Assembly: GCA_009838525.1 (NCBI GenBank)
Contig: VXRJ01000002.1
Span: 1 to 64,000 of the forward strand
Reading direction: 5' to 3'
DNA length: 64,000 nucleotides
From: Acidobacteriota bacterium
GTDB taxonomy: Bacteria > Acidobacteriota > Vicinamibacteria > Vicinamibacterales > UBA8438
Shown: positions 1-64,000 of the stretch, piece after piece
How positions within the stretch are numbered: position 1 is the first letter of the stretch
How the letters are laid out: each line of letters begins with the position of its first letter
Translations under genes and position numbers: made by a program
Notes under the pieces: model-generated
Databases searched by the model: none
Seen by the model: the letters and a program-made list of their open reading frames with translations, nothing else
Told to the model about the DNA's origin: nothing

Positions 1-1
1 C

Positions 2-3001
<3,000 letters not shown>

Positions 3002-3072
3002 GAAGACCGGTCGCCTGCGGTGAAATCGCCGCTGCGTTCGAACGGCGCCGCTCCACCGCAGGCAGTCAGGCC

Positions 3073-3159
3073 CTGGCGCCAATGTTAAATCTCATTTACA
3101 TATCCGTAACACTATAGTAACTTACGCCCCTGTGGGCGCCAGTGCCTGCCCAGGGCAGG
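3073..3159. promoter_or_regulatory. AT-rich upstream region bounded by inverted repeats
   Basis: CTGGCGCC (3073-3080) and GGCGCCAG (3135-3142) flank an AT-rich stretch that contains TATAGT (3113-3118). Next to it is a perfect 15-base palindrome, CCTGCCCAGGGCAGG (3145-3159), just before the ribosome binding site of the gene at 3178. This looks like a promoter with an operator or a 5'-UTR hairpin. I could not place a convincing -35 box. Confidence 0.35.
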
Positions 3160-3177
3160 ACGACAGGAGGTGAAAGC

Positions 3178-3600
3178 ATGCGTCAGTTGCTGCATTTTGC
3201 CCTCTGGATCGGCCTCGTAGCGGTGTTTGCAGCCCCGCTCGCGGCCACGGACCCGATTGCGCTGCAGTTGCAGTTACAGCAGCCGGAGCCGCCAATCGTC
3301 ACGCGCGTAGCCGAACCTCAGGTGACACCCGCGCCCCTGGTGGTGCAGTCGCCCGGCACGGTCGAGATCGAGATCAAGATCAAGCCGACGGCCGACACCG
3401 AGGAGCTCCGCATCACCGCCGAGTCCGGCAATCACTATCGCAGTTCCACCATCTGGCTCACGGGCGCGGAATCCCAGAAGGTGCACACCTTCGAATGGCA
3501 TGGGTTCCCGGCTGGCGAGTACGAAGTGGTTGGGGAGCTGATTGCCTCCTCCGGCCGCCGGGAAGTGGTGGTTCGCGGCGCGCTGCGCGTCGTCGAGTAG
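3178..3600 (+). CDS. Small exported protein of unknown function
   Basis: A protein of about 140 residues. The ATG at 3178 is chosen over an upstream in-frame ATG because AGGAGGTGAAAGC lies directly before it and the product then begins with a clear signal peptide (MRQLLHFALWIGLVAVFAAPLAA). The mature part has a Q/P-rich start and then a region that looks like a small beta-sandwich (VEIEIKIKPTADTEELRI ... GEYEVVGELIASSGRREVVVRG), as in periplasmic immunoglobulin-like or FixG-type modules. I do not recognise the family. It probably acts in the periplasm or at the cell surface. It may be co-transcribed with the exported gene 36 bases downstream. Confidence 0.7.
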   Translation: MRQLLHFALWIGLVAVFAAPLAATDPIALQLQLQQPEPPIVTRVAEPQVTPAPLVVQSPGTVEIEIKIKPTADTEELRITAESGNHYRSSTIWLTGAESQKVHTFEWHGFPAGEYEVVGELIASSGRREVVVRGALRVVE

Positions 3601-3636
3601 CCGCGCCCTTCCCGCCGGAGCCGCCCATCGGACAGA

Positions 3637-4524
3637 ATGTCTGTCATGCGGCGTGGCACGGCTCGTGCGCTCACGCGCGCCCACAAGGGTGCGCTTGCGC
3701 TCATCGGTGCGCTGACGCTCGTCTGGGCGGCTGCCGGCCAACTCTCCGCCCAGTCGCGGGAAGGCGGCGAGGTCGATCGAACCGAGGCGTACGCGCTGAT
3801 GGAGAAGGTGATCGAGCGCATCAACTGGTACAACGAGACCGAAGTCGATGCTCGCTTCCGCTCCCGCATGAGAAGGGAAGTACGCCGATTCCATGCCAAC
3901 GGGGATGTAGAGAACGAGAGCTTTGGCGACTACGAGGTGATCCCGATCGAAGGGAAACCGTTCGAGCGCCTCTTCATGATCAACGGCCGCTTGCTCAGCG
4001 AGGAGGAACAGGGCTGGGAGGCGGAACGCGAGGCGGAATTCCGCAAGGAAGTAGTCGAACGCCGCAAGGCGGGCACGCTTCCGGAGGATGACGGGAGCAC
4101 GGACTCGATTGTCTTTGACGACGCGCTGATCGCCCGCTATCACTTCACGCTGGAGGGGGAGGAAACGTTCCGAAACCGGCCCAGCTACCGGATCTCGTTC
4201 CGTCCCCGGCCCGGCCGGTTGCCGGTGGTCCGGCGCATCGACTACGCCCTCAATAGCGCGCGGGGTTTCGTCTGGGTAGACCGCGCCACGTTCGAGCCGG
4301 CTCGCGTCGAGTTCGAACTCATCCAGCCGGTCCGCCTCTGGTGGGGGCTGCTGGGCGTCATCAACCGTGCGCGGGGCTCGCTGGACCGCCGTCCGATCCT
4401 GGGGGACGATGACATGTGGGCTCGCATTCAGCTCGAAAGCTACAGCGACACCCGCGTCCTGTTCAGCCGGACCCTGCGCCGGGAGTTCCGGACATGGCGC
4501 GACTTCGAAGCAGTTGAACCCTGA
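3637..4524 (+). CDS. Exported LolA/LolB-fold-like protein
   Basis: A protein of 295 residues with an N-terminal signal peptide ending near LSAQS. The body resembles the lipoprotein-sorting fold seen in many acidobacterial exported proteins: a charged helix (MEKVIERINWYNETEVDARF), then strands YRISFRPRPGRLPVVRRIDYALNSARGFVWVDRATFEPARVEFEL. The phrase 'WVDRATFEPARVEF' is typical of LolA-like proteins that act on an outer-membrane component. It lies 49 bases upstream of an ABC ATPase gene on the same strand, which fits an envelope-export role. A second ATG at 3646 is an equally possible start. The substrate cannot be told from the sequence. Confidence 0.6.
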   Translation: MSVMRRGTARALTRAHKGALALIGALTLVWAAAGQLSAQSREGGEVDRTEAYALMEKVIERINWYNETEVDARFRSRMRREVRRFHANGDVENESFGDYEVIPIEGKPFERLFMINGRLLSEEEQGWEAEREAEFRKEVVERRKAGTLPEDDGSTDSIVFDDALIARYHFTLEGEETFRNRPSYRISFRPRPGRLPVVRRIDYALNSARGFVWVDRATFEPARVEFELIQPVRLWWGLLGVINRARGSLDRRPILGDDDMWARIQLESYSDTRVLFSRTLRREFRTWRDFEAVEP

Positions 4525-4573
4525 CCGCGCGCCTAGCTATGCTTTTTCGGCTGAGATCACGCCGCCGGACTTC

Positions 4574-5485
4574 ATGCTGCCAACGGACGAAACTCCGCCG
4601 CCGGACCCGACACCACTCGAGAATCCGACCCTCGACTCGAAGGTTGCGCTCGCTGCGGCGCCGCCGCCGATGATCGAGGCGCGGGGGCTCTCGAAGTACT
4701 ACGGGCCGTTTGTCGCCGTCGAGAACATTTCGTTCGTCATTCCCCAGGGGCAGGTCGTGGCCTTCCTCGGGCCGAACGGCGCCGGGAAGACGACGATGAT
4801 GCGGATGCTGACCGGCTATCTCGCCCCCAGCGCGGGATCGGGGGCGATTGCCGGGCACGACGTGCTGGGCGACCGGATCGCGGCATCGCGCCACCTGGGA
4901 TACCTGCCCGAGAACGGCCCGATCTATCCGGACATGACGCCGCTCGAGCTGCTGCGCTTCTTCGGCGAAGCGCGCGAGCTGCCGGCGGAACGCCTCAAGA
5001 CGCGGATTGAAGACGTGATCGATCTCTGCGCCCTGGAGCTGGTGGTGGAAAAGCCGATCGGCAAGCTCTCGCGTGGCTACCGGCAGCGGGTCGGCATGGC
5101 CCAGGCCCTGCTGCATGACCCCGCGGTGCTGATCATGGACGAGCCTACCGCCGGACTCGATCCCAACCAGATCCGGCAGTTCCGCGAGAACATCCAGCGG
5201 CTTGGCCGGACCAAGACGCTGCTCATTTCGACCCACATCCTGCACGAGGCGGAGGCGGTGGCGGATCGCGTGCTGCTGGTCAACAACGGTCGGCTGCTCT
5301 TTGACGGGCCGGTGGACGAGCTGGCGGAGGGTGGATCGCTCGAGCGGCCGTTCTACCGGCTGACTGGCGGCGGCGCGGCGCCCGGTGACGGCGGCGAAGA
5401 CCATGCGTCCGGCGGCGAGCCAGCGCAGGAGGCGGCGGAGGCAGAGGCAGACGCGGGCGCGGAGAAAGAGGAGGCAACGGGTTAA
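4574..5485 (+). CDS. ABC transporter ATPase, GldA-like
   Basis: The ATPase of an ABC-2 type exporter. Motifs run in order: Walker A LGPNGAGKTT, Q-loop region YLPENGPIYPDMT, signature LSRGYRQRVGMAQ, Walker B VLIMDEPTAGLDP and the switch histidine in LLISTHILHEAEAV. The N-terminus from this ATG is a proline-rich 32-residue leader with no homology role; the ATG at 4670 (MIEARGLSKYYG) is a good alternative start. The C-terminus is an acidic, alanine-rich tail of about 45 residues. The stop codon is 2 bases before the permease gene, so the two are surely one operon. The pairing with a fused permease/GldG protein places it in the Gld-like group, which need not mean gliding. Confidence 0.88.
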   Translation: MLPTDETPPPDPTPLENPTLDSKVALAAAPPPMIEARGLSKYYGPFVAVENISFVIPQGQVVAFLGPNGAGKTTMMRMLTGYLAPSAGSGAIAGHDVLGDRIAASRHLGYLPENGPIYPDMTPLELLRFFGEARELPAERLKTRIEDVIDLCALELVVEKPIGKLSRGYRQRVGMAQALLHDPAVLIMDEPTAGLDPNQIRQFRENIQRLGRTKTLLISTHILHEAEAVADRVLLVNNGRLLFDGPVDELAEGGSLERPFYRLTGGGAAPGDGGEDHASGGEPAQEAAEAEADAGAEKEEATG

Positions 5486-5487
5486 CG

Positions 5488-8133
5488 ATGCTGCCCCGAG
5501 TAAATGCGGCGGTCGTGAGGGCGGTGGCGCGTCGCGACCTCCGGCTCTACTTCAGCAGTCCGAGCGGCTACGTCTTCATAACGCTCTTCATTTTCCTGAG
5601 CGCGGCGGCGGCGTTCTGGCAAGACCGCTTCTTCCTGCAGAATCTCGCCAACCTCGATCAGTTGAACAGTGTCTTTCCCTACCTCCTTCTTTTCTTCGTG
5701 CCCGCCCTCACGATGGGGGTCTGGTCGGAGGAGAAGAAGCAGGGGACGGACGAGCTGCTGCTGACGCTGCCCGCGACCGACCTGGAGGTGGTGCTCGGGA
5801 AGTACGCGGCCGTGCTCGGCATCTATACCGTCTCGCTCGGGCTCTCGCTCAGCTACGTCCTCGTCCTCTTCTATCTCGGGAGTCCGGACCTGGGGTTGAT
5901 GCTGAGCAACTACGCCGGCTACTGGCTGGCCGGCGGCGCGCTGATCGCGGTCGGCATGCTCGCGTCGCTTCTGACGCGCAACGCGACAGTGGCGTTCATC
6001 GCCGGCGCGCTCTTCTGCACGGCGCTGGTGATGGTAGGCGACGCCGTCGGCGCGGCGCTGCCGGCGCTCGAGGGCCCGGCCAACGCTCTCGGTGTCTTCT
6101 TCCACTTCGACGACTTCGCGAAGGGGATCATCAGCCTGACGGCGATCCTCTACTTCGATGCGGTCACCGCGTTCTTCCTTTATCTCAACGTCCTGGTGCT
6201 GAGCCGTCGCCACTGGGCGCCCAGAGCAGGCGGCTACCCGCTCTGGCTGCATCACGTCGTGCGCGCGGCGGCGGTAGCGGTGGCGTTGGTGAGCGTCGGC
6301 GTGCTCGTCGGCCGCGCGAGCGTCCGGCTGGACGTGACGGCGGAGCAGCTCCATTCACTCAGCCCCGAGACCCGCGCCCTGATCGACGAGCTGCCGGCGG
6401 ACCGGCCGGTCTTCATCCAGGCCTACATCTCGCCAACCGCGCCCGAGCCATTCGTGCAGACGCGGTCGAACATCATCAGCATTCTGGAGGAGATAGACGC
6501 CATCGCGGGCCCGCGCGTCGAGGTTCTCATCCACGACACCGAGCCGTTCACCGACGCGGCGCGCGAGGCGCGCGAGACGTTCGGCATCCTGCCCCGCCCT
6601 GTCCGGAACGTCAGCTCGGCCCGATCCGAGGTGGAACAGCTATTCCTGGGCCTGGCCTTCACCTGTGGCGCCGAGGAGCAGGTGATCGGCTTCTTCGACG
6701 TCGGGCTGCCGGCCGAGTACGAAATCATGCGGAGCATTCGCGTGGTCGCCCGGACCGAGCGGAAGCGCGTCGGCGTCGTCGCCACGATGGCCAACCTGTT
6801 CGGCGGCACCAACTTCCAGCAGAGTCAGTTCACGCCCCAGTGGTCGGTGATCGCCGAGCTGCGGAAGCAGTACGACGTGGTGGAGATCAGTCCTGAGGCG
6901 GAGATCCGCCAGGAAGTGGACGCGCTGCTGGTGCCGCTGCCGTCGTCGCTCCAGACCGACGAGCAGGGCTTCGTCGCCGACTACATCCGGTCCGGCAAGC
7001 CGGCCCTCATCCTGGTCGATCCGCTGCCGGCGGTGGACCCGACGATCTCGCCCACCGAGTGGGTGGGCGACGGCAACCCGTTCACCTACGGACAGTCGGG
7101 CGCCCGGCCCGGTCCGCGCGGCAACGTCCGCGAATGGATCGGCACGCTCGGCGTCGACTGGGAGCCGACGCGCATCGTGTGGGACAGCTACAATCCCCAC
7201 CCCGACCTCGCCCATATGCCCGAGGACGTCGTCTTCCTGGGGGCGGGAAACGAGAACGAGGCGACGTTCAACACCGAGAACCCGATGACGTCGCAACTGC
7301 AGGAGCTGGTGCTGCTCTATCCCGGGTTCCTGCACGCGGCCGACGAAACCGACTGGACGTTCGAGCCGCTGTTGCGGACCGGCCGGATCTCTGGCACCAA
7401 CGGGTACTTCTCGCTGGTGCGCGGGACGCCGTTCGGGCCGCAGGTGAACCCGAGCCCGCCGCGCGAGCAGGATGACGACGACTACATCGTCGCCGCCCGC
7501 GTGCAGTCCGCTGGCAGCGACGAGTTGGACATCATCGTCGTCGCCGACCTCGACATCATCGGTGAGCAATTCTTCCAGATCCGGGAGCAAGCGCCAGGCG
7601 GGCTGAACTTCGACAACATCACGTTCTTTCTGAACGCCATGGACACGCTCCTCGAGGAGGACGCGTTCATCGATCTGCGCAGCCGCCGGGCGCGCCACCG
7701 GACGCTCGAGCGGGTGGAGGCGCAGACCGCCGAGTTCATCGAGCAGCGGACGGCCGAAGAGCAGCAGGCGGAGGCGGACGCCGAGGCGGCCCTCACCGAG
7801 GCGCAGCAGCGGCTGAACGACCGGGTCGCCGAACTGCAGGCGCGGACCGATATCGACGCGCAGACGAAGCAGATCATGGTGCGCAACCTCGAGGAGGTGG
7901 AGAACCGCCGGCTGGAGGTGCTCTCGACCAACATCAACACCGAGAAGGAAACGCGCGTGCAGGCGAGCCGCGAGACGATGGAGTCACAGATCCGGCGCAT
8001 ACAGACCACCATCAAGACCTTCGCCATCCTCCTGCCGCCCGTCCCGGTCGTGGCGTTCGGCGCCCTCGTCTTCGTCCGGCGCCAGCGGCGCGAGCGCGAA
8101 GGGGCCGCCGCCGCCCGGCGTCTGCGAGAATAG
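5488..8133 (+). CDS. Fused ABC-2 permease (GldF-like) and GldG-like auxiliary protein
   Basis: An 881-residue inner-membrane protein. Residues 1-240 form an ABC-2 permease with about six hydrophobic helices ([40 protein letters not shown], typical of NosY/GldF permeases). A further helix lies near 250-270. The periplasmic part (about 280-650) is GldG-like: [34 protein letters not shown] and [21 protein letters not shown] match the ABC_transp_aux type. It is followed by a glutamate/glutamine-rich coiled coil (about 720-830) and a last membrane helix with a basic tail. In Bacteroidetes GldF and GldG are separate genes; a single fused chain is common in other phyla. leuC starts only 7 bases after its stop codon. 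Confidence 0.85.
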
Positions 8134-8140
8134 AAGCCGC

Positions 8141-9541
8141 ATGGCACAGACACTCTTGCAGAAGGTGTGGGACCTCCACACGGTACGGAAGCTGCCCGAC
8201 GGGAGAACGCAGCTCTTCATCGGCCTCCATCTGGTTCACGAGGTGACGTCGCCGCAGGCGTTCGACATGCTGCGCCAGCGCGGCATCGGCGTCGCCTTCC
8301 CGGAGCGGACCCACGCGACGGTCGACCACATCATCCCGACGCTCGATCAACGGCGTCCCTTCGCCGACGATCTGGCCGAGCAGATGATGTCGGCGCTCGA
8401 GCGGAACTGCCGGGAATTCGACATTCCGTTCTCGGACCTCTCGACCGACCGGCAGGGGATCGTCCACGTGATCGGCCCGGAACTCGGCCTGACGCAACCG
8501 GGCATGACGATCGCCTGCGGGGACAGCCACACGTCCACCCACGGCGCGTTCGGCGCCGTGGCGTTCGGCATCGGCACGTCGCAGGTGCGCGACGTCCTGG
8601 CGTCGCAGTGCCTGGCGATCGATCCGCTCAGGGTGCGGCGCATCAACGTGACCGGCACGCTCGGCGCAGGTGTCTACGCGAAGGACGTCATCCTGGAGAT
8701 CATCGCGCGGCTTGGGGTGCGCGGCGGCGTCGGCTACGCGTACGAGTACGGCGGCGCGGCGATCGACGCGATGTCGATGGACGAGCGGATGACCATCTGC
8801 AACATGTCCATCGAGGGCGGCGCTCGGATCGGCTACGTCAACCCGGACGAGACGGCGTTCGCCTACCTGAAGGGACGTCCCCTTGCGCCGTCCGGCGACG
8901 CCTTCGACCGGGCGTGCGCCTGGTGGCGGTCGATGGCGTCGGACGGGGACGCGGCGTACGACGACGTGGTGACGCTGGACGGCCCCGCGATCGAACCGCG
9001 CGTCACCTGGGGAATCAACCCGGGCCAGTCGGTCGGGGTGACGGAGCGGATCCCCGATCCGGCCGCCGCCGGCGTCGACGCCGACGCGGTCGGAGAGGCG
9101 CTCGAGTTCATGGGATTCGCGGCCGGCGCGCCAATCGCGGGGACGAAGGTGGATGTCGCTTTCGTCGGCTCCTGCACCAACTCGCGCCTTTCCGATCTGC
9201 GCGAGGCAGCGCGGGTAGTGCGTGGACGTCGCGTCGCGCCGCACGTCCGCGCGCTCGCCGTGCCGGGCTCCAAGCAGGTGCGGCAGGCGGCCGAGGCGGA
9301 GGGGCTGCACGAGGTGTTCGCGGAAGCCGGCTTCGAGTGGCGTGGGGCGGGCTGTTCCATGTGCCTGGCGATGAACCCGGACCGGCTGAACGGACGCGAG
9401 GTATGTGCATCGTCCTCCAACCGCAACTTCAAGGGACGCCAGGGAAGCCCGACGGGGCGGACGTTGTTGATGAGCCCGGCGATGGTGGCGGCCGCCGCGG
9501 TCAGCGGCGAAGTGGCGGACGTGCGGGGGATGCTCAACTAG
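8141..9541 (+). CDS. leuC: 3-isopropylmalate dehydratase large subunit
   Basis: Catalyses isomerisation of 2-isopropylmalate to 3-isopropylmalate with LeuD, using a 4Fe-4S cluster. The protein has 466 residues, the normal length. Cluster cysteines are visible in VGSCTNSR (about residue 347) and [13 protein letters not shown] (about 407 and 410). The aconitase signature [13 protein letters not shown] lies near residue 126. It begins 7 bases after the ABC permease gene, so transcription may come from the ABC operon. leuD follows after an 80-base gap that contains a hairpin. Confidence 0.96.
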
Positions 9542-9580
9542 AACTAGCGACGTAGGAGTTTCGCGCCGCCGGGACTTTCA

Positions 9581-9598
9581 CGCGCCCGCCAGGGCGCG
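9581..9598. repeat. Hairpin between leuC and leuD
   Basis: CGCGCCC and GGGCGCG (7-base perfect arms, loop GCCA) lie 23 bases before the leuD start and just ahead of its ribosome binding site (GGAGGAG). There is no T tract, so it is not an intrinsic terminator; it could stabilise mRNA or tune leuD translation. Confidence 0.45.
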
Positions 9599-9620
9599 CG
9601 AGCGTGGAGGAGACGAAGGC

Positions 9621-10214
9621 ATGAGCGAGAGGAAGATCGACCGTATCGAGGGAACCGCTCTCCCGCTTCGGGGCAACAACATCGACACCGACCGGATCAT
9701 CCCGGCGCGCTACCTGAAGGCCATTACCTTCGATGGCCTGGGCGCGCACGCGTTCGAGGACGATCGGGAGTCGATGCCGGACCACCCGTTCGCGAATCCG
9801 GTCCATGACGCCGCGGCGATCCTGGTCGTGAACGACAACTTCGGCTCCGGCTCGTCGCGCGAGCATGCCCCGCAGGCACTGAAGCGGCGCGGCATCGCCG
9901 CGTGCGTCGGGGAGTCGTTCTCCGAGATCTTCCTGGGGAACTCGACGACTATCGGCCTGGTCTGCGCCACCGCGTCGGCGCAGGACATCGCCTTCCTGCA
10001 GTCGCTGGCGGAGAAGGCGCCGTCGACCCGAATGACGCTGAGCGTCGAGGGGCTCACGATCGTCGCGGCGGGCCGAAGCGTGGAGCTCGCCGTCCCCGAC
10101 GCCGTCCGGCATGCGCTGCTGACCGGCCAGTGGGACGCGACCGGCCTCCTGCTCGACGACTTCGAAGACGTGCGCGGCGTCGCGGGCTCGCTCCCTTACG
10201 CCACCGGTTTCTAA
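9621..10214 (+). CDS. leuD: 3-isopropylmalate dehydratase small subunit
   Basis: Swivel-domain partner of LeuC. The protein has 197 residues with NIDTDRIIPARYLK near the N-terminus and the loop FGSGSSREHAPQAL that contacts substrate. A good ribosome binding site (GGAGGAGACGAAGGC) precedes the ATG. The gene ends 39 bases from the convergent leuB stop, so leuCD and leuAB meet tail to tail. Confidence 0.95.
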   Translation: MSERKIDRIEGTALPLRGNNIDTDRIIPARYLKAITFDGLGAHAFEDDRESMPDHPFANPVHDAAAILVVNDNFGSGSSREHAPQALKRRGIAACVGESFSEIFLGNSTTIGLVCATASAQDIAFLQSLAEKAPSTRMTLSVEGLTIVAAGRSVELAVPDAVRHALLTGQWDATGLLLDDFEDVRGVAGSLPYATGF

Positions 10215-10253
10215 GCCGCGGCGCGTCCTGGCCGCCGCCTTCCCGGACTCGCG

Positions 10254-11321
10254 TTACGGCAGGCGATCGAGGATCGCCCGGGTCATCGCGGTGCAACCGA
10301 TCGGCGGCGCCCCGTTGGCCGCCGGCAGATCCGCCGTGCGGCAGCCGTCGGCCAGGGCGGCGCCGATGGCCGTTTCGATGGCGGCCGCCTCCTTGTCCGC
10401 GTTCAGTGCGTGCCGGAGGAGCATGGCGGCGGAAGCGATGGCGCCGATCGGGTTCGCCTTGTCCTGGCCGGCGATGTCGGGAGCGGAGCCGTGGACCGGT
10501 TCGAACAGGCCGCCGTCGCCGCCGATGCTGGCGGACGGCAGCAGCCCGAGCGAGCCGACCACCGCTCCCGCCTCGTCCGAGAGGATGTCGCCGAAGAGGT
10601 TGCCGGCGACCAGCACGTCCATCGACGCGGGCTCGGTGACGAGGCGCATGGTGCACGAATCGACCAGTTGATGTTCAAGCGTGACGTCGGGATAGTCGCT
10701 GGCGACGGCGGTCACCACCTCGCGCCACAGCCTCGAGCACTCCAGCACGTTCGCCTTGTCGACCGACGTCACAAGCCGCCGCCGGCCGCGGGCCGCCTCG
10801 AACGCCACGCGCGCGATGCGTTCTACCTCGCGCACGCTGTAGCGCATCGTGTCGAACGCCGCGGTCCCGTCGGCGTTCCGGCCGCGGGGCTCGCCGAAGT
10901 AGATGCCGCCGATCAGTTCGCGGACGATCAGCAGGTCGACGCCGGCGATCCGATCCGGGCGGAGGGGACAGTCGGCTTCGAGACCCGGCCAGATGAGCGC
11001 CGGCCGGAGGTTCGCCCAGACGTCGAGCGCCTTGCGCAGCTCGAGCAGTCCGGTCTCGGGCCGCCGCTCGCGCGGGCCCTCCGAGAATTCCGGATCGCCG
11101 ACGGCTCCCAGCAGGACCGCATCGGCGTTGCGGCACGTCTCGAGGGTCTCAGGCGGCAGCGGCGGGTCGCCGTTGCGCAGCGCGGCGGCCCCAAACGGTG
11201 AGCGGGTAAGGATCAGGGTGTGGCCGTGACGGTCCGCGATGGCATCGAGGACCGCCTCTGCGGCGTCGATGACCTCCGGGCCGATACCGTCGCCCGGAAG
11301 CAGTGCAATGGTGGCGTGCAT
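10254..11321 (-). CDS. leuB: 3-isopropylmalate dehydrogenase
   Basis: Oxidative decarboxylation of 3-isopropylmalate to 2-oxoisocaproate with NAD. The ATG at 11321 starts MHATIALLPGDGIGPEV and gives 355 residues, the usual length; the longer open frame upstream is only a shadow of leuA. Other motifs are LRKALDVWANLRP (substrate arginines), VDKANVLECSRLWRE, VDSCTMRLV and NLFGDILSDEAG (metal-binding aspartates). It starts 14 bases after the leuA stop, so leuA-leuB is one operon. Confidence 0.95.
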   Translation of the reverse strand: MHATIALLPGDGIGPEVIDAAEAVLDAIADRHGHTLILTRSPFGAAALRNGDPPLPPETLETCRNADAVLLGAVGDPEFSEGPRERRPETGLLELRKALDVWANLRPALIWPGLEADCPLRPDRIAGVDLLIVRELIGGIYFGEPRGRNADGTAAFDTMRYSVREVERIARVAFEAARGRRRLVTSVDKANVLECSRLWREVVTAVASDYPDVTLEHQLVDSCTMRLVTEPASMDVLVAGNLFGDILSDEAGAVVGSLGLLPSASIGGDGGLFEPVHGSAPDIAGQDKANPIGAIASAAMLLRHALNADKEAAAIETAIGAALADGCRTADLPAANGAPPIGCTAMTRAILDRLP

Positions 11322-11335
11322 GACGGGCGGCCGGA

Positions 11336-12538
11336 TCAGGCGCGGTCGCCCGCCAGGACGGCGGCCGCCGGTGCATCGCCGAGCGCCGCCCGGACGCGCT
11401 CCACGATGGCGGCCACGTCGTCGTCCTCCACCGTCTTCTGCCGGTCCGCGAGCGCGATCACTTCGCGGTAGACACGGTCGAGTTCGAACCGGCTCAACGT
11501 GTAGCCGAGGTCCTCGCACCGCTTCTTGACGGCGTGCCGGCCGGAATGCTTGCCGAGGACGAGGGTCGACTCGACGCCGACGTCTTCCGGCTTCATGATC
11601 TCGTAGGTTCGGCGATCCTTGATGACGCCGTCCTGGTGGATGCCCGCTTCGTGGGCGAAGGCGTTGCGCCCGACGATGGCCTTGTTCGCCTGCACGGGCT
11701 GCTCGGTCAGCTCGGAGAGCAGGCGGCTGGTCCGGACCAGCTCGGTCGTCGTGATCGACGTTCGGAACGGCACGCGCTCCGGCTTCACCTTCGTCGCCAT
11801 CACGATTTCTTCGAGCGAAGCGTTGCCCGCCCGCTCGCCGATGCCGTTGATCGTGCATTCCACCTGCCGGCAACCGGCCCGCATGGCGGCCAGCGAGTTG
11901 GCCACCGCGAGCCCCAGGTCGTCATGGCAATGGGCGCTGAAGATCACCTGGTCGGCGTCGCGCACCTTGCCGCGAACGTCGGTGAAGAACTCCTCTATCT
12001 CCTCGGGCGTGCAGTAGCCGACCGTGTCCGGCAGGTTGATGGTGGTCGCGCCCGCGGCGATCGCGGCGTCCACTACCCGGCAGAGGAAGTCGAGATCGCT
12101 GCGCGTCGCATCCTCCGCCGAGAACTCGACGTCGTCGGTGTAGCTGCGCGCCTGGGTGACGCCGGCGGTCACCGCGGCGAGGCACTGCTCCCGGCTGATC
12201 CGCAGCTTCCGCTCGAGGTGCAGGTCGGAAGTGGCGATGAACGTGTGGATTCGCGACCGGGTGGCTGGCGCAAGCGATTCGCCCGCCCGGTCGATGTCGG
12301 CCGGGTTGCAGCGGGCCAGCGCCGCGATCACCGGTCCCTGGATCTCGGTAGCGATTCGCGAGACGGCGTGCGCGTCGTCGTCGGACGCGATCGGAAAGCC
12401 CGCTTCGATGATGTCGGCGCCGAGCGTCGCGATTTGCCGTCCCAGCCGGATCTTCTCTTCCGTGTTCATCGAAAAGCCGGGCGACTGCTCGCCGTCCCGC
12501 AACGTCGTGTCAAAGATGATCAGTCGGTCTGCTGCCAT
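11336..12538 (-). CDS. leuA: 2-isopropylmalate synthase lacking the regulatory domain
   Basis: First committed step of leucine synthesis: condensation of acetyl-CoA with 2-oxoisovalerate. The TIM-barrel motifs are intact: [13 protein letters not shown], metal ligands in [13 protein letters not shown], and [13 protein letters not shown]. The subdomains [14 protein letters not shown] and [13 protein letters not shown] follow. The protein stops at about 400 residues, whereas typical LeuA has 500 or more with a C-terminal leucine-binding domain. leuB begins 14 bases later, so no room remains for it. The ATG at 12538 is preferred because GGGGG lies about 8 bases upstream. Homocitrate or citramalate synthase is an alternative specificity, but the leu neighbours favour LeuA. 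Confidence 0.88.
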
Positions 12539-12570
12539 CACCAAACCCCCGGTGTCCCTGTGCCTTTCCT

Positions 12571-12601
12571 ACTGTAGCCTGTCCTGCGGCCGGTAAGTCA
12601 A
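12571..12601 (-). promoter_or_regulatory. Possible leuA promoter
   Basis: On the minus strand TTGACT (12596-12601) and TACAGT (12571-12576) are 19 bases apart, about 33 bases before the leuA start. A strongly AT-rich block (12603-12640) lies immediately upstream of the -35 and could act as an UP element. The spacing is long, so confidence is low. Confidence 0.35.
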
Positions 12602-12711
12602 GGTTATAAATATTACTGTCTAATAAATCTCTATTATTTGACGGCGGCGTCCTCGCCCCCGTACGTCCCGCCTCCGCCGGGGAATACAACCGTTTACGTT
12701 GAATTTACCGT

Positions 12712-12726
12712 CCGGTCACGGACCGG
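12712..12726. promoter_or_regulatory. Inverted repeat upstream of TonB receptor gene
   Basis: CCGGTC-ACG-GACCGG is a perfect 6-base inverted repeat about 100 bases before the receptor start, in the 285-base divergent region shared with leuA. It could be an operator or a 5'-UTR stem. The rest of this region shows only the AT-rich block near leuA. Confidence 0.3.
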
Positions 12727-12823
12727 TTACACCGCATAGCTATCGTTTCTTTCAACGACGCTCGAGACGGGCCTCGCCGGGTCCCGGGCGTGTTGCTCGA
12801 GGACATTCGGAGGACTGAATCAC

Positions 12824-15661
12824 ATGCGCAGGATGGCAGCCGCCCTGTTCGCGTTGACGCTACTCGCGCCGGCGCCGGCATGGGCCCAGGAAACGGGCAT
12901 CGTGGCCGGGGAAGTGAGCGATCAGAACCTGGCGATCACGTTGCCTGGCGTGCCCGTCGAGGTGGTCGGCACGACCGACATTGCCTACACCGACCTCGAC
13001 GGCCGCTTCCGCTTCGAGTTACCGGCCGGAACCTACGAGCTCCGCATCGTCATGGCGGGTTACGCGGAGCAGGCGGTGGGCATCGAGGTCGTGGACGGTC
13101 AGCTCACGTCGGTCGAAGTGGCGTTGACGTCAAACGTCTTCGCGGAAGAAGTGACGGTGGCCGCCGCGACGATCGAAGCCGATTCGTCGACCGCCGCGGC
13201 CCAGATGATGATGCGGATGCGGGCGCCGGCGGTGCAGGACAATATCGGCGCCATCGAGATGTCGGCGAACAACGACTCGAACGCCGCCGACGCGATGCAG
13301 CGCGTCACCGGCGTCTCGGTTGTCGAGGGGCAATCGGTCTTCGTCCGCGGCCTCGGCGAGCGCTACAGCAACACGACGCTGGCCGGCGCGACGCTGCCGA
13401 CGACCGAGCCCGACCGCCGGGTCGTCCCGCTCGACCTCTTCCCGAGCGGCCTGATCGACAGCGTGCAGGTGAGCAAGACCTACACGCCGGACAAGCCGTC
13501 GCAGTTCGCCGGCGGCCTCGTCGAGATCGTGCCGATGAAGCTGCCCGACGCCACGTCGTTCGAGATCTCGGCGGGCGGCGGCTGGAACAGCCTGACCACC
13601 GGGGCGATGGGCCTCGGCTATCTCGGGGGCGCCAACGACTGGGCGGGCTACGACGACGGCACGCGGTCGCTGCCGGCTGGCTTCCCGGACCGAAAGGTGA
13701 CCCGCGCGGGCCGCTTCTCGGAAGGGCTTGGCTTCACCGCGGCGGATCTGGAGCGGCTGGGCGAGCAGTTTTCGAATGTCTGGGATCCGGTCCGGCAGCA
13801 ACTGCCACTCGACCAGTCCTACAACGCGCTGTTCGGCGGGCGCTTCGGCAAGCTGGGCGTGGTCGCGACGCTGCGCCATTCGCAGAGCTCGCAGTACTCG
13901 ACAGAGCGGCAGACGTTCTACAAGGTGGGCGCGGGCGGCGGCATCGCGCCATTCAACGGCCCCTACGACTTCGAGATAACCGAGCAGGCGGGCACGGTGG
14001 GCGGCGTCGCCAACGTCGCCTACCAGTTCACGCCGAACCAGCGGCTCCACTTCGACAATTTCCTGACGCATGTCGGCACCAACGAGACGCGGACGTTCGA
14101 GGGGTACAACGCCGACGCCGGAAACGACATCCGGAACCAGCGGCTCTGGTGGGTGGAGGAGCAGATCCTCAGCCACCACTTCGGCGGCGACCACCTGTTC
14201 CCCGCGCTGTCGAACAGCCGGCTCGACTGGAAGGTGGCCATCTCGCGCGCCGACCGCGCCGAGCCGGACCTGCGCGAGGTGCTTTACGAGTCCGATCCCG
14301 CGCTGCAGGGTTTCGTGCTCGCCGACGAGTCGCAGAGCGGTTTGCGTCAGTTCAACGACCTGACGGATGACAGCCTGGAGTTCGGCGCCAACTGGAGTGC
14401 GCTCTTCGAACAGTGGAACGGCCTGGCGTCGCAAGTGAAGTTCGGCGGCAACTACATCGACCGCGAGCGTGACTTCCAGTCGCGGCGGCTGCGGTTCGTG
14501 CCGCGGAATACCGCTGGCGGCTTCCGTGCCCAGGCCCTCAGCGATCCGCGCCTCGCGGCTCGGCTCGGCATCGAGCCCGGCGAGGTTTCGAGCATCGATC
14601 TGACGCTTCCCGCACAGCAGCTCTTCTCGGCCGCGAACATCGGCGAGGCGTTCGAGCTCAAGGAGGAAACCCGGGGCACCGACCGCTACGACGCGGCGCA
14701 GGAAGTCACGTCGTTCTACGGCATGGTCGACCTGCCGCTGTCGGCCCGCGCCCGCCTCGTGACCGGCGCCCGCATCGAACAATTCCGGCAGGATGTCGAA
14801 ACGCTCGACCCCTTTTCCGGGACCATCGATCAGCGGTCGGCCGACGTGCAGCGCGCGTCGCTCGACGAGACGAACCTCTTCCCGGCGGTCAATCTCGTGT
14901 ATGCCGTCAGCCCGAACCAGAACATCCGCGCCGGCTACAGCCAGACCGTCAATCGGCCGGAGTTCCGCGAGGTGTCGCCGTTCGAGTTCACCGACGTCGT
15001 AGGCGGCCGCGCCATCGTCGGCAACCCGAACCTGAACCAGTCGCTCATCCAGAACGTCGACGTGCGGTGGGAGTGGTTCCCGGGCGCAGAGGAAGTCTTC
15101 TCGGCCAGCTTCTTCTACAAGCAGTTCGACGACCCGATTGAGCGGACGGTCGAACCTACGGCGCAGTTGCGGACATCGTTCACGAATGCGGACACCGCGA
15201 ACAACGCCGGCATCGAGCTCGAGGCGCGAAAGCTCCTGACTCCGTTCGTGCTGACGGGGATCAACTACACCTACGTCGACTCCGAGGTGACGCTTTCCCC
15301 TGCCGCCCGACAGGTCCAGACGTCGCTTGTCCGCCCGCTGGCCGGCACCTCGGCGAACCTGTTCAACGCCATGGTCGAAGTGCGCGGCATGGGCTTCTCC
15401 GGCCGTCTCCTCTGGAACTGGTTCGACGACCGGATCAGCGACGTCGGGTCGCTTGGTCTGCCCGACATCATCGAGACGGGTCGCCACTCTCTCGACTTCG
15501 TCCTGTCGAGACGGTTCGCCCGCGCGAGCCTGCGGGTGGCGTTCACGAACCTGACGGATCAGGACTACAGGTTCACGCAGGGCAGGGGCCCGGATGCTCC
15601 GGTTCAGCGGACCTACCACCTCGGGCGTGCGGTGAGCTTCGGCGTCACCTACCACCCCTAG
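12824..15661 (+). CDS. TonB-dependent receptor with carboxypeptidase-regulatory-like N-terminal domain
   Basis: A 945-residue outer-membrane receptor. A signal peptide ends at AWAQE. Residues about 25-110 form a beta-sandwich (GIVAGEVSDQNLAITLPGVPVEVVGT), followed by a TonB-box-like EEVTVAA. The plug follows (MQRVTGVSVVEGQSVFVRGLGERYSNTTLAGATLPTTEPDRR is a strong plug signature), then a long beta-barrel ending in an aromatic residue region (VSFGVTYHP). A ribosome binding site GGAGG precedes the ATG. This receptor type is often paired with a secreted beta-helix protein, which is what follows here. The ligand is unknown; phosphate-starvation or carbohydrate regulons are known for relatives. Confidence 0.9.
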   Translation: MRRMAAALFALTLLAPAPAWAQETGIVAGEVSDQNLAITLPGVPVEVVGTTDIAYTDLDGRFRFELPAGTYELRIVMAGYAEQAVGIEVVDGQLTSVEVALTSNVFAEEVTVAAATIEADSSTAAAQMMMRMRAPAVQDNIGAIEMSANNDSNAADAMQRVTGVSVVEGQSVFVRGLGERYSNTTLAGATLPTTEPDRRVVPLDLFPSGLIDSVQVSKTYTPDKPSQFAGGLVEIVPMKLPDATSFEISAGGGWNSLTTGAMGLGYLGGANDWAGYDDGTRSLPAGFPDRKVTRAGRFSEGLGFTAADLERLGEQFSNVWDPVRQQLPLDQSYNALFGGRFGKLGVVATLRHSQSSQYSTERQTFYKVGAGGGIAPFNGPYDFEITEQAGTVGGVANVAYQFTPNQRLHFDNFLTHVGTNETRTFEGYNADAGNDIRNQRLWWVEEQILSHHFGGDHLFPALSNSRLDWKVAISRADRAEPDLREVLYESDPALQGFVLADESQSGLRQFNDLTDDSLEFGANWSALFEQWNGLASQVKFGGNYIDRERDFQSRRLRFVPRNTAGGFRAQALSDPRLAARLGIEPGEVSSIDLTLPAQQLFSAANIGEAFELKEETRGTDRYDAAQEVTSFYGMVDLPLSARARLVTGARIEQFRQDVETLDPFSGTIDQRSADVQRASLDETNLFPAVNLVYAVSPNQNIRAGYSQTVNRPEFREVSPFEFTDVVGGRAIVGNPNLNQSLIQNVDVRWEWFPGAEEVFSASFFYKQFDDPIERTVEPTAQLRTSFTNADTANNAGIELEARKLLTPFVLTGINYTYVDSEVTLSPAARQVQTSLVRPLAGTSANLFNAMVEVRGMGFSGRLLWNWFDDRISDVGSLGLPDIIETGRHSLDFVLSRRFARASLRVAFTNLTDQDYRFTQGRGPDAPVQRTYHLGRAVSFGVTYHP

Positions 15662-15684
15662 CAGCCCGGACAAGAAAGGCAACG

Positions 15685-17097
15685 ATGAACCCAATGGCTT
15701 CGAATTCCCTCCCGAGGCGTGCGGCGCGCCATCTGTTCACGGCGGCACTGATCGCGGTGGCGGCGGCCTGGAGCGGCGGCGCCGTCACATCCCAGTCGAA
15801 CATCGTCTGCGAGGAGAATCGCTGTCAGCTCAGCGGCCGGATTACCTCCGACACGACCCTTACGGCGAACAATGTCTACCTGCTGAACGGCGCCGTGTTC
15901 GTGGAGGCGCCGGCGCGGCTGACGATCGAGGCCGGAACGACGATCTACGGCCAGTCGGAAACCAACGGCACGCTCGTCATCAGCCGCGGGGCGCAGATCC
16001 TCGCCAACGGCACGGCGGCCGCCCCGATCGTCATGACGAGTGACCAGCTCGTGGGTGAGCGGGCGCGGGGCGACTGGGGCGGCCTGATCATCAACGGCAA
16101 TGCGCCGCTCAACGTCCCCGGCGGCGAGGCTGAAGGCGAGGGCGACACCGGCGTTTACGGCGGGACCAACCCCGACGACGACAGCGGGCACCTCTACTAC
16201 GTGCGCGTCGAGTTCGCGGGCACCGAGTTCAGCCCGGACAACGAGCTGAACGGGATCGCGTTTCAGGGCGTGGGCCGCATGACCGAGGTGGACCATGTGA
16301 TGGTCAAGCTCAACAAGGACGACGGGCTGGAGTTCTACGGCGGCACGGTCGAGGTGAAGCACGTCGTGTGCTTCGCCATTGCGGACGACAGCTTCGACTG
16401 GACCGACGGCTGGCAGGGCAAGGGGCAGTTCCTGCTCGCCCTGCAGATGGGAGATGATGCTGACCAGGGGATCGAGGCGGACAACAACGGCGACGCGAAC
16501 GATCTGACGCCGCGGTCGAACCCGGCCATCTACAACCTGACCCTCATTGGCGACCCGTACGAGTTTCCCGGTTCGGAGAGCGACATCGGCATCCTGCTGC
16601 GCGAGGGCACCGCTGCGACGATCCGGAACTTCATCGTGACCGGCTTCAAGGAGGCGTCGATCGACGTTGACCACGCGGCGACGTTCGAGCAGATTGCCGG
16701 CGGCGCGCTTACCCTCGGGAGCGGGCTCATCAACGACAACTGCAGCGTCGCTGGCTGCGAGGGCGAATTCCGTCCCGATAGCGACGATGCCGCGGCAGCG
16801 ATCTCCACCGTCGACTTTGTTAGCGGCAGTACGGACATTCACATCGGCGTGGACCCGATGATCGGCGAGGCGCCCTCGGACGCCTGCCTTTTCTGCCCGT
16901 ACTCGCTCCTTCATCCGGAGCGGAACTTCCGGCCCCGCGTCGGTTCGCCGGCCGCCAACGGCCAGGTGCGGCCCTCCATGCCGCCGAACGATGGCTTCTT
17001 CGATGCCATTGGCGGTACCTTCATCGGAGCCGTCGGGCCGGTGGGCTCGGGAGAGGAAGACTGGTTCGCGGGCTGGACGGACTGGTCGCTCAAGTAG
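15685..17097 (+). CDS. Secreted right-handed beta-helix-like protein paired with TonB receptor
   Basis: A 470-residue exported protein. The signal region is MNPMASNSLPRRAARHLFTAALIAVAAAWSG in two parts, basic then hydrophobic. The body has repeated short strands with turn residues (ARLTIEAGTTIYG, GTLVISRGAQILANGTAAAPIVMTSD, DWGGLIINGNAPLN, GIAFQGVGRMTEVDHVMV), typical of parallel beta-helix proteins encoded next to TonB receptors. Several cysteines (CEENRC, NDNCSVAGC, CLFC) could form disulphides. It begins 23 bases after the receptor stop with AAAGG upstream. Probably a surface-captured or periplasmic partner of the receptor; substrate unknown. Confidence 0.75.
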   Translation: MNPMASNSLPRRAARHLFTAALIAVAAAWSGGAVTSQSNIVCEENRCQLSGRITSDTTLTANNVYLLNGAVFVEAPARLTIEAGTTIYGQSETNGTLVISRGAQILANGTAAAPIVMTSDQLVGERARGDWGGLIINGNAPLNVPGGEAEGEGDTGVYGGTNPDDDSGHLYYVRVEFAGTEFSPDNELNGIAFQGVGRMTEVDHVMVKLNKDDGLEFYGGTVEVKHVVCFAIADDSFDWTDGWQGKGQFLLALQMGDDADQGIEADNNGDANDLTPRSNPAIYNLTLIGDPYEFPGSESDIGILLREGTAATIRNFIVTGFKEASIDVDHAATFEQIAGGALTLGSGLINDNCSVAGCEGEFRPDSDDAAAAISTVDFVSGSTDIHIGVDPMIGEAPSDACLFCPYSLLHPERNFRPRVGSPAANGQVRPSMPPNDGFFDAIGGTFIGAVGPVGSGEEDWFAGWTDWSLK

Positions 17098-17103
17098 CGA
17101 GTC

Positions 17104-17625
17104 ATGACCGCGCGACTCGTCGGGCTTCCGGCTCTGGCCGTGGTGCTGCTCGCGGCGGCCTGCGGCGGGAGTGTGGCGAGTGACGGCGTGCCGTCTCCGC
17201 TGCACCGGACGTTCGACTCGCCCGAAGCGCTCGCCGAAGGCGTGCTCGCGGCCCTGGCGGACGGGGACAGCGCCACGCTCGAGGCGTTGCCGCTGTCGGA
17301 ACTGGAGTTCCGGACGGTCGTCTGGCCGGAGCTGCCGTCCAGCCGCCCGGAACGCGGGCTGCCGTTCGACTACGTCTGGGGCGACCTCCACCAGAAGAGC
17401 AACAACGAGATGCGCCGGTTAATCAACCGGCACGGCGGGAAGCGCTACACGCTCGTCGACCTTGGGTTCGACGGCGAGACGACGCCTTACGAAACCTACC
17501 GCGTTCACCGGGAGACCGTCCTCACGGTGCGCGACGAGGCGGGCGCGGAAGAGGAACTCGCCCTTTTCGGGTCGATCCTCGAACGCGACGGCGCGTTCAA
17601 GCTGTTCAGCTACGTCGTCGACTGA
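17104..17625 (+). CDS. Predicted lipoprotein of unknown function
   Basis: A protein of 173 residues. The N-terminus MTARLVGLPALAVVLLAAACGG has a lipoprotein cleavage motif (AAAC). The mature domain has an alpha/beta pattern with FRTVVWPELPSSRPERGLPFDYVWGDLHQKSNNEMRRLINRHGG and a final strand ALFGSILERDGAFKLFSYVVD. This pattern, found beside TonB receptors, is reminiscent of NTF2-like folds. The start is 6 bases after the beta-helix gene stop, so it is the third gene of the receptor operon. Confidence 0.7.
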   Translation: MTARLVGLPALAVVLLAAACGGSVASDGVPSPLHRTFDSPEALAEGVLAALADGDSATLEALPLSELEFRTVVWPELPSSRPERGLPFDYVWGDLHQKSNNEMRRLINRHGGKRYTLVDLGFDGETTPYETYRVHRETVLTVRDEAGAEEELALFGSILERDGAFKLFSYVVD

Positions 17626-17700
17626 CGCCCGCCGTCGGTTCGCCGGGCCGGCCGCCGGGTGGTCCACTAGCCAGTGCGCCAGCTTGGTACGTTGGCTTGG

Positions 17701-17722
17701 TGCGCCGGCCTCCAGGCCGGCA
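17701..17722 (+). repeat. REP-like palindrome, intergenic copy
   Basis: Same 18-base core (GCCGGCCTCCAGGCCGGC) as in dnaE2, with an identical flank including the preceding GG. It lies in the 183-base gap between the lipoprotein gene and the LysR gene. The remainder of the gap carries two ATAACG repeats (17755-17776 region) and TATACT (17783-17788), a likely -10 for the LysR gene. Confidence 0.65.
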
Positions 17723-17808
17723 TCACCGGCGCGCCTTCCGACAATACCTGCTGATAACGTGGGCGCCTCAATAACGGTCGCTTATACTCCTTCGCAGGTG
17801 CGGCCCGC

Positions 17809-18717
17809 ATGGATCTCGCGGAACTCGAAGTCTTCCTGACCGTCGCCGCCGAGCGGAGTTTTTCCCGCGCGGCGGAGCGGCTGCACCGGACCCAGCCCGC
17901 GATCAGCCAGGCCATCCGCCGCCTCGAGGCGGAGCTGGACGAGCGGCTGTTCGACCGGTCGTCCAAGGGCGGGCGACTGACCGAAGCGGGGGAGTTGCTG
18001 CTCGACTATGCGCAGCGCCTCACCACGCTCAGGGGCGAGGCGGAGCAGGCGGTCCGCGAACTGCAGGAGCTGCGCCGCGGCCGGGTGTCCATCGGCGCCA
18101 ACGAGGGAGCGGTCCACATCCTGCTGCCGGTGGTCGAGCACTTCCGCGCCGAACATCCGCACGCCCACGTGGAAGTGCGGCGCGTCTCGGCGCGGCGCAT
18201 CACGGAACAGGTGCTGAACCGGACGCTCGACTTCGGCGTCCTGACCTTCGAGCCGCGGGAACGGGGCCTGCAATCGCTGTCGCTCGGCGAGGACGAGCTG
18301 GTCATGCTGATGCCGCCGTCGCACCCGCTCGCCGGGCGGAAGCGGATCACGATGGCGGAGTTCGGCCGCCAGACGGTCATCGCGCACAACGAAGCGTCCC
18401 CGGCCCGGGAGCGCGTGCTCAGCCTCTACGAGCAGCGGCACACGGACATCAACATCCAGATCGGCCTTCCGAGCCTCGACGGGATCAAACGGGCGGTCGA
18501 GATGGGGCTGGGTGTCGCCTTGCTGCCGGCCCGGTGCGCGCGGGAGGAAATCGCGAGGGGCCAGTTGGCCGCCGCCAGTGTGCCGGAACTGCGCCTGCCG
18601 CGCCAGGTCCGCCTCGTCTACCGCCGCTCCGGCGAGCAGACGCACGCCGCTACGAAGTTCCTCGCGGCCGCGCGGGCTGCCGGCCTCGGCCGGCGGCGGG
18701 CGGTCGGCTCGGAGTAA
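17809..18717 (+). CDS. LysR-family transcriptional regulator
   Basis: A 302-residue regulator. The winged HTH is at residues 1-60 (LAELEVFLTVAAERSFSRAAERLHRTQPAISQAIRRLEAELDERLFDR), followed by a long linker helix and the LysR substrate-binding domain (GRVSIGANEGAVHILLPVVEHF ... GLPSLDGIKRAVEMGLGVALLPARCA). No biosynthetic or catabolic target is obvious beside it. The next gene starts about 106 bases downstream. The effector is unknown. Confidence 0.92.
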   Translation: MDLAELEVFLTVAAERSFSRAAERLHRTQPAISQAIRRLEAELDERLFDRSSKGGRLTEAGELLLDYAQRLTTLRGEAEQAVRELQELRRGRVSIGANEGAVHILLPVVEHFRAEHPHAHVEVRRVSARRITEQVLNRTLDFGVLTFEPRERGLQSLSLGEDELVMLMPPSHPLAGRKRITMAEFGRQTVIAHNEASPARERVLSLYEQRHTDINIQIGLPSLDGIKRAVEMGLGVALLPARCAREEIARGQLAAASVPELRLPRQVRLVYRRSGEQTHAATKFLAAARAAGLGRRRAVGSE

Positions 18718-18823
18718 ACACGTGTTCGGCACCCTGCGTCTTGACCGGGTAGGGGTGCGGAGCTTGCGGCGCGGCGGTTCGGCTATCATTAACAGTTCGG
18801 GTCGAGAGACCTTCCTGACCAAC

Positions 18824-21800
18824 ATGGTGCGGCTACTGAAACGTCCGTTCGCAATGTTCGTGTGCCTGGTGCTTCTGGCGCCCGCCGCGACGATGGCGCA
18901 GGCGCCGCCCAGCGTGCTAGTGGCGCCGTTCGTGAACATCTCCGGCGCCGATGCCGACGACTGGATCGGCGACGGTATCGCCGAGACGGTTCTGGTGGAT
19001 TTCGAGCAACTGGACGCGATTGCCGTCATCCGGCCGGAAGACGCGGAAGGGCTTGCGACGGCCGGCACGGATAACGCGGCGATCGAGGAAGGGAGGCGGC
19101 TCGGAGCGGCATGGCTGGTGGCCGGCGGCTACCAGCGGCTCGGCGACTCGATGCGGATCACGGCGCGACTGGTCGATACGGAGACCGGCAACATCGCGGC
19201 CGGGATCAGGGTGGACGGCGACGCGGCCGACCTCTTCGGCCTACAGGATCAGGTGGTTGCGCAACTGGGCGACGCGCTGGCGAACGCGTTGGAGCAGGGC
19301 CCGATGGCGGCGGCCGGCTCGCCGGAGTTAGCCTCGCCGTCGGCGGAGGGTTTCGGAACGGACGGTTTCGTCGGCGCGGAAAACGCCGCCAGCAACGGTA
19401 ATGGCAATGGGAATGGCAACGGCGGCAACGCTGCCGTCGACGACACCAGCCGTACCGGTGACCGAAGCGTCGGTGACATATTCGATCGCGCCCTGCGTGG
19501 CACGCCCGGGCAACCGTCCGAGGACGACGCCCTCGTGCCGCGACGTCCCGCTCCACCGCGGAACCGGACGGGCGGAGGGCTGGGCGTGCCGCCATCCAGG
19601 GTGCCCGCCCGCCCGAACGGCGCCGAGGGGGGCATCGAATTGCCGAGAGCCCCCACCACCGCCGGCTTCGGCGTGGCGGAAGGCGTCGGCATACTCACCG
19701 GACGTCCCACCATCCGGCCGCCGCGCGTGGCGGAGCGGCCGCGGATCGACGGCCGGCTGGACGACGCGGTGTGGCGCGACGCGATCCATCTGACCGAGTT
19801 CGTGCAGCAAAACCCGGTCGAAGGCGCCCCGGCGTCCGAGGAAACCGACGTCTGGATCGCTTACGACACGCAGAACATCTACATCGCGGTCCACGCGCAC
19901 TACAGCGATCCGGGCATCATGCGGGCGAACCGGATCGATCGGGATCAGGCATTCCAGGACGACAACGTGTCCATCTATTTCGACACGTTTCTCGATCAGC
20001 AGCGCGCCTACCGCTTCTCTGTGAACGGCTACGGCGTCCAGGGCGACGCCGTCGTCAACGCGCGGGGCTTCAGCAGCGGCGGCCGCGGACGGCGCCGGGG
20101 CGGCAGCTTCTTTTTCGGGGGCGGCGCCCCGCCGACGGGCGACTCGTCGTGGGACGCGCTGTTCGACAGCGGCGGCCAGATCGTCGAGGACGGCTTTACG
20201 GCCGAGATGGCGATCCCGTTCAAGAGCCTTCGCTATCCGCAACGGGAGCGCGACGTCCCGCACCGCTGGGGCTTCCAGGTGGTGCGCGACGTGCGGAGCA
20301 AGGACGAATACCAGGTCTGGGCGCCGGTCACTCGGAACGTCTCGGGCTTCCTGACCCAGATGGGCGTGCTGGAGGGCCTGACGAACCTCTCCCTGAGTCG
20401 CAACCTGGAGTTCCTGCCCACCTTCACCGCCATCCAGCACGGATCGCTGAACGGCTCCACGTTCGCGACGGGCGACGCGCAGCCCGAAGGCGGTCTGAAC
20501 GTCAAGTACGGCATCACGTCGAATCTCGTGGCCGACGTGACCTTCAACCCGGACTTCTCGCAGATCGAATCGGACCTGCCGCAGATCGAAGTCAATCAGC
20601 GGTTTGCGCTCCGGTACCCGGAACTCCGGCCCTTCTTCCTCGAAGGGGCGGAGATCTTCCAGATGACCGGCCCGATCACGTTTCTCCATACCCGGCAGAT
20701 CGTCGATCCGGAGTTCGGCGCGAAGCTGACCGGGAAGGTGGGCAACACGACGATCGGCGTCTTTGCGGCGAACGACGAGGCGCCGGGCCGAGTGGATGAA
20801 GGGGTGCTCGGTTTCGGGCAGAAGGCGAACAACTTCGCCGGCCGCGCGCGCTACGACCTGTATGCCGAATCGTACATCGGCACGCTCTTCACGCACCGGG
20901 CGTTCATGGGCAGCCACAGCACGCTGGGCGGCATCGACGCGAACTTCCGCCTGGGACGGACCCAGTCGGTCGGGTTCAAGGCGATGCAGTCCGACCACCT
21001 CGACATGGACGGGATCAGCCGGCAGGGGCAGCTGTTCGACGCGAGTTGGCGCCTCAACAGCCGGCACTGGAGCGCGTCCATCTTCGCGTACGCGCTGTCA
21101 CCCGACTTCCGGCACGACCTCGGTTTCGTCCGGCGGGTCGATCAGCAGCGGATCTTCAGTCGGCTTGGCTACACGTTCCGGCCGGAAGGGACGATCGTGA
21201 GCTGGGGGCCGAGCCTCATTTACGCCTGGAACCAGAACTACGACGGCGTGCTCGAGGACGAAGAAGTCCGCGGCGGCTTCCGGATCCAGTTTGCGAGGAA
21301 CATCAGTCTGAATGTCGACTACCGGGACGAGATGGAGCGGTTCCGCGGGATCAACTTCGAGAAACGCCTGGTGTCGCTCGGCGGGCAGATCAACACCAGC
21401 CGGCGCCTGTCGTTCGGTGGCTATTACCGCCGGGGCGACGAAGTGAAGTACGAATACGACGCGGCTCTCCTCCCCTACCTCGGCTACGGGAGCTCCGGGA
21501 GCTTCTATGCGACGGTGCGGCCGGTCTCCCGATTCCAGTCCGACATCAACCTGAGCACGAGCGACTTCTTCGATCCGCGGAGCGGCGAGATCCTCGTATT
21601 CGACGTCAAGATCCTGCGCGCGCTCAGCACCTATCAGTTCACGGACCGCTTTCTGCTCCGCAACATCACGGAGTACAACACGTTCGACAAGAGGCTCGGT
21701 TTGAACCTGCTGTTCACTTACCGCGTCAACGCCGGCACCGCGTTCTACATCGGCTACGACGATCACTACCGGCAGGGCGACTTGATCTACGACGACCTCG

Positions 21801-21901
21801 ATGGTGACGGCTACACCGAGCAGCTGTTTCCGTCGGTCACGGCGTTGCAGCGGACGAACCGCGCAGTCTTCACGAAGTTCCAGTACCTTTTCCGGTACTG
21901 A
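18824..21901 (+). CDS. FlgO/TolB-N-like domain fused to CBM9-DUF5916 outer-membrane protein
   Basis: The ATG at 18824 gives about 1025 residues with a signal peptide (LLKRPFAMFVCLVLLAPAATMAQA). Residues about 27-160 resemble FlgO/TolB-N domains (VLVAPFVNISGADADDWIGDGIAETVLVDF; GRRLGAAWLVAGGYQRLGDSMRITARLVDTETG). A low-complexity linker rich in Gly-Asn pairs follows. Next is a carbohydrate-binding-9-like domain (RPRIDGRLDDAVWRDA; YDTQNIYIAVHAHYSD) and then a DUF5916-type beta-barrel to the C-terminus (FQYLFRY). CBM9-DUF5916 proteins are common in Acidobacteriota and Bacteroidota; the N-terminal module is unusual. The open frame extends upstream into the LysR gene but that part is out of its coding frame. 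Confidence 0.8.
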   Translation: MVRLLKRPFAMFVCLVLLAPAATMAQAPPSVLVAPFVNISGADADDWIGDGIAETVLVDFEQLDAIAVIRPEDAEGLATAGTDNAAIEEGRRLGAAWLVAGGYQRLGDSMRITARLVDTETGNIAAGIRVDGDAADLFGLQDQVVAQLGDALANALEQGPMAAAGSPELASPSAEGFGTDGFVGAENAASNGNGNGNGNGGNAAVDDTSRTGDRSVGDIFDRALRGTPGQPSEDDALVPRRPAPPRNRTGGGLGVPPSRVPARPNGAEGGIELPRAPTTAGFGVAEGVGILTGRPTIRPPRVAERPRIDGRLDDAVWRDAIHLTEFVQQNPVEGAPASEETDVWIAYDTQNIYIAVHAHYSDPGIMRANRIDRDQAFQDDNVSIYFDTFLDQQRAYRFSVNGYGVQGDAVVNARGFSSGGRGRRRGGSFFFGGGAPPTGDSSWDALFDSGGQIVEDGFTAEMAIPFKSLRYPQRERDVPHRWGFQVVRDVRSKDEYQVWAPVTRNVSGFLTQMGVLEGLTNLSLSRNLEFLPTFTAIQHGSLNGSTFATGDAQPEGGLNVKYGITSNLVADVTFNPDFSQIESDLPQIEVNQRFALRYPELRPFFLEGAEIFQMTGPITFLHTRQIVDPEFGAKLTGKVGNTTIGVFAANDEAPGRVDEGVLGFGQKANNFAGRARYDLYAESYIGTLFTHRAFMGSHSTLGGIDANFRLGRTQSVGFKAMQSDHLDMDGISRQGQLFDASWRLNSRHWSASIFAYALSPDFRHDLGFVRRVDQQRIFSRLGYTFRPEGTIVSWGPSLIYAWNQNYDGVLEDEEVRGGFRIQFARNISLNVDYRDEMERFRGINFEKRLVSLGGQINTSRRLSFGGYYRRGDEVKYEYDAALLPYLGYGSSGSFYATVRPVSRFQSDINLSTSDFFDPRSGEILVFDVKILRALSTYQFTDRFLLRNITEYNTFDKRLGLNLLFTYRVNAGTAFYIGYDDHYRQGDLIYDDLDGDGYTEQLFPSVTALQRTNRAVFTKFQYLFRY

Positions 21902-21977
21902 CGCGCCGGGTGCGCACGTCGGTCCGGATGGATGACACTGCGCCAGCCTCGGCGCCGGCAGGAGTGAGGGTCAGGTC

Positions 21978-23117
21978 ATGACGATTCGGACGATAGCGAT
22001 TCTGGTAAGCGTTCTCGTGCTTGGAGTTGGTCTCCTCGTGGCGGCGCAGGAGGAAGGGGGCAGACCGCAGCTCGATCGGCTGACCCTGCCGCCGGGCTTC
22101 TCTATCGACGTGTACGCCGCGGACGTGCCGAACGCGCGGCAGATGGCGCTGAGTCCGAACGGCACGCTGTTCGTCAGCACGCGCCGGGCGGGAAACGTCT
22201 ATGCGGTGCTGGATGACGACGGCGATCAGACGGCCGACCGCGTGCTGACCCTCGCCTCCGGCCTCAACATGCCGAACGGCGTCGCCTTCCGTGACGGCGC
22301 GCTATACGTGGCGGAGGTGAACCGGGTCTGGCGCTACGACGACATCGAGGCGAACCTCGAGTCGCCGCCCGAACCCGTGATCGTCAACGACTCGTTCCCT
22401 TCCGATCGAGCCCACGGCTGGAAGTTCATCGCGTTCGGCCCGGACGACCGTCTCTACGTGCCCGTCGGCGCGCCGTGCAACGTGTGCGACCACGAGGCGG
22501 AGACGCCCATCTACTCGACCATCACCAGCATGAACCCGGACGGGAGCGACCTGCAGATTTACGCGCACGGCATCCGGAACTCGGTCGGTTTCTCGTGGCA
22601 TCCGGAGACCGATGAGCTCTGGTTCACGAACAACGGCCGCGACCGCCTGGGCGATACCCAGCCCGCCGACACGCTGCACCACGCCCCGGAGCCGGGCCTC
22701 CACTTCGGTTTCCCGTTCTGCCACCAGGGGGACATCCAGGATCCCGAGTTCAATACGCGCCCGTGCAGCGAGTTCCGCCCGCCGGCGCGGAAGCTGGGTC
22801 CCCACGTCGCCGCACTCGGGATGCGGTTCTACACCGGCGGCATGTTCCCGTCGGAGTACCGCAACCAGATCTTCATCGCGGAGCACGGCTCCTGGAACCG
22901 GTCGGCGGAGGCGGGCCACATCGGCTACCGGATTACCGTCGCCACCCTCGACGGCGACCGGGTGACCGACTATTCCATCTTCGCCGAGGGCTGGCTGGAT
23001 ACCGCGATCAACGACTCGTGGGGCCGCCCCGTCGACGTGCAGGTCATGCCGGACGGCGCGCTCCTGATCACCGACGATCAGGTGGGCGCCATCTACCGGA
23101 TCACCTACGACGGCTGA
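21978..23117 (+). CDS. Exported L-sorbosone/PQQ-dependent sugar dehydrogenase-like beta-propeller
   Basis: A 379-residue protein with a signal peptide (AILVSVLVLGVGLLVAAQ). Propeller blades include LPPGFSIDVYAADVPNARQMALSPNGTLFVSTR, GWKFIAFGPDDRLYVPVGAPCNVCD, NPDGSDLQIYAHGIRNSVGFSWHPETDELWFTNNGRD and GRPVDVQVMPDGALLITDDQVGAIYRI. These match soluble glucose/sorbosone dehydrogenases. The CNVC pair and a second cysteine pair (FCHQ, PCSEF) are typical for this group. It likely oxidises a sugar or sugar-like alcohol in the periplasm with PQQ; no PQQ synthesis genes are in the window. Confidence 0.82.
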   Translation: MTIRTIAILVSVLVLGVGLLVAAQEEGGRPQLDRLTLPPGFSIDVYAADVPNARQMALSPNGTLFVSTRRAGNVYAVLDDDGDQTADRVLTLASGLNMPNGVAFRDGALYVAEVNRVWRYDDIEANLESPPEPVIVNDSFPSDRAHGWKFIAFGPDDRLYVPVGAPCNVCDHEAETPIYSTITSMNPDGSDLQIYAHGIRNSVGFSWHPETDELWFTNNGRDRLGDTQPADTLHHAPEPGLHFGFPFCHQGDIQDPEFNTRPCSEFRPPARKLGPHVAALGMRFYTGGMFPSEYRNQIFIAEHGSWNRSAEAGHIGYRITVATLDGDRVTDYSIFAEGWLDTAINDSWGRPVDVQVMPDGALLITDDQVGAIYRITYDG

Positions 23118-23170
23118 GCAGCTCGCGCGCGGCTGAGGCTGCCACCGCCCTATGGAGGCGGCACTTTTGT

Positions 23171-23205
23171 GTATTAATGGTATTGCCGACAAGTGTTAAT
23201 ACCAT
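23171..23205. promoter_or_regulatory. Overlapping inverted repeats before the M24 peptidase gene
   Basis: ATGGTATT (23177-23184) and AATACCAT (23198-23205) are perfect inverted arms around 13 bases. GTATTAA (23171-23177) and TTAATAC (23196-23202) form a second, overlapping pair. They lie 50 bases before the gene start in an AT-rich stretch, suggesting an operator or alternative RNA stems. Confidence 0.35.
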
Positions 23206-23254
23206 GCATCGCCAGACTGCTAGCACATTAAGCACACGAGGCATTCTTATTAAT

Positions 23255-24586
23255 ATGGCTAGCGGCAGGTTTCTCGGCCTCGTTGCGCTGGGGCTCGGCG
23301 CCGTCCTCCACCTGGCGATCCCGGCCGGCGCCCAGCCAACGCCGGAACTGGTTCGTGAGCGAGTCGAGCGCGAGTGGACAGTCAAGGCGGAGAAGATGCG
23401 CGCGAATCTCCTCCCGCTGATGCGCGCCCACGAGATCGACCTCTGGATCATCCTCAGCCGCGAGAACGCGCCCGATCCGGCACTCGAACTGTTCGGCGGC
23501 TACGGCGTTACCGGCTGGTACGGCCACCGGAACGCCTACCTCTTCCGCGACGCGGGTGACAGCGGCCTGGAGACCGCGGCCCTCGGCACCCACCTGAGCG
23601 ATCACCTGGCGCCGTTCTACGACGAGCGCGTCCTGTACGGCGAGGAGGGGCTGGCGCCGCACCTCCGGGAGTGGATCACCGGCCGGGATCCGCGGCGTAT
23701 CGCCATCAACCAGTCGCGCACCATCAGCATGGCGGACGGATTGACGGCCGAGCTGAAGGATTACCTGATCGACGCCATTGGTGCGCCGTACCGCGATCGC
23801 CTGGTCTCGTCCGAGCCGTTGCTCGTCGAGTACGTCTCGACGCGCACGCCGGCCGAGGAGGCGATCGTCCTCGACGCAAGCGCAGCCACGTTCGACATCC
23901 TGCGCCGGGCGCTCTCGAACGAGGTGATCACGCCCGGCCGCACGACGCTGATGGACGTCCACTACTGGATCACGGCGGAGTGGAAGCGGCAGGGCTTCGA
24001 GTTCAACTTCCCCGCGTCGCTTGACCTGCAGCGGCGCGGCGCCGAGCCGATCGACGACAGCGCCGAGCCCGTCATCGAGCGGGGCGACCTGCTGCACGTC
24101 GACTTCGGCGTCCGCAGCTCCGGCCTCGTCACCGATCAGCAGAAGATGGCCTACGTCCTGCGGGAGGGCGAGACCGAGCCGCCGGCCGGACTGCGCCACG
24201 CGTTCGACGTCTCGAGCCGGATGGCCGAGATCATCCTCGACGAGTTCCAGGTGGGCCGAACCGGCATCCAGATCAAGACCGCGGCCGAGTCGCGCGGCGC
24301 GGACGAGGGGATCGACTCACTCGTCTATTCGCACGCGCAGGGCAACTGGGTCCACGACGCCGGCGTCTGGATGATCTTCGACTGGCCGGAACGCTACGGC
24401 GACCACCCGCGCTTCCCGCTGCGCGCCAGGGAGTGGATCTCGCTGGAGTACCGCGTCACCGTCCCGATCCCCGAGTGGGACGGCCAGGCGGTCGACATCA
24501 TGCGCGAGGAAGACACGTTCGTCGGCGGCGACGGCAGCGTGGAATACCTGTCGGGGCCTCAGACCGAGCTCTGGATCATCCGCTGA
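23255..24586 (+). CDS. Exported M24-family (Xaa-Pro aminopeptidase-like) metallopeptidase
   Basis: About 443 residues from the ATG at 23255, chosen because a signal peptide begins there (FLGLVALGLGAVLHLAIPAGAQ). A creatinase-like N-terminal domain precedes the pita-bread fold. Metal ligands are visible: HVDFGVRSSGLVTDQQ gives the two aspartates, YSHAQGNWVHDAG the histidine, SLEYRVTV and MREEDTFV the glutamates. All five are present, so it should be active. An in-frame ATG at 23204 overlaps the inverted repeat and has no ribosome binding site. It likely trims proline-containing peptides in the periplasm. Confidence 0.85.
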   Translation: MASGRFLGLVALGLGAVLHLAIPAGAQPTPELVRERVEREWTVKAEKMRANLLPLMRAHEIDLWIILSRENAPDPALELFGGYGVTGWYGHRNAYLFRDAGDSGLETAALGTHLSDHLAPFYDERVLYGEEGLAPHLREWITGRDPRRIAINQSRTISMADGLTAELKDYLIDAIGAPYRDRLVSSEPLLVEYVSTRTPAEEAIVLDASAATFDILRRALSNEVITPGRTTLMDVHYWITAEWKRQGFEFNFPASLDLQRRGAEPIDDSAEPVIERGDLLHVDFGVRSSGLVTDQQKMAYVLREGETEPPAGLRHAFDVSSRMAEIILDEFQVGRTGIQIKTAAESRGADEGIDSLVYSHAQGNWVHDAGVWMIFDWPERYGDHPRFPLRAREWISLEYRVTVPIPEWDGQAVDIMREEDTFVGGDGSVEYLSGPQTELWIIR

Positions 24587-24624
24587 GACGAGACTCCAGG
24601 CTGCGGTGTTGGTATATTGACGAT

Positions 24625-24640
24625 AGGACACATGTGTCCT
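24625..24640. promoter_or_regulatory. Perfect 16-base palindrome, operator of the HicB-like gene
   Basis: AGGACACATGTGTCCT is fully palindromic. It lies 22 bases before the start codon of the HicB-like gene and directly after TATATT (24613-24618), a plausible -10 box. Autoregulation by the HTH of the downstream protein is the simplest reading. Confidence 0.6.
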
Positions 24641-24662
24641 GGTTTCTGAGTGCCCTCCGGCG

Positions 24663-25091
24663 ATGCGCTTCATTTATCCAGCGCGCCTACAGCGTACCGG
24701 TCCTGACGAGATCGTCGTTTCCTTTCGCGATCTACCGGAGTGCCTGACCTCCGGAGCGAACGAGGTCGAGGCCTTGAGCGAAGCGGCGGATGCCTTGGAA
24801 GAGGCTATTGCCGGACGTATCGTAGACGGTGAGGCGATTCCACCACCAAGCGCCCGGCGGAGTGGAGAGCGGCGGGTTGCCGTCCCGCCAACGATGGCTG
24901 CGAAGGCGGCACTCGTGCTGGCGTTTCGGGAGAGCGGGCTCTCGCGACTTGCATTCGCCCGGCGTCTAGGCGTCGACGACAAGGTCGTTCGGCGCATGTT
25001 GGATCCACGCCACACCACCGCCGCGAACCGGTTGCAGAAGGCGCTCCGGCTACTCGGTCGCGAGCTCATCGTGGAATCCTCGGCGGCTTGA
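24663..25091 (+). CDS. HicB-like antitoxin with C-terminal HTH, no HicA partner
   Basis: A 142-residue protein. Residues 1-60 match the HicB RNase-H-like fold (MRFIYPARLQRTGPDEIVVSFRDLPECLTSGANEVEALSEAADALEEAI). Residues about 85-140 form an XRE-type helix-turn-helix (SGLSRLAFARRLGVDDKVVRRMLDP). HicB normally neutralises HicA mRNA interferase and represses the operon. There is no hicA-sized frame on either side: the M24 gene ends 76 bases upstream and the next gene starts 21 bases downstream. It is thus an orphan repressor-like antitoxin with its own palindromic operator. Confidence 0.82.
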   Translation: MRFIYPARLQRTGPDEIVVSFRDLPECLTSGANEVEALSEAADALEEAIAGRIVDGEAIPPPSARRSGERRVAVPPTMAAKAALVLAFRESGLSRLAFARRLGVDDKVVRRMLDPRHTTAANRLQKALRLLGRELIVESSAA

Positions 25092-25112
25092 CGTTCTAAC
25101 CGGAGAAGGGCC

Positions 25113-26060
25113 ATGAGGCGGACGGTGCTCGTTCTCGCCGTGCTGGCCGTGGCCGCCGGCGGGGCGCCGCGGCCCCTGGCAGGCCAAAGCGCGACGCCAT
25201 GGGGCGATCCCGACCTGCAGGGCCTGTGGAACTACTCCACGAATACGCCGCTGCAGCGGCCGGAGGAATACGCGGGCCGCGAGTGGCTGACCGAGGAGGA
25301 AGTGGAGGCCGCCAACCTCGAGTCGCGCACGTTCGCGACCTCCGAGCGCCGTAGCGAGTTGACTCCGCTGTTCGACCTCTCCCTCAACTTCAACCAGTTC
25401 TGGTGGGACATCGGCGGCTCGACGGGGCGGACGTCGCTCATCACCGATCCCGCGGACGGCCGGCTGCCGCCCAGGACGCCGAGTCGGGAGGCTTACGAGG
25501 CCTCGGCAGAGGCGCAACGGCTGCAGGAAGCCAGATGGGGGCTCGGACCGGCGCACGGGCCGGAGGACATGGAGCCCAACGACCGTTGCATCGCTGACCG
25601 CCAGGTGCCGGTTCGCGCCGCCGGCGAGAACGACCACGTCCAGATCCTGCAGGCGCCCGGATACGTCGTCATTCTCCGGGAGAGGATCCATGATTTCCGG
25701 ATCATTCCCGTGACCGACCGGCCCGGCCTGCCCGCTGCGATTCGGCAGTGGCTCGGCGTCTCGCGCGGACGCTGGGAGGGCGCGACGCTCGTCGTCGAGA
25801 CGACGAACTTCCATCCCGAGGCGCAGTATCTCGGGTCCGGCCCGCACGGCCATGTCGTCGAGCGGTTCACCCGGCGTGGCGAGGACTCCCTCGAGTACGC
25901 CTTCACCGTGACCGACCCGAGCGTCTGGACGCGGCCGTGGACCGCTACCTTGCCGTGGCGCGCGACAGACGGACCGCTCTTCGAGTACGCCTGTCACGAG
26001 GGGAACTACAGCATGACGAACCTGCTCGTGTCGGCGCGCGCCGTCGAAGCTCGTCGTTGA
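25113..26060 (+). CDS. Exported protein of an unnamed acidobacterial family (copy 1)
   Basis: A 315-residue protein with a signal peptide ending at LAGQS. Shared with the minus-strand gene at 41770-42819 are DPDLQGLWNYSTNTPLQRP near the N-terminus, TSLITDPADGRLPP, QILQAPGYVVI, GRWEGATLVVETTNF, and FEYACHEGNYSM at the end. This family is widespread and expanded in Vicinamibacteria-like genomes but I know of no demonstrated function. The DxQG and CHEGNY motifs look like conserved surface or active-site loops. It begins 21 bases after the HicB-like gene with GGAGAAGGG upstream. Confidence 0.75.
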   Translation: MRRTVLVLAVLAVAAGGAPRPLAGQSATPWGDPDLQGLWNYSTNTPLQRPEEYAGREWLTEEEVEAANLESRTFATSERRSELTPLFDLSLNFNQFWWDIGGSTGRTSLITDPADGRLPPRTPSREAYEASAEAQRLQEARWGLGPAHGPEDMEPNDRCIADRQVPVRAAGENDHVQILQAPGYVVILRERIHDFRIIPVTDRPGLPAAIRQWLGVSRGRWEGATLVVETTNFHPEAQYLGSGPHGHVVERFTRRGEDSLEYAFTVTDPSVWTRPWTATLPWRATDGPLFEYACHEGNYSMTNLLVSARAVEARR

Positions 26061-26062
26061 AC

Positions 26063-27241
26063 CTACGTCCAGTCGGCAAGGGCCTCCGGCTGCCCGAGCG
26101 GGATGGCGCGCACGTCGTCGTCAAGGGGATAGGCGTTCGGGGCCCGGCAGAAGATCGATAGCGAGCGAACCGAGCCGGGCGGCAACTCGCGGGCGATCCG
26201 GAGGAGTGCGCCGGCGTCCCGGGCATCCGGATGCTCGGTCCACTTGGCCTCACCTAGGTGGAACGTCCCTGCGCGATGCAGCAGGAAGTCCGCTTCGCGC
26301 GTCCGGTCGGCCCAGAAATGGAAGTCCCAGCCACCACGGCGGTTGGACTGCGCGCGGCGGATTTCGGCGCAGACGAACGTTTCCCACAGAGCGCCGGCGA
26401 GCGGCGAGGACCGCAGCCCCTCGATTGTGTGCACACCGCAGAGGAACGCCGCGAGCCCCGCGTCGCGCAGGTACAGCTTCGGCCGCTTGACCAGCCCCTT
26501 CGTCCGGTTCGCGAACCACGGCTCGAGAAGCATGACCTGATGCGATGCGGAGAGCGCGGACAGCCATCCACCGGCGGTGGAGCCGCTGATGCCGGTATCC
26601 CTTGCGAGATCAGCCTGGTTGAGCAACTGCGCCGAGCGCAAGGCGGCCGCGCGTACGAAGCGCTCGAAGTCGCGAAGGCTCGCAACCTGCAGCAACTGCC
26701 GCAGGTCCCGCTCCAGGTAGGTCGCTACGTACGAACGGAAGAAGCCCTCAGCCTCGATATCGCGGTTCTCGTAGAGCTCGGGGAAGCCGCCGCGCACGAG
26801 GAAGTCCTCGGCGGTCAGGTCGGGATGCGCCCCTCTTGCCTCGGCGAACGAGAGCGGTTCCAGCTCGATGACGGCGGCACGACCCGCCAGCGAATCCGAG
26901 ACCGACTTCATCAACCCGAGCGGCTGCGATCCGGTCAGGAGGAAGGCGCCGTACCGCCCGCGCTCCCGATCGACGGCCGCCTTGACGTGGCGAAAGAGGC
27001 CGGGTGCGTACTGCACCTCGTCCAGGATCACCGGCGGTGGGTGTCGCGCCAGGAACGTGTCCGGATCGCGTTCCGCCTGCTCCGCTTCGCTCGGCAGATC
27101 CAGCGTCACGAAGGTGTGGTCCGGGAACAGCCGGCGCATCAGGCTGGTCTTCCCGGTCTGGCGGGCGCCCGTCAGCACGACGACCGGGCGGGTTGCGGCC
27201 CGTTGCAGCAGAAGCGGCTCGATCTGGCGATCAATCCACAT
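26063..27241 (-). CDS. AAA ATPase with DUF4143 domain
   Basis: About 392 residues. Walker A is GARQTGKTSL near residue 24; Walker B is VILDEVQYAPGLF; a sensor region is FLLTGSQPLGLMKSVSDSLAGRAAVIELEPLSF. The C-terminal DUF4143 part (LPQADL-like LNQADLARDTGISGSTAGGWLSAL, then a restriction-endonuclease-like fold DFHFWADRTREADFLLHRAGTFHLGEAKWTE with D, E, K positions) is standard for this family. Function is not established; many copies lie near mobile or toxin-antitoxin genes. ATG at 27241 is preferred; a GTG at 27277 would overlap the repeats upstream. Confidence 0.85.
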   Translation of the reverse strand: MWIDRQIEPLLLQRAATRPVVVLTGARQTGKTSLMRRLFPDHTFVTLDLPSEAEQAERDPDTFLARHPPPVILDEVQYAPGLFRHVKAAVDRERGRYGAFLLTGSQPLGLMKSVSDSLAGRAAVIELEPLSFAEARGAHPDLTAEDFLVRGGFPELYENRDIEAEGFFRSYVATYLERDLRQLLQVASLRDFERFVRAAALRSAQLLNQADLARDTGISGSTAGGWLSALSASHQVMLLEPWFANRTKGLVKRPKLYLRDAGLAAFLCGVHTIEGLRSSPLAGALWETFVCAEIRRAQSNRRGGWDFHFWADRTREADFLLHRAGTFHLGEAKWTEHPDARDAGALLRIARELPPGSVRSLSIFCRAPNAYPLDDDVRAIPLGQPEALADWT

Positions 27242-27251
27242 CGTGCATATT

Positions 27252-27285
27252 CTACGATTCAATCCTACGATTTGCACGATACGAT
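27252..27285. promoter_or_regulatory. Cluster of ACGAT repeats before the DUF4143 ATPase gene
   Basis: CTACGATT occurs at 27252-27259 and 27265-27272, 13 bases apart, and two more ACGAT copies follow (27276 and 27281). They lie 11-44 bases upstream of the ATPase start on its strand, where an operator would be expected. Confidence 0.35.
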
Positions 27286-27384
27286 CGCCATGGACACGCT
27301 CTTCGGCTTTGAGCGCCCGGGGAAGTGCGATATCGTAGGAAGCGCGGTCGGTTCCCGCGTGGTTCCGGCTCGCACTCTCCTTGC

Positions 27385-27478
27385 GGTGAGGTGGCCGAGA
27401 GGCTGAAGGCGGCGGTTTGCTAAACCGTTGAGGGGGCTTTAACCTCCTCCCAGGGTTCGAATCCCTGCCTCACCGCCA
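27385..27478 (+). tRNA. tRNA-Ser (anticodon GCU)
   Basis: Acceptor arms GGTGAGG (27385-27391) and CCTCACC (27468-27474) pair fully; discriminator G and encoded CCA follow. The anticodon arm GCGGT-TTGCTAA-ACCGT places GCT at 27419-27421. A long variable arm (class II) and the T arm CAGGG-TTCGAAT-CCCTG are present. It reads AGC and AGU serine codons. Confidence 0.97.
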
Positions 27479-27519
27479 TTCCTTCGCGTTGCTTCGGAAT
27501 GACGGTGAGGCAGGGATTC
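27459..27519. repeat. 24-base inverted repeat of the tRNA-Ser 3' end
   Basis: Bases 27459-27482 (T arm, acceptor, CCA and four bases beyond) are repeated in reverse complement at 27496-27519 with one mismatch, around a 13-base loop. The stem could fold against the tRNA 3' half in the precursor. The rest of the gap to the mcrC stop (27520-27634) shows no gene or signal. Confidence 0.75.
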
Positions 27520-27634
27520 AGGCCTTCGCCTCCACCCTTCCCACGCTCGCTGCGCTCGCTTGTCCGGGCTCGGCTTTCGGCTCGAATCCTGGCGTTTGTG
27601 GCGATTCTACGCGCCCGGAACCGGGCCGCGGTGG

Positions 27635-28945
27635 TCAGCGCAGCAGATCCCGCATCAACGCGCCAACGGCTCCCGCCGGATCGGCCACGTTGAACGGAAA
27701 GCACGCCATCTCCAGATCGAGATCATCCGGAAATCGGAAGATGAGCGGGTGGTGAAACTCCGTCGTCCTCGGATAGAGCAGGACGACACGTGGGCAGCGG
27801 TATCTCTTCCCGTAGGCGAAGAGCTGGTACGCATCTTCCTGGCTGACGCCATGGTTGGCAGCGCGGGGATCAAGACGCTTCCATTTCGCATCCAGAATGA
27901 ACCGGACCTGCCTGCGATCGCTCAGGACGATATCCGGCTTCAGCCAAAAGGCTTCCCTGCCCGCGCCGTCCTTCGCTAGAGCCCGCATCGGCCCCTGAGC
28001 ACGCACCGTGAAGTCGCGCTGATGTCGTCGAATGGCAGCCGTTACGAAGTCCTCGAACACGTCCTCCATCGGAAACAGCATCGCGCGATTGACGTGCGGC
28101 CCGGCGAACGTAGCGAGACCCTGCCCAAACAGGAACAATCCGACCCACGGCATCACCGCGTCGTAATGTCGCATCGACCGGTCCACGCGATGGCGCGCCC
28201 AGTCATCATCCAGGTTTCTCGACGATGGCACATCGGAGAATACGACGCGTAACTGTTGCACCCGTTGACGGTTCGCGGGATGGCGAACGATAGCCGTGAG
28301 CCGTCGTAGCGCGAGGTGGATAAGGCGATTCGCGGGTCGGTCTGCGGTGAACTCGTCGTACCCGACGTAGAAGCGGGAGCGATCGACCAAGTTCTCGCGG
28401 ATGTGCGGCGGGAACAGGATCCGGCCCCGCAGACAAGCGAGATTTGCCTCCTGCGTCCGGTACGCCCGGGCGAGGCCACGCCGGGTGAGCAGAACGACGC
28501 TCGTCAGGAACAGATGGACGAACGCCTCGAACATGTCGAAGCGCTGAATCGCGCGGATGCTTGCACCGTCAAGCTCGGCTTGCCCGAGGCCGCGCCAGTC
28601 CCGCAGCATCGTCAGGAAGACCCGCCGGGTGTTTTCATCCCCGCTGGTCATGGAATCAGGAGGGCCACCCGGCTGCTCGCCGAGGTGTCCGGTCGTACCG
28701 CCCCTGTCGTGCGAGAGATCGACCTTCGGCAGAATCTCGATCACGGTTCCGCGGCGCGTTTCGATGACGCCGACATAGTTCTGTGCGTGGAGGCGACCGT
28801 TCCGGAGTGCGAGAACGGGTCGCCACTGATCCTGTTTTTCGGTCGGCTGCGTGAGCGCGAATCTCTCCAGATCACGCTGTTCGTCCTCACGCAATCCGGT
28901 CAGCGCCTGGTGCTCCTGAACCACCAGCACGCGCGGGGCTGGCAT
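27635..28945 (-). CDS. mcrC: McrC, nuclease subunit of a McrBC-type modification-dependent restriction system
   Basis: A 436-residue protein. The C-terminal PD-(D/E)xK core is visible as LKPDIVLSDRRQVRFILDAKWKRL (aspartate, then DAK), as in McrC. The N-terminal half (VLALRNGRLHAQNYVGVIETRRGTVIEILPKVD) matches the McrC DNA-binding/interaction region. It starts 2 bases after mcrB ends. Together with McrB GTPase it should cut DNA carrying modified cytosine. The protein is of normal length and looks intact. Confidence 0.88.
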   Translation of the reverse strand: MPAPRVLVVQEHQALTGLREDEQRDLERFALTQPTEKQDQWRPVLALRNGRLHAQNYVGVIETRRGTVIEILPKVDLSHDRGGTTGHLGEQPGGPPDSMTSGDENTRRVFLTMLRDWRGLGQAELDGASIRAIQRFDMFEAFVHLFLTSVVLLTRRGLARAYRTQEANLACLRGRILFPPHIRENLVDRSRFYVGYDEFTADRPANRLIHLALRRLTAIVRHPANRQRVQQLRVVFSDVPSSRNLDDDWARHRVDRSMRHYDAVMPWVGLFLFGQGLATFAGPHVNRAMLFPMEDVFEDFVTAAIRRHQRDFTVRAQGPMRALAKDGAGREAFWLKPDIVLSDRRQVRFILDAKWKRLDPRAANHGVSQEDAYQLFAYGKRYRCPRVVLLYPRTTEFHHPLIFRFPDDLDLEMACFPFNVADPAGAVGALMRDLLR

Positions 28946-28947
28946 GG

Positions 28948-31146
28948 TCAGGCGCTCGGTGCCGCTATTCCGTCTTCCGCTGACGCCTTCGTCTCGTAAA
29001 CTGCCCGGTACGCTGTCGGGGAGATCCAGCGGCCGTCATCGTCTGGCAGTAGGCTGTACACGGCGCGATCGGCATCCACCAGATCCCGTCTGACCAGCTC
29101 TTCCGGCGGCTCCGATACTTGGACGAACTCGTTGTCATTGAGAACCGCGCGGATCTTTGCCCAGTCGTCGTAGAAGTACTCCTGCAGCAGCGGAATGATG
29201 CGGGTCCGGAACATGCTGGCGAGGGCCGGCAGTTTGTCGACACCCAGAAAGTACGTGTGCCCGATCTGGTGCTCCCGGTCCAGCAGGACCGCGATGCGCC
29301 GGTTCATGGCGGCCAGAAGCTTGCGACAATCGACACCGTCCGCGTTCGCGCTGACGCCAGGATGGAATGGGTCCGGCATCATCTCCACGAACACGAACCG
29401 CCGGCGGAGCGCAGTGTCCAAGAGAGCGATGGATCGGTCTGCGGTGTTCATCGTCCCGACCACGTGCAGGTTCGCCGGCACGCCGAATTCCGCCTTCGAG
29501 CCGGGCAGCGTCACCCGCGCTTCGTCGTCCTCGCCAATCCGCTTCGAGTCTTCGATCAGGGTGATCAGTTCGCCGAAGATCCGGGCGATGTTGCCGCGGT
29601 TGATCTCGTCGATCACGAGCACGTAGCGCTGGTCCGGGGCCTGCTTGGCGCGATCCACGATGTGCCGGAACACGCCGCGCGACAACTCGTAGCGGACATC
29701 CCCACCGACATCTTCGTTATCGGCCGGTTCAGCCGCGCCGCGGCTCGTGCTGCCAACCAGAACGGGCCGAATGCCTTCAACGAAGTCCTCGTAGGTGGTG
29801 TTCTGCGTGAACGTCACCATCTCGATCCGTCCGGCTTCTCTATGCTCATCGAACCGGCGCTTAACGCTGTCGCGATCCTCGTGCGTCACCGCACCAACTG
29901 CTAGGTCCTCGACGATCGCCACCGCGCGCGTAACCGTGTGCCACGTCTTTCCGGTACCGGGCGGACCGTAGAGGATCTGGTTCAGAGGATGCGTAGTACT
30001 TGGGTCGACCGGCCCATTACGATCGCGTATTGCCTCGTCGGTCAGCGTGAAGGTCGGCCGGTACGCGGTAGCTTGACGAAATGCCCGGTAGGTAGCTAGG
30101 TGAGGATTGACCTCCGAGAAAGCCACCCTATCGGTCTGGGTGCCTGGGACGAAATCAGCTTCAGACTTGTTGATCCAGTACACGTGAAGTCTGCTCTTCT
30201 CGTTCAGTCCATCGGTTTCGGCATAGTCATTTCGATGGACGATACCGATTGCACGCCCTTTCCGGACGCCAGTACGTACCAGGATGACGTCTCCCCGAGA
30301 GGGTTCCGTCAGCGGATACGGCGCGCCCCGACCATCGCTGCCAGCGGCCGCCGTCTCCCAAAGGCCCGTGTCCCCTGCCTGCCTCGACGAGTCGGTGTAC
30401 ACCGCGTTGCTCCGGTCGAAGTCCTCCCAACGATCGCTGCCATAGGCGTTCGTGCTGATCTGGAAGAACCTGGATTCGGGTTTCAGCAGCGGTGAGGTGG
30501 ACATGTAGTGGCTGTACAGGAACGTGTTGAGCTCGCACCCACGGCATCCGGGGAACGTCCGCTTGGCATTGTTCAAGGCTGCCATGAATCCGTCGTAGTC
30601 ACAGCCCTTCAGGTTCGTGTCCTTGTTTGCGGGGACGAGCTGCAACGCATCTACCGGCACGAAGTAGTTCGGGTTGATCAGGTACAGCGCGTGGGTCAAC
30701 TTTACTTGTGCGACGAACTTGATCTTCAGGACCTCTCGAAAGGTAGTTGGGTCGATTCGCGGCTCGTCCGTGATCGCCTGTCCAAACAGACGCCAGAGCA
30801 GCTCCGGGCTGAAGTTCCTACTGTCATGGAACACAGCAATTGCAACTGCAGGCGGCACGGGGAAAAGGTAGAGGTCGTCGTTCTCCAAGTCGGGAAGGGG
30901 AGCTGTCAACTCAAAGCACGCCGTGACGCTGGGATAGACGCGCGGCCGCTGGTACCGCGTGTTCTTCTGAGCCAAGGTGTAGATGAACGAGAACGGATCG
31001 ATGCCCCGATCTCCGTGCTTGAGCAGTTCCGGCTCCCCGTTCCAGTCCACCTGCTTGGCCTTCTCGAACAGCGAAGTCTCACCACCCTCCGCGATCCGCT
31101 CGGTGAGCTCTCGGAACCAGCGCGCCCAATCGTAGATTTCCCTCAC
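28948..31146 (-). CDS. mcrB: McrB-type GTPase with an N-terminal modification-reader region
   Basis: A 732-residue AAA+ motor. Walker A GPPGTGKTWHTV lies near residue 400. VTFTQNTTYEDFVEGIRPVL, Walker B VLVIDEINRGNIARIFGEL and MNTADRSIALLDTALRRRF are the McrB hallmarks. The N-terminal 380 residues are unlike E. coli McrB. A block around residues 285-345 (SRGDVILVRTGVRKGRAIGIVHRNDY ... HVYWINKSEADF) has the look of a PUA/EVE-like reader fold; that is an inference. The GTG start follows GGAGGTAACGG. The pair sits just beyond a tRNA gene, a common site for defence islands. Confidence 0.85.
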   Translation of the reverse strand: MREIYDWARWFRELTERIAEGGETSLFEKAKQVDWNGEPELLKHGDRGIDPFSFIYTLAQKNTRYQRPRVYPSVTACFELTAPLPDLENDDLYLFPVPPAVAIAVFHDSRNFSPELLWRLFGQAITDEPRIDPTTFREVLKIKFVAQVKLTHALYLINPNYFVPVDALQLVPANKDTNLKGCDYDGFMAALNNAKRTFPGCRGCELNTFLYSHYMSTSPLLKPESRFFQISTNAYGSDRWEDFDRSNAVYTDSSRQAGDTGLWETAAAGSDGRGAPYPLTEPSRGDVILVRTGVRKGRAIGIVHRNDYAETDGLNEKSRLHVYWINKSEADFVPGTQTDRVAFSEVNPHLATYRAFRQATAYRPTFTLTDEAIRDRNGPVDPSTTHPLNQILYGPPGTGKTWHTVTRAVAIVEDLAVGAVTHEDRDSVKRRFDEHREAGRIEMVTFTQNTTYEDFVEGIRPVLVGSTSRGAAEPADNEDVGGDVRYELSRGVFRHIVDRAKQAPDQRYVLVIDEINRGNIARIFGELITLIEDSKRIGEDDEARVTLPGSKAEFGVPANLHVVGTMNTADRSIALLDTALRRRFVFVEMMPDPFHPGVSANADGVDCRKLLAAMNRRIAVLLDREHQIGHTYFLGVDKLPALASMFRTRIIPLLQEYFYDDWAKIRAVLNDNEFVQVSEPPEELVRRDLVDADRAVYSLLPDDDGRWISPTAYRAVYETKASAEDGIAAPSA

Positions 31147-31251
31147 CCGTTACCTCCGCTCGTGATGATATCCGCGACACTCCCTGCAGCGGCGGCGCCC
31201 GGGTGAGGGTGGGGTAAGATGGGCTCTCGGGCCATTCTGAAAGGAGCTCAG

Positions 31252-31923
31252 ATGAAGAACAAACGAATCCAGTGGGCGGCTGCGGCGGTCTTCGGTGCGT
31301 TGGTTCTGTCCGGGCTATCGGTCATGGCCCAGCAAGAGGAGGAGCCACCGCCGATGGGCTTCTTCGTCACGAGTACCGGCGTCGGCGACGGCGCCAACCT
31401 GGGTGGCTTGGACGGCGCGGACGCCCACTGCCAGTCGCTGGCGGCCGCGGCCGGCTCCGGCGACCGCACCTGGCGGGCCTACCTGAGCACGCAGGGCCCC
31501 GGAGCGGTCAACGCACGCGATCGGATCGGGGAAGGGCCGTGGGCGAACTCGGAGGGCCTCGTCATGGCCACCAACGTCGACAGCCTGCACTACGACAACT
31601 CCAACTTCAACTGGACCCACTCGCTGGACGAGAACGGCAACCAGTTCGCATCCCGCATCGACGGGGACCCCGACTTCACGGAGCACGACGTGCTGACCGG
31701 CACACAGATGGACGGCACGGCGTTTCCGGCGGGCGATGACCGCACCTGTGGCAACTGGACCAGCAATAGTGACGGCAGCGCCATGCTCGGCCACGCCGAC
31801 CGCTATTCCTTCACGACGCCGGGTTCGTCCTGGAACACCGCCCACCCGTCACGCGGTTGCTCACAGGACAATCTGGTGGCTACGGGCGGGGCCGGCCTGT
31901 TCTACTGCTTTGCCGTCGACTGA
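31252..31923 (+). CDS. Exported lectin-fold-like protein of unknown function
   Basis: About 223 residues from the ATG at 31252, which has AAGGAGCTCAG upstream and begins a signal peptide (QWAAAAVFGALVLSGLSVMAQ). The mature domain contains GFFVTSTGVGDGANLGGLDGADAHCQSLAAAAGSGDRTWRAYLST, RIGEGPW, GTQMDGT, RTCGNWTS and a final GLFYCFAVD. This pattern, with paired cysteines, resembles the C-type-lectin/endostatin fold (collagenase NC10-like) used by many bacterial surface proteins. The ligand is unknown. It lies between mcrB (divergent) and a serine hydrolase gene. Confidence 0.7.
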   Translation: MKNKRIQWAAAAVFGALVLSGLSVMAQQEEEPPPMGFFVTSTGVGDGANLGGLDGADAHCQSLAAAAGSGDRTWRAYLSTQGPGAVNARDRIGEGPWANSEGLVMATNVDSLHYDNSNFNWTHSLDENGNQFASRIDGDPDFTEHDVLTGTQMDGTAFPAGDDRTCGNWTSNSDGSAMLGHADRYSFTTPGSSWNTAHPSRGCSQDNLVATGGAGLFYCFAVD

Positions 31924-31979
31924 TGGACGCTCGATGAGAGGGCGACGCGGCGGCGTCTCGCCAGTTCTGGAGAACCCCG

Positions 31980-33494
31980 ATGAAGCCACCGTCAGCGTTG
32001 CGTAACGGGGCCGTCGCCGCGGCGCTTGCACTCTTCCTGCACGCCGCAGTTCCGCTTCACGCGCAACAGCCGCTCGCGGACGATGACGGCGTCGCCGACG
32101 CCCTCCATCTGTTGAATGTCTGGATGGATGCGGCGCAGGCTTACCGGGGCATACCCGGCGCGTCGCTCTCGGTGGTGCACGACCAGGAGGTCGTCTGGGC
32201 GAAGGGCTACGGGTATGCCCACGTGGAGCGGGAGGAGGCCGCGACGGCGGAGACGATGTACTCCATCTGCTCCATCTCGAAGCTCTTCACGTCGGTCGGC
32301 GTGCTGCAGTTGCGCGACCAGGGCAAGGTCGACCTCGACGATCCGGTGGGGAAGCACCTGGAGTGGTTCGAGATGCGGGACCAGGATCCGGAGGAGGGCG
32401 CGATCACGGTCGAAGGGCTGCTGACGCACACGTCGGGTCTTCCGCGCGAAGTGGGCGTTCCGTACTGGACCGGTCCGGACTATCCCTTCCCGACCCACGA
32501 GGAGATCGTCGCGACGGTGTCCACCCAGTCGATGCTGTATCCCCCGCGGACCTACTACCAGTACTCGAATCTGGCGCTGACGCTGGCTGGCGAGATCGTG
32601 GCGGCCGCGTCCGGGCGCGCCTACGACGACTACATCCGCGCGAACATCCTCGACCCGCTCGGGATGACCAGCACCTTCACGGACCTGGAGGACCGGTTCC
32701 GGGGAAACCGGCTGGCGAGCGGCTACACCCTGCGCGGGCGGGATGGCAAGCGCCAACTGGTTCCGGACTACTGGGTGCGCGGCATCAGCCCCGCCGCCGG
32801 GTTCATCTCGACGGTTGAGGACCTGGCGCGCTTCGCCTCGTGGCAGTTCCGCGTGCTCGATGGAGACGATGAGCTGCTCGACCGTAACACGCTGCGCGAG
32901 ATGCACCGCGTGCACTGGCTCGAACCGGATGGCGAAACCACTTATGGCCTGGGGTTCTCCGTGTGGAAGTCGGACGGAGACACATTCGTCGGACACGGGG
33001 GTTCCTGCCCCGGATACCGCAGCCATCTGCTGCTGCGTCCGCAGGACGAGATTGCCACGGTGTTCATGACCAACGGTCAGGGCGTGAATGCCCGCCGGTT
33101 CGCGCAGACCGCCTACGACATCGTAGCGCCCGCCCTCCGCAAGGCGGCCGGGAAGACCGGCGGCGCTGGTGCTGCCGGTGAGTCCGCTGCGAGTTCGGGG
33201 GGCCGGGAAACGGCGGCTCGGGAGGCGCTCACGCCCTTCACCGGTACCTACCAGCGGCCTCTCGGCGGAGAGGCCGCGGTGCTCATCCGGGAAGGCGAAC
33301 TGCAGGTACTGCCGCTTCCCACCGACGATCCGCTGGAAGCGCTCACCCGCCTCCGCCACATCGAAGACGGCACCTTCCGGCGGGTGCGCGACGACGGCGA
33401 ACTCGGGGAGGAGTTCGTTTTCGAGGAGATGCCCGACGGACGCATGCTGATGTGGCGCAACGACAACTACAGCATTCGCGAACCGGGCATCTGA
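31980..33494 (+). CDS. Exported serine hydrolase, beta-lactamase/class C PBP family
   Basis: A 504-residue protein with a signal peptide (AVAAALALFLHAAVPLHAQQ). Catalytic motifs of the family are present: SISK (SxxK, in YSICSISKLFTS), YSN (in YYQYSNLALTLAGEI), and HGG (in FVGHGGSCPGY). A C-terminal lipocalin-like extension (TGTYQRPLGGEAAVLIREGELQVLPL ... MLMWRNDNYSI) is common in esterase/peptidase members. A D-Ala or ester hydrolase role is likely; resistance activity should not be assumed. It starts 56 bases after the lectin-like gene. Confidence 0.85.
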   Translation: MKPPSALRNGAVAAALALFLHAAVPLHAQQPLADDDGVADALHLLNVWMDAAQAYRGIPGASLSVVHDQEVVWAKGYGYAHVEREEAATAETMYSICSISKLFTSVGVLQLRDQGKVDLDDPVGKHLEWFEMRDQDPEEGAITVEGLLTHTSGLPREVGVPYWTGPDYPFPTHEEIVATVSTQSMLYPPRTYYQYSNLALTLAGEIVAAASGRAYDDYIRANILDPLGMTSTFTDLEDRFRGNRLASGYTLRGRDGKRQLVPDYWVRGISPAAGFISTVEDLARFASWQFRVLDGDDELLDRNTLREMHRVHWLEPDGETTYGLGFSVWKSDGDTFVGHGGSCPGYRSHLLLRPQDEIATVFMTNGQGVNARRFAQTAYDIVAPALRKAAGKTGGAGAAGESAASSGGRETAAREALTPFTGTYQRPLGGEAAVLIREGELQVLPLPTDDPLEALTRLRHIEDGTFRRVRDDGELGEEFVFEEMPDGRMLMWRNDNYSIREPGI

Positions 33495-33538
33495 GCCGCC
33501 CGTATCCGCCGCGCGACGTTCTAGGGGACGCCAGTCTT

Positions 33539-33639
33539 CTAGCTCAAATGCCGGATCTCGACGTCGCCCCAGTGTCGATCTAGGTACTCGGCCACTGCCT
33601 CGCACTCTTCTTTGTGAAGCCGATGGTCACTAGTCTCAT
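33539..33639 (-). pseudogene. Remnant of a second DUF488-family gene (large internal deletion)
   Basis: The ATG at 33639 overlaps the previous stop (ATGA) and starts MRLVTIGFTKKSA, a typical DUF488 N-terminus, but the frame stops after 19 codons. In another frame the same DNA reads EAVAEYLDRHWGDVEIRHLS and stop, which looks like the C-terminus of this family. The roughly 100-base remnant therefore seems to be the two ends of one gene joined after loss of the middle. Confidence 0.55.
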
Positions 33640-34249
33640 GACTGCAGGTCCACTGTTTCGCCGGAGGCGCCTTCGTCCACGTAGGCAATCCGTGCGGCTT
33701 GTGCGGCGTACGCTTGCTCGATCAGTTCAACCCGTGAGAAGAACAGGTTCGGTTCGGCCATGCCGAGCCGAGCCAACAGGCGGTCCACAGTCTCGTCGTG
33801 CGGTTCGAGCCTGCCATCCGCGAGGATGTGTGCGACATCCGTTCCGCGTCGCAACAACTCGCGCCCGACCAGGATCGTTCGGTGGCAGTCAATCGGGTCC
33901 TTCTCTGCGCACATGAGCGCCACTCGGTAGTTTCGTGCTTCCTGCACTACGCGGTCCAGGCCGCGCTTGAACAGGACGGTGCGAGCCAATCGCGCGTACT
34001 GAATCCGTCCGTCTTCGTAGCAGGCCGGATCCTTCGACCGCACGCCTAGTTCGCGCCCGACAAACACGTACCGAATACGGTGCTCCCGCAGGGCGTCCGA
34101 AAACGTCTCCCGATTGAACTGCGGGTTGAACGGCTGTACGGTGCCGAGCGGACGTCCGCAACCGTGGTGACGCCATGCTCTTGAACCAGGGCCACGAAGT
34201 CGGCCATCGGGTGCGTCGAGTGGCCAACCGTCAATACGGACGTGCTCAT
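33636..34249 (-). pseudogene. DUF488-family gene with a frameshift
   Basis: The ATG at 34249 reads MSTSVLTVGHSTHPMADFVALVQEHGVTTVADVRSAPYSR, the standard N-terminus, then runs out of frame. Near 34129-34132 the other frame takes over with FNPQFNRETFSDALREHRIRYVFVGRELGVR and continues to MCAEKDPIDCHRTILVGREL and the end. One extra T in AGCCGTTCAACC would restore a continuous protein of about 205 residues. DUF488 proteins carry the conserved cysteine-histidine motif seen here in DCHR. Either a real inactivating deletion or a sequencing error; the decay of both neighbours favours a real one. The stop overlaps the next gene start as ATGA. Confidence 0.75.
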
Positions 34250-34446
34250 CTGGGGCTCCCCGAACACTCGACGATTGCGGCAATGAGCTTGATCCACAAG
34301 TGGTATTCCGCACCATGATGACGGAAACGGCCCTGCACGCGTCTCTTTCGGTTCCCGAACGCTTCGCCGGGTGCAAGAACAGCAACCGTCATACGACTCA
34401 CTGTTGCAGCTCCGGTCTTGACCCAGTACTGCGCAGGATCGAGCAA
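34246..34446 (-). pseudogene. Remnant upstream of DUF488, possibly a dual-OB-fold gene
   Basis: The frame reads ENSLLDPAQYWVKTGA, then VAVLAPGEAFGNRKRRVQGRF and EYHLWIKLIAAIVE, and ends by ATGA overlap with the DUF488 start. These pieces recall, from memory, the dual OB-fold proteins encoded next to DUF488, but with internal parts missing and no start region: a stop lies at 34495-34497 and the first start-like codon is TTG. Bases 34250-34494 hold nothing else. Confidence 0.4.
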
Positions 34447-34494
34447 CGAGTTCTCCTGTTCAGTGAGAACTCGTCGAGGGCAGCGACAAACCCG

Positions 34495-34959
34495 TCATTG
34501 AGGCGTGAACCGGAAAGTCCCGGTGTGGGCCATGGCGCAATCGCGTGTCTCCCACGTGCCCTCCATCCGCGTGGTGGTAGCGATCGCCACCACCATGGAG
34601 ATCGAGCATTCCGCCGTATCGTACGGCTGAAGCGTCAGGATCGCCGTTGATCCGGCGACCGTCCCGGTCAGGGTGCCGGACCTTGTTCCATCAGCCTCGA
34701 ATACCGTCCAGAAACCGCTGAGGACGAAACCGGTCTGGAGCAACGTCAACGTTGCTGTCCTGAACTCCGTAGACAGGCTGCTGAACCATCCCAGCCAGGT
34801 TCCATTCAGCGACGGACCCGATGGGGCGGTTGGAATGGACGGGCCGAACTCGCCGCAACTGCCGGCCAGGACGGCCAACAGGACCACAGACCGCAACCAG
34901 CGCGTCCACAGGCCGACCGCGCCGAGGATCCCGCGGGGCTTTCCCGTCGATGTGGGCAT
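34495..34959 (-). CDS. Predicted lipoprotein of unknown function
   Basis: A 154-residue protein. The N-terminus LWTRWLRSVVLLAVLAGSCGEFG ends in a lipoprotein-type motif (AGSC). The mature part (SLNGTWLGWFSSLSTEFRTATLTLLQTGFVLSGFWTVFEADGTRSGTLTGTVAGSTAILTL) looks like a small beta-barrel, as in lipocalin-like extracytoplasmic proteins. It begins 4 bases after the upstream gene ends, so it is the third gene of the sirtuin operon. Confidence 0.65.
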   Translation of the reverse strand: MPTSTGKPRGILGAVGLWTRWLRSVVLLAVLAGSCGEFGPSIPTAPSGPSLNGTWLGWFSSLSTEFRTATLTLLQTGFVLSGFWTVFEADGTRSGTLTGTVAGSTAILTLQPYDTAECSISMVVAIATTTRMEGTWETRDCAMAHTGTFRFTPQ

Positions 34960-34963
34960 GTTC

Positions 34964-35725
34964 TCAGAGCACTCCAGGGATCACGGCCTTGCGTCCCGCT
35001 GGATAGTCTGCGAACCGTTCCCGATACCACCGGTGGTGGCTGAGCGCCCTGGGGACGAGGTTGGCCGCCGTGTACGTGAAGAACGCGAGCCCGCCCAGCG
35101 ACCACGTGGCCAGCGCCCACCCGAACCATTCCAGCAACTCCCCTAGGTAGTTGGGGCAGGAGACGTAGCGGAATGCCCCGCCGCGCGGGATGAAGTATCC
35201 AGTTCGGCCGGGCTTGCGCAGGCCGAGCAGGATGTTGTCCGAGTGGACATTCAGGGTCAGGCCGGCCGCGAAGAGGGCCAGCCCAGCCAGGAAACGCGGA
35301 TCTCCCAGCCACGCGGCGCCGTATTCCGCGAACTCCGAGATGAAACGCGCGTTGACGTACGCGTTGACCGCGTTGAAGGCGAACCCGGTGCCCACGACCG
35401 CAATGGGCATCCTTTTGCCCGCAGTTCGCGTCCGAAGGGAGTAGACGAAGGTCCGGTGCAGGTAGTGGCATTGCCAGATGCCGAGAAGGACCAGGGGAAC
35501 CGGCTGACTGGCCGCCCCTCCCACGAAGTAGATGGCCGCGAAGAGGGCGGTCGCGGGAAGTTCCATGACGACCCACCCGGCCCGGTTCGACATTTCCGGG
35601 CCCCAGCCGCGCCCCGAATAGTGCCGTCCGTACGGCGCGTTAAGACGTAGCAGGCTCACGAAGGTCAGGACCGCCATCGCGAACACGGCCCACACGAGCG
35701 CCCCGTGGAATGTCTGCTCAGTCAC
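34964..35725 (-). CDS. Steroid 5-alpha-reductase-fold membrane protein
   Basis: About 253 residues, with five to six hydrophobic helices. The conserved stretch GRGWGPEMSNRAGWVVMELPA and the C-terminal GGAFRYVSCPNYLGELLEWFGWALATWS with HHRWYRERFADYP match the 3-oxo-5-alpha-steroid 4-dehydrogenase C-terminal domain, which binds NADPH and acts on isoprenoid or lipid enones. The GTG at 35725 overlaps the sirtuin stop by 8 bases, so translation is coupled. The substrate in bacteria of this type is unknown. Confidence 0.82.
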   Translation of the reverse strand: MTEQTFHGALVWAVFAMAVLTFVSLLRLNAPYGRHYSGRGWGPEMSNRAGWVVMELPATALFAAIYFVGGAASQPVPLVLLGIWQCHYLHRTFVYSLRTRTAGKRMPIAVVGTGFAFNAVNAYVNARFISEFAEYGAAWLGDPRFLAGLALFAAGLTLNVHSDNILLGLRKPGRTGYFIPRGGAFRYVSCPNYLGELLEWFGWALATWSLGGLAFFTYTAANLVPRALSHHRWYRERFADYPAGRKAVIPGVL

Positions 35726-36467
35726 CGTCCCGGCGCACCAGCTCGGGCAGCACCTTGCCGATCTCACCGTGCACGACCGCGTCCGCGATGCCGTCGAGGG
35801 GGGTCGGGTCGCGGTTGACGATGATCAGCCGCGCGCCGGCCAGCCGGGCTATGCGCGGGATCGATGCGGCCGGTTCGACCACCAGGGAGGAGCCGACCGC
35901 GATCATCAGGTCGCAGGTCTCCGCCGCGCTCTGCGCCCGCACCATGACGTCGTGCGGCATCGCCTGGCCGAAAGAGATGGTCGCCGGCTTGAGGGGCCCG
36001 CCGCACCGCCGGCAGCGCGGCGCCTTCTCGCCGGCCTCGATGCGCCGGCACGCCTCGTCCGAGGTAATGCGATCGCCGCAGGTCAGGCAGACCGCCTCGG
36101 TGGTCGTGCCATGCAACTCGAGGACCTTGTCGGCGGGCAGTCCCGAGCGCTGGTGGAGGCGCTCGATGTTCTGCGTGATCAGCGCGTCGAGCCGTCCCTG
36201 CCGGTGGAGCTCGACGAAGGCGTAGTGCCCGGCGTTCGGTTGCGCGTCGCGCATGGCGGGCCAGGCGAGGGCTTTCTGCCGCCAGTACTCGACGCGTCCC
36301 GCCTCGCTGGAGACGAACTCCTGGAAGTCGACGATGCGGTTCTGCGCCCACACGCCGTTCGGGCTGCGGAAATCCGGCACGCCGGACTCGGTCGAGATAC
36401 CCGCGCCGGTGAAGCCGACTATTCGCGCCGCCCGCGCAACCAGCCGTCTGGCGCTGTCCACATCCAT
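35718..36467 (-). CDS. Sirtuin, NAD-dependent protein deacylase
   Basis: A 249-residue Sir2 enzyme. GFTGAGISTESGVPDFR binds NAD; ITQNIERLHQRSG and the catalytic histidine in ELHGTTTEAVC follow; two CxxC pairs (CLTCG, CRRCG) bind zinc; GSSLVVEPAA and IIVNRDPTPLD complete the Rossmann fold. QNIE replaces the usual QNID. It is class III-like (CobB-type) in length and is probably a cytosolic lysine deacylase. First gene of a minus-strand operon with the steroid-reductase-fold protein and a lipoprotein. Confidence 0.9.
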   Translation of the reverse strand: MDVDSARRLVARAARIVGFTGAGISTESGVPDFRSPNGVWAQNRIVDFQEFVSSEAGRVEYWRQKALAWPAMRDAQPNAGHYAFVELHRQGRLDALITQNIERLHQRSGLPADKVLELHGTTTEAVCLTCGDRITSDEACRRIEAGEKAPRCRRCGGPLKPATISFGQAMPHDVMVRAQSAAETCDLMIAVGSSLVVEPAASIPRIARLAGARLIIVNRDPTPLDGIADAVVHGEIGKVLPELVRRDGD

Positions 36468-36548
36468 GCCGGGATTCTATGTGGACCGCCTGACGCCGAG
36501 TGGGGCCGTGCCGCTGCGCCACGCGACCCGCTCACGGAACGAGCATTC

Positions 36549-36719
36549 GTGTCGGCGCTCTTCGCGGTCACCGATGCGGTGCTCCTCGCCGTGCTGGCCT
36601 GCTGGGTTCCCGCGCAGCGGGCGGCGGGCCACAGACCCGTCGGAGATGCTCTGCGGCGGCGAGTGAACCGACGGTCGTCCTGCCTGCACCATCGGCACTG
36701 GAAGCACCGTCGTGACTGA
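36549..36719 (+). CDS. Small membrane-peptide frame, doubtful
   Basis: From a GTG at 36549 a 56-residue frame reads SALFAVTDAVLLAVLACWVPAQ (one membrane helix) and then a basic tail that overlaps the next gene start. It could be a remnant of a membrane protein. No ribosome binding site is clear. The remaining 36468-36548 shows nothing. Confidence 0.2.
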   Translation: MSALFAVTDAVLLAVLACWVPAQRAAGHRPVGDALRRRVNRRSSCLHHRHWKHRRD

Positions 36720-37191
36720 CACCGGCGAGCGGGCCCACGTAGAGAGAGCAGGTGTGGTCGAGATGGCCCTGCCGTTTACACAGGCGTTCCCGCTATTCAA
36801 CGCGGAGGGCGAACGACGATGGGTGGCAGCGTGGAACCCGCGTCAGGTGTATCCGCGCGAACCCGGTCCGGGAGAAGGCGTCGTCTTCCAGACCACCAAC
36901 AAGGGCGTCGGCACCGCGACCTGGGTGCAGACTCGTCACGACCCCGCAGCGGGCGTAGCGGCCTTTGTGTACTTGGTGCCGGACCACCACGTTGCCTTGG
37001 TGGACGTAAGCGTGACCCCTGCCGGGAAGGGCCGAAGCCGCGCACTCGTGAAGTACCGTATGACGTCCCTGTCATGCGACGCAGACGACTACGTACGAGC
37101 GTTCGGCGACGACTTCGAGGACACCATGGACGAATGGGCCGACGCGATTCAGCGGCACATCGTGGAGGGTGTCCCACTTGCCGATGAGTGA
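36712..37191 (+). CDS. SRPBCC/START-like domain protein
   Basis: A 159-residue cytosolic protein starting at GTG. The pattern VVEMALPFTQAFPLFNAEGERRWVAAWNPRQVYP, then EGVVFQTT, TATWVQTRHDPAAGVAAFVYLVPDHHVALVDVSV and a long C-terminal helix (FEDTMDEWADAIQRHIVEG) is characteristic of the helix-grip fold, which binds hydrophobic ligands. No partner is evident; the next gene starts 89 bases downstream. Confidence 0.7.
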   Translation: MTDTGERAHVERAGVVEMALPFTQAFPLFNAEGERRWVAAWNPRQVYPREPGPGEGVVFQTTNKGVGTATWVQTRHDPAAGVAAFVYLVPDHHVALVDVSVTPAGKGRSRALVKYRMTSLSCDADDYVRAFGDDFEDTMDEWADAIQRHIVEGVPLADE

Positions 37192-37280
37192 GAGTGGAGG
37201 TCATGCTCGACCGGACACAAGTGCGTGGACTGCCTTGAGGCCCTTGGACACCAACTTTCCGCCGGGAGCCGGAACCACCG

Positions 37281-39254
37281 TTGAGCGACAACACCGATCC
37301 ACGGAACAGAAATAGGTTAGTAGGACCGGCGGCGGCATCCGAGGCCAAGCGCGGTTGGAACTCTGATTTCGTTCGGTTCAACGCCACACATCGTTCGCGG
37401 ATTCTCCAACGGCTGCGACTCACCTATCCCGAATCGACGAGGGAAGAACGTCGTTCCTGGGGCGACACGGTACCGAAGCTCCAGCAGGAGGTAGGCGAGG
37501 TTGTCCGCTTGGACACTCACTTCGCTCGATGTACGGCGGTTCTCGAGTACGAGTTACCTATGGAATCGCGGCGAGCGGACGCGGTCCTGCTCCTCCACGG
37601 AAGCATCGTCGTGATCGAGCTCAAGGGAAAACAAGTCCCATCCGACGCCGACATCGATCAGGCGCATGCCTACGCTCGTGACCTGCGCTGTTACCACCGC
37701 GAGTGTCACGACCGACCTGTGCACGCTGTCCTTGTGCCTACGCGCATGCGTGGTCATCACGGACTGGATCGGAATGTGCATGTATGTGGGCCGGACGCTC
37801 TCGACACTCTTGTGGGCAACATCGACACGCCGCGGATTGGACCGTCCATTAGTGCACGTCACTTTCTGGCGGCCGATGCGTACAGGCCACTACCCTCCCT
37901 GATCCGGGCGGCTCGGGAGCTGTTCCTTCACAAGCGACCGCCACAGCTTTGGCAAGCCGCAGCCAATACCGACGCCGCAGTAGATCACATTGCGCGGATC
38001 GTGGCCGATGCGAGTCTCACGAGGACAAGACGGCTCGTGTTGCTAGCGGGCGTTCCCGGTGCCGGGAAGACACTGGTAGGCATGCGTATCGTGCACGATC
38101 CGGGGTTGGATCTCTTGAAGCGGGGTGATCGAGGCGCGCCGGCGGTGTTTCTATCAGGCAATGGGCCGCTCGTCGAGGTGCTGCAGTACGTGCTGGGTCA
38201 GGCTGGCGGGGCCGGGCGTGCATTCGTGCGGCCCATCCGGGAGTACGTACGCCGCTATGAGCGGCGCCCCGGTCTGATGCCGTCCGAACATGTAGTTGTC
38301 TTCGACGAGGCCCAGCGCGCGTTCGACCGGGCGAAGGTCGCTGATACGCACAACCAATCCCTCGCCCACGCCCGTTCGGAACCGGAGCACTTTATTGAGT
38401 TCGCGGAGCGAATACCCGAGTGGTCAGTGATTGTGGGCCTTGTGGGTAGCGGGCAGGAGATTCATGTCGGGGAGGAAGGCGGCCTTAGCCTCTGGGCCGA
38501 CGCGATCCGCCGTAGCAGCAATCCGGACCACTGGACCGTGCACGTACCGCCCAATAGCGCTGACAGTTTTCGCGGACTAACTGTTCACGCGTCGACGGAG
38601 TTGACGCTGGACGAAACGCTCCGGTCGCATCGGGCGGTACGCCTGCACGCGTTCATTGCGACGCTTCTGCACAAGAAACCGCCCAGGGCGCAAGCCCTAC
38701 GAGCACTCGCGGAGGAGCTGCGGGATAACGGTCATGACCTGCGTATCACACGAAACCGCGCGGTAGCCGAACGGTATCTCAGGGAGCGTTACGGGAACCA
38801 CCCGGATGCGCGCTTTGGTCTCATGGCGTCGAGCCGAGATCGTGACCTCGTTCGGTTCGGGGTGCCAAACGACTACCAGTCGACTAAGCGGGTGCGCCAC
38901 GGACCCTGGTACAACGATGGTGAATCAGATGCAGGCGGACGGTCGTGTCGTTACCTCCGAGATTGTGTGACTGAATTCGGCGCCCAAGGGCTAGAACTCG
39001 ACGCAGTCTTGCTCGCATGGGGCACGGACTTCGTCCTGTCTGGAGGCCGGTGGGTGACTGATCGCGCGCGACGGTACCGATCAGCCGGTCACGCTACAGT
39101 GCATGATCCGTGGCAACTGCGAGCGAACGCCTATCGCGTGCTGCTCACCAGAGGTCGTGACGCGCACGTCGTCTTTGTACCGCCCTTGGCGGAGTTGGAC
39201 GAGACATGGACTTACCTGTGTGCTTGTGGTTTTCGACCGCTTAGTGGTTCCTAG
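37281..39254 (+). CDS. PD-(D/E)xK-like nuclease fused to DUF2075 helicase-type ATPase
   Basis: A 657-residue protein from a TTG start. Residues about 45-130 look like a restriction-type nuclease: an early glutamate, then RRADAVLLLHGSIVVIELKGK (D ... ExK). Residues about 235-650 form a DUF2075/Schlafen-type superfamily-1 ATPase: Walker A LLAGVPGAGKTLVG, motif II HVVVFDEAQRAFD, motif III-like SVIVGLVGSGQEI, and motif VI ANAYRVLLTRGRDAHVVFVP. Similar fusions occur in defence islands. Codon use looks less GC-biased than in neighbours (by eye). It is flanked by the SRPBCC gene and a convergent TonB receptor gene, with no methylase or toxin partner. Confidence 0.75.
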   Translation: MSDNTDPRNRNRLVGPAAASEAKRGWNSDFVRFNATHRSRILQRLRLTYPESTREERRSWGDTVPKLQQEVGEVVRLDTHFARCTAVLEYELPMESRRADAVLLLHGSIVVIELKGKQVPSDADIDQAHAYARDLRCYHRECHDRPVHAVLVPTRMRGHHGLDRNVHVCGPDALDTLVGNIDTPRIGPSISARHFLAADAYRPLPSLIRAARELFLHKRPPQLWQAAANTDAAVDHIARIVADASLTRTRRLVLLAGVPGAGKTLVGMRIVHDPGLDLLKRGDRGAPAVFLSGNGPLVEVLQYVLGQAGGAGRAFVRPIREYVRRYERRPGLMPSEHVVVFDEAQRAFDRAKVADTHNQSLAHARSEPEHFIEFAERIPEWSVIVGLVGSGQEIHVGEEGGLSLWADAIRRSSNPDHWTVHVPPNSADSFRGLTVHASTELTLDETLRSHRAVRLHAFIATLLHKKPPRAQALRALAEELRDNGHDLRITRNRAVAERYLRERYGNHPDARFGLMASSRDRDLVRFGVPNDYQSTKRVRHGPWYNDGESDAGGRSCRYLRDCVTEFGAQGLELDAVLLAWGTDFVLSGGRWVTDRARRYRSAGHATVHDPWQLRANAYRVLLTRGRDAHVVFVPPLAELDETWTYLCACGFRPLSGS

Positions 39255-39303
39255 TCGCCGGGCGGTGCTGACACGGAGGCGGGACACCGGCTGGCGGACG
39301 TCG

Positions 39304-41709
39304 TCAGAAGTCGAACCGCGTGGAGAGCCCGAAGCGCCGAGGCGGGTTGGTGAGATAGCCCACCCGGGCCAGGGTGCCCCGCTCCTGGTCGAGGGCGAGC
39401 AACGCCCGCTCGTCGGTGAGGTTGTTGATGAAGAAGGCGACGTCCCAGGCGCCGGTGAGGACGCCAATCCGCAGGTTGAGGAGGTTGTAGGCCGGCAGCT
39501 CGGGCTCGAACCGGAACGTGTCCTCCGTCAGTGGGCCGCCGACGGTGTTCGGGAGGGCGAGCAGGTTGACGGCGCCGAAGCCCGCCGCCTGGTCGCCGAT
39601 CTGGGTGAAGCGCGATCCGACGTGCTGGAAGGTGCCGCTGAGGTAGCCTACCCGGCTCCCCATGATCCAGCGCCAGGTGGCGGCGGCCGTCGTCTGGAAC
39701 AGGGGAGTCGTGGGCAGGCGCTTGCCCTCCTCGATGCCCGCGATGATGCCGGTGGAATTGTCGTCGGCGTCGTAGGATTCGAGGGTCGACTGGAGTCTGC
39801 CGTCGGCCACGCTGGCGGCTATGGCGAAGTCGAAGAGGGGAGTCGGCTGGGCCGCTATCTCCAGCTCCATGCCGGCACTGCGTGATTCCGGCACGTTGAA
39901 GATGATCCGCGACGAGCAGGAGCCGGCGGTCACCGTCGCCTGCAGGTTGCGGATGTCCATGTAGAAGCCGGAGACGTTCAGCGTGCCCTGCCCGCCGAGG
40001 AAGGTGGACTTGGCTCCCACCTCGTAGTTCCAGAGTTCCTCGTCCTCCCAGGTGTCTCGGTTGCCGAACGTCTCGAGGTCCCGGGGCGTGCAGATCGGGA
40101 CGTTGAGCGGATCGTTGATGCCGCCGAGGCGGAATCCCTTGGAGACCTGGGCGTTCATCTGGGTGGCATCGGTTACGTCGTAGCTGGCGATGAAGCGCGG
40201 CGCTGCGCCCCGGGCGCTGATGCTGCCCCGATTGGTCCCGGCGTCGGCGAAGATCCCGTCGAAGGTCTGGACGCGGTGTTCGTCGAAGTCGTACCAGCGC
40301 AGGCCTCCGGTGAGGTTGAACCGCTCGGTGATCGCCACCGAGACCTCGCCGAACAGGGCTACCTGAGCGAAGTCGTAGTCGAGGTCGGAGAAGAACAGCT
40401 CGTCGCGCGCGGCGTGCACCTGCTGGGTGGGAATGCCGGTGGCGGCCTCGAAGCCCGTGATCGGCAGGCTCTGGCCGTAGCGGCGGTCGGCGTCGCTGTA
40501 GAAGAAGCCGCCGACCCAGTCGACGCGGTCCCGAGAGCCCGAGAGCCGCAACTCCTCCGTCACGGCGATCGCGGTCGTCGTGTCGATGAGGGGCGCGTCG
40601 AGCGTATAGGCGTCCTCGCCGAGTCCGATCGTGCCGCCGATCACGCTGGCCGCCAGCGCGGTGGAGTCGCGGACCACCTCGACGTCACGCTTGGTGATTG
40701 AAGTGATCGAGGTCAGCAGCACGCCGCCGAAGTTGTAGTCGACCCTCAGGTCTCCCAGCAGGAATCGGTCGCTGAACGGCTCTTCGAACTGGGTGAACAG
40801 TTCGCGCTCGCCCAGCCGGACCGGCGGCCGCGTCGTCGTGTAGGGATTGGCGAGGATGTTGTAGTCGTCGATCCGGTTCCAGCCATCCGTCGACACGTCC
40901 TGATAGAGGATGCGCGGCGTGACCGACAACCGCTCGTTCGGCTGGAGGAGAAACGCCAGGCGTGCGCCGGTACGCCGGCCGCTGTTGACGTCCTCGTTGG
41001 TGGAGCCGCCGGGTTGCACCGCGTCCATGAAGCCGCCGAGAACGGTGTTGTAGGCGGTGACCCGGGCCGCCGCGGCCTCCCCCATCGGGATGTTGACCGC
41101 GAACTTGGCATCGTTGCCGAAGCCGCCGTCGTGCAGCGAGTCGAAGCCGAGCTCGCCGGTGCCTTCAAGAACGCCGAGTTCGGGCTGGTTCGTGATGTAG
41201 CGCACCGTGCCGGAGAGCGAGCCCGACCCGAACAGCGTGCCCTGCGGGCCGCGCAGGACCTCGATGCGCGACATGTCGAACAAGTCGAGGTCCGGGGTGA
41301 ACAGCGAGAGCGAGACGACGGACTCGTCGAGATAGACGCCGACCTGCTCCTTGACGCCCGGCTGGTCGCGCACGATCTGGCCGGCGGAGACGCCGCGCAT
41401 GGCGATCTGGCTCTGGCCGGGGCCGAGGTTCTGGACCGAGAAGCCGGCGACGTTCGCCGAGACATCCTCGATGCTGTTGGCGCCCCGGTTGCGCAGCACT
41501 TGCTGCGTCTGCGCCACCACCGAGAAGGGTACCGACTGGAGGTTCTCCTCGCGCTTGCGGGCGGTCACGCGGACCGTCACCTCCTCGGTGAACTGCGGTG
41601 TCTCGTCGGACTCCGGTTGATCGTTCTGCTGCGCTGCCGTGGGCTGCGCGGCGGAGAGCAGGATGGCGACGCCTAGCGCCGCCGTGCCGAACGAAGCGCC
41701 GCGAAGCAT
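39304..41709 (-). CDS. TonB-dependent receptor
   Basis: An 801-residue receptor with a signal peptide ending at TAAQQ. TEEVTVRVTARKREENLQSVPFSV is a TonB box and plug start. Plug motifs follow: GPGQSQIAMRGVSAGQIVRDQPGVKEQVGVYLDE and MSRIEVLRGPQGTLFGSGSLSGTVRYITNQP. The barrel runs to the C-terminal RFGLSTRFDF with terminal phenylalanine. Its class (iron-complex-like, 'vitamin B12/oligosaccharide' type) is different from the receptor at 12.8 kb. It is the last gene of a minus-strand run that starts at the ARPP-1 gene. Confidence 0.9.
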   Translation of the reverse strand: MLRGASFGTAALGVAILLSAAQPTAAQQNDQPESDETPQFTEEVTVRVTARKREENLQSVPFSVVAQTQQVLRNRGANSIEDVSANVAGFSVQNLGPGQSQIAMRGVSAGQIVRDQPGVKEQVGVYLDESVVSLSLFTPDLDLFDMSRIEVLRGPQGTLFGSGSLSGTVRYITNQPELGVLEGTGELGFDSLHDGGFGNDAKFAVNIPMGEAAAARVTAYNTVLGGFMDAVQPGGSTNEDVNSGRRTGARLAFLLQPNERLSVTPRILYQDVSTDGWNRIDDYNILANPYTTTRPPVRLGERELFTQFEEPFSDRFLLGDLRVDYNFGGVLLTSITSITKRDVEVVRDSTALAASVIGGTIGLGEDAYTLDAPLIDTTTAIAVTEELRLSGSRDRVDWVGGFFYSDADRRYGQSLPITGFEAATGIPTQQVHAARDELFFSDLDYDFAQVALFGEVSVAITERFNLTGGLRWYDFDEHRVQTFDGIFADAGTNRGSISARGAAPRFIASYDVTDATQMNAQVSKGFRLGGINDPLNVPICTPRDLETFGNRDTWEDEELWNYEVGAKSTFLGGQGTLNVSGFYMDIRNLQATVTAGSCSSRIIFNVPESRSAGMELEIAAQPTPLFDFAIAASVADGRLQSTLESYDADDNSTGIIAGIEEGKRLPTTPLFQTTAAATWRWIMGSRVGYLSGTFQHVGSRFTQIGDQAAGFGAVNLLALPNTVGGPLTEDTFRFEPELPAYNLLNLRIGVLTGAWDVAFFINNLTDERALLALDQERGTLARVGYLTNPPRRFGLSTRFDF

Positions 41710-41769
41710 GCGCGGAGCATACCCCGTTGCGCTGCCGCTGCATGTGGCGGCCGGCGAACCCGGCGGGCT

Positions 41770-42819
41770 CTACGGCTGCCGCGCCTCCGCCGCGCGGGTG
41801 GAACGCAGCGAGAGCTCAGCCGCGTAGTTCCCCTCGTGACAGGCGTACTCGTAGATGACGCCGGTGCCGGGGGCCGGTCGCAGGAAGACACGCGCGGTCC
41901 AGGGTTGGGTCCAGGTCGAGGGGTCGTCCAGCGTGAACTCGTACTGCAGCAGCTCGGGTCCGACGCGGCTGAATCGCTCGGTCATCCGGACGTCGGGCGT
42001 CGAACCGTGCACGCCGCGCAACAGATTCGAGGTCTCCACCACCAGGGTGTCTCCGTCCCAGCGCCCGCGCGAGCTGCCCACGACGCTCGGCGGCCCGACC
42101 CGGCTCGGCGCCGCGTCGCCAATCGGAATCAGCCGCGTTTCGTGATGCATCTCGAGCTGTATCGCGACATAGTCGGGGGTCTGGAAGATCTGGTAGTTGC
42201 TGTTGTAGCCGCGCCCGCTCAACATCGGACTGCCGCCCCGACAGCGAACTCCCGGGTCGAGGCGGTCCAGTTCTTCGGCAACCGTTTCCGGGCGATCGGC
42301 CGGGATGGTGCGGCGCGCCTCCTGTTGTTGCCGCCTGCGCTCCTCCGCCCCGGCCGCCAGCGGCGGCAGGCGCCCGTTGGGAGGATCGATGATCAGGGAC
42401 GTGCGGTTGTCGAGCCAGCGGTGACCCATCCACTGCTGGCCGTAGCTGTAGAACGGGTACCTCGCGGGCGGCGGCTCGCCCTCCAGCGAGCCCAGGGCTC
42501 TGAGGAACACCTGGTCGCCGAACAACGCGTCGTCCGCGCCGCCGACAACCGCGGCCGCGTGCTCGCCCAGCTCCGCGACCTCCTCATCCGTGAGCGTCGT
42601 CCGGTCAGCCAGTGCCTCCGGCCGCTGCAGCGGCGTTGCCGAGTCATTGGCCCAGACTCCCTGCAGATCGGGCCGGCCGTCAGCCAGGCGCGGCGCCTGC
42701 CACCCCTCCGGCGCCGCGGTCGAGATGATCGTGACGGACCTCGGATGCTGGGCCGTTACCGTCACTCCTACCGAAGCTGCGACGACCACTGCGAGCGCTG
42801 CGATCCACTGCCTGCTCAT
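41770..42819 (-). CDS. Exported protein of an unnamed acidobacterial family (copy 2)
   Basis: About 349 residues from the ATG at 42819, which follows GGAGGAGTCACGAG and begins a signal peptide (MSRQWIAALAVVVAASVGVTVTAQ). It shares with the 25113 gene the motifs RPDLQGVWANDSATPLQRPE, TSLIIDPPNGRLPP, QIFQTPDYVAIQLE, GRWDGDTLVVETSN, STWTQPWTARVFL and YEYACHEGNYAA. Copy 2 has an extra 50-residue acidic/alanine segment near residue 60-110. It lies 60 bases upstream of the TonB receptor gene, which suggests that the family may serve a transported or surface-processed substrate. The function is unknown. Confidence 0.75.
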   Translation of the reverse strand: MSRQWIAALAVVVAASVGVTVTAQHPRSVTIISTAAPEGWQAPRLADGRPDLQGVWANDSATPLQRPEALADRTTLTDEEVAELGEHAAAVVGGADDALFGDQVFLRALGSLEGEPPPARYPFYSYGQQWMGHRWLDNRTSLIIDPPNGRLPPLAAGAEERRRQQQEARRTIPADRPETVAEELDRLDPGVRCRGGSPMLSGRGYNSNYQIFQTPDYVAIQLEMHHETRLIPIGDAAPSRVGPPSVVGSSRGRWDGDTLVVETSNLLRGVHGSTPDVRMTERFSRVGPELLQYEFTLDDPSTWTQPWTARVFLRPAPGTGVIYEYACHEGNYAAELSLRSTRAAEARQP

Positions 42820-42865
42820 CTCGTGACTCCTCCGTGAGCCTCCGGACGCCTCACCAGCCAGTAGG

Positions 42866-43201
42866 TCAGGCACCGGCGCGTCGTCGTCGGCGGCGACGCC
42901 GGCGGGGCCGTAATCCGCGAAAGTCGTGGTTGCGGTAGGCGGTCATCACCGCGTCGTTACGGCAGACGACCTGAACGCCTTCCTCTGTGGTCAGGTCGAT
43001 ACCCGCCAGACGGAAGCGGGCAACTTCCTTCCTGCCGATGGCGTAGATGGTGGCGCCCCGGGCATGGAACACCCGGCCGTACTCGAGCACCCGCTGCACG
43101 GCGGCGTACGACAGGCGGCGGGCGGAAATCCGTTTCCTTGCATGTCGGGTCAGGTTCTGGAACCCGCGTAGATGGTCGACGTTGCGGGTAATGCTGTTCA
43201 T
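42866..43201 (-). CDS. DUF4258-domain protein with poly-arginine tail
   Basis: About 111 residues from the ATG at 43201 (AGGAG upstream). LTRHARKRISARRLSYAAVQRVLEYGRVFHARGATIYAIGRKEVARFRLAGI and AVMTAYRN match DUF4258, a small family often found among toxin-like or orphan addiction genes and with a BrnT/RelE-like look. The C-terminus runs into nine consecutive arginines ([10 protein letters not shown] then AGA). No antitoxin-like gene is directly adjacent; upstream is the ARPP-1 gene and downstream the exported protein. Confidence 0.7.
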   Translation of the reverse strand: MNSITRNVDHLRGFQNLTRHARKRISARRLSYAAVQRVLEYGRVFHARGATIYAIGRKEVARFRLAGIDLTTEEGVQVVCRNDAVMTAYRNHDFRGLRPRRRRRRRRRAGA

Positions 43202-43253
43202 GACGGCTCCTGTCATGTTGGCGCAAGCTGTTGCGCAACCCACGTCCGATGGT

Positions 43254-44171
43254 CTACATCTCGTTTATCGGATCATGCGTGAAGAAGGCCGCGTGCACAA
43301 CCCCCCCGTCGAGGGTTAGCGCCTGGCCGACGAGCCGCTTGTCGGCCACGCGGCGCTCGACGCCGAGACCTACGCCGGGCGCCTCCTTTCCCGGCGCCAG
43401 CGCGAAGCGTCGCGCCAGCTCCAGCACGCGCGTGGCGGACGGCCGACCCTCTACGTCGGGTGACTCGAGCAGGTACGACCGGATGAGCGCCGGCCAGTGT
43501 GCCGCCAGCAGATCGGGTGCTCCGAAGAGGTCCATCCCCTGCACCCACCGCCCGTGAGTGACGGCGATGCCGCACTGGCCGGGCAGCGGCCCGCCCGCGG
43601 CGAGCTTCTCGATCGCCTGGGCCCGGGACCGATCGCGGCGGTAGGTCTCCCGGCGCATCTCGGCCGCCGCACCGGTAGGCGACTCCACCGACGCGTCGTC
43701 CAGCATCGCATCGACCTCGTGCCAGACCCCCGACTGGTCTCCTTCGCGAGAGCCTCGCTGCCTCATGGACCTTGCTACCCCGGCCTGTTGCGCCGCGCGG
43801 ACCCGGTTGGGAGCGAACGCCTCGTCGCGGCGGTAAGTCTGGCGGCGGCCCCAGCGGCCCCGTTCGAGGCACGACACGGGGATCTCCAGGCCGGCCTTGG
43901 CCGGCACGAGGACGGTCGCGTTGAGGGCGCGGTTCTGCTTGCCGCCGATGAAGTGTTCGCCCTCAACGACCAGCACGGGCTTGTCGCCCGGGTTGCGCAC
44001 CCGCAGCGTTTTCACCGCGGCCTCGTCGAGCTCGTCGATGACAAGGCCCGAGGCCTCGCCCGTGGTGATCGGCGGCAGGCCGTTGGCCGCCAGATACACG
44101 GGGAAGAAGGACACGCCGAGCCGGGTGATCGGCGAGCCGATAGCGACGGTTTCGAGCTGCGAGTTCGTCAT
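43254..44171 (-). CDS. ARPP-1 (DUF6569) family protein
   Basis: About 305 residues. VLVVEGEHFIGGKQNRALNATVLVPAKAGLEIPVSCLERGRWG is the core signature. GIAVTHGRWVQGMDLFGAPDLLAAHWPALIRSYLLE follows, and the C-terminus has FALAPGKEAPGVGLGVERRVADKRLVGQALTLDGGVVHAAFF. The family name refers to association with ADP-ribosylglycohydrolases and rhodanese-phosphatases, so an NAD/ADP-ribose link is likely, but its activity is not known to me. ATG 44171 has ATGGAGGTG upstream. A near-consensus promoter with two operator-like repeats controls it, shared with the NUDIX regulator gene. Confidence 0.78.
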   Translation of the reverse strand: MTNSQLETVAIGSPITRLGVSFFPVYLAANGLPPITTGEASGLVIDELDEAAVKTLRVRNPGDKPVLVVEGEHFIGGKQNRALNATVLVPAKAGLEIPVSCLERGRWGRRQTYRRDEAFAPNRVRAAQQAGVARSMRQRGSREGDQSGVWHEVDAMLDDASVESPTGAAAEMRRETYRRDRSRAQAIEKLAAGGPLPGQCGIAVTHGRWVQGMDLFGAPDLLAAHWPALIRSYLLESPDVEGRPSATRVLELARRFALAPGKEAPGVGLGVERRVADKRLVGQALTLDGGVVHAAFFTHDPINEM

Positions 44172-44187
44172 GGGCACCTCCATCTAG

Positions 44188-44208
44188 TTATTGTTTAACA
44201 GACAATAA
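44188..44208. promoter_or_regulatory. Operator-like inverted repeat 1 (TTATTGT-N7-ACAATAA)
   Basis: Perfect 7-base arms. Its inner part fits TTGTT-N5-GACAA (44191-44205), the same layout as repeat 2, 37 bases away centre to centre. It overlaps the -10 box of the ARPP-1 promoter and the start site region. Confidence 0.65.
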
Positions 44209-44234
44209 TAGAGATGGACGCTTGCTTTTGTCAA
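44205..44234 (-). promoter_or_regulatory. Promoter of the ARPP-1 operon
   Basis: On the minus strand TTGACA (44229-44234) and TATTAT (44205-44210) are 18 bases apart, a near-consensus sigma-70 promoter. The -35 lies inside repeat 2 and the -10 touches repeat 1, so repression would be expected when both are bound. Confidence 0.65.
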
Positions 44235-44242
44235 GAGGACAA
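44228..44242. promoter_or_regulatory. Operator-like inverted repeat 2 (TTGTC-N5-GACAA)
   Basis: Perfect 5-base arms, same layout as repeat 1. It covers the -35 of the ARPP-1 promoter and lies 16 bases before the GTG start of the regulator gene, next to TATATT (44243-44248). Confidence 0.6.
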
Positions 44243-44257
44243 TATATTTTCAGTCCC

Positions 44258-45175
44258 GTGGCCCCCGGCGCGCCCTCCGGCTACGATCCCCGCGCCTACC
44301 CCCCGTTTGCCGTCACCGTGGACATTGCCGTCTTCACCATCCGGGACGACGCGCTGCACGTGTTGCTGATCGAGCGCGGTCAGGAGCCGTTCAAGGGAGC
44401 CCTCGCGCTACCGGGGGGTTTTGTCAAACCGGACGAGGACCTGGATGAGGCCGCGGCCCGGGAGCTGGCCGAGGAAACCGGCCTGCGCGACGGTTCCTGG
44501 CACCTGGAACAACTCGGGAGCTACGGCGCTCCGGACCGGGACCCGCGCATGCGGGTGGTCACCGTCGCCTACTGGGCGATCTGCGCCGGGCTGCCGGGGT
44601 TGCGCGCCGGTACCGATGCCGCTCTCGCGCTGCTGGTGCCGGTAGAGGAGATCGAGGTGGGCAACGCGCGCCTCGCGTTCGATCACGAACGCATCGTCAG
44701 GGACGCCGTCGAGCGGACGCGGTCCAAGCTGGAGTACACGGCCCTGGCCGCGAAGTTCTGTCCGCCGGAGTTCACGATCGCCCAGCTTCGCCGCGTCTAC
44801 GAAGCGGTCTGGAACACGCATCTCGACCCCGGCAACTTCCAGCGCAACGTTCAGGAGAGCGGGGCCTTCGAGAAGCGCGGCGGGGCGGTGTCCTCCTTCC
44901 GCTCCCGCCGCGGGCGGCGCGCGGCGCTCTGGTCGGTTCGTGAATCGGCCTTCAGCATGGCCCCGCCTTCCGCTCCCCTGGACCGGGCGCTCGCCCGGCG
45001 ACGGCGACCGACGTGGCCCCAGTCACCCGTCATGTCGGGCCCTCCACCTGACCCGAGCGAGGTCGACGCGGCGCCGTCGGCCGACGAATCCGACCCGCCG
45101 CAGGCTGCGGACGAGGCCGGCTCACCACCGCCGGGTGAGGCCGGTTCACCGCCGAAGAAGGACGACAAGACCTAG
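44258..45175 (+). CDS. NrtR-like NUDIX transcriptional regulator
   Basis: About 305 residues from a GTG at 44258. The NUDIX domain is at residues 15-150: VDIAVFTIRDDALHVLLIERGQEPFKGALALPGGFVKPDEDLDEAAARELAEETGL contains the full Nudix box (GGFVKPDEDLDEAAARELAEETGL: G-x5-E-x7-REUXEE). The C-terminal winged helix (FTIAQLRRVYEAVWNTHLDPGNFQRNV) is the DNA-binding part of NrtR, the regulator of NAD biosynthesis that senses ADP-ribose. A proline- and serine-rich tail of about 70 residues is extra. The divergent ARPP-1 gene is the obvious target. A TTG at 44222 would place repeat 2 inside the gene, so it is less likely. Confidence 0.82.
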   Translation: MAPGAPSGYDPRAYPPFAVTVDIAVFTIRDDALHVLLIERGQEPFKGALALPGGFVKPDEDLDEAAARELAEETGLRDGSWHLEQLGSYGAPDRDPRMRVVTVAYWAICAGLPGLRAGTDAALALLVPVEEIEVGNARLAFDHERIVRDAVERTRSKLEYTALAAKFCPPEFTIAQLRRVYEAVWNTHLDPGNFQRNVQESGAFEKRGGAVSSFRSRRGRRAALWSVRESAFSMAPPSAPLDRALARRRRPTWPQSPVMSGPPPDPSEVDAAPSADESDPPQAADEAGSPPPGEAGSPPKKDDKT

Positions 45176-45212
45176 CAGCCCAGGCTGGAATGGCTCGCGC
45201 CGGGACCGGTGG

Positions 45213-46634
45213 TCATCGGCGCGGTCGCTCGAAGGCGCCGCAACTCGCCTGCCGCTCGTTGGAGAACAGGGGAACGGCCTGCGCGTTGGCCTGCAGGAGT
45301 TCGTCGTGCTCGAAACCGTATGCGGCGTAATCGACGCAGAGGAAGTGCTCGCCGATGGGATTCCCACACGTGGCCGGCAATTGCGCCGCATCGAACGCGT
45401 CGCTGCGCCCGCTAATGAGCTCGCCGTCCACGAAGGTGGCGACGACGTCTGCGGCGGTCGAGTCCACGAGGCCGGCATAGGGGTCGTCCGCTCGATTCTC
45501 GAAGACCAACACGTCGGCGGCGAGTCCCGGCTCCAGCTTGCCGGTCAGTCGCTCGATGCCCAGCGCGTAGGCCGCATGCTCCGTCGCCATGCGCCAGAGA
45601 TCGCGTGCCGAGAGGCTGTCGTCCCACAGCTCTCGATCGACGCCCTCGGCGCAACGAAACTCCTCGAAGAGGTTGTACGAACCCGAGTATGACCAGTCCG
45701 TACCAATCGCCACGCGAGCGTCGGCCCGCAACGCGGCCGGTATGTCCACCGTCGCGCCGTACAGCGCCAGGTTCGACCGGGGCGACCAGACGAGGGTGAC
45801 GTCCAGATCCCCGAGCCGTTCGATGCTCGCCGCGTCCAGTCCGACACCGTGGACGAGCGCGTAGCGCCTCCCCGGGTTCCTCGCCACGTAGTCGAGATAG
45901 AACCGGCCTTCGAGCGCGGCCGTGCAGTTCGTTCCTTCGGCGATGTGCGGCGTGTACGGAGCGGCCGGCGGAAAGCCCCGGCCGAGAGCAGGATCGAAAG
46001 TGGACGGTCCTTCGTACGGACAGGGCAGGCCCGCGAATGTCTCGGTAGCGACGCCGTACGGAAACGTCCGCGTGTCAGCGGGATAGACATAGGCCGGCTC
46101 ATCTCGCCAACTCGCGTTCTTGAGCAACCCCGGCACGGCTCCCGAACCGGCCAACGTCGTGGTGCCCGCCAGCAGGTGGCGCAGCTCGATCCAGAACTGG
46201 TGGATCGGGTCCTCAGCCGCGGCCCACTGGAGCTCGTAGTGTTCCGCGCCGGCGTTGCCCTGCCACTCGTCGCGGTGCGAATAAGCCGGGCGCATTCCGG
46301 AATCGGGGAATCCGCCGCTGGATCGCGGATGCTCGTGCGCGTTGATGAACCCCGGCGAGACATGCAGCGAGCCGCAGTCGATGACGGTGGCCTCGGGGGC
46401 CGACGATCGCACGTCTTCGGGTTCGCCGACGGCTGCGATCCGGCCATCGACGACCAGCACCGCTCCGCGGTCGGCTCCCTCCGCGCCCAGGAGCAGGTTC
46501 CCGACCACGATCGTCTCGCTCGATCGACCGGGGGACACGTCGCAGCGGTTCGCCGCTTCCGCGATGCTCACGGACAACGGGACGGCGAGAGCGACGGTAC
46601 TCACGACTCCCGGCAAGCCACCCCTGAACGCCAT
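45213..46634 (-). CDS. Amidohydrolase, probably exported
   Basis: A 473-residue protein with a hydrophobic N-terminus (VVSTVALAVPLSVSIAEAANRC). The amidohydrolase TIM barrel has VLVVDGRIAAVG, the first metal ligands in FINAHEHP, HGVGLDA, VWSPRSN, the catalytic aspartate in IGTDWSYSGSYN and LEPGLAADVLVFEN. It most resembles the TrzA/AtzA and cytosine-deaminase-like group, in which a hydrolysed N-substituted ring or nucleobase is the substrate. Cysteines at the C-terminus (CGNP, CVDY, CGAF) suggest disulphides outside the cytosol. Convergent with the NUDIX gene. Confidence 0.8.
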   Translation of the reverse strand: MAFRGGLPGVVSTVALAVPLSVSIAEAANRCDVSPGRSSETIVVGNLLLGAEGADRGAVLVVDGRIAAVGEPEDVRSSAPEATVIDCGSLHVSPGFINAHEHPRSSGGFPDSGMRPAYSHRDEWQGNAGAEHYELQWAAAEDPIHQFWIELRHLLAGTTTLAGSGAVPGLLKNASWRDEPAYVYPADTRTFPYGVATETFAGLPCPYEGPSTFDPALGRGFPPAAPYTPHIAEGTNCTAALEGRFYLDYVARNPGRRYALVHGVGLDAASIERLGDLDVTLVWSPRSNLALYGATVDIPAALRADARVAIGTDWSYSGSYNLFEEFRCAEGVDRELWDDSLSARDLWRMATEHAAYALGIERLTGKLEPGLAADVLVFENRADDPYAGLVDSTAADVVATFVDGELISGRSDAFDAAQLPATCGNPIGEHFLCVDYAAYGFEHDELLQANAQAVPLFSNERQASCGAFERPRR

Positions 46635-46768
46635 GGTGTTCGATGATAGCGATCAGACGATCGTCACGTGCACTTGTCCGTGCAAGCCAGTCGCGGGCGC
46701 GCCGGGGAGTTGACTCTGCCATCAGTGGAGCTATGCTCTCAGCGAGGCTATACGACGGGAGTTCACAC

Positions 46769-48112
46769 ATGTCGAAGCTCACTCGGCTCAACCGGCGCGC
46801 CTTTCTGCGTAGCACCGGCTTGACGGCGGTCGCGGGCGCCGTCGGCACAACGGTCCCCTTGGCGGCGGCAGCCGGCGGTGCGGTTCGCCAGCCGGGCGGC
46901 CGCTACGACTTCGACACCGTCTACGACCGCATCGGGACCGACTCGTCGAAGTGGGATGCCCAGATCGCCCGTTACGGCCGCGACAAGATCGAGGTCGGCA
47001 TGGGCACCGCCGATCAGGACTTCCCGATCGCGCCGCCGATCACCCAGGCGCTTCGTGACCGCGTTGCGCACGAGAACTACGGCTACCTGACGATTCCGGA
47101 CTCCTACAAGGAGTCGATCGTCAACTGGAACCAGCGGCGCTACGGGCTCGCCATCGACCCCGACACGATCCGGCACGCCGCCGGCGTCCACCCCGGCATC
47201 ATCAGCACCCTGCGCGCCTTCTGCCCGCCCGGCAGCAAGGTGCTCATGCAGACGCCGGGCTACAACGGCTTCTACACCGACATCCGGGTCGTCGGCTGCG
47301 TCGCCGAGGAGAGCCCGCTGCGGCTCGTGAACGGCCGGTACGAGATGGATTTCGAGGATCTGGAGCGCCGCATCGACCACGACACGCACGCGTTCATCCT
47401 GTGCAACCCGCACAACCCCACCGGCAACGTCTGGTCACGGAGCGACCTGATGACCCTCGGCGAGATTTGCATGCGCCGGCGCGTCGTGGTGCTCGCTGAC
47501 GAGATCCACTGCGACTTCGTCACGAAGGGCCAAACCTACACGCCGTTCGCCATGTTGGACGACGAGGCCGTCGTCCGCAACAGCGTCACCTACAAGTCGG
47601 TGAGCAAGTCCTTCAACCTGTCCATGCTGAAGTGCGCGTACCAGTTCTCGACCAACCCCGACTATCTGGAGCGGATCGAGGGGGTGGGGCAGCACCGGCA
47701 GGCGATGAACACCCTGGGGATCGTCGCGGCCGAGGCGGCCTACAACGAATGCGAGGACTGGCTCGATCAGCTCCTGGAGTACATCGACGGCACGCACGAC
47801 TTCGTCGAGTCGTACGTCCGCTCGAACGTGCCGGGTGTGGAGACCGTCAAGCCGGAGGGCACGTATCTCGCCTGGCTCGACACGAGCGCGGCCATGGACG
47901 CGGCCGGCATGCAGCAGGCGGCGGATGAGGCGGAGGAGGACCTGACTCCGGAGCAGGCGTTCCAGCGCTACCTGGTGGACCACGCGCACATCCACCTGAA
48001 CCCGGGGTCGTCCTACGGGCTGGGCAGCGACGGCCGCATGCGGATGAACATCGCCACGTCGCGCCAACTCGTCGAGCGGGCGCTCGGCAACATGGCGCGG
48101 GCTCTGGCCTGA
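46769..48112 (+). CDS. Tat-exported pyridoxal-phosphate aminotransferase/C-S lyase (MalY/PatB-like)
   Basis: About 447 residues from the ATG at 46769 (GGGAG upstream). The N-terminus LNRRAFLRSTGLTAVAGAV has the twin-arginine motif. The fold-type-I core has ENYGYLTIPDSYKESIVNW, AGVHPGIISTLRAF, YNGFYTDIR, LCNPHNPTGNVWS, VVVLADEIHCDF, the lysine in YKSVSKSFNLS and the C-terminal RMRMNIATSR. This is the cystathionine beta-lyase MalY/PatB subgroup, which may cleave C-S bonds or transaminate. An exported PLP enzyme is unusual, since the cofactor must be loaded before Tat transport. Confidence 0.82.
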   Translation: MSKLTRLNRRAFLRSTGLTAVAGAVGTTVPLAAAAGGAVRQPGGRYDFDTVYDRIGTDSSKWDAQIARYGRDKIEVGMGTADQDFPIAPPITQALRDRVAHENYGYLTIPDSYKESIVNWNQRRYGLAIDPDTIRHAAGVHPGIISTLRAFCPPGSKVLMQTPGYNGFYTDIRVVGCVAEESPLRLVNGRYEMDFEDLERRIDHDTHAFILCNPHNPTGNVWSRSDLMTLGEICMRRRVVVLADEIHCDFVTKGQTYTPFAMLDDEAVVRNSVTYKSVSKSFNLSMLKCAYQFSTNPDYLERIEGVGQHRQAMNTLGIVAAEAAYNECEDWLDQLLEYIDGTHDFVESYVRSNVPGVETVKPEGTYLAWLDTSAAMDAAGMQQAADEAEEDLTPEQAFQRYLVDHAHIHLNPGSSYGLGSDGRMRMNIATSRQLVERALGNMARALA

Positions 48113-48166
48113 AGCGAAACTGCGCGCCGGGCCGTTTTCGGAACTTGGGGCGTGTACGAGCGCCGT

Positions 48167-48490
48167 CTACGAGTGATCGTCCAGCGCCGCTATGCCTGTT
48201 AGTGCCACCGGAGGCCGGTCCGGGAACTCCACGACGAGACTCAACTTGCCGCCCATCGCCTCGACGTAGCTGCTGAGCGTGGAGAGCAGCAGGTCACTAC
48301 GCTGTTCGAGGCGGGAGACGTTTTCCTGATTGATGCGGAGCTTCTCGGCGACGCGCACTTGTGTCTGCTTTCTGGCCCTGCGCAGGTCTCGTAGCGACAT
48401 CTCTTCGGCGATTAGTGCCTTGGCACGGTCCTCCACGCGCTTCCGGCGTGCTGGTGGCAACCGGTCGATCCGCTCCGTCAACGTGCTCAT
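48167..48490 (-). CDS. XRE-type antitoxin/regulator, toxin missing
   Basis: About 107 residues from the ATG at 48490. MSLRDLRRARKQTQVRVAEKLRINQENVSRLEQRSDLLLSTLSSYVEAMGGKLSLVVEFPD is the helix-turn-helix plus strand found in HigA/RelB-type antitoxins. The start overlaps by ATGA a short upstream frame that ends HLDRLKDERRRK, which looks like the tail of a HigB/RelE-type toxin, but a stop lies only about 28 codons upstream, so no full toxin exists. Likely an orphan. Confidence 0.65.
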   Translation of the reverse strand: MSTLTERIDRLPPARRKRVEDRAKALIAEEMSLRDLRRARKQTQVRVAEKLRINQENVSRLEQRSDLLLSTLSSYVEAMGGKLSLVVEFPDRPPVALTGIAALDDHS

Positions 48491-48664
48491 TTCCGCCTCC
48501 TCTCGTCCTTCAATCGATCGAGGTGCTGATCGAGGATGGAAGACGACGGCCCAAGCCACCAACAGATTATGATTTAAAAGGCATATGACTACAAGAGCAA
48601 TTTTTTGGGCGCGCCGGATCAAGGGGCAGTCAGCCAGTTGCCGCTGAACGGATACAATGTTTCG

Positions 48665-48868
48665 ATGGTTCGCCCCAGGGATTTCAAGAGAGATGACGTC
48701 GCGCGACGTCGAGCGCCAAAGACGATTCCGTATTCCTTCGGCTTTCGTCCGGGGGTCGATCTCGACAAGCTGAATCAACTCGCAGACGAGTTGGAAGCTG
48801 AGGCTAGCGCGGAATCTCTCAGTCGGTCAGTTGAATCATGCCGTGCGCCCGGCCGAACCAGTAGCTGA
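48665..48868 (+). CDS. Small antitoxin-like protein, probably truncated
   Basis: A 68-residue frame from ATG 48665: MVRPRDFKRDDVARRRAPKTIPYSFGFRPGVDLDKLNQLADELEAEA. The DKLNQLADELE helix resembles VapB-like antitoxins. The last 20 residues look unrelated to a protein (SVESCRAPGRTSS) and overlap the convergent gene by 50 bases, so the true C-terminus seems lost. Divergent from the XRE gene across a 174-base AT-rich region. Confidence 0.35.
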   Translation: MVRPRDFKRDDVARRRAPKTIPYSFGFRPGVDLDKLNQLADELEAEASAESLSRSVESCRAPGRTSS

Positions 48869-51017
48869 GCAGGTAGTCGAGGCCGTTCGTCTCGAAGGGC
48901 GCTGCCGTGAGCCGGTCGCCACCCCGGTGATACGGGTTGTGGACGAGGAAGCTCCAGGTTCTGCCGCGCTGCGCGATCGGCAGAGGTCCCTCGCCCTCCT
49001 GGGGTAGCACCGGGGCCGGCGTGAACGAGAACCCGAAGCGGCGCGAGTAGGCCGCGATGGTGTCGGGGTTCCACTTCATGTCGAGGGGGACTCCGCGCAG
49101 CGTGTCGAGCGCCGCCGCGTCGTACGATTCGTCGCCGGTCCAGTGCCGGTGCAGAAACGTGGCCAGGGGATTCGCCTCGACGTCGATGCCTGGGTGGGCG
49201 CCGCCGTGGAACCAGCGGTCCGCCGCCCGCTCGTAGTGCACGCGGATGGCGGGATCCTGCTCGAGTTCCAGCAGCGGGTAGAGGGCGATGGCAATCAGCA
49301 CGTCGTCCGAGTGGTTCGCCTCGCGCGGCGGTCGATCGCGTCTCGCCCCCTCGCCGATGCGGGCGTACCCCAGGTCGAGCAGCCGCTCGTACTCCTGCGT
49401 GAAACGCGGCAAACCGGTCAGGGCCTCGGCCACCTTCACCATCTGCAGCATCAGCAGCGCGTTCATGGGCTCTTCGTCGGCGACGTAGGTCGGGTGATAG
49501 CGCCCCCACCGGGTTGGCTGGCCGTCGTAGCCGATGATCCGCAGGTCGTTGGCGACGACCGCGTCCACTACCGCGGCGGCCGTGGCGCCGAGCGCCGCCC
49601 GCTCGGCGTCGTCCGCGAGATGGGCGCCGTAGACGTAAAGGCCGAACATCATGGCGTCGACCTGATCGGAGCTGACGTTGCCGCGCCAGCGCCGGCCGCC
49701 GTCGGCCGTCACCCGCCAGGTCCCGTCGTCGAGCCACGGCTCGTCGACGGGCGCCGACGCCCGCGCGAGGAGGCCGGGACGACCGGTAACCGCCACCAGA
49801 TGGCGAAGGGCAGAGGCGGCCGCGCGCGCCCGCTCGGCTGCCTCCGGATCGCCGTTGGCGAGGAAGCGCCACGTCTGGGTCGCACAGTACAGGCCGGTCA
49901 TGTAGGCCGTGTCGGACATGTTGTAGGTCACGTGCGGCTGATCGGTGGTGGGCAGCCGTCGCCTCACGCGCACCTGGCCGTCCGCGGCCAGGAACCGCTC
50001 GGCGAGGTCGACGTCGAAGAGCCGGGCCTTCGCGGCCAGCGTCAGGTCGTCGCTCGCATGCACATGAACGACGCGCGCGCCGTTATACAGGCCGTCGCGG
50101 AACCCCCCCTCGGGCATGCCGCGGGCGACGAGGCGCCCTTCGTGGCGATAGCCGTGGAAGTGGAACGGGATGCCTTCTCCGAAGTAGGGGCGGGGCGCGT
50201 CCTGCAGGTGCAGGTGGACGTGCGGCTCGCTGCTGTTGCCGGAGTTGCCGACGCGCCCGAGCAACTGGCCGGCGGCGACCTGCTCGCCGGCCGACACGGC
50301 GACGGACCCGGGCTGCAGGTGGCCGACGAAGAGATACTCGTTCGGCGCCACCTCGATGCCGACGTGGTTGCCGAGGCCGGCCAGCCCCCAGCGCTCGTCG
50401 CCTATCTGCACCTCGGGCTCGCCGTCGTGCGATGCGAAGACGACTCCGGGGGCGGGCGCGTAGACCGGCAGCCCGTAGGCGTAGTAGTCGTCGAGGGCTG
50501 CGCCGTCGGCCGCGAAGGTGCTTCCGTCCCGCGTCACCACCAGGTCGTAGGCCCAGCGCTGGTCGGGGAGATAGACGTGGTAGTTGACGTCGGAGGTCGC
50601 GCCCCCCCAGGCGACCGTCAACGGCTCGTCAAGCGGGAGGCGGAACGTCACGTCGCTCGGCCGCTCGTCGTACGACGATGGATACGGGTCGTACACCGGC
50701 AGCGTGAAGATGACGGCGAACAGGCCGGCGTAGGCGAGCAGTTGCCAGACGTTTGCGCCGTGCTTCCAGCGGTAGGCGGAGCGGAGCGAAAGGACGAGCA
50801 GGATGGCGGTCGTCAGCGCGAGGACGATCGGCCCCGCGTACCAGAGCCAGAGCGCGAGATGTCCCGGCCGGGCCCAGAGCGTCACCATCAGGAGCACGTG
50901 CGCGACGAGCACGGCGGGCACGACGCGCACCCAGCCGTCGACCGCCCGCCGCTCGGCCGGATCGGGCCGCGGCAGCGGACGCAACGGACGCCGGCGTTGA
51001 TACTGGCGATCGGGCAT
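48819..51017 (-). CDS. Membrane-anchored M23 peptidase domain fused to an alpha-helical-barrel domain
   Basis: About 732 residues from the ATG at 51017. Three hydrophobic helices (residues about 30-115) are followed by a LytM/M23-like domain (YHVYLPDQRWAYDLVVT, GNHVGIEVAPNEYLFVGHLQPGSVAV, GEQVAAGQLLGRVGNSGNSSEPHVHLHLQDAP). The H-x-H end motif and the H/D pair are present, so it could be active. Residues about 350-730 have helix-rich repeats (MSDTAYMTGLYCATQTWRFLANGDPEAAERARAAASALRHLVAVTG) with the appearance of an (alpha/alpha)6 or six-hairpin barrel. A peptidoglycan-processing or glycan-binding role outside the inner membrane is likely. The fusion is unusual. Confidence 0.72.
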   Translation of the reverse strand: MPDRQYQRRRPLRPLPRPDPAERRAVDGWVRVVPAVLVAHVLLMVTLWARPGHLALWLWYAGPIVLALTTAILLVLSLRSAYRWKHGANVWQLLAYAGLFAVIFTLPVYDPYPSSYDERPSDVTFRLPLDEPLTVAWGGATSDVNYHVYLPDQRWAYDLVVTRDGSTFAADGAALDDYYAYGLPVYAPAPGVVFASHDGEPEVQIGDERWGLAGLGNHVGIEVAPNEYLFVGHLQPGSVAVSAGEQVAAGQLLGRVGNSGNSSEPHVHLHLQDAPRPYFGEGIPFHFHGYRHEGRLVARGMPEGGFRDGLYNGARVVHVHASDDLTLAAKARLFDVDLAERFLAADGQVRVRRRLPTTDQPHVTYNMSDTAYMTGLYCATQTWRFLANGDPEAAERARAAASALRHLVAVTGRPGLLARASAPVDEPWLDDGTWRVTADGGRRWRGNVSSDQVDAMMFGLYVYGAHLADDAERAALGATAAAVVDAVVANDLRIIGYDGQPTRWGRYHPTYVADEEPMNALLMLQMVKVAEALTGLPRFTQEYERLLDLGYARIGEGARRDRPPREANHSDDVLIAIALYPLLELEQDPAIRVHYERAADRWFHGGAHPGIDVEANPLATFLHRHWTGDESYDAAALDTLRGVPLDMKWNPDTIAAYSRRFGFSFTPAPVLPQEGEGPLPIAQRGRTWSFLVHNPYHRGGDRLTAAPFETNGLDYLLSYWFGRAHGMIQLTD

Positions 51018-51167
51018 TCCGGTTCCCTGCGCCCCTATGGTAAGTCGTGCGGAATGCCCCTGCGAGCAGCCCGGTGAAGCCGCTCTCCACGCGAGCGGCG
51101 GCGCCGCCACGACCTGCTAGGATGAAGCCTTCGGCGGTGATCCAACGCGATCCAGGGGAGGAACACG

Positions 51168-52094
51168 ATGAAACGCACCATCGTTCTCGCCGTCGTCATG
51201 GGTGTCGGCGCGCTCTCGCTCGCGGCCGTGGCCGCGCAGGACGAGCCGATGGTCATCGAGGTCGAGCAGCTCGAGGACAACCTCTACGTTCTGCGGGGGC
51301 AAGGAGGCGGTGGGAACACGGCCGTCTTCATCACGTCTGGCGGTGTCGTGGTCGTCGACAGCAAGAACCCCGGCTGGGGGCCCTCGATTCTCGAGGCGAT
51401 CGGTGAGCTGACGGACAATCCGGTGACCACCCTCATCAACACCCACAGCCATCACGATCACGTGAGCGGCAACGTCGCGTTTCCCGCCAACGTCGACATC
51501 GTGACACACGACGTGACGGCGGCGAACATGGCGGTGATGCGGGCCTACAGCGGCCGGACGGAGCCGCCCGCGAACGTCTTCGCGGATTCCATGGGCCGCG
51601 GGTTGCCGACGATGACCTTCTCGGAGCGGATGTCGCTCGGCACCGGAGACGACCGGGTCGATCTCTACCACTTCGGGCGCGGGCACACCGGCGGCGACGC
51701 CTGGATCGTCTTCCCGGCGCTGCGGACGCTCCATTCCGGCGACATCTTCCCGGGCAAGAACCTCCCCTTCCTCGACGCGAACAACGGCGGGAGCGGCGTC
51801 GCCATCGCGGACACGCTGCAGAAGGCACACGACAACATCCGCGGCGTCGACACCATCATTACCGGCCACAGCACGCAGATGACCTGGGCGGACCTGCACG
51901 AGTACGCCGCGTTCAACCGGGACTTCCTGGCGGCCGTGCGTGCCGGCCATGACGCCGGCCAATCCGTGGAGCAGATCGCGAACGCGTGGACGATGCCGGC
52001 TGCCTACGAGGGCTACCGGGCGCCGCAGCCTGCCGGGCTCGGAAACAGCATTCAGGTCATCGTTGACGAGCTTGAGGGGCACGGCGCGCCGTAG
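51168..52094 (+). CDS. Exported metallo-beta-lactamase-fold hydrolase
   Basis: A 308-residue protein. A signal peptide ends at AAVAAQDEP. Metal motifs are THSHHDHVSG, GHTGGDAWIVF (third histidine), HSGDIF and TGHSTQM. It matches the quinoprotein-relay or hydroxyacylglutathione-like MBL group rather than true carbapenemases. Its start is 151 bases from the divergent M23 gene start. The substrate is unknown. Confidence 0.83.
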   Translation: MKRTIVLAVVMGVGALSLAAVAAQDEPMVIEVEQLEDNLYVLRGQGGGGNTAVFITSGGVVVVDSKNPGWGPSILEAIGELTDNPVTTLINTHSHHDHVSGNVAFPANVDIVTHDVTAANMAVMRAYSGRTEPPANVFADSMGRGLPTMTFSERMSLGTGDDRVDLYHFGRGHTGGDAWIVFPALRTLHSGDIFPGKNLPFLDANNGGSGVAIADTLQKAHDNIRGVDTIITGHSTQMTWADLHEYAAFNRDFLAAVRAGHDAGQSVEQIANAWTMPAAYEGYRAPQPAGLGNSIQVIVDELEGHGAP

Positions 52095-52102
52095 CCGCCC
52101 AA

Positions 52103-52119
52103 CATAAGCCGCTTATGAT
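52103..52119 (+). promoter_or_regulatory. Palindrome CATAAG-CCG-CTTATG overlapping a -10 box
   Basis: Perfect 6-base arms at 52103-52108 and 52112-52117. TATGAT (52114-52119) is a good -10, and the GTG start codon at 52131 is only 11 bases downstream, so transcription would begin at or near the start codon (leaderless mRNA). No ribosome binding site is present. Confidence 0.5.
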
Positions 52120-52130
52120 AGGCTGCGATC

Positions 52131-52448
52131 GTGGGCGCACCGCCGTCGGTTAGGGCGTACTTTTCCCGGATCGGCAGGAAGGGCGGGGCCCGAAGTCGCC
52201 GCAAGCTGTCTCGCGCCCAGGCACGGAACATGGTTCGCATCCGCGAGGCGCGACGGGCACTCAGGGAGTTTCACGCCCAGTGCTTCTGGTACTTGCGCCT
52301 TGACATGGCGGTGACCCTCGACGACCTCCCGGAGATAATCCGCGGACTGCGACGGAACGGCGGCCGGAGGGGATTCCTCGTCGCGGCGCGGCTGGCCGCA
52401 CACGGCGATACTCCTCGTGACGCCGAAACCGGCTCGTCACGTGGTTAA
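52131..52448 (+). CDS. Small basic protein, partner of AbiEii-like nucleotidyltransferase
   Basis: A 105-residue protein from GTG 52131. YFSRIGRKGGARSRRKLSRAQARNMVRIREARRALREFHAQCFWYL is a basic helix-rich segment that could bind DNA, followed by LDDLPEIIRGLRRNGGRRGFLVAARL. It is directly upstream (12 bases) of the nucleotidyltransferase gene and both could form an antitoxin/toxin pair with this protein as regulator. I cannot assign it to a named family. Confidence 0.6.
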   Translation: MGAPPSVRAYFSRIGRKGGARSRRKLSRAQARNMVRIREARRALREFHAQCFWYLRLDMAVTLDDLPEIIRGLRRNGGRRGFLVAARLAAHGDTPRDAETGSSRG

Positions 52449-52460
52449 CGGGCAGCGCCC

Positions 52461-53264
52461 ATGCCGTTGAGCACCGTCCAGGCGGAAGTCCTGCGGCTCA
52501 TCGCCGCCAACCGCAGCCCCGACAGCTACGTCGCGGGAGCTACCGTTATCAACCGCTCGGTCGAGACACCGCGCTACTCCCTGGATCTCGACCTCTTTCA
52601 CGATCTGGAGGACAGTGTTGCCCAGAGCGCGGAAACGGACGCGACAACGCTAGTAACAGCCGGCCATGATCTTTCGTGGCTGCTGCGCACGGCTGCGTTC
52701 CATCGCGCGGTCGTGCGCCTGGAAGCGGGGTCACTGAAGATCGAGTGGGCGCAGGATAGCGCTTTCAGGTTCTATCCGGTTCAGGAAGATGCCCGGTTGG
52801 GCTACCGGCTGCATGATGCGGATGCTGCGGTCAACAAGGTACTGGCCTTGGCCGGCCGGAGCGAGATTCGCGACTTCGTCGATGTCCTCCATCTCGACGA
52901 CACGTATCTATCGCTCGGGGCGCTGGCGTGGGCGGCATGCGGCAAGGATCTTGGTTTCACCCCGGAGTTCCTGCTGGAGCACGCGGCGCGGCACGTGGCA
53001 TACACGCAGCGCGATCTCGACCAGTTGTCGCTCCGGGAGCCACTCGATCTGGGGATCCTCAAGCAGCGCTGGCTGGCGGCACTTGCGCGGGCCCGCACGC
53101 TGGTGTCGGCTCTTCCGCCGGAAGAGGTTGGCTGTCTGTACCTGGACTCCGAGCAGCGGCCGGTCACGCCGGATCCGACGGCCGCCGCGTTCGGCGGGCT
53201 GGTGCGCCACCGAGGATCGGTTCTCGGCGCCTGGCCCACGGTCTCTCCCTACCGCCGCACTTGA
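52461..53264 (+). CDS. AbiEii/AbiGii-like nucleotidyltransferase
   Basis: A 267-residue protein. The nucleotidyltransferase core is GATVINRSVETPRYSLDLDLF (glycine start, serine-leucine-DLDLF with two aspartates), then AVNKVLALAGRSEIRDFVDVLHLDDTYLSLGALAWA, the RDFxD block of AbiEii/MenT-type toxins. AbiEii toxins act by transferring nucleotides to tRNA or protein. Here the partner is a non-AbiEi small protein. The stop is 114 bases before the end of the convergent propeller gene, and the gap contains a REP copy. Confidence 0.72.
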   Translation: MPLSTVQAEVLRLIAANRSPDSYVAGATVINRSVETPRYSLDLDLFHDLEDSVAQSAETDATTLVTAGHDLSWLLRTAAFHRAVVRLEAGSLKIEWAQDSAFRFYPVQEDARLGYRLHDADAAVNKVLALAGRSEIRDFVDVLHLDDTYLSLGALAWAACGKDLGFTPEFLLEHAARHVAYTQRDLDQLSLREPLDLGILKQRWLAALARARTLVSALPPEEVGCLYLDSEQRPVTPDPTAAAFGGLVRHRGSVLGAWPTVSPYRRT

Positions 53265-53296
53265 CCTGGGCGCCAAGCCGGGCGCTCCTGAACAAA

Positions 53297-53320
53297 TGCC
53301 GGCCTGGTGGCCGGCGCACC
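53297..53320 (-). repeat. REP-like palindrome, variant copy
   Basis: On the minus strand this matches the dnaE2 copy with one change (T to A in the loop-side base). It lies between the convergent nucleotidyltransferase and propeller genes; the rest of the gap shows nothing. Confidence 0.6.
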
Positions 53321-53377
53321 GGTTGCGCATTGAGGCGTCGAGCAGAATCACCGCGCGGTGCGGTTTCGCTATTCGTC

Positions 53378-54760
53378 CTACTCGTTCCGGATGCTGTAGA
53401 GCCTGGAGGCGGTGCGGATCAGCAGCCGGTCGCCGGCGACGGCGGGCGACGCCATCGCCATCTCGTCGAGGGAGTTGACGCCGAGGACCTCGTATTCCTG
53501 GCCGGCCCGGATCACGTAGGTGTCGCCCTGCTCGCTCAGCGCGAAGATCTTGCCGTTGTAGGCCCACGGCGACGACGTGAAGCTGGCCCCGACCTGGATC
53601 CGTCGCCGCGGGTACACGGGCTCGCCGGTGAGCGCGTCGTAGGCTTCGAAGAAGCCGCGGTCGAGCAGGCTGTAGTAGACGTCGCCGTAGATCAGCGGCG
53701 ACGTGTTGTAGTTGCCCGCCCGTGGCTGGTACCAGGCGACGTAGTCGTTTGACGTTGCGCCGTCGGCGAGCGAGATATCCCCGCTGGCGCCGGGCTGGAT
53801 GGCGTACGCCGGCCGGTGATCGTCTCCGAAGTAGCCGGAGTTGACGTAGACCCGACCGTGCGCAGCGAACGGTGTCGGGATTGCGGCCCACGACATCCGC
53901 CCGTCCATCTCCCACAGGAGGTTGCCGTCGAGGTCATAGGAGCGGATGCGGTTCACGCCGTTGGTGACGATCTCGGTGCGCAGGTCGTTCTCCCAGACGA
54001 AGGGCGTCGCCCAGGTCGACACCTCGTCGCGGGGCGTGCGCCACATCTCTTGGCCCGTCCGCTTGTCGAGCGCGGCGAGCCACGATTCCTCCTCGTTGTC
54101 GTACAGGACGAGGAGCATGTCACCGTAGACGACGGGGGAGGAGGCCGAGCCCCACTCGGACCGGGTGCGCTTGTAGGGAATCTCGACGCGCCACACCTCG
54201 TTGCCGTCGAAGTCGAAGGCGTACACGCCGAGGTCGCCGAAGCGGACGTAGACATGCTCGCCGTCCGTTGTCGGGGTCTCGGAGGCGTAAGTGCTCTTCA
54301 TGTGCCGCGGGAAAGACGGAACCGCGGTCGCGACCGACCGCTGCCACAGGACGTCCCCCGTCTCCAGATCGAGGCAGTAGACCAGCCAGTCGTGTTCGAT
54401 CGGCGGCGGCTCCGGGCGGCCGCGCGGGGCGTAGAGTCCGGGCTTGGGAAGCTCGAAGTCGCCGATGGCGGTGACGGTCGTCAGAAAGACGCGGTCGCCC
54501 CAGACCACCGGGCTTGACCAGCCGAGGCCCGGGATCTCGGTCGTCCACTCGACGTTCTCGGTCTGGCTCCACGTCTCGGGCAGATTCGGGTTGTCGGCGA
54601 CCGCCGCGTTCAGGGTCGGGCCGCGGAAGTGCGGCCAGTTGTCGCCGCCGTCCGCCGCGGACTGCGCCAGCCCCGCCGTGGGAGCCAGCAACACGAGTCC
54701 CAGCGCGAGCGCGCTCCATTTCATTGGTGTTCTGGATGCGTAGCTACCGTTTCTCCGCAT
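53378..54760 (-). CDS. Exported PQQ-like (BamB/ADH-type) beta-propeller
   Basis: About 460 residues from the ATG at 54760 (GAGGG upstream); ATG 54724 (MKWSALALGLVLLAPTAGLAQ) is an equally good signal-peptide start. Repeats include NWPHFRGPTLNAAVADNPNLPETWSQTENVEWTTEIPGLGWSSPVVWGDRVFLTT, DLETGDVLWQRSV, GDLGVYAFDFDGNEVWRVE, GSASSPVVYGDMLLVLYD and ALDKRTGQEMWRTPRDE. These are PQQ-propeller blades of the outer-membrane-assembly/quinoprotein type found widely in this phylum. The catalytic cofactor is doubtful; many are structural. Confidence 0.8.
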   Translation of the reverse strand: MRRNGSYASRTPMKWSALALGLVLLAPTAGLAQSAADGGDNWPHFRGPTLNAAVADNPNLPETWSQTENVEWTTEIPGLGWSSPVVWGDRVFLTTVTAIGDFELPKPGLYAPRGRPEPPPIEHDWLVYCLDLETGDVLWQRSVATAVPSFPRHMKSTYASETPTTDGEHVYVRFGDLGVYAFDFDGNEVWRVEIPYKRTRSEWGSASSPVVYGDMLLVLYDNEEESWLAALDKRTGQEMWRTPRDEVSTWATPFVWENDLRTEIVTNGVNRIRSYDLDGNLLWEMDGRMSWAAIPTPFAAHGRVYVNSGYFGDDHRPAYAIQPGASGDISLADGATSNDYVAWYQPRAGNYNTSPLIYGDVYYSLLDRGFFEAYDALTGEPVYPRRRIQVGASFTSSPWAYNGKIFALSEQGDTYVIRAGQEYEVLGVNSLDEMAMASPAVAGDRLLIRTASRLYSIRNE

Positions 54761-54871
54761 GATCAATACATCCCTCAAACGAACGGATTGACTATCGTCA
54801 GCCCGGCGGGCACGTCAGCCAATACTATGCCGGCCCGTGGGTCAACGTCTTGAGCGTCCGTTCCGCGCGGG

Positions 54872-55375
54872 TCAGATGCGTCGGCTGTCGTAGGCCCAGT
54901 GCAGGACGGCCTGCCGTTGCCGCGGGCGACAGTCGAGTGCCCCCGGCGGACAGTTCGCGCGGATGGCGGAGACATGCCGGCGTATTGCTCTCCAGCGGGC
55001 AATCTGCCGCGCGTCGTCGTCACTGCGCCGGCCCATGTAGTAACGGCAGTACCACTGGAACCAGCCGCGCGGGTCCTGGGGATGGATCCAGCCCTTGCGG
55101 CGCCATTCCTTCAGTGGCAGCGACGCGTTCACGCCGAAGCAGTTGAGCTTCGGGTCGTGCCGCTCGGAGCACAGCCGTGCGCGGCGAAACCAACTTGCCG
55201 GGAACTCGTCGCGGCAGTCGGTCATGTAGCGCCCGCCGAAGACGCCAAGCTCCAGCATCTGCTTCGGCGTGAGTTCGGGGCGGAAGTCGGGATCGAAGTT
55301 ACGTCCCATCCGTTCGGTCCGGTAGTAGACGTAGCCACGTTGCATCCTGTCGTTGACGACCACCCGAGTCCGCAT
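54872..55375 (-). CDS. Conserved protein of unknown function
   Basis: A 167-residue protein. MRTRVVVNDRMQRGYVYYRTERMGRNFDPDFRPELTPKQMLELGVFGGRYMTDCRDEFPASWFRRARLC and HPQDPRGWFQWYCRYYMGRR are highly conserved in a widespread family with no established function. Aromatic and arginine residues dominate. It starts 5 bases after the DUF1295 stop, making it the last gene of the lipid operon, which suggests a membrane or stress role. Confidence 0.7.
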   Translation of the reverse strand: MRTRVVVNDRMQRGYVYYRTERMGRNFDPDFRPELTPKQMLELGVFGGRYMTDCRDEFPASWFRRARLCSERHDPKLNCFGVNASLPLKEWRRKGWIHPQDPRGWFQWYCRYYMGRRSDDDARQIARWRAIRRHVSAIRANCPPGALDCRPRQRQAVLHWAYDSRRI

Positions 55376-55380
55376 AGTGG

Positions 55381-56181
55381 CTAGTCCCGTCCCGGACGGG
55401 GCTCACGCGGCCGCCACGGGAGGAAGGCGTTCGTCCGCTCGATATAGTCGCGGTAGGCGGGCCGGCGCTTGCGGAGCCCTTCTTCGAGCAACGACACACC
55501 GGAGACTCGAAGGATGAGCACCGTCATCAGCGCCGGGCCGACCAGCGCCCAGGCCCCGCCCGGAGTGGCGAGGGCAAGGCAGCCGAAGCCCCACCACAGC
55601 GTGGCGTCGCCGAAGTAGTTGGGATGCCGGGTGTAGCGCCACAGGCCCTGGTCCATCACCTGCCCGGCGTTGGCGGGATCGGCCCTGAACCTGGCGAGTT
55701 GCCGGTCGCCGATCGCCTCGAACGCGAATCCGGTCAAGAAGAGCGCCACTCCCAGAGAGTCGAGCCACGACCAGGCGGCATCGGCCGTCTGCACCTGCAG
55801 CAACGGCATGGCGACGATCCACATCAGCACCGCCTGCAGCCAGAAGACGATGGGCAGCGAGAGCAGCGGGAAGCGCGGCCCCCAGCGCCGCCGCATCGCG
55901 GCATAACGCGGGTCTTCGCCGCGCCCGTGATTGCGCCACAGGATGTAGGCCGACAGCCGGACGCCCCAGATCGTCACCAGCGCCGGCGCCAGCGCCGACC
56001 GAATGGAGTCGGCCTCTCCAAGGGCCCGGTAGGACCAGGCCAGCACGACGAAACCGAGTCCCCAGAAGATGTCGACGATGGACGCGTCGCTCCGGGCGAG
56101 GCTGAGCAACCACACCAGAAACGTCAGGCCCAGGGCGGCGGCCAGTCCCGGGAGGCCCACCTCGGCGAGCTGCTCCAGCAT
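55381..56181 (-). CDS. DUF1295-family membrane reductase
   Basis: A 266-residue integral membrane protein with six or more helices. SDASIVDIFWGLGFVVLAW, WRNHGRGEDPRYAAMRRRWG and the C-terminal GLWRYTRHPNYFGDATLWWG and LEEGLRKRRPAYRDYIERTNAFLPWRPR match DUF1295 (steroid 5-alpha-reductase-like). It lies 13 bases after the second methyltransferase gene. In the known light/singlet-oxygen-linked clusters it accompanies cfa and DUF1365, so a role in reduction of modified fatty acyl chains is plausible. Confidence 0.83.
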   Translation of the reverse strand: MLEQLAEVGLPGLAAALGLTFLVWLLSLARSDASIVDIFWGLGFVVLAWSYRALGEADSIRSALAPALVTIWGVRLSAYILWRNHGRGEDPRYAAMRRRWGPRFPLLSLPIVFWLQAVLMWIVAMPLLQVQTADAAWSWLDSLGVALFLTGFAFEAIGDRQLARFRADPANAGQVMDQGLWRYTRHPNYFGDATLWWGFGCLALATPGGAWALVGPALMTVLILRVSGVSLLEEGLRKRRPAYRDYIERTNAFLPWRPREPRPGRD

Positions 56182-56194
56182 TTGGGCGCCCTCC

Positions 56195-57226
56195 TCAGTG
56201 CTTCACGATTCGGCCGCGCGACCACAGCGAGTGCGACACGAACCACTCCTCTCCGCCGTCGTAGCCGAAAAGCTCGGCGCAGGCCAGGAAGAACAGCCGC
56301 CAGCGGCGCAGCCAGCGGTCGGCGTCGGCGCCGTGCGCCGTCGCGAGGATGGCGCGCACTTCGTTCGCCCGGTAATCGAGATTGGCAAGCCACGCGCGCG
56401 CCGTCCGCTCGTAGTGCGTCCCGCTCAGGCGCCACCGCTGTTCCAGTCGCACCGGCCCGGCGAAATGGTCCATGAGCGTCTCCGAGGGCATGACGCCTCC
56501 GGTGAAGAAATGGCGGGCCATCCAGTCGCCCGGACCCCGATCCTCGAAGAAGTAGGGCTGTGAGCGGTGACAGAAGACGTGGACGAACAGCCGCCCGTCG
56601 CGCCCCAGCCAGTGCGCCACCCGGTCGAGGAGGCGGGCATAGTTGCGCATGTGCTCGAACATTTCGATCGAGATCACGCGGTCGAACGTCCGGTCCGGCT
56701 GGAAGTCGTTGAGGTCGGCGACGTGGACGGCGACATTGCGCAGATTACGCGCCCGGACCCGCTCCATGATGAAGGCGCCCTGCGAGCGGGAGTTCGAGAC
56801 GGCGGTGACGAGGCAGTCCGGGTAGCGCCGGGCGATCCAGAGCGCCAGCGATCCCCAGCCGCACCCCAGGTCCATCACCTGCATGCCGTCTTCGACGCCG
56901 GCCCGCGCGCACGCCAGATCCAGAGCGGCGGACTCCGCCTCGTCCAGCGAATCGGTCCCCGGAGGCCAATAGCCGCTGCTGTACTTCAGGTGGCGGCCGA
57001 GCACGGCCTCGAAGAACGCCGCCGGCACCTCGTAGTGCTGCGCGTTGGCCGCGCGCGTGTCGATTGCCAGCGGGCCCTGCCGCATGCGTTCGACCAACGC
57101 GGCCGCGGACTCCGGGGCCGAGCGGATCTCGTGGAGACGCTCGCGCAGCAGGACGCGAATGCCGTGCCGGAGCACCGGGTCGGGAATCCAGCCGCGTTCG
57201 GCGGCTTCCAGCAGCGCCGTGTTCAT
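56195..57226 (-). CDS. CFA-synthase-like SAM methyltransferase, short form
   Basis: A 343-residue methyltransferase. ANAQHYEVPAAFFEAVLGRHLKYSSGYWPPGTDSLDEAE is the lipid-methyltransferase N-terminus. The SAM site is VMDLGCGWGSLALWIARRYP; DRVISIEMFEHMRNYARLLDRVAHWL and PYFFEDRGPGDWMARHFFTGGVMPS follow. It lacks the N-terminal region of typical CFA synthases. The ATG overlaps the preceding stop (ATGA), so it is translationally coupled. With the longer synthase next door it may methylate a different or sequential position of the acyl chain, as in furan-fatty-acid pathways. Confidence 0.83.
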   Translation of the reverse strand: MNTALLEAAERGWIPDPVLRHGIRVLLRERLHEIRSAPESAAALVERMRQGPLAIDTRAANAQHYEVPAAFFEAVLGRHLKYSSGYWPPGTDSLDEAESAALDLACARAGVEDGMQVMDLGCGWGSLALWIARRYPDCLVTAVSNSRSQGAFIMERVRARNLRNVAVHVADLNDFQPDRTFDRVISIEMFEHMRNYARLLDRVAHWLGRDGRLFVHVFCHRSQPYFFEDRGPGDWMARHFFTGGVMPSETLMDHFAGPVRLEQRWRLSGTHYERTARAWLANLDYRANEVRAILATAHGADADRWLRRWRLFFLACAELFGYDGGEEWFVSHSLWSRGRIVKH

Positions 57227-58584
57227 CGCGTCATCTCCAGTTGCCCGCCCGCGGGGGCGGGCGTGCCCGGCCACCGCCTCGCCGGTACGGCTCCCCGGAA
57301 ACCGGGTTTGGCATACAGAATCTGCGTGGCGGAGATCGTGCGCTCGAGGAACCCGCCCTCGCAGTAGGCGAAGTAGTAACGCCACTTGCGCCGTTCCCAC
57401 GCCGACAGCCCGAGAGCGGCCAGAGGCTCGTCCTGCGCTTCGAACCGCGTCCGCCACTCGGCCAGCGTGCGGGCGTAGTCCGCGGTCAGGTCCTCGAGGT
57501 CCACCAGCCGCAGGTCGCTGGCCTCGGCGGCGCATGCCTGGAGACGGGCCAGGGAAGGCAGGAGACCGCCCGGGAATATATGTCGCTGGATGAAGTCCAC
57601 CGACCGGCGGTACTCCTCGTACCAGTGGTCGGGCATCAGGATGGCCTGCAAGAGCGCGAGCCCGTCGGGCGCCAGCAGGTCGCTCACCGCCCGCAGGTAG
57701 TCCGGCAGGTAGTCGTGACCCACCGCTTCGACCATCTCGATTGCGGCCAGCTTGTCGAAGGCGCCGCGGAAGCGGGGATTCAGGGCGCGGTAGTCCTCGT
57801 GCAGCACGGTCACCCGATCCGAGAGCCCGGCCTCGGCCACGGCGCGGGAGGTGTGGTCGAATTGCTCCTCCGAGATTGTCGTGGTCACCACGCGGCAGCC
57901 GTAGTGACTTGCGGCATGAATCGCCAGGGATCCCCAGCCGGTGCCGATCTCGACCAGCCGGTCGCGGGGACCGAGGCGCAGCTTCCGGCAGACGAGGTCC
58001 AGCTTCGCTCGTTGCGCGGCGTCGAGCGAGATCTCCTCGCGGTCGAAGACGGCACAGGAGTAGGTCATGGTCGGGTCGAGAAACGTCGCGAAGAAGGCGT
58101 TGCCGGTGTCGTAGTGCGCCGAGATGTTCCGCCGGCTTCCTCGCCACGTGTTCCGCCGCATCCGGTGCAGCATCCGGCGAAACGGCTTGAGGAGGGCCGC
58201 GGTCCCCGCTTCGACGCCCTGCCGCGCGGCCTGATTCCGCGCGAGCACGCGGACCACCGCGGTAAGGTCCGGCGTCGACCACAGGCCGTCGCAGTACGCC
58301 TCGGCGGCGCCGATCGAGCCGCCCCACGCGAGCGAGTCCCAGCACGCGGGATCCTCAATCGTGAGGCGAGCCGCCAGTGGCGGCTCGCCATCGCCGGGGC
58401 CGAAGACGTGCCGCGTGCCGTCCTCCAGCACCATGAGGGATCCGGCCTCAATCCCCCGCAGCCGATCGAGCACCAGGCGGCGCGCGAGGCGTCGCGTCCA
58501 CGGCCGGCGCAGGGCGGTGGCGGCCGAGGTCAGGACGTCGGCCGGCGGTTCGGGTGCGGATAGAACGGTGTTCTCTTCAGCCAT
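57223..58584 (-). CDS. Cyclopropane-fatty-acyl-phospholipid synthase-like methyltransferase
   Basis: About 453 residues. An N-terminal lipid-binding region leads into ISAHYDTGNAFFATFLDPTMTYSCAVF (with the active-site cysteine of the family). The SAM site is LVEIGTGWGSLAIHAASHYG; EMVEAVGHDYLPDYL and VDFIQRHIFPGGLLPS follow. All hallmark segments of the CFA synthases are present. The start lies 54 bases inside the end of the DUF1365 gene, a long overlap that suggests coupled translation. Confidence 0.88.
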   Translation of the reverse strand: MAEENTVLSAPEPPADVLTSAATALRRPWTRRLARRLVLDRLRGIEAGSLMVLEDGTRHVFGPGDGEPPLAARLTIEDPACWDSLAWGGSIGAAEAYCDGLWSTPDLTAVVRVLARNQAARQGVEAGTAALLKPFRRMLHRMRRNTWRGSRRNISAHYDTGNAFFATFLDPTMTYSCAVFDREEISLDAAQRAKLDLVCRKLRLGPRDRLVEIGTGWGSLAIHAASHYGCRVVTTTISEEQFDHTSRAVAEAGLSDRVTVLHEDYRALNPRFRGAFDKLAAIEMVEAVGHDYLPDYLRAVSDLLAPDGLALLQAILMPDHWYEEYRRSVDFIQRHIFPGGLLPSLARLQACAAEASDLRLVDLEDLTADYARTLAEWRTRFEAQDEPLAALGLSAWERRKWRYYFAYCEGGFLERTISATQILYAKPGFRGAVPARRWPGTPAPAGGQLEMTR

Positions 58585-59306
58585 AGTCTCAGCGCTTCCC
58601 AGTGGATCCAGCCCACCACCCACGCGGTCATCATCGGAAATCGGGTCAACGCCCAGGCGAGGCGCGGGCCGGTGATCTCACGGCGTTCGAGCCGCATCGA
58701 CGCATCGAACATCCGCGCGCCGTCACGGAGGTTCTCGATGTGCACGGTGAGCCGCTCCCCGGGCAGCGTCGTGTGCCAGACGTGTTCCAGATCCATGTCC
58801 ATGAAGGGCGAGACATGGAACTGCTTCTTGGCGTGATAACGGATGGCGGTCCCGGCCGGTTCGGCGCCGCCCCCAACCAGAACGTAGCAATGCTGTTCGC
58901 CCCACGGCGTGTTGTTGACCTCGGCCACCAGCGCGTCGAGGCGCTCCCCGGTCGCATCGAAGCAGTAATAGAAGCTCACCGGGTTGAAGCAGTGACCGAA
59001 GTAGCGAAGGTGCGTCAGCAGCCGGATGGGGCCGTCCGGGCGCCGTCCGGTCACCGATGCCACGAGGTCACGGACCGCCGCGTTGAGCGGCCCCGCCCGC
59101 GCGCCGAGGTGATCGCGACGGTCGAACCAGGCCAGGTTCGGACGCCGCGCCGACCAGAACCAGTGACCGTCGAAAACGGTGTCCAGCTCGTCGAGGTCCA
59201 GGTACACGAGAAACAGCGGGTACTCGAAAGCGTGGGCGCGTGGTTCGAACCGGCGGTGCCGTACGCGCCCGACGTACAGCGCGCTGTGCCGCGGGCGACC
59301 GGTCAC
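58530..59306 (-). CDS. DUF1365-family protein
   Basis: About 258 residues from GTG 59306. HSALYVGRVRHRRFEPRAHAFEYPLFLVYLDLDEL, LRYFGHCFNPVSFYYCF, NTPWGEQHCYVL and KKQFHVSPFMDMD are the conserved DUF1365 blocks. The family always occurs beside CFA-like synthases and the flavoprotein seen here and is thought to help modify or present acyl chains. The GTG overlaps the oxidoreductase stop by four bases (GTGA). Confidence 0.87.
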   Translation of the reverse strand: MTGRPRHSALYVGRVRHRRFEPRAHAFEYPLFLVYLDLDELDTVFDGHWFWSARRPNLAWFDRRDHLGARAGPLNAAVRDLVASVTGRRPDGPIRLLTHLRYFGHCFNPVSFYYCFDATGERLDALVAEVNNTPWGEQHCYVLVGGGAEPAGTAIRYHAKKQFHVSPFMDMDLEHVWHTTLPGERLTVHIENLRDGARMFDASMRLERREITGPRLAWALTRFPMMTAWVVGWIHWEALRLWLKRTPFYPHPNRRPTS

Positions 59307-60634
59307 GCCGCCACTCCCAGCCGGCGGGCCACCGCCAGCGCGCTCACCACGCCGTCCTCGTGGAAACCGTTGCCCCAGTAGGCTCCGCAGTAGTGGATCC
59401 GGTCGGCGCCGCTCACTTCGGCGTGCCGCGCCTGCGCCGCGACGGCCGCCCGCGTGAACAGCGGGTGCTCGAAGTCGAAGCGGGCGATCACGCGACTCTC
59501 GTCGATCGCGTCCTCCAGGTTGAGCGAGACGCAGTAGGTGGTCTGCGTCGGCAGGCGTTGCAGACGGGTCATGTTGTAGGTGACGGCCACCGGACGGCCG
59601 GGATCGCGCGGCGTCCGGTAGTTCCAGCTCGCCCACGCCCGGCGCTGGCGCGGCAGCACCGACACGTCGGTATGCAGGATCGCGTGGTTGGGCTGGTAGC
59701 GGATTGCATCCAGCACGGCCCATTCGAGTTCCGTGGGCTGGGCCAGCATGGCGAGGGCCTGATCGCTGTGGGTGGCAACCACCACCTCATCGAAGACCTC
59801 CCGACTCTCGCCGGTCGTCACCTCCACGCCGCCGGGACTCCGGCGAAGCTGGCGCACCGGAGTCCGGGTGCGGATGCGGTCGCGGAAGGGGCGGATCAGG
59901 CGGTCCACATAGCGCTGCGACCCGCCGCGGATCACGCGCCAGGTGGGACGTCCGCCGATGTGCAGGAGGCGATGATTGTCGAGAAACCGCAGGACGAATT
60001 CGGCCGGCGTATCCAGGATCTGGCGGGGGTCGGTGGACCAGATGGCGGCGGTGAGGGGGATGACGTACTGTTCGGCCAGCCGGCCGCTCAGTCGGTTCAC
60101 CGCCAGGAACTCCGCCAGCGTGCCGAGCGTTCCCGCGGAACCCTCGGCGAGCGCCAGTCTGGCTGCTCGGTTGAAGCGCAGGATGTCCCCCAGGAACCGG
60201 TAGTAGCGGGGACGCAGCAGGTTCCCGCGCTGCGCGAACAGCGCGTTGAGGCTCGTGCCCGCATACTCGATCCCCGGTCGCTCACTCGTTACGCTGAAGC
60301 TCATCGACGTGGCGCGTGTCTCGACCCCGAGGTCGGCGATCAGGCGAACGAAGTTCGGATAGTTGGGTTCGTTGTAGACGATGAAGCCCGCGTCGACGGC
60401 CAGCGGCCCCTCCGGATCCAGGACTTCCGTGGTGACTGTGTGCCCTCCTATCCGGTCGCCGGCTTCGAAGACCGTGACGTCATGGCGCGACGCGAGCAGG
60501 TGGGCCGACACAAGGCCCGCGATGCCGGTCCCGATGACGGCCACCCGGGTAGGCCTGTCAGGCGTCCGGCCGTCGCGCGCCGCGCCCGGCCGTTCACGCG
60601 CGGGAGACGGAACGGCTGGGTTAAAAACGGTCAT
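59303..60634 (-). CDS. FAD-dependent oxidoreductase (amine-oxidase/desaturase-like), first gene of the lipid operon
   Basis: About 443 residues from the ATG at 60634. The Rossmann dinucleotide motif is VAVIGTGIAGLVSAHLLASRHDVTVFEAGDRIGGHT. VDAGFIVYNEPNYPNFVRLIADLGVET and the C-terminal GADRIHYCGAYWGNGFHEDGVVSAL are the family's ends. It is the typical flavoprotein partner of DUF1365/CFA clusters. The start is only about 12 bases beyond the likely -10, so the leader is very short and no ribosome binding site is evident. Divergent from the MerR-type regulator. Confidence 0.87.
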   Translation of the reverse strand: MTVFNPAVPSPARERPGAARDGRTPDRPTRVAVIGTGIAGLVSAHLLASRHDVTVFEAGDRIGGHTVTTEVLDPEGPLAVDAGFIVYNEPNYPNFVRLIADLGVETRATSMSFSVTSERPGIEYAGTSLNALFAQRGNLLRPRYYRFLGDILRFNRAARLALAEGSAGTLGTLAEFLAVNRLSGRLAEQYVIPLTAAIWSTDPRQILDTPAEFVLRFLDNHRLLHIGGRPTWRVIRGGSQRYVDRLIRPFRDRIRTRTPVRQLRRSPGGVEVTTGESREVFDEVVVATHSDQALAMLAQPTELEWAVLDAIRYQPNHAILHTDVSVLPRQRRAWASWNYRTPRDPGRPVAVTYNMTRLQRLPTQTTYCVSLNLEDAIDESRVIARFDFEHPLFTRAAVAAQARHAEVSGADRIHYCGAYWGNGFHEDGVVSALAVARRLGVAA

Positions 60635-60645
60635 ATCATTCACAT

Positions 60646-60673
60646 GATCTATCCGCCATCGTGCCTCTGTCAA
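60646..60673 (-). promoter_or_regulatory. Promoter of the lipid operon
   Basis: On the minus strand TTGACA (60668-60673) and TAGATC (60646-60651) are 16 bases apart; the ATG of the first gene is 12 bases beyond the -10. The sequence ATCATTCA occurs at 60635-60642 and again at 60747-60754, near both divergent starts, and may be part of the regulator's sites. Confidence 0.5.
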
Positions 60674-60712
60674 CCGTAAATTACCGAAAATACCCATTAA
60701 AGGTGGCATAAG

Positions 60713-60742
60713 TTGACGTAGAGGGGCCGGGCGCGGTACGAT
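60713..60742 (+). promoter_or_regulatory. Promoter of the MerR-type regulator gene
   Basis: TTGACG (60713-60718) and TACGAT (60737-60742) are 18 bases apart, 25 bases before the ATG at 60768. AT-rich sequence (ATATAAAT) follows the -10. Confidence 0.45.
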
Positions 60743-60767
60743 ATAAATCATTCATAACATCCATAGA

Positions 60768-61643
60768 ATGCTCACTACCAGGCAGCTCGCCGACGCCATC
60801 GGTGTGAGCGAGTCCTCCGTGAAGCGTTGGATCGACGATGGCCGCATCGGCGCCATACGTACGGCCGGCGGCCACCGGCGCGTGCGCGTGGAGGAGGCTG
60901 CCCGGTACGTCCGTGAAGCGGGCATGGCCATCGAGCGGCCCGAGAGTCTGGGCCTGCCGGATCTGGCCGCCCACGCTCGCCGGAAGGCGACCGACGGCGA
61001 AGCGGGGGAGATGCTCTACGACTACCTGACCACGGGGCTGGCGGCGGAGGCCACCGGCTTGCTGATGGCCCGGTTCCTCGCTGGCGCGAGTGTCGCCCAG
61101 TTGGTGGACGGTCCGCTGGTACAGGCCATGGTGAAGGTCGGTGAACTGTGGCTTTCCGGTCCCAAGGGCATCCTCCTCGAGCATCGCGCGACCGAGGCCG
61201 CGATCCAAGCCATGGTTCGGCTGCGTGCGCTCCTCCGGCCGCCGGGGGAGGGGCTGGTGTCGGTGGGCGGTGCGCCGGCTGGCGATCCGTACGTGCTGGC
61301 GTCGATGTCAGCCGCCGCGGTGCTTGAGGACGAGGGGTTCCGCGCCACGAACCTCGGCCCGGAAACCCCGCTGGGCACCCTTGGGCTCAGCGTGGAGGAG
61401 TTGAGACCGCGTTTGGTGTGGATCAGCGTGAGCGTGGCCAACCACGCGACGGGGCTGCGACGCGAAGTGCTGGGGCTGGCGGATCGCGTGCGGGCGCTGG
61501 GCGGGATTCTCGTCGTCGGCGGCGCGCAGGTGGACCGGCTCTCGCTGCCGAGGAAGCAGGCGCTCTACGTCGGCGGGTCGATGGCGGAGCTGAGAGCCAT
61601 CGCGCATGGCCTGAAGCTGCCGGCCGGCGGATCCGGCGGGTAG
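60768..61643 (+). CDS. MerR-type regulator with cobalamin-binding-like domain (CarH/LitR family), ligand histidines absent
   Basis: A 291-residue protein. The MerR HTH is at residues 1-65 (LTTRQLADAIGVSESSVKRWIDDGRIGAIRTAGGHRRV). Residues about 75-160 form the four-helix bundle with the W-x9-EH signature (W128 to E138-H139). A Rossmann-like cobalamin domain follows. In CarH the cobalt ligands are a histidine right after the tryptophan and one in a GExHxxG-like segment; here these positions are L129 and Y175 (GDPYVLAS). The light-sensing mechanism may therefore differ or be lost. It probably represses the divergent operon. No photolyase or carotenoid genes are in the window. Confidence 0.8.
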   Translation: MLTTRQLADAIGVSESSVKRWIDDGRIGAIRTAGGHRRVRVEEAARYVREAGMAIERPESLGLPDLAAHARRKATDGEAGEMLYDYLTTGLAAEATGLLMARFLAGASVAQLVDGPLVQAMVKVGELWLSGPKGILLEHRATEAAIQAMVRLRALLRPPGEGLVSVGGAPAGDPYVLASMSAAAVLEDEGFRATNLGPETPLGTLGLSVEELRPRLVWISVSVANHATGLRREVLGLADRVRALGGILVVGGAQVDRLSLPRKQALYVGGSMAELRAIAHGLKLPAGGSGG

Positions 61644-61733
61644 TGCTCCCAGGTCAAGGGGCCGCTGTGCCGGTAGTTCGGTCTGCCACTGGACCTTTTT
61701 ATGGTCTATATTTGGTTCTGAAGAGAGGTGGCG

Positions 61734-62009
61734 ATGTCACTGTCGGAACGCATCAAGCCGATCAGCTACCTGAAGGCTCATGCAGCCGAGATTATCCGCT
61801 CGCTGGGAGACCAGCCAGAGCCCCTGATCATCACCCAGAACGGTGAAGCCAAGGCTGTCGTTCAGGACATCAATAGCTACGAGCGGATGCAGGAGAGCCT
61901 GGCGTTGCTCCGGATTCTCGCCATGGGTAACCAGCAGATCGAAGCTGGTCGGGTGCAGCCTGCCGCGGACGTCATTGCGCGGCTTCGGGAGCGTCGGCGG
62001 ACTGGTTGA
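61734..62009 (+). CDS. YefM/Phd-family antitoxin
   Basis: About 91 residues from ATG 61734 (AAGAGAGGTG upstream). MSLSERIKPISYLKAHAAEIIRSLGDQPEPLIITQNGEAKAVVQDINSYERMQESLALLRILA is the standard fold with the DNA-binding N-terminus and the toxin-wrapping C-terminal helix. TATATT (61707-61712) lies upstream as a likely -10. Its stop overlaps the toxin start as TGATG. Confidence 0.88.
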   Translation: MSLSERIKPISYLKAHAAEIIRSLGDQPEPLIITQNGEAKAVVQDINSYERMQESLALLRILAMGNQQIEAGRVQPAADVIARLRERRRTG

Positions 62010-62335
62010 TGCGCTTCGCGGTCCAGTTGACCGACGATGCCGCCCGCGACCTGGAGGAGATCTTCGACTACGTGTGCCGGCAGGGGACTTCCGGAAGGGC
62101 GGGCCATGTGCTGAAGAGGATCGAGGAGACCTTCCAGGCGCTATCCGCGTTCCCTGAACGCGGCAGCCATCCGAGTGAATTGCTGGAACTCGGGATTAGG
62201 GAATACCAGGAGGTCTTCTTCAAGCCCTATCGCATCATCTACCGCCTCCTGGATGACGCTGTCTACGTGCTGGTGATCGCGGACGGGCGGCGCGACATGC
62301 GGGCGTTGCTGCAGCAGCGGCTGATGCGTGCATAG
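62009..62335 (+). CDS. ParE/RelE-family toxin
   Basis: About 108 residues. VQLTDDAARDLEEIFDYVCRQG, ALSAFPERGSHPSEL, GIREYQEVFFKPYRIIYRLLDDAVYVLVIADGRRDM match the ParE/RelE fold. It begins at the ATG within TGATG shared with the antitoxin stop. The pair is a type II toxin-antitoxin module; whether the target is gyrase or ribosome-bound mRNA cannot be told from the sequence. Confidence 0.88.
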   Translation: MRFAVQLTDDAARDLEEIFDYVCRQGTSGRAGHVLKRIEETFQALSAFPERGSHPSELLELGIREYQEVFFKPYRIIYRLLDDAVYVLVIADGRRDMRALLQQRLMRA

Positions 62336-62348
62336 GTCCAGGTGTCCC

Positions 62349-63047
62349 ATGAGCACATCGCAGACTAATCGCTGGCCCCTGGCGACTCACGCTCTCGAGT
62401 ACCTGGCTCGCGCGGATTCTATTCCGCACCGCACCGAGGGCGAGGCCGAGCTGCTCGAGTGGCTGCCCGACCGGACGACACGAATCCTGGATCTCGGCAG
62501 CGGCGACGGGCGCCTGCTCCACCTGGTGAAGTGTGCTCGGCCGGACGCTACAGGCGTCGCAGTCGACTTTTCGGACACGATGCTCGAACGGCTTCGCGGG
62601 CGATTCGCGACGGACGACACGGTTAGCGTGATGGCCCACGATCTCAACCAGCCGTTGCCGGAGGTGTTGGAGCCGTTTGACGCGATAGTGTCCAGCTTCG
62701 CCATCCACCATCTGCCGCACGAGCGCAAGCGGGCCTTGTACCAGGAAGCGTACGCATTGCTTCGACCGCTCGGCGTCTTCTGCAATCTGGAGCACGTGGC
62801 GTCGGCCAGCCAGAACCTTCACGAGAGCTTCCTCGCCTGTCTTGGCGTCGAGCCGGAAGACGAAGATCCGTCCAACGTGTTGCTGGACGTGGAAACCCAG
62901 CTCTTGTGGCTCAGAGAGATCGGATTCGAGGATGTTGACTGCCACTGGAAGTGGCGCGAGCTCGCCCTGCTCGCGGGCCGGAAGCCGGCTGCCAGCGGAG
63001 AGATGGAGCGAGAACTCTGGAGGACCAGTCCGCGTAGTAGATCGTGA
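62349..63047 (+). CDS. Class I SAM-dependent methyltransferase
   Basis: About 232 residues from ATG 62349. SAM motif I is ILDLGSGDGRLLHLV; FDAIVSSFAIHHLPHERKRALYQEAYALLRPLGVFCNLEHVASA covers motifs II and III. This is a generic small-molecule or lipid methyltransferase. It starts 13 bases after the toxin gene and its stop overlaps the next gene (TGATG), so it is co-translated with a membrane-anchored methyltransferase. Confidence 0.82.
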   Translation: MSTSQTNRWPLATHALEYLARADSIPHRTEGEAELLEWLPDRTTRILDLGSGDGRLLHLVKCARPDATGVAVDFSDTMLERLRGRFATDDTVSVMAHDLNQPLPEVLEPFDAIVSSFAIHHLPHERKRALYQEAYALLRPLGVFCNLEHVASASQNLHESFLACLGVEPEDEDPSNVLLDVETQLLWLREIGFEDVDCHWKWRELALLAGRKPAASGEMERELWRTSPRSRS

Positions 63048-63655
63048 TGGTCAAGTCGAAGCGTTTCCTTCTCTGGGTGGCCGGCGTGGTCCTCGCCGGT
63101 GCGGCTCTCGTCATGCTGGTTGGCGGGGACGGCGAGAGCGAAGTCGACCTTCTCGCAGCTTTGCTTGAGATCCAGCCGGGTGACACGGCGGCTGACATCG
63201 GCGCCGGCAGCGGATGGCTGAGCATCGAGGTTGCGCGGCTGGTCGGTGGGACCGGCCAGGTGTTCGCGACCGAGTTGTCGCCGCAGCGTCGCGACGACAT
63301 CCAGGAGGCGGTCGCCGCGGCCGGACTGGACAACGTGACCGTGGTGGAGGCCGGGGAGCGGGAGACGAACCTGGCGCCGGCCTGCTGCGACGCTATCTTC
63401 ATGCGCCGCGTCTACCACCACGTGGGCGACACGGCTGCCCTGAACGCCAGTATCCGCGACGCGTTGAAGCCGGGGGGCCGCTTCGTCGTGATCGAGATTG
63501 AATTCAGCGGCCTGCTGAGCTTTCTCCGAGGATGGCCACACTGGACCGACGACGCGCAGGTCGTGGCGGAGGTCACCGCGGCCGGGCTGGACCACGTCAC
63601 GACCGCCGACTGGCCGATTGGCGCCCACTACGCGGCGGTATTCAGTAAGCCGTAG
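63047..63655 (+). CDS. Membrane-anchored or exported SAM methyltransferase-like protein
   Basis: About 202 residues. The N-terminus (VKSKRFLLWVAGVVLAGAALVMLVGG) is a signal anchor or signal peptide. The body is a methyltransferase fold: DTAADIGAGSGWLSIEVARLVGGTGQVFATELSP, MRRVYHHVGDTAALNASIRDALKPGGRFVVIEIEF. SAM is not known to be available outside the cytosol, so the domain should face inward or use another ligand; relatives are common in this phylum. The ATG overlaps the upstream stop by one base. Confidence 0.72.
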   Translation: MVKSKRFLLWVAGVVLAGAALVMLVGGDGESEVDLLAALLEIQPGDTAADIGAGSGWLSIEVARLVGGTGQVFATELSPQRRDDIQEAVAAAGLDNVTVVEAGERETNLAPACCDAIFMRRVYHHVGDTAALNASIRDALKPGGRFVVIEIEFSGLLSFLRGWPHWTDDAQVVAEVTAAGLDHVTTADWPIGAHYAAVFSKP

Positions 63656-63745
63656 CCCGGGAACCGCCTCATCGCCATCCCATGGCGATCAGGACCGGGC
63701 GTACAATCGCCAGGGACGCGATACCGCTGCATGCAGGAGGACGCC

Positions 63746-64000
63746 ATGTCACGCAACCGCCGCCTCTCCGCGTTGATCGTCGGACTTGCCCTCGCGCCGG
63801 CCGGAGTCTCGGCGCAGGAAGCCCGCGACGACTTCCACCGTCTGGGCCAGATCAACAAGGCGTCGATCGTCATGCTGGCGGAAGCCGGGCTCGTGCCCGA
63901 GCCGCTCGGGGCGACGATTGCCGCGGGCATCGCGCAGGTGATCGCGGACCAGGGCGAGCCGGGCTCCCGCCGGTCGTCGGACTACCTCGTCTTCGAGGAG
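63746..64000 (+). CDS. Exported protein, argininosuccinate-lyase-like N-terminus (3' end outside window)
   Basis: The first 85 codons of an open frame. AGGAGG precedes the ATG by a few bases. MSRNRRLSALIVGLALAPAGVSAQ is a signal peptide. DDFHRLGQINKASIVMLAEAGLVPEPLGATIAAGIAQVI resembles the start of fumarase/argininosuccinate-lyase-superfamily enzymes, where it forms the first helices. The catalytic region is not in the window, so the assignment is tentative. The 90-base gap before it has no gene. Confidence 0.55.
   Translation, partial: MSRNRRLSALIVGLALAPAGVSAQEARDDFHRLGQINKASIVMLAEAGLVPEPLGATIAAGIAQVIADQGEPGSRRSSDYLVFEE

What the first reader, a model, noticed from the sequence alone, without database searches (positions are those of the whole stretch)
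33539..34446. A decayed three-gene DUF488 module with the ATGA junctions still present
On the minus strand, a remnant recalling dual-OB-fold proteins, a DUF488 gene with a one-base frameshift near 34130, and a second DUF488 gene reduced to its two ends are joined by ATGA overlaps. Three separate lesions in one small operon point to real decay of a whole unit, and the linkage suggests that these three proteins work together in other genomes.
Basis: partly seen in the sequence, partly recalled or inferred. Interest (0 to 1): 0.5.

Follow-up and report, generated by a model that had tools for sequence, protein, structure and literature searches.

The report
Decayed copy of candidate defence operon
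A bacterium, probably an acidobacterium, carries the broken remains of a three-gene unit that many other bacteria keep whole and that is already listed as a candidate anti-phage defence system; the decay itself is ordinary.

Summary
On the minus strand at about 34479-33539 lie, in order, a gutted dual-OB (DuOB) gene, a DUF488 gene complete except for a one-base frame break at about 34130, and a second DUF488 gene reduced to its first 16 and last 17 codons, joined by two ATGA overlaps. The pieces match, in order, PADLOC profiles PDC-M45A, B and C: a decayed member of a catalogued phage-defence candidate. I count five lesions, not three. No other copy was found in the genome. Decay is uneven: DuOB and the second DUF488 are gutted, while the first DUF488 keeps 31 of 32 near-invariant residues after the break, so its lesion is recent or a sequence error. 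The site beside a SIR2 gene is shared with four of eight module-bearing relatives. Likely role, inferred: handling of nucleic-acid ends in defence by an OB-fold binder and two cysteine enzymes. Ordinary turnover; low interest.

The parts
34246..34479 (-). DuOB (PDC-M45A) remnant: about the first 80 residues of the intact protein are gone, plus two in-frame internal deletions (about 45 and 37 codons); kept are a TEQENSLLDPAQYWVK block, the PGEAFGNRKRRVQGRF block (34401-34291) and the KLIAAI end
   Evidence: no Pfam match to the remnant itself
33636..34249 (-). first DUF488 (PDC-M45B) gene with a one-base loss of frame at about 34130; otherwise complete from start to stop
33539..33639 (-). second DUF488 (PDC-M45C) remnant: first 16 and last 17 codons kept, about 110 codons between them deleted, with the conserved LCSE...CHR residues
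34246..34249 (-). ATGA overlap, DuOB stop / first DUF488 start
   Evidence: a start codon (ATG, GTG or TTG) with exactly this overlap in 16 of 48 A/B pairs elsewhere
33636..33639 (-). ATGA overlap, first DUF488 stop / second DUF488 start
   Evidence: same kind of overlap in 33 of 46 B/C pairs elsewhere, 25 of them ATG
35718..36467 (-). SIR2-family gene upstream; its orthologue lies upstream of the module, same orientation, in G010, G017 and G023 (92-93% identical) and G020 (83%)
34495..35767 (-). steroid 5-alpha-reductase-like gene (34964-35767) and a 154-codon ORF without Pfam match (34495-34959), where those four relatives have an FPG glycosylase and a SLFN_AlbA_2 gene

Best explanation
A pseudogenised copy of the DuOB-DUF488-DUF488 module (PADLOC candidate PDC-M45), left at a chromosomal site beside a SIR2 gene. 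Shown: identity, order, lesions, no second copy found in the genome, and linkage of the three genes in other genomes. Inferred: when intact, the DuOB protein binds nucleic acid through two OB folds, and the two DUF488 proteins, with their invariant cysteine, glutamate and CHR residues, carry out a cysteine-dependent reaction on nucleic-acid ends or on nucleotides during phage infection. Loss of the module is routine turnover of a defence gene set. The first DUF488 was under selection until recently.
For: PDC-M45A/B/C hits in order; an intact relative scores 302.7, 263.2 and 248.2 bits with the same profiles. A-B-C order in 52 of 64 loci, 48 of 58 outside six loci of the window's family, and on plasmids near CBASS genes and next to Csm6. 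No other copy in the 96.85%-complete genome. Partial loss of the same module in relatives G018, G011, G003 and G020. The first DUF488 keeps 10 of 10 invariant and 31 of 32 near-invariant columns after the break, and its codon-position identities resemble those of functional pairs. Predicted DuOB model (pLDDT 94.7): best re-aligned matches are OB-fold nucleic-acid binders (Oxytricha telomere protein 1k8g Z 7.6, rmsd 3.1, 81 aligned, first half; BrxL 8emc Z 6.6, rmsd 3.1, 82 aligned, second half). Predicted DUF488 model (pLDDT 94.2): CbiF methylase Z 8.4, rmsd 3.2, 109 aligned and KAP phosphatase Z 8.2, rmsd 3.9, 132 aligned, tied.
Against: The defence role rests on PADLOC's candidate label and on neighbours, not on an assay; the flank scan was weak. 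The structural Z values are middling and Foldseek gave no match at E 0.001 or better for either model. The frame break may be an assembly error. The window DUF488 is only 50-54% identical to the six copies in its family while SIR2 is 92-93% identical to the nearest of those genomes, so the copy may be a separate acquisition. In G018, G011 and G003 the module does not lie beside SIR2.
Confidence: 0.85

Rival explanations
1. Only DuOB and the second DUF488 are lost; the first DUF488 is a working stand-alone gene and the frame break is a sequencing or assembly error.
For: 31 of 32 near-invariant residues kept; codon-position identities to L047 of 65/71/39 against 64/69/39 for the functional pair L048 and L044; DUF488 of this type without DuOB in the roughly 3.6-kb loci L025 and L032 (the L025 alignment crosses a stop).
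Against: No base run longer than three at the site; neighbouring genes align to orthologues without a frame break; two glycines otherwise constant in nine homologues are changed. No reads are available.
Confidence: 0.3
2. The module came to this site separately and decayed here, rather than descending with SIR2 from the common ancestor of these relatives.
For: DUF488 identity of 50-54% to six family copies against 92-93% for SIR2; FPG and SLFN_AlbA_2 genes of the relatives are missing here; the module lies elsewhere in G018, G011 and G003.
Against: Same side and orientation beside SIR2 as in G010, G017, G023 and G020; defence genes can evolve fast (general knowledge).
Confidence: 0.5
3. Not a pseudogene but a minimal module: a 66-residue DuOB peptide kept in frame plus a DUF488 made by frameshifting.
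For: The DuOB remnant stays in one open frame through two internal deletions and still overlaps the next start codon.
Against: Most of DuOB is missing; the second DUF488 lost its LCSE...CHR residues. Among 64 loci some have a shortened or split DuOB, but these look like decay too.
Confidence: 0.04

Closest known systems
PADLOC PDC-M45 (A, B, C)
   Same: same three proteins in the same order on one strand
   Different: here A and C are gutted and B has a frame break
Pfam DuOB (PF22557) and DUF488 (PF04343)
   Same: an intact relative passes the cut-offs for both; the window's first DUF488 passes PF04343
   Different: the window DuOB remnant has no Pfam match
DuOB-DUF488-DUF4326 variant
   Same: DuOB followed by a DUF488 gene on plasmids and in two of 64 genome loci
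   Different: a DUF4326 gene takes the place of one DUF488
Rhodanese-phosphatase superfamily
   Same: predicted DUF488 fold resembles PTP-type phosphatases; the partner family DUF4326 is placed there by PMC9503650 (passages read)
   Different: the placing of DUF488 itself is recalled from a 2023 Burroughs and Aravind paper that is not held and was not read

Membership tests
PDC-M45 | PDC-M45A (DuOB) gene complete | tested here: not met
   remnant only, E 8.1e-7 over profile 143-179 of 230
PDC-M45 | PDC-M45B (DUF488) gene present | tested here: met
   E 7.6e-15 and 5.4e-64 in two frames; present but frame-broken
PDC-M45 | PDC-M45C (DUF488) gene complete | tested here: not met
   two ends only, E 4e-4 for the end piece
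PDC-M45 | A-B-C order on one strand | tested here: met
   same order in 52 of 64 other loci. PADLOC's own rule for the system was not seen
DuOB PF22557 | score over the curated cut-off | tested here: not met
   window remnant: no family at E up to 1; intact relative 222.8 bits against 27
DUF488 PF04343 | score over the curated cut-off | tested here: met
   57.9 bits against 22.2
Rhodanese-phosphatase superfamily | phosphatase-type fold of DUF488 | tested here: inconclusive
   KAP Z 8.2, rmsd 3.9, 132 aligned, tied with CbiF Z 8.4, rmsd 3.2, 109 aligned; no PDB sequence match at E up to 0.1
Anti-phage defence system | protects against phage | not testable with these tools
   PADLOC label only; no assay
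BREX | BrxC/BrxD gene in the genome | tested here: not met
   none in G000

The most novel reading that the evidence does not exclude
In this lineage the working unit is a four-gene operon, SLFN_AlbA_2 - DuOB - DUF488 - DUF488, in which an OB-fold protein presents nucleic-acid ends to two non-equivalent cysteine enzymes; after loss of the OB protein and of the second enzyme the first DUF488 stayed under selection on its own, pointing to a second role for it.
Probability: 0.15. Interest if true: 0.5.

Novelty: new member of a known kind. Interest (0 to 1): 0.2.

Why it matters
By itself little: one more decayed candidate defence locus. It adds that this module is lost piecemeal in several members of one bacterial family, and that its gene order and one of its junctions are kept across phyla, which supports testing the three proteins together.

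Tried and rejected
Rejected: chance resemblance (500 base shuffles); another copy elsewhere in the genome (the assembly is 96.85% complete); BREX as an obligate partner (BrxC/BrxD beside the module in G010 and G023 only, of 11 genomes searched); a phage origin (no match to one intact DuOB in 50,697 phage records at E 1e-5).

Led nowhere: PDB sequence matches (none for DUF488 at E up to 0.1; three for DuOB at E 0.64-0.92); NCBIfam (none); library searches for DUF488 with dual OB, DUF488 with the rhodanese-phosphatase superfamily, PDC-M45 and DUF488 with defense system: no paper. DUF488 with rhodanese gave one paper (listing only), DUF488 with operon eleven (listing; one passage of PMC12704722 read: an archaeal ParB-CTPase-fold protein with DUF488-HTH binds CTP). 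One search returned unrelated papers.

Weak: the flank test for defence genes. A random 120 of 230 flank ORFs of module loci matched 284 PADLOC families (the 25 shown have 3 members each, 24 of them type I specificity subunits); 83 of 98 control ORFs matched 19 families with 1 member each. The number of ORFs with any hit is not given, many ORFs are mechanical, related profiles inflate the count, and 15 control ORFs were left out. Synonymous rates were saturated or undefined and not used. No gene tree of DUF488 was built. The 4-base-overlap counts have no chance control. I fetched 5 of the 13 plasmid hits. My first count of A-B-C order, 51 of 64, sorted reading frames by their upstream stop and misplaced L133; sorted by domain position it is 52.

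Full report
What is there. The minus strand of 35300-32800 was read. A 66-codon ORF (34446-34246) matches PDC-M45A (E 8.1e-7); the ORF piece 34249-34049 matches the start of PDC-M45B in its first 42 residues (7.6e-15); the piece 34133-33636 matches the rest of PDC-M45B (5.4e-64); the ORF 33688-33539 matches the end of PDC-M45C (4e-4). The start of the second DUF488 (33639-33592) aligns to intact proteins as well. In 500 base shuffles of the segment the best alignments reached 25.0, 26.2 and 27.3 bits for A, B and C, against 56.2, 139.0 and 32.7 in the real segment.

Lesions. The translations, a DNA alignment with five other copies and tblastn with relatives show that the DuOB gene lacks about its first 80 codons and two internal blocks of about 45 and 37 codons; the two internal losses keep the frame. 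The first DUF488 has one loss of frame at 34130 and is otherwise complete. The second DUF488 lacks about 110 of 145 codons, with a change of frame across the deletion, and with them the conserved LCSE...CHR residues (conserved columns). That makes five lesions.

State of the first DUF488. After the break it keeps 10 of 10 columns invariant in 50 homologues, 22 of 22 at 95% and 31 of 32 at 90%; homologues left out in turn miss 1 at the median and 4 at most. A second test is less favourable: of 48 columns constant in nine closer homologues it keeps 41, losing two glycines among others; eight of the nine lose 0 to 4 of 48-52 when left out, the ninth 9 of 57. Identities at codon positions 1, 2, 3 are 66, 71, 38 to L048, against 64, 69, 39 between L048 and L044, the pattern of a gene evolving as a protein. 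So the break is young, or it is an error in the assembly.

Copies in related genomes. DuOB is found in 8 of 100 relatives, 7 over the cut-off, and PDC-M45A in 3 of 297 genomes drawn from the phylum, the window's own included: it is sporadic. All three genes align over nearly their full length in G010, G023, G017, G061, G122 and G146. Four others show partial loss: G018 (DuOB residues 88-232 and residues 101-145 of the second DUF488 left, first DUF488 not found), G011 (DuOB frame broken near residue 90), G003 (DuOB reduced to its last part and frame-broken), G020 (second DUF488 not found).

Copies elsewhere. One scan of genome contigs, with a DuOB alignment and a single peptide pattern, gave 64 loci in many phyla. 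Sorted by domain position, 52 carry A, B and C in that order on one strand, 42 of them with each protein at 85% or more of its profile in one frame; outside six loci of the window's family the figure is 48 of 58. The other 12: two with DUF4326 (A-C-DUF4326), five with A and B only, two with A only, two with A and C only, one with B and C on the other strand; some of these end near a contig edge. A start codon overlapping the stop by exactly four bases occurs in 33 of 46 B/C pairs and 16 of 48 A/B pairs. Of 13 plasmid hits I opened five: Agrobacterium (A-B-C, CBASS genes about 4 kb away), Allochromatium (A-B-C next to csm6, cas1 nearby), Rhodovastum (A-B-C), Acinetobacter and Citrobacter (A-DUF488-DUF4326).

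Site. SIR2 (35718-36467) has orthologues of 92-93% identity in G010, G017 and G023 and 83% in G020, and in these four the module lies downstream in the same orientation, behind an FPG glycosylase and a SLFN_AlbA_2 gene. The window has a steroid-reductase-like gene and a 154-codon ORF in their place; neither FPG nor SLFN was found there. Against a fixed site: in G018, G011 and G003 the module is not beside SIR2, in G061 the contig ends, and SIR2-FPG occurs without the module in the stretches fetched from G008, G022, G026, G013 and G005, some of them cut by contig ends. The window DUF488 is 50-54% identical to the six family copies. Descent in place and separate acquisition both stay open. In G010 and G023 BREX-type genes follow the module; the window's genome has no BrxC/BrxD.

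Function. I found no assay of these proteins in the held library. PADLOC lists the three as PDC-M45; PDC is glossed as 'phage defence candidate' in PMC11514479 (passages read). DUF4326, the alternative partner, is placed in the rhodanese-phosphatase superfamily and predicted to process phosphates linked to ribose in ADP-ribose or its breakdown products (PMC9503650, passages read) and earlier to bridge NAD signalling and DNA modification (PMC7824862, one passage read). A 2023 paper that, as I recall, treats DUF488 in the same clade and predicts DNA-end processing is not held. The DuOB model resembles OB-fold nucleic-acid binders in both halves; the DUF488 model resembles PTP-type phosphatases and tetrapyrrole-type methylases about equally. 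No Foldseek match was at E 0.001 or better and the Z values are middling. An OB-fold binder of nucleic-acid ends working with two cysteine enzymes is therefore inference.

Verdict. A confirmed, decayed member of a catalogued candidate defence module.

Noticed in passing
L048 5228-8381; L044; L045; L117: A SLFN_AlbA_2/RecG-C-like gene directly precedes DuOB (4-base overlap in L048) in this family and at about 75% identity in another family; found in 15 of 64 loci with a profile made from one sequence, one of these only a 22-residue piece. This suggests a four-gene form.
   Followed up: partly
L112 5995-7698; L113 1980-3643; L159; L168: Variant in which a DUF4326 gene follows DuOB and one DUF488, on plasmids and in two Pseudomonas loci.
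   Followed up: partly
L052 5155-6201; L053 7748-7751; window 34479: DuOB breaks near the same residue in three genomes: G018 (residue 88, joined to a cut SLFN gene), G011 (residue 90) and the window (retained part begins at about residue 80).
   Followed up: no
L047 5-6776; L048 8467-14503: A DEAD/Lhr-like helicase, a BrxC/D and a PglZ gene follow the module in two relatives.
   Followed up: partly
L132, L141, L173: Two near full-length DuOB genes in tandem ahead of DUF488.
   Followed up: no
mabe5be05253d residues 108-227: The second half of the DuOB model aligns to the phage-restriction factor BrxL (8emc Z 6.6, rmsd 3.1, 82 aligned); middling score.
   Followed up: no

Follow-up and report, generated by a model that had tools for sequence, protein, structure and literature searches.

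An NrtR-like regulator and an ARPP-1 gene diverge from a promoter region with two predicted operators, an arrangement that recurs in several bacterial phyla

A 64,000-nucleotide stretch of an Acidobacteriota genome (assembly GCA_009838525.1, contig VXRJ01000002.1, positions 1 to 64,000; hereafter the window) contains a divergent pair of genes encoding an NrtR-like regulator and an ARPP-1 protein, separated by a short region that carries two matching palindromes, boxes A and B. We propose, with a probability of roughly 0.7, that the pair forms a self-regulated two-gene switch, in which the regulator would act as a repressor on boxes A and B, an ADP-ribose-type ligand would release it, and ARPP-1 would act on that ligand. 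In this proposal we infer DNA binding, repression, the identity of the ligand, and the activities of the Nudix domain and of ARPP-1.

The ARPP-1 gene (PF20208, formerly DUF6569; Pfam E-value 2.6e-64) occupies positions 43254–44171 on the minus strand and encodes 305 amino acids from an ATG at 44171, ahead of which a probable Shine-Dalgarno sequence, GGAGGTG, was read at 44175–44181 (minus strand). The regulator gene (44258–45175, plus strand) encodes a Nudix domain, an NrtR winged helix and a low-complexity C-terminal tail, and begins with a GTG at 44258, leaving 86 bp between the two divergent genes. A longer regulator frame, from TTG 44222, was rejected because the GTG start is conserved in relatives. 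A putative nrtR –10 element, TATATT (44243–44248, within 44243–44257, plus strand), lies 9 bp ahead of this GTG, and the corresponding spacing is ~8 bp in five relatives. Since the GTG follows the –10-like TATATT by only 8–9 bp and reading of the sequence ahead of it gave no evident Shine-Dalgarno, the arrangement suggests a leaderless transcript from what would be a weak promoter. The 4.29-Mb genome contains a single NrtR_WHD gene and a single ARPP-1 gene.

The two boxes have one layout, TTGTY-N5-GACAA, and lie 37 bp apart, start to start. Box A, over the –10 region of ARPP-1, has the core TTGTTTAACAGACAA at 44191–44205, which together with its flanks makes up a perfect 7-7-7 palindrome, TTATTGT-TTAACAG-ACAATAA, spanning 44188–44208. 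Box B, TTGTCAAGAGGACAA (TTGTC-AAGAG-GACAA), spans 44228–44242, where it overlies the –35 of ARPP-1 and immediately precedes the putative –10 of nrtR. The sole strong match of the divergent region in a promoter scan was a sigma70-type ARPP-1 promoter, TTGACA-18-TATTAT (44205–44234, minus strand), with 11 of 12 matches against a shuffle mean of 0.0, and it is kept in relatives. Its –35 is covered by box B; of its –10, the 15-bp box A touches one base and the extended palindrome covers four. A preliminary description of the locus had placed two such repeats, 37 bases apart in the 86-base region, on the –35 and –10 of a near-consensus ARPP-1 promoter; the coordinates, the promoter match and both overlaps are confirmed, and its central claim, that an NrtR-like regulator and ARPP-1 share a divergent promoter with two matched operators, is supported.

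Counted singly, sites in the window are not significantly enriched (three found versus 1.67 expected, with up to one mismatch), and in a piecewise search of the 4.29-Mb genome TTGTYN5RACAA occurred at five places, compared with three for the reversed control. The extended form WWTTGTYN5RACAAWW was found without mismatch only at boxes A and B in the genome (control, 0). It is their pairing, promoter position and conservation that set the palindromes beyond chance. The remaining three single matches, at C11:1064, C16:177815 and C18:377479, were treated as chance, the count being near that of the reversed control; their surroundings, when read, included a DUF1778/GNAT-like gene pair (identified by eye) downstream of one site and nothing that looked NAD-related.

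The exact double palindrome was found in 4 of 100 related genomes, each time between an ARPP-1 and an NrtR-like gene (reversed control, 0), and in five members of the family that carry the divergent pair both boxes lie 36–37 bp apart despite different surrounding genes. A wider GTDB scan yielded 42 ARPP-1 loci, all from metagenome-assembled genomes (MAGs), spanning Acidobacteriota, Pseudomonadota, Actinomycetota, Latescibacterota, Rhodothermota, Bacteroidota, Dadabacteria and others. The regulator is adjacent and divergent to ARPP-1 at 25 loci, the window included. At least one site, with no more than one mismatch, is present in 22 of these 25 pairs (0.58 expected from shuffles), and two sites within 140 bp of ARPP-1 in 15 (0.04 expected). 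The preliminary description had named lack of conservation of the repeats upstream of orthologous ARPP-1 or NrtR genes as the result that would count against it, and the opposite was found. The spacing between boxes takes values of 26, 30, 32, 35, 36 and 37 bp across the pairs, and in most pairs with the 35–37-bp layout the sites overlap both the –35 and the –10. Two sites occur in 15/25 pairs with the regulator and in 0/10 judgeable loci without it (Fisher p = 0.001, uncorrected for relatedness and indicative only, because the loci share kinship and some MAGs repeat between sets, L043, L045, L046 and L047, for example, recurring from the related-genome search). The predicted double operator is thus tied to the regulator/ARPP-1 pair and recurs with it in bacteria of several phyla.

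That the double sites track the regulator in this way, that exact double sites occur only at the ARPP-1/NrtR locus among the 100 genomes, and that the NrtR winged helix of the protein scores over the Pfam cut-off together make it extremely improbable that the palindromes are bound by another regulator and that the NrtR-like protein is just a nearby Nudix enzyme. Such a reading would draw on the three divergent pairs in which the motif was not found (L076, L077 and L079) and on the fact that binding by the NrtR-like protein is a prediction. In the intergenic region of L079 (4944–4978), the half-sites are changed to GATCAT/ATGATC while the double inverted-repeat layout is kept, as expected of operators co-evolving with a regulator. 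In the same MAG the ARPP-1 reading frame is split in two (L079:4980–5987).

ARPP-1 orthologues with no adjoining regulator also exist (for example L042, L066 and L074). At L066 and L075, where no regulator was found in the flanking DNA examined, one near-site, TTGTCCACCCGACAC (one mismatch), lies upstream of ARPP-1 and is perhaps a relic operator. The ARPP-1 tree and the regulator tree both mix phyla, which suggests that the pair was transferred together; MAG contamination or paralogy is the alternative. At one locus from the window's own bacterial family (L033, genome G009, 4471–10952), a distant ARPP-1 lies between two NrtR-like genes.

The regulator matches NUDIX (PF00293, 6.8e-18) and NrtR_WHD (PF21906, 2.3e-10), both over cut-off. 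This order of Nudix domain and winged helix, with a palindromic operator conserved across orthologues, places it in the NrtR superfamily; PADLOC returned a weak, generic Nudix match only. Its structural model has a pLDDT above 80 over most of both domains, with a disordered tail, and the fold matches AraR (5bs6) and SoNrtR (3gz5 and 3gz6), including the DNA-bound and ADP-ribose-bound (3gz8) forms. The Nudix box, GX5EX7REUXEEXGU, is intact in the N-terminal domain. All the regulators listed from ARPP-1 loci retain RExxEE, and the window regulator and most of the others have the full signature with its final Gly, whereas the signature is reported to be impaired in NAD-type NrtR and AraR (PMC4666351; PMC6800001). 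Judged from its residues, the Nudix domain of the window regulator is probably active.

An alignment of 27 regulators identified R40, R94 and H143 as invariant. These align with Arg34, Arg86 and His131, the arabinose contacts of AraR (PMC4666351), and alignments with SoNrtR show the same residues, so that the Arg/Arg/His set does not tell a pentose from ADP-ribose. The absence of any match to ADP-ribosylglycohydrolase (ARG, PF03747) in the window's genome also speaks against ADP-ribose, as it leaves no recognised source of this compound. With AraR the best PDB match of the regulator both by sequence (109.5 bits) and by fold, and with ligands that differ among NrtR-family members, the same local operator logic could instead respond to a pentose or pentose phosphate, as for AraR, to NAD, as for NdnR of C. 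glutamicum, or to a nucleotide arising in phage attack. We regard a non-ADP-ribose inducer of this kind as unlikely. AraR has lost its Nudix catalytic residues, but the regulators examined here all retain RExxEE, a difference that points to a Mg-nucleoside-diphosphate ligand. In related loci ARPP-1 has ARG genes as neighbours, and no sugar-catabolic genes consistently lie next to it. An ADP-ribose-type ligand is a plausible inducer. The ADP-ribose link put forward in the preliminary description gains from the ARG genes beside ARPP-1 and from the conserved ligand residues, both at the level of sequence, and its prediction of an NAD response found no counterpart in an NAD-gene target.

The ARPP-1 of the window matches PF20208 over its full length, which places it in this family of unknown function, for which there is no solved relative. 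In alignments it keeps the invariant residues Q79, R81, C101, E103, R106, W107 and Q199, of which Q79, C101 and Q199 are invariant in 40 ARPP-1 sequences. The structure model has a pLDDT of 90.6, and a fold search with it against the PDB and viral models returned nothing below an E-value of 0.001. No ARPP-1 was found in phages, two weak matches, named DUF6569, were found in plasmids, and literature searches under the names ARPP-1 and DUF6569 retrieved no relevant work.

For the proposed switch, we hypothesize that boxes A and B are occupied by the NrtR-like protein, probably in dimeric form, which would occlude the –35 and –10 of ARPP-1 and so repress that gene; as box B lies beside the nrtR –10, the regulator would also repress its own. 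A rise in free ADP-ribose or a related nucleotide would place an ADP-ribose-type ligand in the Nudix pocket, release the regulator from the DNA and allow ARPP-1 to be made, and ARPP-1 would then act on the ribose-bearing ligand, perhaps via its invariant cysteine. With its intact Nudix box, the regulator may in addition hydrolyse its own inducer and thereby reset the switch. Since the box is intact throughout the clade, the repressor may be one that removes its own inducer, a behaviour that could not be seen in the degenerate NrtR proteins investigated to date. More tentatively, and with less than even odds, the pair may represent a widely shared ARG-free NrtR/ARPP-1 unit that resets itself as the repressor destroys its inducer, be it ADP-ribose or another nucleotide related to it; ARPP-1 would in that case be a new protein for handling ribose or ADP-ribose, with a predicted fold that matches none in the PDB. 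The compactness of the pair, with one regulator, one promoter region of less than 90 bp and one target, makes the link between ARPP-1 and ADP-ribose directly testable.

Separated by ~50–60 bp and in the same orientation, the genes downstream of ARPP-1 are a DUF4258-like open reading frame (42866–43201, minus strand; likely ATG at 43201 with AGGAG ahead; Pfam 21.6 bits, cut-off 25), a gene for an exported protein with no Pfam family at cut-off (41770–42819, minus strand) and a TonB receptor gene. The preliminary description had joined all four into one NAD/ADP-ribose-responsive operon, consistent with the common strand and short gaps, and with the lack of any other promoter-like match at 39.25–44.26 kb in a scan with poor power in a lineage this rich in GC. 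Read-through from ARPP-1 into the downstream genes is possible. A single responsive transcript as the functional unit is nonetheless very improbable, since the 42 GTDB ARPP-1 loci yielded no homologues of the three genes, none of which lies beside the divergent pair in the five family members. The exported-protein family, with 59–91 matches in each of 28 same-family genomes and about 84 in a typical one, appears from these counts to be a large lineage expansion, and the closest orthologue of the exported protein (79%) is in a genome without ARPP-1. Given this ubiquity and the absence of all three genes beside ARPP-1 elsewhere, the larger operon is not a conserved functional unit. Beyond these genes, a large NTPase-like gene (37281–39254, plus strand) has a third-position GC of 0.66, versus about 0.75–0.92 in its neighbours, and was possibly acquired.

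In other bacteria the pair has different company. ARG follows or is fused to ARPP-1 in 5 of the 25 divergent pairs (L049 and L051–L054), vWA-like genes lie beside it in three (L055, L076 and L078), and the flanking DNA of the other 17, the window included, contains neither. In Acidimicrobiales and other Actinomycetota, vWA, ARG and a dual-specificity phosphatase accompany the pair. ARPP-1 is apparently fused to an ARG-like part at L052:5001–6362 and to a vWA-like part at L076:4338–5888, which supports a function shared with these parts.

Compared with known systems, the architecture is that of the NrtR proteins of S. oneidensis and M. smegmatis, ADP-ribose-responsive repressors of NAD genes, which have in common with the window regulator a Nudix domain joined to a winged helix and, as predicted here, palindromic operators and autoregulation. 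In contrast to NAD-type NrtR, no NAD biosynthesis gene was recognised beside the window pair or the pairs of its relatives, the only two strong sites of the genome are both at ARPP-1/nrtR, and the Nudix box, reported as impaired in characterised proteins of that type, is intact. The M. smegmatis operator, GTTTTCGA-N7-TCGAAAAC (PMC6800001), also differs from boxes A and B. Assignment as an NAD-metabolism NrtR equivalog was rejected on the missing NAD-gene target, the intact Nudix box and a score of 127.8 bits against NCBIfam NF050029 (NtrR equivalog), below its curated cut-off of 400. The Bacteroides arabinose regulator of the NrtR family, BtAraR (PMC4666351), is the best structural match, has the same Arg/Arg/His residues and acts on a target promoter with two tandem operators, like the two boxes of the window. 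However, the catalytic glutamates of the Nudix domain are lost in BtAraR, whose targets are arabinose genes, and an AraR identity was rejected for the window regulator on its intact box and the lack of a conserved sugar-catabolic neighbour.

A close parallel is provided by the predicted anti-viral, ARG-centred systems of PMC9503650 (2022), in the available text of which ARPP is named and tied to Nudix and WYL one-component repressors. Its authors propose that such systems sense ADP-ribose, that ARPP acts on ribose moieties via a conserved cysteine, and that the Nudix domain of the regulator helps to process ADP-ribose. The related loci with ARG or vWA are ARG-centred systems of this kind, and the window is a reduced form, which has the ARPP and the Nudix one-component regulator but differs from the systems described in that text in having no ARG in the window or its genome. 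The preliminary description had considered its gene set undescribed; as far as that text goes, ARPP with Nudix-type regulators was already reported in ARG-centred systems, the two-gene ARPP neighbourhoods it gives pair ARPP with HIRAN, WYL or a deacetylase and none with a Nudix regulator, and it describes no operator sequence. The kind of system is thus a known one, and what is added here is an NrtR/ARPP-1 pair without ARG, with defined candidate operators and a probably active Nudix domain.
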